Below, piece after piece: positions 1-17,827 of a DNA stretch of 17,827 nt; within the stretch, counting starts at the first letter, position 1; every line of letters starts with the position of its first letter. The translations under genes were made by a program, and so were the position numbers. The notes beneath the pieces were generated by a model, which was given only the letters and a program-made list of their open reading frames with translations, was not told the origin of the DNA and ran no database searches. This DNA comes from Ignavibacteria bacterium (GTDB lineage Bacteria; Bacteroidota; Ignavibacteria; Ignavibacteriales; Melioribacteraceae), in the NCBI GenBank assembly GCA_027347545.1, contig DAIEQT010000028.1, positions 1 to 17,827 of the forward strand, in the 5' to 3' direction.

Positions 1-882
1 GCTGATCCCAAACGTAATTTAATTGGTGATGATGAACATGGCTGGAGCTCGCAGGGTGTTTTCAATTTTGAAGCGGGATGCTATGCAAAAGTAATCCGGC
101 TTTCGGCAGATCATGAACCGCAAATTTTTGAGACCACAAGACGTTTCGGGACAATTCTTGAAAATGTTGTTTTCGATCCCGTAACAAGAAACATTGATCT
201 TGATGATGATACAATTACGGAAAATACACGCGCTTCCTATCCTATCAATTTCATTCCTAATGTAATTAAAGATGGTTATTTGCGTACACATCCCAAGAAT
301 GTAATCTTCTTAACGTGCGATGCTTCCGGTGTGATGCCTCCTATTGCGCGGTTAACACCGGAACAAGCTCAATATCATTTTATTAGCGGGTATACTTCAA
401 AGATTGCCGGAACGGAGATTGGTTTAGGCATTGAACCGCAAATAACTTTTTCTGCATGTTTCGGCGGACCTTTTATGGTGCGTCATCCGTTCGATTACTC
501 CGAGATGCTGAAACAGAGGATTCTGAAAAACAAAGCGAACGTTTGGCTTGTAAATACCGGATGGGTCGGAGGAAGATTTGGTGTTGGCAAGCGCATCAGC
601 ATCCGCCATACACGCAATCTTTTGAACGCTGCTCTTGAAGGTAAACTTGATGAAGTTAAATATAGAAAAGACAAATTGTTCGGCTACGAAGTACCAATGA
701 GCTGCCCCGATTTTCCGGAAGATGTTTTATATCCGGAAGCTTCTTGGGGGAACCAAGATGAATACTGGAAAAAGTATGATGCTCTCGCTGCACGCTTTAA
801 TGAGAATTTCAAGCTGTTCGAAAAAGGCTGCTCGCAAGAAGTTATCAGTGCCGGACCAAAACGGTTATCCACCTTAAAGTAA
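1..882 (+). CDS. pckA: Phosphoenolpyruvate carboxykinase (ATP), C-terminal part (5' truncated by window)
   Basis: This cytosolic enzyme converts oxaloacetate and ATP to PEP, CO2 and ADP, the entry step of gluconeogenesis. The frame is open from base 1, giving 293 codons of a protein that is usually about 530 residues, so the N-terminal half lies outside the window. Visible family blocks are LIGDDEHGW near the window start (metal-binding acidic pair), GVFNFEGGCYAK-like GVFNFEAGCYAK, ENTRASYPI (the Arg that contacts ATP and substrate), the adenine-site region around FLTCDASGVMPP, and VNTGWVGG followed by GKRISI. These match ATP-dependent PckA rather than the GTP type. The gene ends in TAA. A possible weak terminator and a lipoprotein gene follow within 45 bp. 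The identification is firm; only the missing start is unknown. Confidence 0.96.
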   Translation, partial: ADPKRNLIGDDEHGWSSQGVFNFEAGCYAKVIRLSADHEPQIFETTRRFGTILENVVFDPVTRNIDLDDDTITENTRASYPINFIPNVIKDGYLRTHPKNVIFLTCDASGVMPPIARLTPEQAQYHFISGYTSKIAGTEIGLGIEPQITFSACFGGPFMVRHPFDYSEMLKQRILKNKANVWLVNTGWVGGRFGVGKRISIRHTRNLLNAALEGKLDEVKYRKDKLFGYEVPMSCPDFPEDVLYPEASWGNQDEYWKKYDALAARFNENFKLFEKGCSQEVISAGPKRLSTLK

Positions 883-886
883 TTTT

Positions 887-917
887 AAAGCGGTGTAGCT
901 TACCCTATCCCGCTTTT
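887..917 (+). terminator. Possible weak hairpin after pckA
   Basis: AAAGCGG at 887-893 pairs with CCGCTTT at 910-916 across a 16-nt loop and is followed by T and A. It begins 5 bases after the pckA stop and ends just before the AGGAG ribosome site of the next gene. It could partly terminate pckA transcripts or modulate translation of the lipoprotein. The loop is long and the U-run short, so the call is tentative. Confidence 0.3.
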
Positions 918-927
918 AGGAGTTGTT

Positions 928-1353
928 ATGAAAAAAAATTTTGCTTTGATGTGTGCTGCCTTTTTCAGTCTTGTTATGTTAAGCTCGTGTAAAAAAGAAG
1001 ATGGCGATATGTTACTTCTTCCTGAAGAAACTCCTCCTGTTATTGCATTAAATACTACAGCTGAAAGCTTCAGTTATAGTATTGCGGCAAAAAATTATAC
1101 TAAGCAAGAAGTTTATAACCTTCAGGTGGCTGCGGATTCAATTAGAATTTCGTACGCAACTAGTTCTATCACAAACGGACAAATGGAAGTATTGGTTGAG
1201 TTGAAAGATGGTACAAAGTTGGTCTCAAGAACTTTATCAGGTGTATTAGCTGCAAACGATTATAAAAAAATAAAAAGTCCCCTTTCTAAAGTAACTCTGA
1301 CCTACTCTAACTTTACCGGACAGTTTGTGTTAAGCTTAAACACTGCGCTTTAG
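928..1353 (+). CDS. Small secreted lipoprotein of unknown function, likely surface-exposed
   Basis: The 141-residue product starts with a lipoprotein signal: two lysines, a hydrophobic stretch, then the lipobox L18-S19-S20-C21. Cys21 should be diacylated and become the mature N-terminus. The residues after it, K-K-E-D-G, fit the Bacteroidota lipoprotein export signal (X-K-[DE]-[DE]-X), which sends lipoproteins to the outer face of the outer membrane. The mature part, about 120 residues, has alternating polar and hydrophobic stretches suggesting a small beta-rich domain. I recognise no family. The ATG is supported by AGGAG at 918-922, five bases upstream. It sits 45 bp after pckA and may be read through from it. 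A strong terminator follows. The gene is convincing, but its function is unknown. Confidence 0.8.
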   Translation: MKKNFALMCAAFFSLVMLSSCKKEDGDMLLLPEETPPVIALNTTAESFSYSIAAKNYTKQEVYNLQVAADSIRISYATSSITNGQMEVLVELKDGTKLVSRTLSGVLAANDYKKIKSPLSKVTLTYSNFTGQFVLSLNTAL

Positions 1354-1372
1354 TATTTAATTTGATAACGCT

Positions 1373-1400
1373 AAAAAAACCCGCACTTGCGGGTTTTTTT
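1373..1400. terminator. Bidirectional rho-independent terminator
   Basis: CCCGCA at 1379-1384 pairs with TGCGGG at 1388-1393 around a short loop. It is flanked by seven A on the left and seven T on the right, so the hairpin has a U-tract on either strand. It lies between the convergent lipoprotein gene (+) and the bacteriohemerythrin gene (-) and should end transcription from both sides. Confidence 0.9.
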
Positions 1401-1424
1401 ATATTCAATTCAGGTTAGAAATAC

Positions 1425-1832
1425 CTAAACAATTCCTTGTGACTTTAGAAAAGGCACATATGCTTTATCGTTGCCCATTATGTGCCCTGTAAGCCAATCT
1501 TTAAGAAAATTCATTACATCAAGCGTTAGTACGGATTTACCGCTGCCGAAATCCGATCTCAACTTAACTACTTGCTGAACTAATGCTTCGTGCTCTTTTA
1601 GATGAGAATCGGTTTGCGGATATTTATACTTACGAAAAAGATCTTCTTCAGTTTTAAAGTGATAGACCGTGTAATTTGTAAGTTCATTTAAAATTCCCGA
1701 CAAAGCATCTTTACCCTTACCCTCTTTCATTTTGTCGTGTAATGTGTTAACCAGTTCTACAAGTTTCATATGCTGGTTATCAATTTGGGTAATGTTTACC
1801 GAGAGTGAGGAATTCCATTGAATTAGCGCCAT
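1425..1832 (-). CDS. Bacteriohemerythrin (oxygen-binding diiron protein)
   Basis: This is a single-domain hemerythrin of 135 residues, a typical length. All seven diiron ligands are visible: His21, His58, Glu62, His77, His81, His117 and Asp122, in the motifs DNQH, HFKTEE, HLKEH and HIMGND. Family members bind O2 reversibly at a non-heme diiron site and serve as oxygen carriers, scavengers or sensors in microaerophiles and anaerobes. There is no signal peptide, so it is cytosolic. The ATG has a clear GGGAG ribosome site six bases upstream. It lies 53 bp downstream of the histidine kinase gene on the same strand, so it may be the last gene of that signalling operon or have its own promoter. A bidirectional terminator follows it. 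The identification is very secure; its physiological role is inferred from the family. Confidence 0.95.
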   Translation of the reverse strand: MALIQWNSSLSVNITQIDNQHMKLVELVNTLHDKMKEGKGKDALSGILNELTNYTVYHFKTEEDLFRKYKYPQTDSHLKEHEALVQQVVKLRSDFGSGKSVLTLDVMNFLKDWLTGHIMGNDKAYVPFLKSQGIV

Positions 1833-1885
1833 GTGTTTCTCCCTTATTGTGAAATTGTGATAATGTAGTAAGTTAGTTGATTTAT

Positions 1886-4024
1886 TTAATCGAATAATTT
1901 ATTAAGTAACAGATTAATTTTATTTGAAGAATCAGTAGGAATCCAAATAGTAAATATTGAGCCGATTTGGGGTGCGCTTTGCACAGTTATATTTCCATTC
2001 ATAAGATGAATTATTTTTTGAGCAATTGTTAAACCAAGCCCAAAACCTTCATAGTTTCTAGTATATCCTTCCGATGCTTGTCTAAAAGCTTCAAAAATTA
2101 ACGATTGGTCCTCTGGAGCAATTCCAATACCGGTATCTTCTACACTTATTAATGCATATTCAATGTTATTCTCGAATGAGTAGCCGGCATTAATTTTTAT
2201 TCCTCCGGCGGTAGTAAATTTTATTGCGTTATCGAGCAAATTATTAATTATTAGGGAAAGATATTTTTCTTCTGAAGTAATTATTATTTCGCTTTCGGCA
2301 GAATCGAATTCAAGGGTTAACGATTTCTGCTTAGCCTCTTTGCTATACAAAGCTATGCTACTTCGGATTAAAGAAATGGCATCAATCTTTTTCATTACAA
2401 ATTTAAGATTGGAAGATTCCAGGTGTGAAAGCAGCAGTATGTTTTCAAGAGAATTCAATAATCGTTTCCCACCGCTTTGCACAGCGTGAATCATTTCTAC
2501 TTGCTCTTTTTCGGTCAACTCAAATTCTAATAACTCACTAAACCCAAGAATCAAAATTAGAGGGGTTCTAAACTCGTGACTCATATTGGCAAGCAAAGCT
2601 GATTTTGCTTTTTCAGCTTTCTCAACCTTAGCTTTTGCCTGGAATAATTGTTCCTCGGCTAGCTTCCGTTCAGTGATGTCTTCTTGCACCGCAAGGTAAT
2701 TTATAATCTTTCCCGAAGAATTCTTTATTGGAGATATGTGAGCATAAATCCAAATCAACTCGCCATTTTTTTTCTTCATCATGTGTTCCCCCGTCCATTG
2801 CTCGCCGCTTCCAATGGCATTATACGATGCCTTATAGTTTTCACCGTCTAAACCTTTGGCTTTAAAAATTATCGGTGTTTTTCCAAGTAATTCTGGAAGC
2901 GAATATCCCGTTTTAGTGCAAATAGCATCGTTAGCATATTCTATTCTTGCATCCGTATCTGTTATTGTGATAAGAGAATTAGTTTGCTGGATTGCCAGTA
3001 ATAGCTTCAGGTTTTCTTGCTCTGCTTTCTCCCTTTCCACAATTTGCTTTTGTAGCTCGGAATTAATTTTGGCTAATTCTTTTGTTCTCTCTTCTACGCG
3101 GTGCTCTAGTTCAAAACGGGACTGCTGGATTTTGTCTTCCATCATCTTCCTCTCGGAAATATCGAGGAAGCTGATAATTTGATATTCGTATTTATCTATC
3201 AATATGTCGGATGTAGCATAAACTATCGGAACAGCGTTTCCTTCGGCAGTTATTAGCAGAGCTTCTTCTTTTGTAATAATCTCATCCTTAAAAACATTGT
3301 TGTCGAAAAATAAAAAGAAATCATCTCTTTCTTTGCCAATCAAATTTTCTTTTGGAGTGCAAAGAAGATTTACTGCCGTTTGGTTCGCATCTTGAATCAA
3401 CTTGGAAGATTTATCAATTAGAAAAATTCCTTCATGAATTGAATCTATAATTTTGTGTAAATCTTCTGCACCTTGTTTCAGATTGTTTATTTGTTCAATC
3501 AGCTCGGTTTTCCCTTTACTTTCTTTTGAAGAATTTTTATTACCAACGGACAATTGAAAGTATCTCAAAGCGAAAATTGAAGTAAGAGCCGAAAGAACCA
3601 ATTGGATTTCTTCACTAAGTATGATTTTTTTATCTATGATTAGAAGCAGAAAAGAGAAAACCATTTCATTGGATTTCATCGGAATTAAATGCGCTTCTTC
3701 GTAAAAGCTAATTTGTTTTCGTGTACTTTTGCCTAATTTCAAAGTCTCGGATAAAAATCCGGTTTCTATCAAATCGCCAAATACTTTTCTTGCCTCTACT
3801 GAAGAAAGAGACGAATAGGTGCCGGTTAATACAAACTCAAATGTTGATTGATTTAGTAAGAAAAACGACGATACTCTGCAGTTAGTAAGTTTGCAGCATT
3901 CGGCATTCAACTGTGAAATTAAATCAGTCACATTCATTGAAACCGTGGGGACTGGTTGCAAGAATCTTAAAACTGAATTTAGACTGCCATATTTTTCTTT
4001 GTAATTTTCAGACATATCAATCAC
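1886..4024 (-). CDS. Cytosolic sensor histidine kinase with GAF-like, PAS, PAS, HisKA and HATPase domains
   Basis: The 712-residue product has no membrane segments. Residues 1-158 look like a GAF-type sensory domain. Residues about 187-290 are a first PAS ending in DISERK. A coiled coil covers about 295-342. A second PAS with PAC ends in EDITERK near 452, and a short linker helix leads to the kinase core. The H-box has phospho-acceptor His483 (NMSHEFRTPL), the N-box is at 593-604 (INNLLDNAIKFT), G1 is DTGIGI at 630-635 and G2 is GFGLGL at 660-665, all intact. It has no receiver domain and no response regulator lies in the window, so its partner is elsewhere. The listed start is GTG, overlapping the HDOD gene stop by four bases (GTGA). 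ATG at 4015, three codons in, is an alternative. Tight coupling to the HDOD gene suggests one signalling unit. The signal sensed is unknown. Confidence 0.93.
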   Translation of the reverse strand: MIDMSENYKEKYGSLNSVLRFLQPVPTVSMNVTDLISQLNAECCKLTNCRVSSFFLLNQSTFEFVLTGTYSSLSSVEARKVFGDLIETGFLSETLKLGKSTRKQISFYEEAHLIPMKSNEMVFSFLLLIIDKKIILSEEIQLVLSALTSIFALRYFQLSVGNKNSSKESKGKTELIEQINNLKQGAEDLHKIIDSIHEGIFLIDKSSKLIQDANQTAVNLLCTPKENLIGKERDDFFLFFDNNVFKDEIITKEEALLITAEGNAVPIVYATSDILIDKYEYQIISFLDISERKMMEDKIQQSRFELEHRVEERTKELAKINSELQKQIVEREKAEQENLKLLLAIQQTNSLITITDTDARIEYANDAICTKTGYSLPELLGKTPIIFKAKGLDGENYKASYNAIGSGEQWTGEHMMKKKNGELIWIYAHISPIKNSSGKIINYLAVQEDITERKLAEEQLFQAKAKVEKAEKAKSALLANMSHEFRTPLILILGFSELLEFELTEKEQVEMIHAVQSGGKRLLNSLENILLLSHLESSNLKFVMKKIDAISLIRSSIALYSKEAKQKSLTLEFDSAESEIIITSEEKYLSLIINNLLDNAIKFTTAGGIKINAGYSFENNIEYALISVEDTGIGIAPEDQSLIFEAFRQASEGYTRNYEGFGLGLTIAQKIIHLMNGNITVQSAPQIGSIFTIWIPTDSSNKINLLLNKLFD

Positions 4025-4866
4025 ATAAGCATCATTTTAATTGTATGAGAATAATCATCTATAAATTTGTCTTTTAGAGAAAGTATTGTGCCGCGTCTAA
4101 GTTTTAAAACGCCCCAGATGATCGGATTTGGCTGAGGAATTAGGTTGTCTCCAGAAAAACCGAAACCAAGTATGTGTGCAACAATATTTCCGAGATGGAC
4201 CGAGGCGAGCAATGTATTTGTTTCTTTAGTTTTTTGCCCCATGTGATGATTATAAATTATGTCTTGAATATACTGGGGAATTCTCCACTTATCAGCCAAG
4301 ATTTGACCGGCAGTTGCATGATCGATTCCGAAAACTTCTTTCTCAGCGTCTTTAATCTGGCATTTTTTTTCAATAACAAGTTCCATAACCTTTTGATATT
4401 CTTTCACGGCGAATTCAAGAAAAATAATTTTTCCTATGTCATGAAAAACTCCGGCTAGAAAGTAGTTTTCAACATTTTTTTCGCCGATAGCTAAACCAAT
4501 ATTTCTTGTAATTACACCAACTCCAATCGAGTGTGCCCAAAGATCAACCGGGCGCAAACCACGAACATTTTTATCTTTAGAAAACATCTTCATTATTGAT
4601 AAAGAGAAGACAATATTTTTTACTTCGTTGTGCCCCAAATATATCAGCGCTTGCGAAATCGAATCTATTTTTCCGTGTAATCCGTAAAGTGGCGAGTTTG
4701 CGACCTTCAAAACCTTAAATGCAGAAGTTTGATCTGCGGAAATGATCTTTGCGATTTTCTCGTTGGTTGCCAGAGGATCTTCTATAGCCTGTGAGAGCTG
4801 AGAATAAATTGTTGGCAGCGTAGGTAAATTATTTACAGATGATCTGATCTTTTCGCTGAAGTCCAT
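4021..4866 (-). CDS. HDOD-domain signalling protein
   Basis: The 281-residue product consists almost wholly of an HDOD domain, a relative of the HD phosphohydrolase fold used in bacterial signal transduction. The N-terminal signature LPTLPTIYSQL and the PLYGL segment near residue 60 are typical. Many HDOD proteins have lost the metal site, but here several HD-type residues persist: His112, His142-Asp143 with Gly145-Lys146 (FHDIGK), His183 and His207-His208. The usual late Asp of HD enzymes seems to be Asn227, in VHLGN. Enzymatic activity is therefore uncertain. It starts 12 bp after the 112-residue gene and its stop overlaps the histidine kinase start, which indicates one operon. Family members often act as adaptors linking sensor kinases or chemotaxis to downstream regulation. 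The family call is strong; the function is inferred. Confidence 0.92.
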   Translation of the reverse strand: MDFSEKIRSSVNNLPTLPTIYSQLSQAIEDPLATNEKIAKIISADQTSAFKVLKVANSPLYGLHGKIDSISQALIYLGHNEVKNIVFSLSIMKMFSKDKNVRGLRPVDLWAHSIGVGVITRNIGLAIGEKNVENYFLAGVFHDIGKIIFLEFAVKEYQKVMELVIEKKCQIKDAEKEVFGIDHATAGQILADKWRIPQYIQDIIYNHHMGQKTKETNTLLASVHLGNIVAHILGFGFSGDNLIPQPNPIIWGVLKLRRGTILSLKDKFIDDYSHTIKMMLM

Positions 4867-4878
4867 TTGAACCGACTG

Positions 4879-5217
4879 CTATTTTTGTTTTGAAATTGTT
4901 TGCACAGCTAAATTGAAAAGATCCATTTCTTGGTCATTCATCGGTGTCCAATTCATTCTCTTTTTAAGGATGGTCATCGTTTCAAAATCCAGCGCCGAAG
5001 TTAAATCAGCAGGAACTTCCGGCTCATCCGAATTAATAACAACTGCCTCTATTCCCCACGTTTTAAAAAGGCTAATGTGGCTTTCCGTTAACATTGTTCC
5101 AGCGGAAAGCAGCATTTGCCCATATAAATTTTTTACAGACTCAGCCAGTTCCATGCCCGCATAAATGTCTGCAGTATAGATTATTCTTGTAGCCATCTTA
5201 TTCCAGATAAAGTCCAT
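4879..5217 (-). CDS. Small protein resembling an N-terminal module of HD-type signalling proteins
   Basis: The product is 112 residues, soluble, without signal peptide or membrane segment. The segment around residues 33-61 (LLSAGTMLTESHISLF followed by WGIEAVVI) follows a pattern I associate with the short region preceding HD-GYP or HDOD domains. This comes from memory and was not searched. The C-terminal third is helical and charged. It is the first gene of the cluster with HDOD and the histidine kinase, so it may be a partner of the HDOD protein encoded as a separate chain. The ATG at 5217 is favoured because AGAGG lies eight bases upstream. A second ATG seven codons later has no such site. 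Its molecular function is not known. Confidence 0.75.
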   Translation of the reverse strand: MDFIWNKMATRIIYTADIYAGMELAESVKNLYGQMLLSAGTMLTESHISLFKTWGIEAVVINSDEPEVPADLTSALDFETMTILKKRMNWTPMNDQEMDLFNLAVQTISKQK

Positions 5218-5292
5218 GTTATTATCCTCTTTTTTTCGAAAAATTTTAGACTTCCTGTATTAAAAAAAGATGAAGCTTTGTAAAAAGGTAGG

Positions 5293-5324
5293 CATGCAAG
5301 TGCAAAACAGCTCATTTTTGCATG
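5293..5324. promoter_or_regulatory. Nested inverted repeats in a divergent intergenic region
   Basis: The 250-bp space between the signalling operon (-) and the aminotransferase gene (+) contains TGCAAAA at 5301-5307 facing TTTTGCA at 5316-5322, with an 8-nt loop. An overlapping pair, CATGCAA at 5293-5299 and TTGCATG at 5318-5324, has an 18-nt spacer. Such symmetry fits a protein-binding operator for one or both genes. No regulator is encoded next to it, and the AT-rich background makes short repeats less surprising. Confidence 0.35.
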
Positions 5325-5396
5325 GTCATAACTTTATTTTAAAAAATTTTTGATGAACAAAATATTTCTGCAGAGTCAGCAAACATTTAAGTCAAG

Positions 5397-5425
5397 TTTC
5401 AACTTTATTACTCTTATGCTATATT
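5397..5425 (+). promoter_or_regulatory. Candidate promoter of the aminotransferase gene
   Basis: TATATT at 5420-5425 resembles a -10 element, and TTTCAA at 5397-5402, exactly 17 bases upstream, is a weak -35. This would place the transcript start about 5431-5434, roughly 35 bases before the TTG start codon. If the organism uses Bacteroidota-type promoters, the match may be accidental. Confidence 0.3.
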
Positions 5426-5467
5426 AGCGCCGTGTTTGTCTTTCTAGAAAACTAAAGGAGTAAAAAA

Positions 5468-6661
5468 TTGCCAATTTCGAAGCGTGTTAGTAAGATTGGT
5501 TTATCGCCAACTATGAAGGTAGCCGCCGAAGCAAAAGAAATGCAAATGCGGGGCGAGGATGTAATTGATCTGACGGTTGGTGAGCCTGATTTCACTACAC
5601 CGCAAAACATAAAAGATGCTGCTGTTAGGGCAATCAACAATAATTTTACTAAGTACACAAACAATGCCGGCATAATCGAACTGCGGGAAGCCATAGTTAA
5701 CAAACTTAAACATGATAACAAACTTTCTTATTCGCCGAATGAAATAATTGTTTCTGCCGGAGCGAAACAAAGCCTTTATAACGCAATTCAAGCGCTTGTC
5801 TGTGTTGATGATGAAGTAATTATTTCTTCCCCCTACTACGTTTCTTATCCGGAAATGGTTTCTCTTGCTCATGGAAAGTCAGTTATAATTCCTACAACAG
5901 AAGACTCTGGTTTTAAGATTTCCCCAGAACAGCTAAGAAATACAATCACTGAAAAGACAAAATTGCTAATACTTTGTAATCCGTGTAATCCAACGGGAAC
6001 AGCGTACACAAAAGAGGAACTGGCAAAACTTGTTGAGGTAATAGATGGGACACGAATCTATATTCTTTGTGATGAGATTTATGAAAAGATCATCTATGAT
6101 GATTTTCAATTTTTTAGCATCGCCACATTAAGTGAACAGGTAAAAAGAAAGACTGTTACAATTAATGGTCATTCCAAAGCATATTCCATGACCGGATGGC
6201 GGCTTGGTTATGCTGCCGGACCGCAAGAAATTATCAACGCGATGAGCAAGTATCAGAGCCACAGTACAGGAAATGCCTCTTCAATTTCCCAAGCCGCTGC
6301 ATTAGAAGCGCTAACCGGACAGCAGGAATCTGTTGAATTAGCAAGGAAAGAATTTGAACGTCGCAGAAATTTTCTGCACGAAGCACTTATTTCTATTAAC
6401 GCCCTAACATGTTACAAACCGGAAGGAGCGTTTTATCTCTTTCCAAATGTTTCGGCTTTCTTTCACAAATCTGTAGATGTACTTAGAATAGAAAACTCGT
6501 TTGATCTATCCATGTACTTGCTCTACAAAGCTAAAGTTGCCACTGTGCCCGGCAGTGCTTTCGGCTCCGATGGGTACATCCGCATATCTTATTCAACTTC
6601 GGTGGATAAATTAGTTGAAGGTGCTAAACGAATTAAAACTGCGCTGAGTCTATTATCTTAA
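5468..6661 (+). CDS. Class I PLP-dependent aminotransferase (aspartate/prephenate aminotransferase type)
   Basis: The 397-residue product is a full-length fold-type I aminotransferase. Key sites are visible: NPCNPTG at 171-177 (Asn174 contacts PLP), Asp202 and Tyr205 in CDEIYE, Lys237 as the PLP Schiff-base lysine in GHSKAYSMTGWRLGY with Arg245 as phosphate ligand, and Arg372 (YIRISYS) for the substrate alpha-carboxylate. The sequence style (SAGAKQ, SPYYVSYPEMV) resembles the I-beta aspartate aminotransferases of Thermus and related bacteria. These transfer amino groups between aspartate or glutamate and 2-oxo acids, and some accept prephenate. aroE lies nearby, so an aromatic-pathway role is possible but unproven. 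The start is TTG, supported by AAGGAG at 5455-5460, seven bases upstream. The hydrolase reading frame begins 12 bp downstream, so the two are probably co-transcribed. Confidence 0.94.
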   Translation: MPISKRVSKIGLSPTMKVAAEAKEMQMRGEDVIDLTVGEPDFTTPQNIKDAAVRAINNNFTKYTNNAGIIELREAIVNKLKHDNKLSYSPNEIIVSAGAKQSLYNAIQALVCVDDEVIISSPYYVSYPEMVSLAHGKSVIIPTTEDSGFKISPEQLRNTITEKTKLLILCNPCNPTGTAYTKEELAKLVEVIDGTRIYILCDEIYEKIIYDDFQFFSIATLSEQVKRKTVTINGHSKAYSMTGWRLGYAAGPQEIINAMSKYQSHSTGNASSISQAAALEALTGQQESVELARKEFERRRNFLHEALISINALTCYKPEGAFYLFPNVSAFFHKSVDVLRIENSFDLSMYLLYKAKVATVPGSAFGSDGYIRISYSTSVDKLVEGAKRIKTALSLLS

Positions 6662-6673
6662 AACGAGTTCACC

Positions 6674-6784
6674 TTGAAAATTAAAACTATCATTATCGCC
6701 AGCTACATTTCTTGTTTATTTTTTATAAGCACCTTAGCTCAAGATAAAGTTGTAGACCTTTGGGATGGAAAAATTCCCGGCTGA
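6674..6784 (+). pseudogene. Detached signal-peptide segment of the downstream hydrolase
   Basis: Starting at TTG 6674, a 36-codon frame encodes a good Sec signal: KIK, then a hydrophobic core, then STLA followed by QDK as a likely signal peptidase I site after Ala22. It continues as VVDLWDGKIPG, the kind of mature N-terminus seen in secreted esterases of this fold, and then hits TGA at 6782-6784. The hydrolase body continues in the -1 frame, which is open from 6748. Both frames are open only between 6748 and 6781, so the shift must lie there. Adding one base near 6781, or in the A5 run at 6769-6773, would restore a single open frame. This could be a true frameshift mutation, a sequence error, or a programmed slip. 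Confidence 0.7.
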
Positions 6785-7608
6785 TAACAAACGCTAAGTA
6801 TACAGAAGAAAATATAGTTCTCGAAAACGGTACTGTGCTAATTCAGAAAGTTACTAATCCAACTTTAAACATTTTTTTGCCGGAAAAAGAAAAAGCAAAT
6901 GGAAGTGCTATTGTAATTTGCCCGGGCGGTGGGTATAAAGTTCTAGCGATTGATCATGAGGGAATTCAGATAGCAAAGTGGTTTAACAAACTTGGTTTTG
7001 CTGCTTTCGTACTTAAGTACAGATTGCCAAATGATTCAATAATGGTGAATAAAAGCATTGGACCTCTTCAAGACGCACAAGAAGCAATACGTTTTATTAG
7101 AAGAGACTGCGCACAATGGAATATCAACCCAACTAAGGTTGGCATTATTGGTTTTTCTGCCGGAGCTCATCTAGCTTCAACTGCTTCTACTCATTTTGCA
7201 GAAAAAGTTTATAATTCTGATAGTACAAGTGCACGTCCGGATTTTTCATTGCTGATTTATCCGGTAATTTCAATGAAGAATGAAATCACCCACATTGGTT
7301 CTAAAAGAAATCTCTTAGGAGAGAATCCTTCACAAGAATTAATTTTTCATTTTTCTAACGAAGAGCAAGTCGGCAAGTTTTCGCCACCAACTTTCCTTGT
7401 TCATTCACAGAATGATAATACTGTTCCTATACAGAATAGTATAAATTATTTTTTAGCACTAACAAAAAGTAATATTCCGGGTGAACTCCACATTTTTGAA
7501 AAAGGTGGACATGGTTACGGAATGGGTAGAGAAAATGGAACCGAATTACAATGGACGGAAATGTGTAAACGTTGGCTAATTCAGCGCGGAATGATGTTAG
7601 CTGATTAG
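6760..7608 (+). CDS. Secreted-type alpha/beta hydrolase (esterase/lipase-like), catalytic body
   Basis: The body has an intact alpha/beta-hydrolase core. PGGGY at residues 55-59 forms the oxyanion region, IDHEG is near 64-68, the nucleophile Ser133 lies in GFSAGAHLAS, Asp219 in HSQNDNTVP, and His251 in GGHGYGM. This pattern matches the secreted carbohydrate-esterase or acetylxylan-esterase-like group common in polysaccharide-degrading Bacteroidota. The substrate cannot be read from sequence. The TTG at 6760 is only where this frame can nominally start: it has no convincing ribosome site, and the real N-terminus with signal peptide is upstream in another frame (6674). It follows the aminotransferase closely on the same strand and overlaps the convergent aroE 3' end by 12 bp. 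Without its signal peptide the protein would be mislocalised if translated at all. Confidence 0.85.
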   Translation: MGWKNSRLITNAKYTEENIVLENGTVLIQKVTNPTLNIFLPEKEKANGSAIVICPGGGYKVLAIDHEGIQIAKWFNKLGFAAFVLKYRLPNDSIMVNKSIGPLQDAQEAIRFIRRDCAQWNINPTKVGIIGFSAGAHLASTASTHFAEKVYNSDSTSARPDFSLLIYPVISMKNEITHIGSKRNLLGENPSQELIFHFSNEEQVGKFSPPTFLVHSQNDNTVPIQNSINYFLALTKSNIPGELHIFEKGGHGYGMGRENGTELQWTEMCKRWLIQRGMMLAD

Positions 7609-8475
7609 GTAAGACTCGATCGCTTTATAAACTTTATCTATTGGCATTTTTTGTCCGGTCCATAACTCATAAGACTTTGCGCCTTGCTCAACGAACATTT
7701 TTAATCCGGTTACAATAGTTGCGCCTTGAGATTCTGCAAGACGAAGCAATTTTGTTTTCACCGGATTGTAAACAACGTCGAAAACAATTTGTCCTTTCAT
7801 AAACGATTCTTTAATTGTTGTAGCAGAATCATCAACGTTAGGATGCATTCCCATAGAAGTTGTGTTAACAATCAGCTTCGAATCACGGAAAGTTTCTACA
7901 AGATCGGGTGGTGCGAGCGGCATAGATTTCATTTCGGTGAAGAGCATTTTTGCAGAGAAATACTCTTTAAGAGATTCCCCAATTTGATCTGTCCGGTTAA
8001 TTATTGTTATATGCCCAACCTTGAATGTTCTAATGAGGGCATAAATTACACCGCGTGCTGCACCACCAGCGCCTATAACCGCAACTTTAGCGCCGGCAAT
8101 TTCATCTTTGTAAGGAAGCAAAGACTCTATCACACCATGAACATCTGTGTTGTAACCGCGAAGAGTTCCTTCATCATTTACGATTGTATTTACAGCACCA
8201 ATAATGCTTGCTTCTTCTGAAACATCTTTTAACAATGGCAAAACTTTCTCTTTTAAGGGAACAGTAACATTAAAGCCTTTTATTCCGAGTGCATTCATGC
8301 CCTTTAATGCATCTTTCAATGCAGCTGGCGGTACATCAAACGGAAGATATAAATAGTTCAATCCGGAAAGTTCGAATGAAATGTTGTGCATCAACGGAGA
8401 AAATGATTGTTTAATTGGATGACCAATAACGCCGATGATCTTAGTGTTCTGATTAAATTTATTTTGTACCTGCAT
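7597..8475 (-). CDS. aroE: Shikimate dehydrogenase (NADP+)
   Basis: AroE reduces 3-dehydroshikimate to shikimate with NADPH in aromatic amino acid and chorismate synthesis. The 292-residue product has every family landmark: GHPIKQSFSP at 18-27 with substrate-binding Ser24 and Ser26, NVTVPLK with catalytic Lys75, GAVNTIV with Asn96, GYNTD with catalytic Asp111, the Rossmann loop GAGGAA at 135-140, NRT at 160-162 (NADP selectivity), NTTSMGM near 204-210 and EQGA with Gln264. ATG at 8475 is chosen. A TTG at 8481, directly after the TAA of the TPR gene, is an alternative. Neither has a strong ribosome site, so translation may be coupled to the upstream TPR frame, which carries nonsense codons. 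The 3' end overlaps the convergent hydrolase by 12 bp. Confidence 0.96.
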   Translation of the reverse strand: MQVQNKFNQNTKIIGVIGHPIKQSFSPLMHNISFELSGLNYLYLPFDVPPAALKDALKGMNALGIKGFNVTVPLKEKVLPLLKDVSEEASIIGAVNTIVNDEGTLRGYNTDVHGVIESLLPYKDEIAGAKVAVIGAGGAARGVIYALIRTFKVGHITIINRTDQIGESLKEYFSAKMLFTEMKSMPLAPPDLVETFRDSKLIVNTTSMGMHPNVDDSATTIKESFMKGQIVFDVVYNPVKTKLLRLAESQGATIVTGLKMFVEQGAKSYELWTGQKMPIDKVYKAIESYLIS

Positions 8476-8481
8476 TAACAA

Positions 8482-9906
8482 TTAGGATTTATTCTCGTCT
8501 ATAAGTTTAATAAAAAGTTTTGAAGTCTTTACTTCCGGATATTCATGAGTAAATTTATTACGGGTATTCGGATCGAGGGTGAATGCTTTTTTCAAACACT
8601 CGATTGCTTCTTGAGTATGGCTTAGTATAAAATTAATCTTAGCTTTTCCATAATAAGGATTCGCATCCTCAGATTTCAAAATAATACATTTATCGAAAGC
8701 TTCAATTGCTTCTAACCACTGTCCAACCTCTACATACGTTTCGGCAAGTTTGAACCAAGCCTCAAAATTATTTTCGTTCAGTTCTATAGTTTTTTTGTAA
8801 CTCTCTATCGACTCTTGCAATTGCCCAATTGAATATTCTAATTCAGCTTTAGCAATCCAAGCATCCTCGGGATTTGTTGTCAGCGTTATTGAAGTATTAA
8901 AATCTTTTAGCGCTAATTGGTATTTGCCAATCATATCATAGCAGAACCCTCGCGCAAGAAAAGCTTCGTAGTAGCCCGGATCAAGTTTAACAGCTTCTGT
9001 ATAGTTGCGTATAGCTTGATTGTATTTGTGTCCCTCTTCGTAAATCTGACCCATATTGTAAAGAACTGTTTCATCTGTAGGATCCAACTCGTAAGCCTTT
9101 TTATATGCTGTTAACGCATCCCCAGTTCTATTCACTTGAGAATATGCGTAACCAACATTGAACCAAGCGCTGGAAAAATCATCGCGAAGAGCAATTTAAA
9201 GCTCAAAACAATTTATTGACTGCTGATATTTTTCAGCACGTACCAGCACAATCCCCTTATTATACCAAGCTGTAAAACTGTTCGGGTCCAGTTCCAAATA
9301 CTTGTCATATGTTTGCAATGCTTCTTCTAATCTGTCCGAGTTCTCATAACAAAAACCAATTTCGTACAATGCTTCCATATATTCATGGTCAATTTCCAAT
9401 GCTTTGTTAAAATATTGAATCGCGTCATCGAACATTTCTTTCTTTTCATACAAAACGCCTAAGCTAAAAAGAATTTCTTCGTTCGAAGGTTCAATACTAA
9501 AAGCAGTTTGCAGAGATTGCAATGCTTCTTCAAACATTCCAAGATTATCTTCGGCGATTTATTTGTTAATGTAGGTTTCTACATCGTTAGGATTAAGTGA
9601 AAGTGCTTTCTCAAAACAATGATATGCATCTTCGAAAACAAAAGAATTGTTTAGCAGAATACCTTTAAAATGCCACGCCTCTGAATTATAAGGAGCTATG
9701 TTTAAGACTTCATTTACCAACAGCAAACCATCGTCAACATAATCATAATCAACGCACATCTCGATTGTTTCTTCTAAGAAATCCAAAGAGGAAATTGTTG
9801 TACCGTTTTGTATATGTTCTTTACAAATATTGATCTTTTCTTTTAGTTCCGCCTCATCATACACCGATTCTCCGTCATTATTCAGAAAATCCTCAGAAAA
9901 ACTCAT
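8482..9906 (-). pseudogene. Tetratricopeptide-repeat protein gene interrupted by two in-frame TAA codons
   Basis: A single reading frame of 475 codons runs from ATG 9906 to the TAA at 8482, broken by TAA at 9559-9561 (codon 116) and 9196-9198 (codon 237). TPR units of about 34 residues continue in register across both breaks. The first stop sits exactly at TPR position 8 (YINK, stop, IAEDNLGMFEEAL). The second sits at about position 27 (NCFEL, stop, IALRDDF). There is no indel anywhere in the frame. The start is well supported by GGAG at 9912-9915, five bases upstream. The intact protein would be a soluble, helical TPR scaffold with an acidic N-terminus and no signal peptide. The last codon abuts aroE. 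The gene is either recently inactivated, split into three pieces, read through, or misassembled. No enzymatic domain is present. Confidence 0.82.
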
Positions 9907-9995
9907 CAATACTCCATATTAATTTTGTGGGAAAATGTATAGCTAACAAAAGTGAAAATCAAGTTGGATTTGAAAAGAGAAATATCTATGACACT

Positions 9996-11204
9996 TTAAT
10001 TGGACAACGTCATCATCTCTTTATTAGAAACTCTCTTAACTCCATGCGTGATTTTTAAGATGTGGAATTTTAGCTCTTTGCCGAAACGATCTTTATAAAG
10101 CCGCCCGATTTTCTTAACGAAATTATCTGTTAAATTTTCTTCGACAATATTAAATACACTTTTTATAGGTGAGCAACTTATCATTTTTGAACCGACTACT
10201 CCGGGCAACTTCACGGCCTCAGCTACTATAAAATCTGAATTGTCGTTGCTGATTTCATAATCTTTGGAAAGACCCCAATGCGATTCTGTAATAAGCACGC
10301 CAAAATCCTCCATCATTCCCTTTCTTAGAAATTTAACTGCGCTCTCGGCTCTCTTTCTTTCATTTACATTATAAAGCACTCTATTAAAAATTCTGTGCGG
10401 CAGCATATGATAGTGTCTTAGAAGAAAGTCTGATTCCACATCGCGTAAATTTTTTATTCCCCAGATATACAAACGTAATCCTTTTACGCCAACCTCACAC
10501 TCTTCAACTCGTTCGTTGCATCTCTCTTGCGGATTAATAATTGCCTCTTTTGTATCACAAACAACAATATTTAACTCTCTATCAAAAAAATTAATATGCT
10601 GACTGGCTTTAGTACGTAGATCATAATTATAAATTTTTCCTTCTTTGCCACTCTGAGCTGTATGATGATGTGCTTGATTAGAAATTTTACCAATGACAGG
10701 AGCTTCATTTTTCTTAATGAGATCAAGCAAAAGCTCATCCTCAACATTGAGTGCATAATTTTTTTTGATGTTATTCACAAAAGCAACCTGCATTCCTGCT
10801 AACGAACCTAATCCTAAACATTCCGGAACATTTGACGAAATGACACAATCGAAACCGAGTTTTATTAGTTCTTGTTCATTTAGCAATTTGGTTAAATGTC
10901 TTAACAAATTAAACTCATTGCAATCTATTTGTTCCAGCGAATCGAAAGTTGTACTTAAAAATTTATCAGAATCAGCAGAAGCAAAGTTTACAACTCTATC
11001 TTTCCTTTTTCGAATAAGAACAGTCCATACTCTATTAACACATACCGAAAGCAGCACGCCTTCGTTATAATGAGTGTGATCTCCAAGTAAAATTAAACTC
11101 GCGGGAGAAACTGTAATTGAAACGTGATCGGAAGAGCCGTATGTGCTTTCAAATTTTCTTAGAGCTTTGTAAACCAGCTCGCTATCACCATTTAATCCGT
11201 TCAT
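9996..11204 (-). CDS. Galactokinase-fold (GHMP family) protein lacking catalytic motifs; probable pseudoenzyme
   Basis: The 402-residue product aligns in layout with galactokinase, but every signature is altered. The N-terminal PGRVNLIGEHTDYN block is here PASLILLGDHTHYN (34-47): the catalytic Arg position is Ser36, Glu is Asp42 and the sugar-binding Asp is His45. The phosphate loop PLGAGLSSSA is PECLGLGSLA (127-136). The GIMDQ region (about 172-186) has no Asp, so the catalytic base is missing. The third motif, GARMTGGGFGG in galactokinases, is GSKMISCSPIK (338-348) with its glycines gone. Length and fold-defining positions are retained, so this looks like a kept, non-catalytic paralog, comparable in principle to the yeast sensor Gal3p. 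The start has AGAGG seven bases upstream. It lies 86 bp upstream of the TPR gene, same strand. No galactose genes are adjacent, and the ligand is unknown. Confidence 0.85.
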   Translation of the reverse strand: MNGLNGDSELVYKALRKFESTYGSSDHVSITVSPASLILLGDHTHYNEGVLLSVCVNRVWTVLIRKRKDRVVNFASADSDKFLSTTFDSLEQIDCNEFNLLRHLTKLLNEQELIKLGFDCVISSNVPECLGLGSLAGMQVAFVNNIKKNYALNVEDELLLDLIKKNEAPVIGKISNQAHHHTAQSGKEGKIYNYDLRTKASQHINFFDRELNIVVCDTKEAIINPQERCNERVEECEVGVKGLRLYIWGIKNLRDVESDFLLRHYHMLPHRIFNRVLYNVNERKRAESAVKFLRKGMMEDFGVLITESHWGLSKDYEISNDNSDFIVAEAVKLPGVVGSKMISCSPIKSVFNIVEENLTDNFVKKIGRLYKDRFGKELKFHILKITHGVKRVSNKEMMTLSN

Positions 11205-11295
11205 AGCAAATCCTCTTCATCGAAAGAGTAAGGAATGTTTTTGTCTTATTAAAATTACGAAAATTGCCGCTAATCGAACATATACTTTTGAAAAA

Positions 11296-11667
11296 TTAGT
11301 TTTTTAAGAAGTTATTAGCTCTTGTTTCTTGGATAAGGAATTTTCTGATTGGCTCTATCAAGTTGCGGGACTGTTTTTCGTTGAAAAGAAGAAATTCTTC
11401 TTTATGTAAAACTCTACTCAATGCTCTTACAGTCGATGTAATTATAGAAACCAAATTCGTTTGCGAAGTAATTATTTCAACGGGAAGTAAAAAGATAGTA
11501 TCGAAAACGGAGGACTCTACAAGCTGCATTGCTTCACTAAACGATAAATCTTCTAAGTGCGATCTATATTTTATCATACCGGATTTTTGCCGTAATCTCA
11601 GTTCAAACTTCATTCTTTCCATTAGAAGCCGAAGTGCACTATCCGTTGTAATTTTTATTTCGATCAT
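11296..11667 (-). CDS. Hypothetical protein, 123 residues
   Basis: I do not recognise this protein. It is soluble, mostly helical by composition, and basic at the C-terminus, with no signal peptide or membrane segment. It starts MIEIKITTDSAL and contains a central hydrophobic patch (FDTIFLLPVEIITS). The minus-strand frame is preferred to the overlapping plus-strand frame at 11363-11686 because its composition is protein-like, whereas the other is rich in Ser and Cys and lacks a ribosome site. No clear ribosome site precedes the ATG at 11667 either. It lies 91 bp upstream of the galactokinase-like gene on the same strand and after sucC, so co-transcription with the former is possible. Confidence 0.6.
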   Translation of the reverse strand: MIEIKITTDSALRLLMERMKFELRLRQKSGMIKYRSHLEDLSFSEAMQLVESSVFDTIFLLPVEIITSQTNLVSIITSTVRALSRVLHKEEFLLFNEKQSRNLIEPIRKFLIQETRANNFLKN

Positions 11668-11724
11668 TTTGGTTTTGTATTTTTAAAATCTAACACTGAA
11701 TTTGGTAATAAAGTTTCAAGAGAT

Positions 11725-11745
11725 GCCCCGGCTCTAAACCGGGGC
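11725..11745 (-). terminator. GC-rich hairpin at the 3' end of sucC
   Basis: GCCCCGG at 11725-11731 pairs perfectly with CCGGGGC at 11739-11745 around a 7-nt loop, beginning seven bases after the sucC stop. The stem is strongly GC-rich in an AT-rich setting. A T-run (TTTTT) lies on the plus-strand side, not after the hairpin in the sucC direction. It may therefore act as a 3' stabilising structure or an inefficient terminator rather than a textbook one. Confidence 0.55.
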
Positions 11746-11751
11746 TAATTT

Positions 11752-12969
11752 TTATGCAGTAGCTAAAACTGATGTGACCTTTTTTGCAGCATCTTGAAGT
11801 GACGTAGCGACTGAGAAATTTAAGCCAGAGCTTTCCAACATTTCTTTTGCTTCTATTGAGTTTGTTCCTTCAAGCCGAACAACAATGGGAACGGTAACAG
11901 ATACTTCATTTACCGCGTCAATAACACCTTGAGCAACACGGTCACAGCGAACAATTCCGCCAAAAATATTTATGAGCAATGCCTTAACATTTGGATCAGA
12001 AAGAATAATCTTGAAACCGTTAGCAACAGTTTCTTTATTAGCTCCGCCGCCAACATCTAAAAAGTTTGCTGGTTCACCGCCGGCAAGTTTAATAATATCC
12101 ATTGTAGCCATTGCAAGTCCAGCGCCATTAACCATACAGCCAACGTTTCCATCTAGCTTTATGTAATTAAGATTGAATTTGGAAGCTTCAATTTCGAGCG
12201 GAGCTTCTTCGTTCAAATCTCTGTAAGCTACAATTTCCGGATGACGGTAAAGCGCGTTATCATCAAAATTCATTTTAGCATCGAGAGCAAGAATTTTATC
12301 ATCATTGGAAATAACGAGAGGATTGATTTCGAGCATCGAAGCATCAGTTTCCTCGTAAGCTTTGTAGAGTTTCATAATGAAGTTGGTAAAACTCTTGAAT
12401 GCAGCGCCTTCTAAGCCTAATCCAAACGCAATTTTTCTTGCTTGAAACGATTGAATTCCGGTAGAAGGTTCAATCCATTCCTTAATAATTTTTTCCGGGG
12501 TTTCTTCAGCAACTTTTTCAATTTCAACGCCACCTTCAGTTGAAGCCATTATTACATTTTTAGAAACCGCGCGGTCCAATAAAATTCCGAGATAGAGTTC
12601 TTTTTTGTAATCAAGTCCCTCGGTGATAAAAAGGGTTTGAACAATTTTTCCTTCAGCTCCGGTTTGATGTGTAACTAACAAGTTTCCAAGCATCTTGGTA
12701 GCATAATCGCGAGCTTTTTCTGTATCGGTTGTAAATTTTACGCCGCCTTCAAGAATTAATTCTTCTCTGTTGGAAGGATTGTAGAGCTTTCCTTTCCCTC
12801 TTCCGCCGGCATGAATTTGAGATTTAACAACATATTGATTGATTCCGCGCGCTTGCAGTTCGCCAATAGCAGAATCGAATTGAGAAAGATCTTTGATTGC
12901 GATTCCATCTTGAACCGGAACGCCATACTTTTTTAAAACTTCTTTTGCTTGATATTCATGGATTTTCAT
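11752..12969 (-). CDS. sucC: Succinyl-CoA synthetase (ADP/GDP-forming) beta subunit
   Basis: This subunit carries the ATP-grasp domain of the TCA-cycle enzyme that interconverts succinyl-CoA and succinate with nucleotide phosphorylation. The 405-residue product starts MKIHEYQAKEVLKKYG, the conserved family N-terminus, which fixes ATG 12969 as the start. The longer open frame to TTG 13053 adds unrelated residues. The ATP-grasp loop KSQIHAGGRGKG covers 49-60, LEINPLVIS and DAKMNFDDNALYRHPEI follow, and the C-terminal CoA-ligase domain has NFLDVGGGA and NIFGGIVRCD. Residue 20 is Gln, as I recall for GTP-preferring enzymes, where the E. coli ATP enzyme has Pro. This is suggestive only. No alpha subunit gene (sucD) is adjacent. 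GCGGA lies six bases before the ATG, and a stronger unused GAGGAG lies at 13070-13075. Confidence 0.96.
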   Translation of the reverse strand: MKIHEYQAKEVLKKYGVPVQDGIAIKDLSQFDSAIGELQARGINQYVVKSQIHAGGRGKGKLYNPSNREELILEGGVKFTTDTEKARDYATKMLGNLLVTHQTGAEGKIVQTLFITEGLDYKKELYLGILLDRAVSKNVIMASTEGGVEIEKVAEETPEKIIKEWIEPSTGIQSFQARKIAFGLGLEGAAFKSFTNFIMKLYKAYEETDASMLEINPLVISNDDKILALDAKMNFDDNALYRHPEIVAYRDLNEEAPLEIEASKFNLNYIKLDGNVGCMVNGAGLAMATMDIIKLAGGEPANFLDVGGGANKETVANGFKIILSDPNVKALLINIFGGIVRCDRVAQGVIDAVNEVSVTVPIVVRLEGTNSIEAKEMLESSGLNFSVATSLQDAAKKVTSVLATA

Positions 12970-12988
12970 GATTGATCCGCTTGTAATA

Positions 12989-13028
12989 GGTGAAAAATGA
13001 TTAATTACCGTTTGAACGGGTGAAAAAT
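12989..13028. promoter_or_regulatory. Direct repeats and a palindrome upstream of sucC
   Basis: GGTGAAAAAT occurs at 12989-12998 and again at 13019-13028, exactly 30 bp apart (about three helical turns). Between them is the palindrome CCGTT-TG-AACGG at 13008-13019. The block begins 20 bp upstream of the sucC start codon, within the 190-bp divergent space shared with the small membrane protein gene. The arrangement fits a cooperative regulator-binding site. No regulator is identifiable here. Confidence 0.4.
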
Positions 13029-13159
13029 TACGGGATTCGCTTCTGAGAATCAATTTGGCAAAAATTTATCTCCTCGGTCAAAAATTTGAAGATTATTGAA
13101 CCTTTGTGAATAAATTAGCTGTTATAACATTAATTAAATCTTGCTGCAAAGGAATAGCT

Positions 13160-13435
13160 ATGAATAAAAATCAAAAACTAGTTTTGGCTTCGGTGTTAGC
13201 AATAATTGTTACATCAGTTATTGTTTGGATTGCTTACGGAGCAGAAATTTTTACCAAGACACAAGTTTTGGTTGAGCAAAAAGATGAGCTCTTTGGCTTG
13301 ACAGAAAAGAAATGGGCGGATAAATTTATCTGGGGCTTGGATCTAAGCGGAGCCATCAGCGGAATAAGTTTTGTAATTGGAGCAATTTTATTTTTCATTT
13401 TCAGAACAAAAAAAATCGGAAAGGAATTGAAATGA
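13160..13435 (+). CDS. Small two-helix inner-membrane protein
   Basis: The product is 91 residues with two predicted membrane helices, about residues 6-26 and 60-82. They are separated by a roughly 34-residue polar loop containing KDELFGLTEKKWADKF. The C-terminus is basic, suggesting that both ends are cytosolic and the loop periplasmic. ATG 13160 is chosen because AAAGGA lies six bases upstream. An open frame begins earlier at 13106 but has no such site. The stop overlaps the start of the YceI gene in an ATGA junction, so the two are translationally coupled and probably work together at the envelope. I do not recognise the family. Confidence 0.75.
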   Translation: MNKNQKLVLASVLAIIVTSVIVWIAYGAEIFTKTQVLVEQKDELFGLTEKKWADKFIWGLDLSGAISGISFVIGAILFFIFRTKKIGKELK

Positions 13436-14067
13436 ATAGATTTAGAATTCTCACAATTGTTGTGTTAGTATCATCATTCTTACTTCAAGCGCAAGGCTTC
13501 AAAGTGAAAGCAAAGGGAAATCAAACATTTAACTTTGAGGATAAGTCGGACAAGAATCAAATAACTTTCTTTAGCACAACTCCGCTGGAAGATATTAATG
13601 GAACGGTAAATGGAATTTCCGGCAATGTTTCCTTTGATGTCGCAAACTTTGCAAAAACAGTTAAGGGAAAAATTGTTGTTAAGGTCGCTTCGATGAATAC
13701 AGGAATTGAATTGAGGAACTCTCACTTAAAAGGTGCAAACTGGTTCAACGAAAAGAAATTCCCGGAAATTATTTTTGAATTAAAGTCAGTTGAAGCCGCA
13801 AAGCAAACTGCCGATAACAAAATTGAATTTAAAGCTAAGGGAAATTTCACGCTTCACGGAGTAACAAAGGAAATCAGTTCGGATGTTGAAGCGATTTATT
13901 TAGATGAGAATGAACAAACTCAAAAACGCGCACCGGGAGATTTGCTTGGGCTTAGAACAAAGTTCAAAGTCAGTCTTTCCGACTATGATGTGGATAATGC
14001 AGTAGTCGGTAAGAAAGTTGCCGATGCAATTGAGGTAACTGTAAATATAGTTGGCTCAAACAAGTAG
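13432..14067 (+). CDS. YceI family periplasmic protein
   Basis: The 211-residue product has an N-terminal Sec signal (RFRILTIVVLVSSFLLQAQG, cleavage about residue 21) and a YceI lipocalin-like beta-barrel. Diagnostic segments are the early beta strands around FEDKSDKNQITFFSTTPLED, IELRNSHLKGANWFNEKKFPEI in the middle with the typical N-x-H-L pattern followed by FP, and FTLHGVTKEIS later. Family members bind isoprenoid or amide-type lipids in the periplasm, and the ligand here is unknown. Translation is coupled to the two-helix membrane protein by an ATGA overlap. A MITE-like element starts 9 bp after the stop and could also act as its terminator. The family is secure; its physiological role is not. 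Confidence 0.93.
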   Translation: MNRFRILTIVVLVSSFLLQAQGFKVKAKGNQTFNFEDKSDKNQITFFSTTPLEDINGTVNGISGNVSFDVANFAKTVKGKIVVKVASMNTGIELRNSHLKGANWFNEKKFPEIIFELKSVEAAKQTADNKIEFKAKGNFTLHGVTKEISSDVEAIYLDENEQTQKRAPGDLLGLRTKFKVSLSDYDVDNAVVGKKVADAIEVTVNIVGSNK

Positions 14068-14076
14068 TTTTAGTAT

Positions 14077-14187
14077 GAGACTGTCTCAAAAGTAATGTTT
14101 TATCATAAAATAGCCCGCGGATGACACAGATTCAACTGATGATTTTCGCAGATTATTTATTTGAAGAATTACTTTTGAGACAGCCTC
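14077..14187. mobile_element. MITE-like element with 19-bp terminal inverted repeats
   Basis: GAGACTGTCTCAAAAGTAA at 14077-14095 faces TTACTTTTGAGACAGCCTC at 14169-14187; the arms match at 18 of 19 positions. The 111-bp element has no coding capacity. The ends resemble insertion-sequence termini I have seen beginning GAG(A/G)CTGTCTCAAAA, possibly of the IS1182 type, from memory. The interior carries GGATGACACAGATT and a CAGATT repeated 22 bp on, a style seen in dispersed non-coding repeats. No clear target duplication is visible in the flanking bases. It fills the space between two convergent genes, where its long hairpin could terminate both transcripts. Confidence 0.7.
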
Positions 14188-14192
14188 TTAAC

Positions 14193-14879
14193 TTATTTTT
14201 TCTTCTCTTCAAAAATCTTATCGGATATTCCTTTATTAATCTTATAGTTTGCATAGGTCATTATTACAGAGCCTTTAATTTTCGCTGACCTTCCCCGTCC
14301 ATTGTTGTCTTTCTTTTCAGCCATAGCGGTAGCTTCCGGCAAGTTGGCTTCTCCCAAGTTAAATGAAATTTTTAAAACTGTTGGCAACGGCGTTGAGGTT
14401 GGTGTATATGTGAATTCCGTTTTAACCGTCCCGCTTCTCTTTGTTGTTGTTTCAACTTTTCTAATTATTGATTGAGAAGCATCAATCCAGAGAGTTGAAA
14501 TAATAAAATTGGAAGTGTCCGTATTAGGAACAAGCTTTACAACATCAAGAGATTTGCCTTCTACCTTATCCGAACGAACAAAAACAGCAGTGTAATCACC
14601 TTTGAGTAATTGCATCGGAGAAAAATTTGTACCCTGCTTCGGCAGCATTGCAAAACCTTCCGTATCAATTTTAAATTTGTCCGGTTGTTTAAAATAAACT
14701 TTGGCTTTGCTTGGCGGAACTTTTATAAACTCCATATCAAGTTTTACTTCTACATCTGCTTGATAATCTTTTACCTTTTCAAATCTGGTTTTTACAGCAT
14801 CCAATAGTTTATTCGGGTCCTTGGTTTGCGCGTTTATAGAAATGGCAATCATAAGCATGGCAACAAAAAACTTTTTCAT
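14193..14879 (-). CDS. LolA-like outer-membrane lipoprotein-sorting/carrier family protein
   Basis: The 228-residue product has a Sec signal (KKFFVAMLMIAISINAQ, cleavage about residue 18) and the LolA/LolB-like half-barrel layout. DAVKTRFEKVKDYQADVEVKL is the typical first helix and strand, and YFKQPDKFKIDTEG is the usual 'P-x-K-x-R/K' strand. LWIDASQSIIRKVE and VLKISFNL come later. Such proteins hold lipid or lipoprotein acyl chains in the periplasm. It starts 13 bp after the ABC permease and is the last gene of that operon. It could deliver or receive a lipophilic substrate for the transporter, which is an inference from context. A MITE-like element lies five bases beyond its stop. Confidence 0.82.
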   Translation of the reverse strand: MKKFFVAMLMIAISINAQTKDPNKLLDAVKTRFEKVKDYQADVEVKLDMEFIKVPPSKAKVYFKQPDKFKIDTEGFAMLPKQGTNFSPMQLLKGDYTAVFVRSDKVEGKSLDVVKLVPNTDTSNFIISTLWIDASQSIIRKVETTTKRSGTVKTEFTYTPTSTPLPTVLKISFNLGEANLPEATAMAEKKDNNGRGRSAKIKGSVIMTYANYKINKGISDKIFEEKKK

Positions 14880-14892
14880 TAGTTCACCTTAA

Positions 14893-15729
14893 TTAACTTA
14901 AAATGTCTTTTCTTATGAATAAAAATGCCGTTAACGCGTATAGCACAACTATATGACCAATTAATACGGCCGCGGAGTTTACGAGATCTTTGTAATCAAC
15001 AGGATCGGCAAAGAAGCCGTCCCATTGTGTTAAATGGCTTGTAAAAAAGTAGGGGCGCAAGTTTTGCAAAAACTCTACCGGAATTGCAGATAGAATTAAG
15101 AAAACAATTATCACCGCCATTGTAGTTACAATTGGACCAATAGCGTTACTAACAAGAGAGGAAAAGAAAATCGAGAATGCCATTACAGTCATCATGCTTA
15201 ACGACGCGTATGCATAAGCAGAAACCATTCGCCACATAACATCACTGGGGGCATAAATAATTATTTTTTCTTTGAAGACAATCAACTCTCCGGAGCCAAA
15301 GAAAATCAAACTGCCGCCAAGACTTATTGCGAGCAAGAAAAGAATAAATAGAAATGTGTAAGCGAACCCAGCCAAATATTTAGAAGTAACTAACGACAAT
15401 CTTGAAACCGGACGCGTAAGAAGCATTCTATAAGTTCCGGCAGTTGCTTCTCCGGCAAAAAGATCTCCGCCAACAAGAACAATTAAAAACGGTATGTGAA
15501 TGAACATTGCATTAAGAATTAAATACGCTACCACATAACCGTTAAAGAAATTCCCTTGCAGCGTAAATTGATCGCTAAGGCTTCGCGTTGCTGATTGCAC
15601 AAAATGCTCTTGTGTAAAGTAAAGCGCAAGCTGAACAATCAAAGTCATGCCGAACAAAGCGATAAAGCCAATATAAGTTCTCCACTTCCTAAATATTTTT
15701 TGTAGTTCGATTAAAACGAGAGTCATCAT
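14893..15729 (-). CDS. ABC-2 type transporter permease
   Basis: The 278-residue product is an integral membrane protein with about six hydrophobic helices. The first is at about 17-36, with others around 62-85, 115-140, 168-190, 195-213 and 250-270. GGDLFAGEATAGTYRMLLTRPVSRLSLVTSKY, here spread over residues about 87-118, is the characteristic ABC-2 cytosolic coupling region. It is encoded directly after its ATPase with a four-base ATGA overlap, so the two form one transporter. The substrate is unknown: this family exports drugs, lipids, polysaccharides or sodium. The LolA-like gene follows 13 bp downstream. Confidence 0.9.
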   Translation of the reverse strand: MMTLVLIELQKIFRKWRTYIGFIALFGMTLIVQLALYFTQEHFVQSATRSLSDQFTLQGNFFNGYVVAYLILNAMFIHIPFLIVLVGGDLFAGEATAGTYRMLLTRPVSRLSLVTSKYLAGFAYTFLFILFLLAISLGGSLIFFGSGELIVFKEKIIIYAPSDVMWRMVSAYAYASLSMMTVMAFSIFFSSLVSNAIGPIVTTMAVIIVFLILSAIPVEFLQNLRPYFFTSHLTQWDGFFADPVDYKDLVNSAAVLIGHIVVLYALTAFLFIRKDILS

Positions 15730-16649
15730 TTTTGACCTCCTTCCGTAATTTTTAAGAAGAAGTCTTCCAGAGAACGAACCGGAACAACTGAACCAACCAT
15801 AAAGCCCTTGTCGTTTAAGTATCTGTTCAATTCGGCAACGTCGCTTTTCAGCATATCAAACTGCATCTCGTTTTTAACACTTGTCTTGTAAACTTCCGCC
15901 CATTTCGAATTTTTGATTTCTACAACAGCATCATCAATTCTATCAATTTCTACAGAGACCGACATTTTATCAACATTTAATAACTCATCAACAGTTCCTT
16001 CGACTTGAGTTGTTCCTTTACTGATAATAATCATTCGAGTGGCGATAATTTCAACTTCGCGGAGAATGTGAGAGCTGAGAAAGATTGTTTTATTTTTTGT
16101 CTTGCTTAGATAAAGAATAAGATCGCGGATTTCCTTCATTCCTTGCGGATCTAAGCCGGTTGTAGGTTCATCAAGTATTATCAGTTCCGGGTCGTGAAGC
16201 AACGCTTGCGCAATTCCGAGCCTCTGCTTCATTCCATGAGAAAAAGTTTTAACCTTACTCTTGTAACGTTTATCAAGACCAACAAGCTCAAGCATTTCCA
16301 TAATTTTATTTTTAGATGCATCAGCACCGGAAAGCTTACCAAGAATTTCTAAATTCTTATAAGCTGAGAGATACATATAGAAATCGGGCTTTTCAACAAT
16401 TGCCCCAACCTTCCGGAGAATTTCATTTCTATTTTTCTCAAGAGGCATTCCAAATATTTTAATAGAGCCGGCGTTTGGTTTGATAAGAGAAAGAAGCATT
16501 CTAATAGTTGTGCTCTTCCCGGCACCGTTGGGACCAAGAAATCCAAATACATCTCCGCGAAAAACATTTAGATCAAGATTGTTAACCGCGGTAAGATTTT
16601 TAAACCGCTTTGTGAGTCCGCGAACTTCAATTACATGATCGGAATTCAT
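15726..16649 (-). CDS. ABC transporter ATP-binding protein
   Basis: The 307-residue product is a complete ABC ATPase with a C-terminal extension of about 90 residues, as in DrrA/CcmA-like exporters. The Walker A motif is GPNGAGKST at 39-47 (Lys45). The signature is FSHGMKQ at 136-142, where Ser-His-Gly replaces the usual Ser-Gly-Gly, a common variant in this group. Walker B is LIILDEP at 156-162 with catalytic Glu161, the D-loop is TGLDP, and the H-loop histidine is His194. GGAGG sits a few bases upstream of the ATG at 16649. It is the first gene of the ATPase-permease-LolA-like operon, preceded by a 73-bp gap holding inverted repeats. Confidence 0.95.
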   Translation of the reverse strand: MNSDHVIEVRGLTKRFKNLTAVNNLDLNVFRGDVFGFLGPNGAGKSTTIRMLLSLIKPNAGSIKIFGMPLEKNRNEILRKVGAIVEKPDFYMYLSAYKNLEILGKLSGADASKNKIMEMLELVGLDKRYKSKVKTFSHGMKQRLGIAQALLHDPELIILDEPTTGLDPQGMKEIRDLILYLSKTKNKTIFLSSHILREVEIIATRMIIISKGTTQVEGTVDELLNVDKMSVSVEIDRIDDAVVEIKNSKWAEVYKTSVKNEMQFDMLKSDVAELNRYLNDKGFMVGSVVPVRSLEDFFLKITEGGQK

Positions 16650-16675
16650 ATTCCTCCGAATTGTTTAGAAATAAG

Positions 16676-16717
16676 ACGGATACATGAGGCATATTGTTAC
16701 ACGTAACGTATATCCGT
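16676..16717. promoter_or_regulatory. Nested inverted repeats upstream of the ABC operon
   Basis: ACGGATA at 16676-16682 faces TATCCGT at 16711-16717. Inside lies GTTAC-AC-GTAAC at 16696-16707. The 73-bp gap separates the MFS stop from the ABC ATPase start, all on the minus strand. The repeats could be an operator controlling the ABC operon. The outer arms could instead form a weak hairpin at the MFS transcript end, but no U-tract favours that strongly. Confidence 0.4.
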
Positions 16718-16722
16718 TAAAA

Positions 16723-17827
16723 TTATTTTTCGGTGAGTTTCTTTTTGCCGAATTGATATTCCAGCGGGATGTATTTCGCAAGAATAAATCCGGGAATTGC
16801 CGCAACAAGAACCCAGATAAAAAAGAATTTGTAGCCAATTGCTTCTTGTATTATTCCACTTAGCATTCCGGGAATCATCATGCCGAGCGCCATAAATCCG
16901 GATGCAAGTGCGTAATGTGAAGTTCTGTATTCGCCATCGGAAATGTTAATCATATACATCAAAAGAAAAGTTAGACCGAAACCATAGCCGAATGATTCAA
17001 CAGCCACACAAGCATAAGTAATCCATATTAATTCCGGCTGGAACCAAGCGAGATAAACATAAACTAAATTTGGTGCGTTAAGGGCAAAGAGCATTGGCAT
17101 CGTTAAACTTTTCAAGCCTTTTCTGTAAACGAGAAGACCGCCCCAGATTCCGCCAAGCATTAATGCAATTGCGCCAACAATTCCGTTTATCAAACCAACT
17201 TCAGAAGTTGATAAACCTAAACCGCCAAGTTCACGAGGATCCATCATAAACAGCGCTGAAATTTTAACTATTTGTGCGGCTCCAAAATTGTAGAATAGTA
17301 AGAATAGAATGATGAGAATAATTTTTTTCTTCTCGAAAAATCTTGCAAAGCTGCGGAAGAATTCTTTTCCCGGTGATGAGGTCCTCCTGTTTCCGGCCGG
17401 CTTATCTTCATCCGGTTCCGGCAGAACAAGTCTGTGGTAAACAAAAAGTAAAACAAAAAATCCGGCGAGAACGAAAAATGTAATCGCCCAAGCCAGTGGT
17501 ATCTTTTGAGAACGAGCTGTGAACACGGAAATGGTTTTCTTTCCGATTGTTGAATCAAGCTGGATTACAGTGAAAGCCGGTTTGTTCCAGTTCTTATCTG
17601 TAAAGCGAAGTTCTTTTCCTTCTACAACTTTAATTCCTTCGTGACCTTCAAGAAAATCAACATTGATAAAATATTCACTTCCTTCACTTGGCTTTTTCGA
17701 TAGAACAAATTTTACGATACCAACGTTGCCAACCAGATCTTGCATTCCAGTTGTATCCGGCAGTTCAAGCATTTCCCGCGAGAAACCGTTCATTATGTTA
17801 AAACTTTTTGCAAAGTGCTTATAGAAA
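16723..17827 (-). CDS. AmpG-like MFS transporter, C-terminal part (5' truncated by window)
   Basis: The frame is open to the window edge (368 codons including the stop), so the true start lies outside. ATG 17793 is internal. The first roughly 90 visible residues are a soluble, beta-rich segment. A membrane helix follows at about 100-120 from ATG 17793, then a charged cytosolic loop, then about six helices. The segment LGGLGLSTSEVGLINGIVGAIALMLGGIWGG, here at about 190-220, closely resembles the AmpG group, which imports muropeptides in enterobacteria. The soluble insertion between halves is not typical of AmpG. The protein ends KKKLTEK. The substrate cannot be assigned. It is upstream of the ABC operon on the same strand, separated by 73 bp. 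Confidence 0.85.
   Translation of the reverse strand, partial: FYKHFAKSFNIMNGFSREMLELPDTTGMQDLVGNVGIVKFVLSKKPSEGSEYFINVDFLEGHEGIKVVEGKELRFTDKNWNKPAFTVIQLDSTIGKKTISVFTARSQKIPLAWAITFFVLAGFFVLLFVYHRLVLPEPDEDKPAGNRRTSSPGKEFFRSFARFFEKKKIILIILFLLFYNFGAAQIVKISALFMMDPRELGGLGLSTSEVGLINGIVGAIALMLGGIWGGLLVYRKGLKSLTMPMLFALNAPNLVYVYLAWFQPELIWITYACVAVESFGYGFGLTFLLMYMINISDGEYRTSHYALASGFMALGMMIPGMLSGIIQEAIGYKFFFIWVLVAAIPGFILAKYIPLEYQFGKKKLTEK

Follow-up and report, generated by a model that had tools for sequence, protein, structure and literature searches.

A gene on the minus strand at 9996..11204 of the window (the whole 17,827-nt stretch of Ignavibacteria DNA that was analysed) encodes a 402-aa galactokinase homologue, P0001, in which the residues that define galactokinase have been exchanged for others. 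Judged by its sequence, P0001 is a pseudoenzyme of the Gal3p and XOL-1 kind, but it lacks the galactokinase-defining residues, and its genetic setting differs from that of Gal3p. Our main reading, to which we assign a probability of roughly 50%, is that it is a lineage-specific pseudokinase derived from galactokinase, whose rebuilt pocket would bind another ligand or a metal and would signal to a partner. The sequence comparisons behind this reading show galactokinase homology with the predicted fold, a new and nearly invariant residue set, purifying selection, a single clade in one taxonomic family, and a position directly before a TPR-repeat gene and aroE.

Galactokinase homology and exchanged motifs

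The open reading frame begins with ATG at 11204 and runs for 402 codons plus stop down to 9996, and a ribosome-binding-like aagagga (11211..11217, minus strand) lies 6 nt ahead of this start codon. On the plus strand, the frame tried across 9996-11204 is closed by 27 stops. Pfam profiles detect a galactose-binding signature (E 3.5e-8) and GHMP_N (1.9e-5). The best galactokinase model of NCBIfam is PRK05322 (E 3e-49, 167.7 bits, versus a cut-off of 385), and TIGR00131 reaches 124.9 bits versus 226.65. The galactokinase models cover most of the protein with scores far under their cut-offs, and the NCBIfam equivalog cut-offs are not reached. The alignment with L. lactis GalK (PDB 1pie) is free of gaps through each motif. 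The view in the preliminary description that this is a galactokinase homologue with matching motif spacing is therefore well founded, and P0001 has the GHMP/galactokinase fold.

Compared with GalK (GHMP; PDB 1pie, 1wuu), P0001 has the same length, the same fold over nearly the whole chain and the same motif spacing, as well as His43, the first glycine of the phosphate loop, and Cys236 and Arg232 after the site of the sugar-binding Tyr. It differs in that the catalytic Arg and Asp, the sugar-binding Glu, Asp and Tyr, the glycine loop and the W-x-N-Y stretch are replaced, and its gene is not near galT. Motif 1 (residues 34-49, PASLILLGDHTHYNEG; 11058..11105, minus strand; canonical PGRxNLIGEHTDYNxG) carries Ser36 for Arg, Asp42 for Glu and His45 for Asp, and retains His43. 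The phosphate loop region (residues 128-138, ECLGLGSLAGM; 10791..10823, minus strand) includes GLGSLA at residues 131-136. Motif 3 (residues 172-181, GKISNQAHHH; 10662..10691, minus strand; canonical GVxCGIMDQ[YF]) has His179 in place of the catalytic Asp and Asn176 in place of Gly, with HHH at residues 179-181 and no Asp in 172-186. Motif 4 (residues 339-348, SKMISCSPIK; 10161..10190, minus strand; canonical SRMMGGGFGG) includes SCSPIK at residues 343-348. Every replacement named beforehand (Ser36, His45, no Asp in 172-186, GLGSLA, SCSPIK and HHH) is present, as are the intact frame and the ribosome site.

The catalytic pair of galactokinase, Asp in CGxMDQ and Arg in PGRxN, is thus represented in P0001 by His179 and Ser36. 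We take the galactose contacts of human GALK to be Glu43, His44, Asp46 and Tyr236; the corresponding residues of P0001 are Asp42, His43 (kept), His45 and Cys229, and Cys229 falls at position 236 in the human chain, which agrees with this Tyr number. The exchange of Glu for Asp is conservative and one contact His is kept; the catalytic Arg and Asp, the sugar-binding Asp and the Tyr are all replaced. A GHMP fold, lost catalytic residues and a conserved protein are the features of a GHMP pseudoenzyme in general, and all of them are found here.

The same organisms also have long-type galactokinases (L002 and L057-L059, about 430 aa). These are distant homologues that form a separate clade in the tree, with GLMDQ in three of four and a GGGFAG loop in four of four. 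At the catalytic Asp, L057 (from the nearest relative, G001), L058 and L059 read GLMDQ, and L002, on contig C70 of the window's own genome, reads GLMYQ. The latter may be a sequence error, as for the stops in the TPR gene described below; the assembly is 75% complete. Databases often name relatives of P0001 galactokinase, and many records so named are without the catalytic residues.

Two non-catalytic GHMP proteins are useful for comparison. Gal3p of Saccharomyces is a galactokinase paralogue whose enzyme activity is reported as lost (PMC7556753), and the entry for its structure, 3v2u, describes crystals with galactose and ATP. Gal3p and the P0001 family are both galactokinase-derived and share the fold; Gal3p binds galactose and ATP and acts on galactose genes, whereas the present family has its sugar contacts exchanged and often lives in genomes where galactose genes are absent. 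XOL-1 of C. elegans is described (PMC11349215) as a GHMP-fold protein with no detected ATP binding and a regulatory role, and as a nematode protein with very little homology to non-nematode genes. By this description, it resembles P0001 in its GHMP fold. For the GHMP heptokinase WcbL, an Asp/Arg mechanism is given (PMC4691232). No paper on galactokinase pseudoenzymes or GHMP pseudokinases was found among the open-licence papers searched. The GHMP pseudoenzymes known to us, Gal3p and XOL-1, are eukaryotic. With one bacterial clade, fixed new residues, many sequences and a fixed neighbourhood, the change from kinase to another function becomes directly testable, also in named species.

A residue set conserved across the family

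A database search with P0001 gave 249 homologues at E <= 0.001. The best 120 of these 249, at 43-95% identity, and the query make up the 121 database rows used for alignment and entropy; one set (A1) took 118 of the 121, with the short P0013, P0068 and P0094 omitted. Addition of the loci of related genomes gave 143 family rows, L001 having been dropped as a copy of P0001; near-copies such as L003 and P0002 are included. In the 143-row alignment, L018 and L020 begin too late because of the start rule, whereas P0013 and P0094 lack part of their N-termini.

The new residues recur throughout. Ser36 is found in 129 of 140 rows, Asp42 and His43 in 142 of 142, His45 in 140 of 142, Asn176 in 142 of 143 and His179 in 132 of 143, and Lys340 (from Arg) is invariant (143/143). 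The canonical glycine loop is absent in all 143 rows. The loss of the catalytic Arg, the catalytic Asp, the sugar-binding Asp and the glycine loop thus holds for the family as a whole. Two further invariant replacements (both 143/143) had been overlooked, namely Cys229 at the place of the sugar-binding Tyr and Cys344 at the place of a glycine-loop Gly or Ala. His179 is absent in 11 of 143 rows and His45 in 2 of 142, both of which also are without His179; Cys229 and Cys344 are present in all. Signatures in the forms that we take to be PS00106 and PS00627 hit none of the 143 family rows and all 24 of the canonical ones. Relatives as distant as about 34% identity carry this residue set too, so it is not due to chance. 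A 50-sequence tree groups all 21 family members together (100/99) at the end of a stem of 1.32 changes per site, and it singles out no canonical lineage as their exact sister. Family and canonical galactokinase genes can co-occur in one genome.

Two earlier ideas about these motifs need revision. The phosphate loop had been regarded as erased. Ser134 is a variable position (the six commonest residues among 143 rows are S82, K22, A14, R5, G4 and V3), but the loop is not wholly erased: G131 is fixed (143/143) and G133 nearly so (142/143), the only such positions of the region, and 17 of 121 database rows read GxGSSA. A phosphate loop of the GxGSSA type occurs in other GHMP kinases. The three-His run, which had been suggested as a possible metal site, is mostly HHY across the family (H179 in 132, H180 in 111, Tyr at position 181 in 107 and His there in 11 of 143 rows). 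The metal idea is weak in that form, and the run was rejected as a site. A better-founded set of pocket residues would be D42, H43, H45, C229 and C344, together with H179.

Site entropy over the 121 database rows averages 1.60 bits for the whole protein and falls to 0.19 at residues 241-255, 0.60 at 271-285, and 0.75 at both 226-240 and 31-45. The most conserved block, residues 229-285 (CNERxEECxxGVKGLRLYIWGIKNLRDV...HMLPxRIFNRVLYNVxER; 10350..10520, minus strand), starts with Cys229. Eight named pocket positions have a mean of 0.39, which includes position 221 at 2.51; this position aligns with human 228, is occupied by Lys (54), Arg (28), Glu (26) and others in the 143 rows, and is also variable among canonical relatives. 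The phosphate loop (128-138) stands at 1.23 and residues 97-103 at 2.09. The latter match the canonical W-x-N-Y stretch, presumably the adenine side, which is lost and variable in the family. The nucleotide side has thus become looser, and the substrate side has been fixed with new residues.

Distribution and gene neighbourhood

Among 391 sampled genomes of the class, a family member was found in 34 of 48 Melioribacteraceae, the window's own genome included, and in 0 of 343 others. Members scored 318-658 bits, and the next best match, at 254 bits, was of the canonical type. The 48 Melioribacteraceae consist of 36 with a match (two of these with canonical GalK only) and 12 without. A scan with three peptides, with one genome per species, returned 38 relatives, of which 32 are titled Ignavibacteria, Ignavibacteriae, Ignavibacteriales, Melioribacteraceae, Melioribacter or Stygiobacter, four 'Bacteroidetes bacterium' and two 'bacterium'; it detects only members with one of the three exact peptides, and 29 of its 67 stretches were non-relatives. 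Stygiobacter electus and Rosettibacter firmus are named species with the gene in their records.

Directly downstream of the P0001 gene lies a TPR-repeat gene (8482..9909, minus strand), which is broken here by two in-frame TAA codons (9559-9561 and 9196-9198) and is intact, with 475 aa, in the nearest relative. Both TAA codons are Ser codons in that relative, to which the three pieces show 96-98% identity (dN/dS 0.01-0.02); the stops are thus very recent, if they are not assembly errors. The third gene of the conserved unit is aroE (shikimate dehydrogenase; 7597..8481, minus strand), the sole aroE match in the assembly. Upstream are a 123-aa ORF (11296..11667, minus strand) with no Pfam match and sucC (11752..13053, minus strand; ATP-grasp_2 and Ligase_CoA domains), which loci comparison identifies as the ancestral upstream neighbour of the TPR gene. 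The 123-aa ORF stands between sucC and the P0001 gene across the genus and is 51% identical in G006, a genome in which the slot between it and the TPR gene is filled by a 1004-aa gene.

The TPR gene follows the family gene in 22 of 22 related genomes (gap 34-158 nt), and aroE comes next in 21 of 22 (gap -4 to 24 nt), with the contig ending too early in the remaining one; the gaps depend on start codons chosen by a mechanical rule. All 6 loci of the window's genus, the window among them, have the order sucC, 123-aa gene, family gene, TPR and aroE; for the other 17 loci, no sucC was seen in the stretch examined. TPR and aroE are still paired in 33 of 33 gene-less loci examined, a survey that omitted G051 and G014 (no aroE found) and in which L107 has only a piece of the TPR gene. 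The placement of a TPR gene immediately ahead of aroE (window 7597-9909 and L099-L132) extends over three families of the order in the 33 gene-less loci and is also seen with the family gene. As the pair exists without the gene, and as sucC directly precedes TPR in 20 of 23 loci of the order's two other families, the family gene was inserted into an older sucC-TPR-aroE string and then stayed with TPR-aroE.

A tree of TPR and AroE proteins, from which the window's own genes were left out and in which 12 of 23 outgroup loci were used, recovers Melioribacteraceae as one clade (100/97). Gene presence on this tree needs five changes, of which at least three are forced by well-supported branches, a pattern suggestive of one gain and then several losses. 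A tblastn search with five family proteins revealed no remnant in 10 gene-less Melioribacteraceae loci. Relaxed evolution of the TPR protein after gene loss was considered and was not seen: its rate relative to AroE is 1.55 +/- 0.18 (n=9) with the gene absent versus 1.46 +/- 0.14 (n=21), with no clear speed-up.

Possible functions

In the pseudokinase reading, P0001 would not phosphorylate sugars and would no longer need ATP as a canonical kinase does. Its former sugar pocket (D42, H43, H45, N176, H179, C229, K340 and C344) would bind a different small ligand or a metal, and its bound or free state would be relayed via the highly conserved 229-285 segment (RLYIWGIKNLRDV). The relay would most likely reach a protein partner, the obvious candidate being the TPR protein encoded beside it, and the link to aroE would point to aromatic or central carbon metabolism as the process that it serves. 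It is the gene order that suggests this involvement of the TPR protein and AroE. On balance, the protein is probably a sensor, an adaptor or a new enzyme. Several findings count against the reading. TPR-aroE stands without the gene in all 33 gene-less loci, so the pair does not need it, several lineages have lost it, and it evolves faster than its neighbours. The persistence of TPR-aroE, together with a TPR protein that is not clearly faster after the loss, speaks against strong dependence. A more specific version is tentative: the pocket was rebuilt to a fixed Asp/His/Cys/Lys site (D42, H43, H45, H179, C229, K340 and C344), so that one bacterial family would have a new enzyme with metal or thiol chemistry, or a metabolite sensor, that was captured into sucC-TPR-aroE, with RLYIWGIKNLRDV as its output surface.

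Strict conservation of the pocket is equally expected of a new catalytic site. It is a possibility, though one we would not bet on, that the old sugar pocket has become a new active site, a metal or thiol candidate formed by D42, H43, H45, C229, C344 and mostly H179, for a non-canonical reaction. All of these positions except C344 presumably line galactose in known galactokinases. They are fixed (C229, C344, D42 and H43) or nearly fixed (H45 and H179) as residues capable of metal or thiol chemistry, and the pocket is more conserved than the phosphate loop and the 97-103 stretch. On the other hand, rows that are without H179 or H45 keep both Cys residues, so not all of these can be obligate ligands.

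A GHMP kinase that is still ATP-dependent and acts on a new substrate without the Asp/Arg pair is rather unlikely. Some GHMP kinases work without an Asp base, homoserine kinase being a GHMP fold of this type, and the loss of this residue alone does not exclude kinase activity. The kept G131 and G133 and the GxGSSA rows also favour it, and nucleotide binding may accordingly persist in some members if sequence is a guide. Against it stand the variable Ser134, the lost and variable W-x-N-Y stretch and the universally absent glycine loop. The aroE neighbour and the fact that the archaeal-type shikimate kinase is a GHMP protein raise the case of a replacement shikimate kinase. Of 58 genomes, 57 have one aroE match and the last has none, and AroK (PF01202) is present in 56 of 58, the window's own genome included (carrier G010, 81% complete, shows none). 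There is generally no missing shikimate kinase to replace, and this candidate was rejected.

A sensor that controls galactose genes without catalysis, as had been proposed by analogy with Gal3p, is improbable, and was set aside as the main reading on gene content and position. Of 22 carriers, nine have a galT match and 13 have none; canonical short GalK is present in seven and long-type GalK in three. Neither GalK type is found in 12 of 22 by N-terminal signature, or in 11 of 22 after counting G027, where the contig with galT also carries a 115-aa piece from the C-terminal part of GalK. Incomplete genomes among the carriers are G002 (77%), G010 (81%) and G027 (87%); among the 19 carriers at least 90% complete, nine are without both galT and GalK. 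The galT and GalK matches all lie away from the family gene, on other contigs or, in G013, 1 Mb off. By gene content and position, the gene, which sits beside TPR-aroE, shows no sign of serving a galactose regulon, and the sugar contacts Glu, Asp and Tyr are replaced. For sugar use by cultured relatives, no species description was found, and the available parts of PMC3534657 and PMC13064019 are uninformative; the former, on the Melioribacter roseus genome, has two mentions of galactose and none of galactokinase in that part. Genes named galactokinase in this family should not be used for inferring galactose metabolism.

Maintenance under selection, which had been supposed from the intact frame, is borne out by codon comparison. 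Against the nearest relative (G001, 95.5% identity), the P0001 gene has dN 0.021 and dS 0.524, a ratio of 0.041; the same pair gives 0.007 for aroE and 0.027 for sucC. Among six other pairs for the family gene, silent sites are saturated in five, and the pair L035-L036 (dS 1.2) gives 0.183 for the family gene, 0.103 for TPR, 0.062 for aroE and 0.045 for sucC. The family protein is under purifying selection, but it evolves faster than its neighbours. No internal stops occur in the 23 family loci read, and flagged stops sit at match ends. A decaying galK, which the motif loss and the loss of the gene in several lineages might suggest and which canonical motifs in close homologues would have indicated, is ruled out for practical purposes by the dN/dS of 0.041, the absence of internal stops and the substitutions shared across the 143 rows, none of which matches the canonical signatures.

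A PADLOC scan of P0001 and one relative detected no anti-phage family. Elsewhere in the window, at 1425-5217 on the minus strand, there is a string of ORFs of 135, 712, 281 and 112 aa; by eye, the 712-aa ORF resembles a PAS-type histidine kinase, the 281-aa ORF an HDOD protein and the 135-aa ORF a bacteriohemerythrin.
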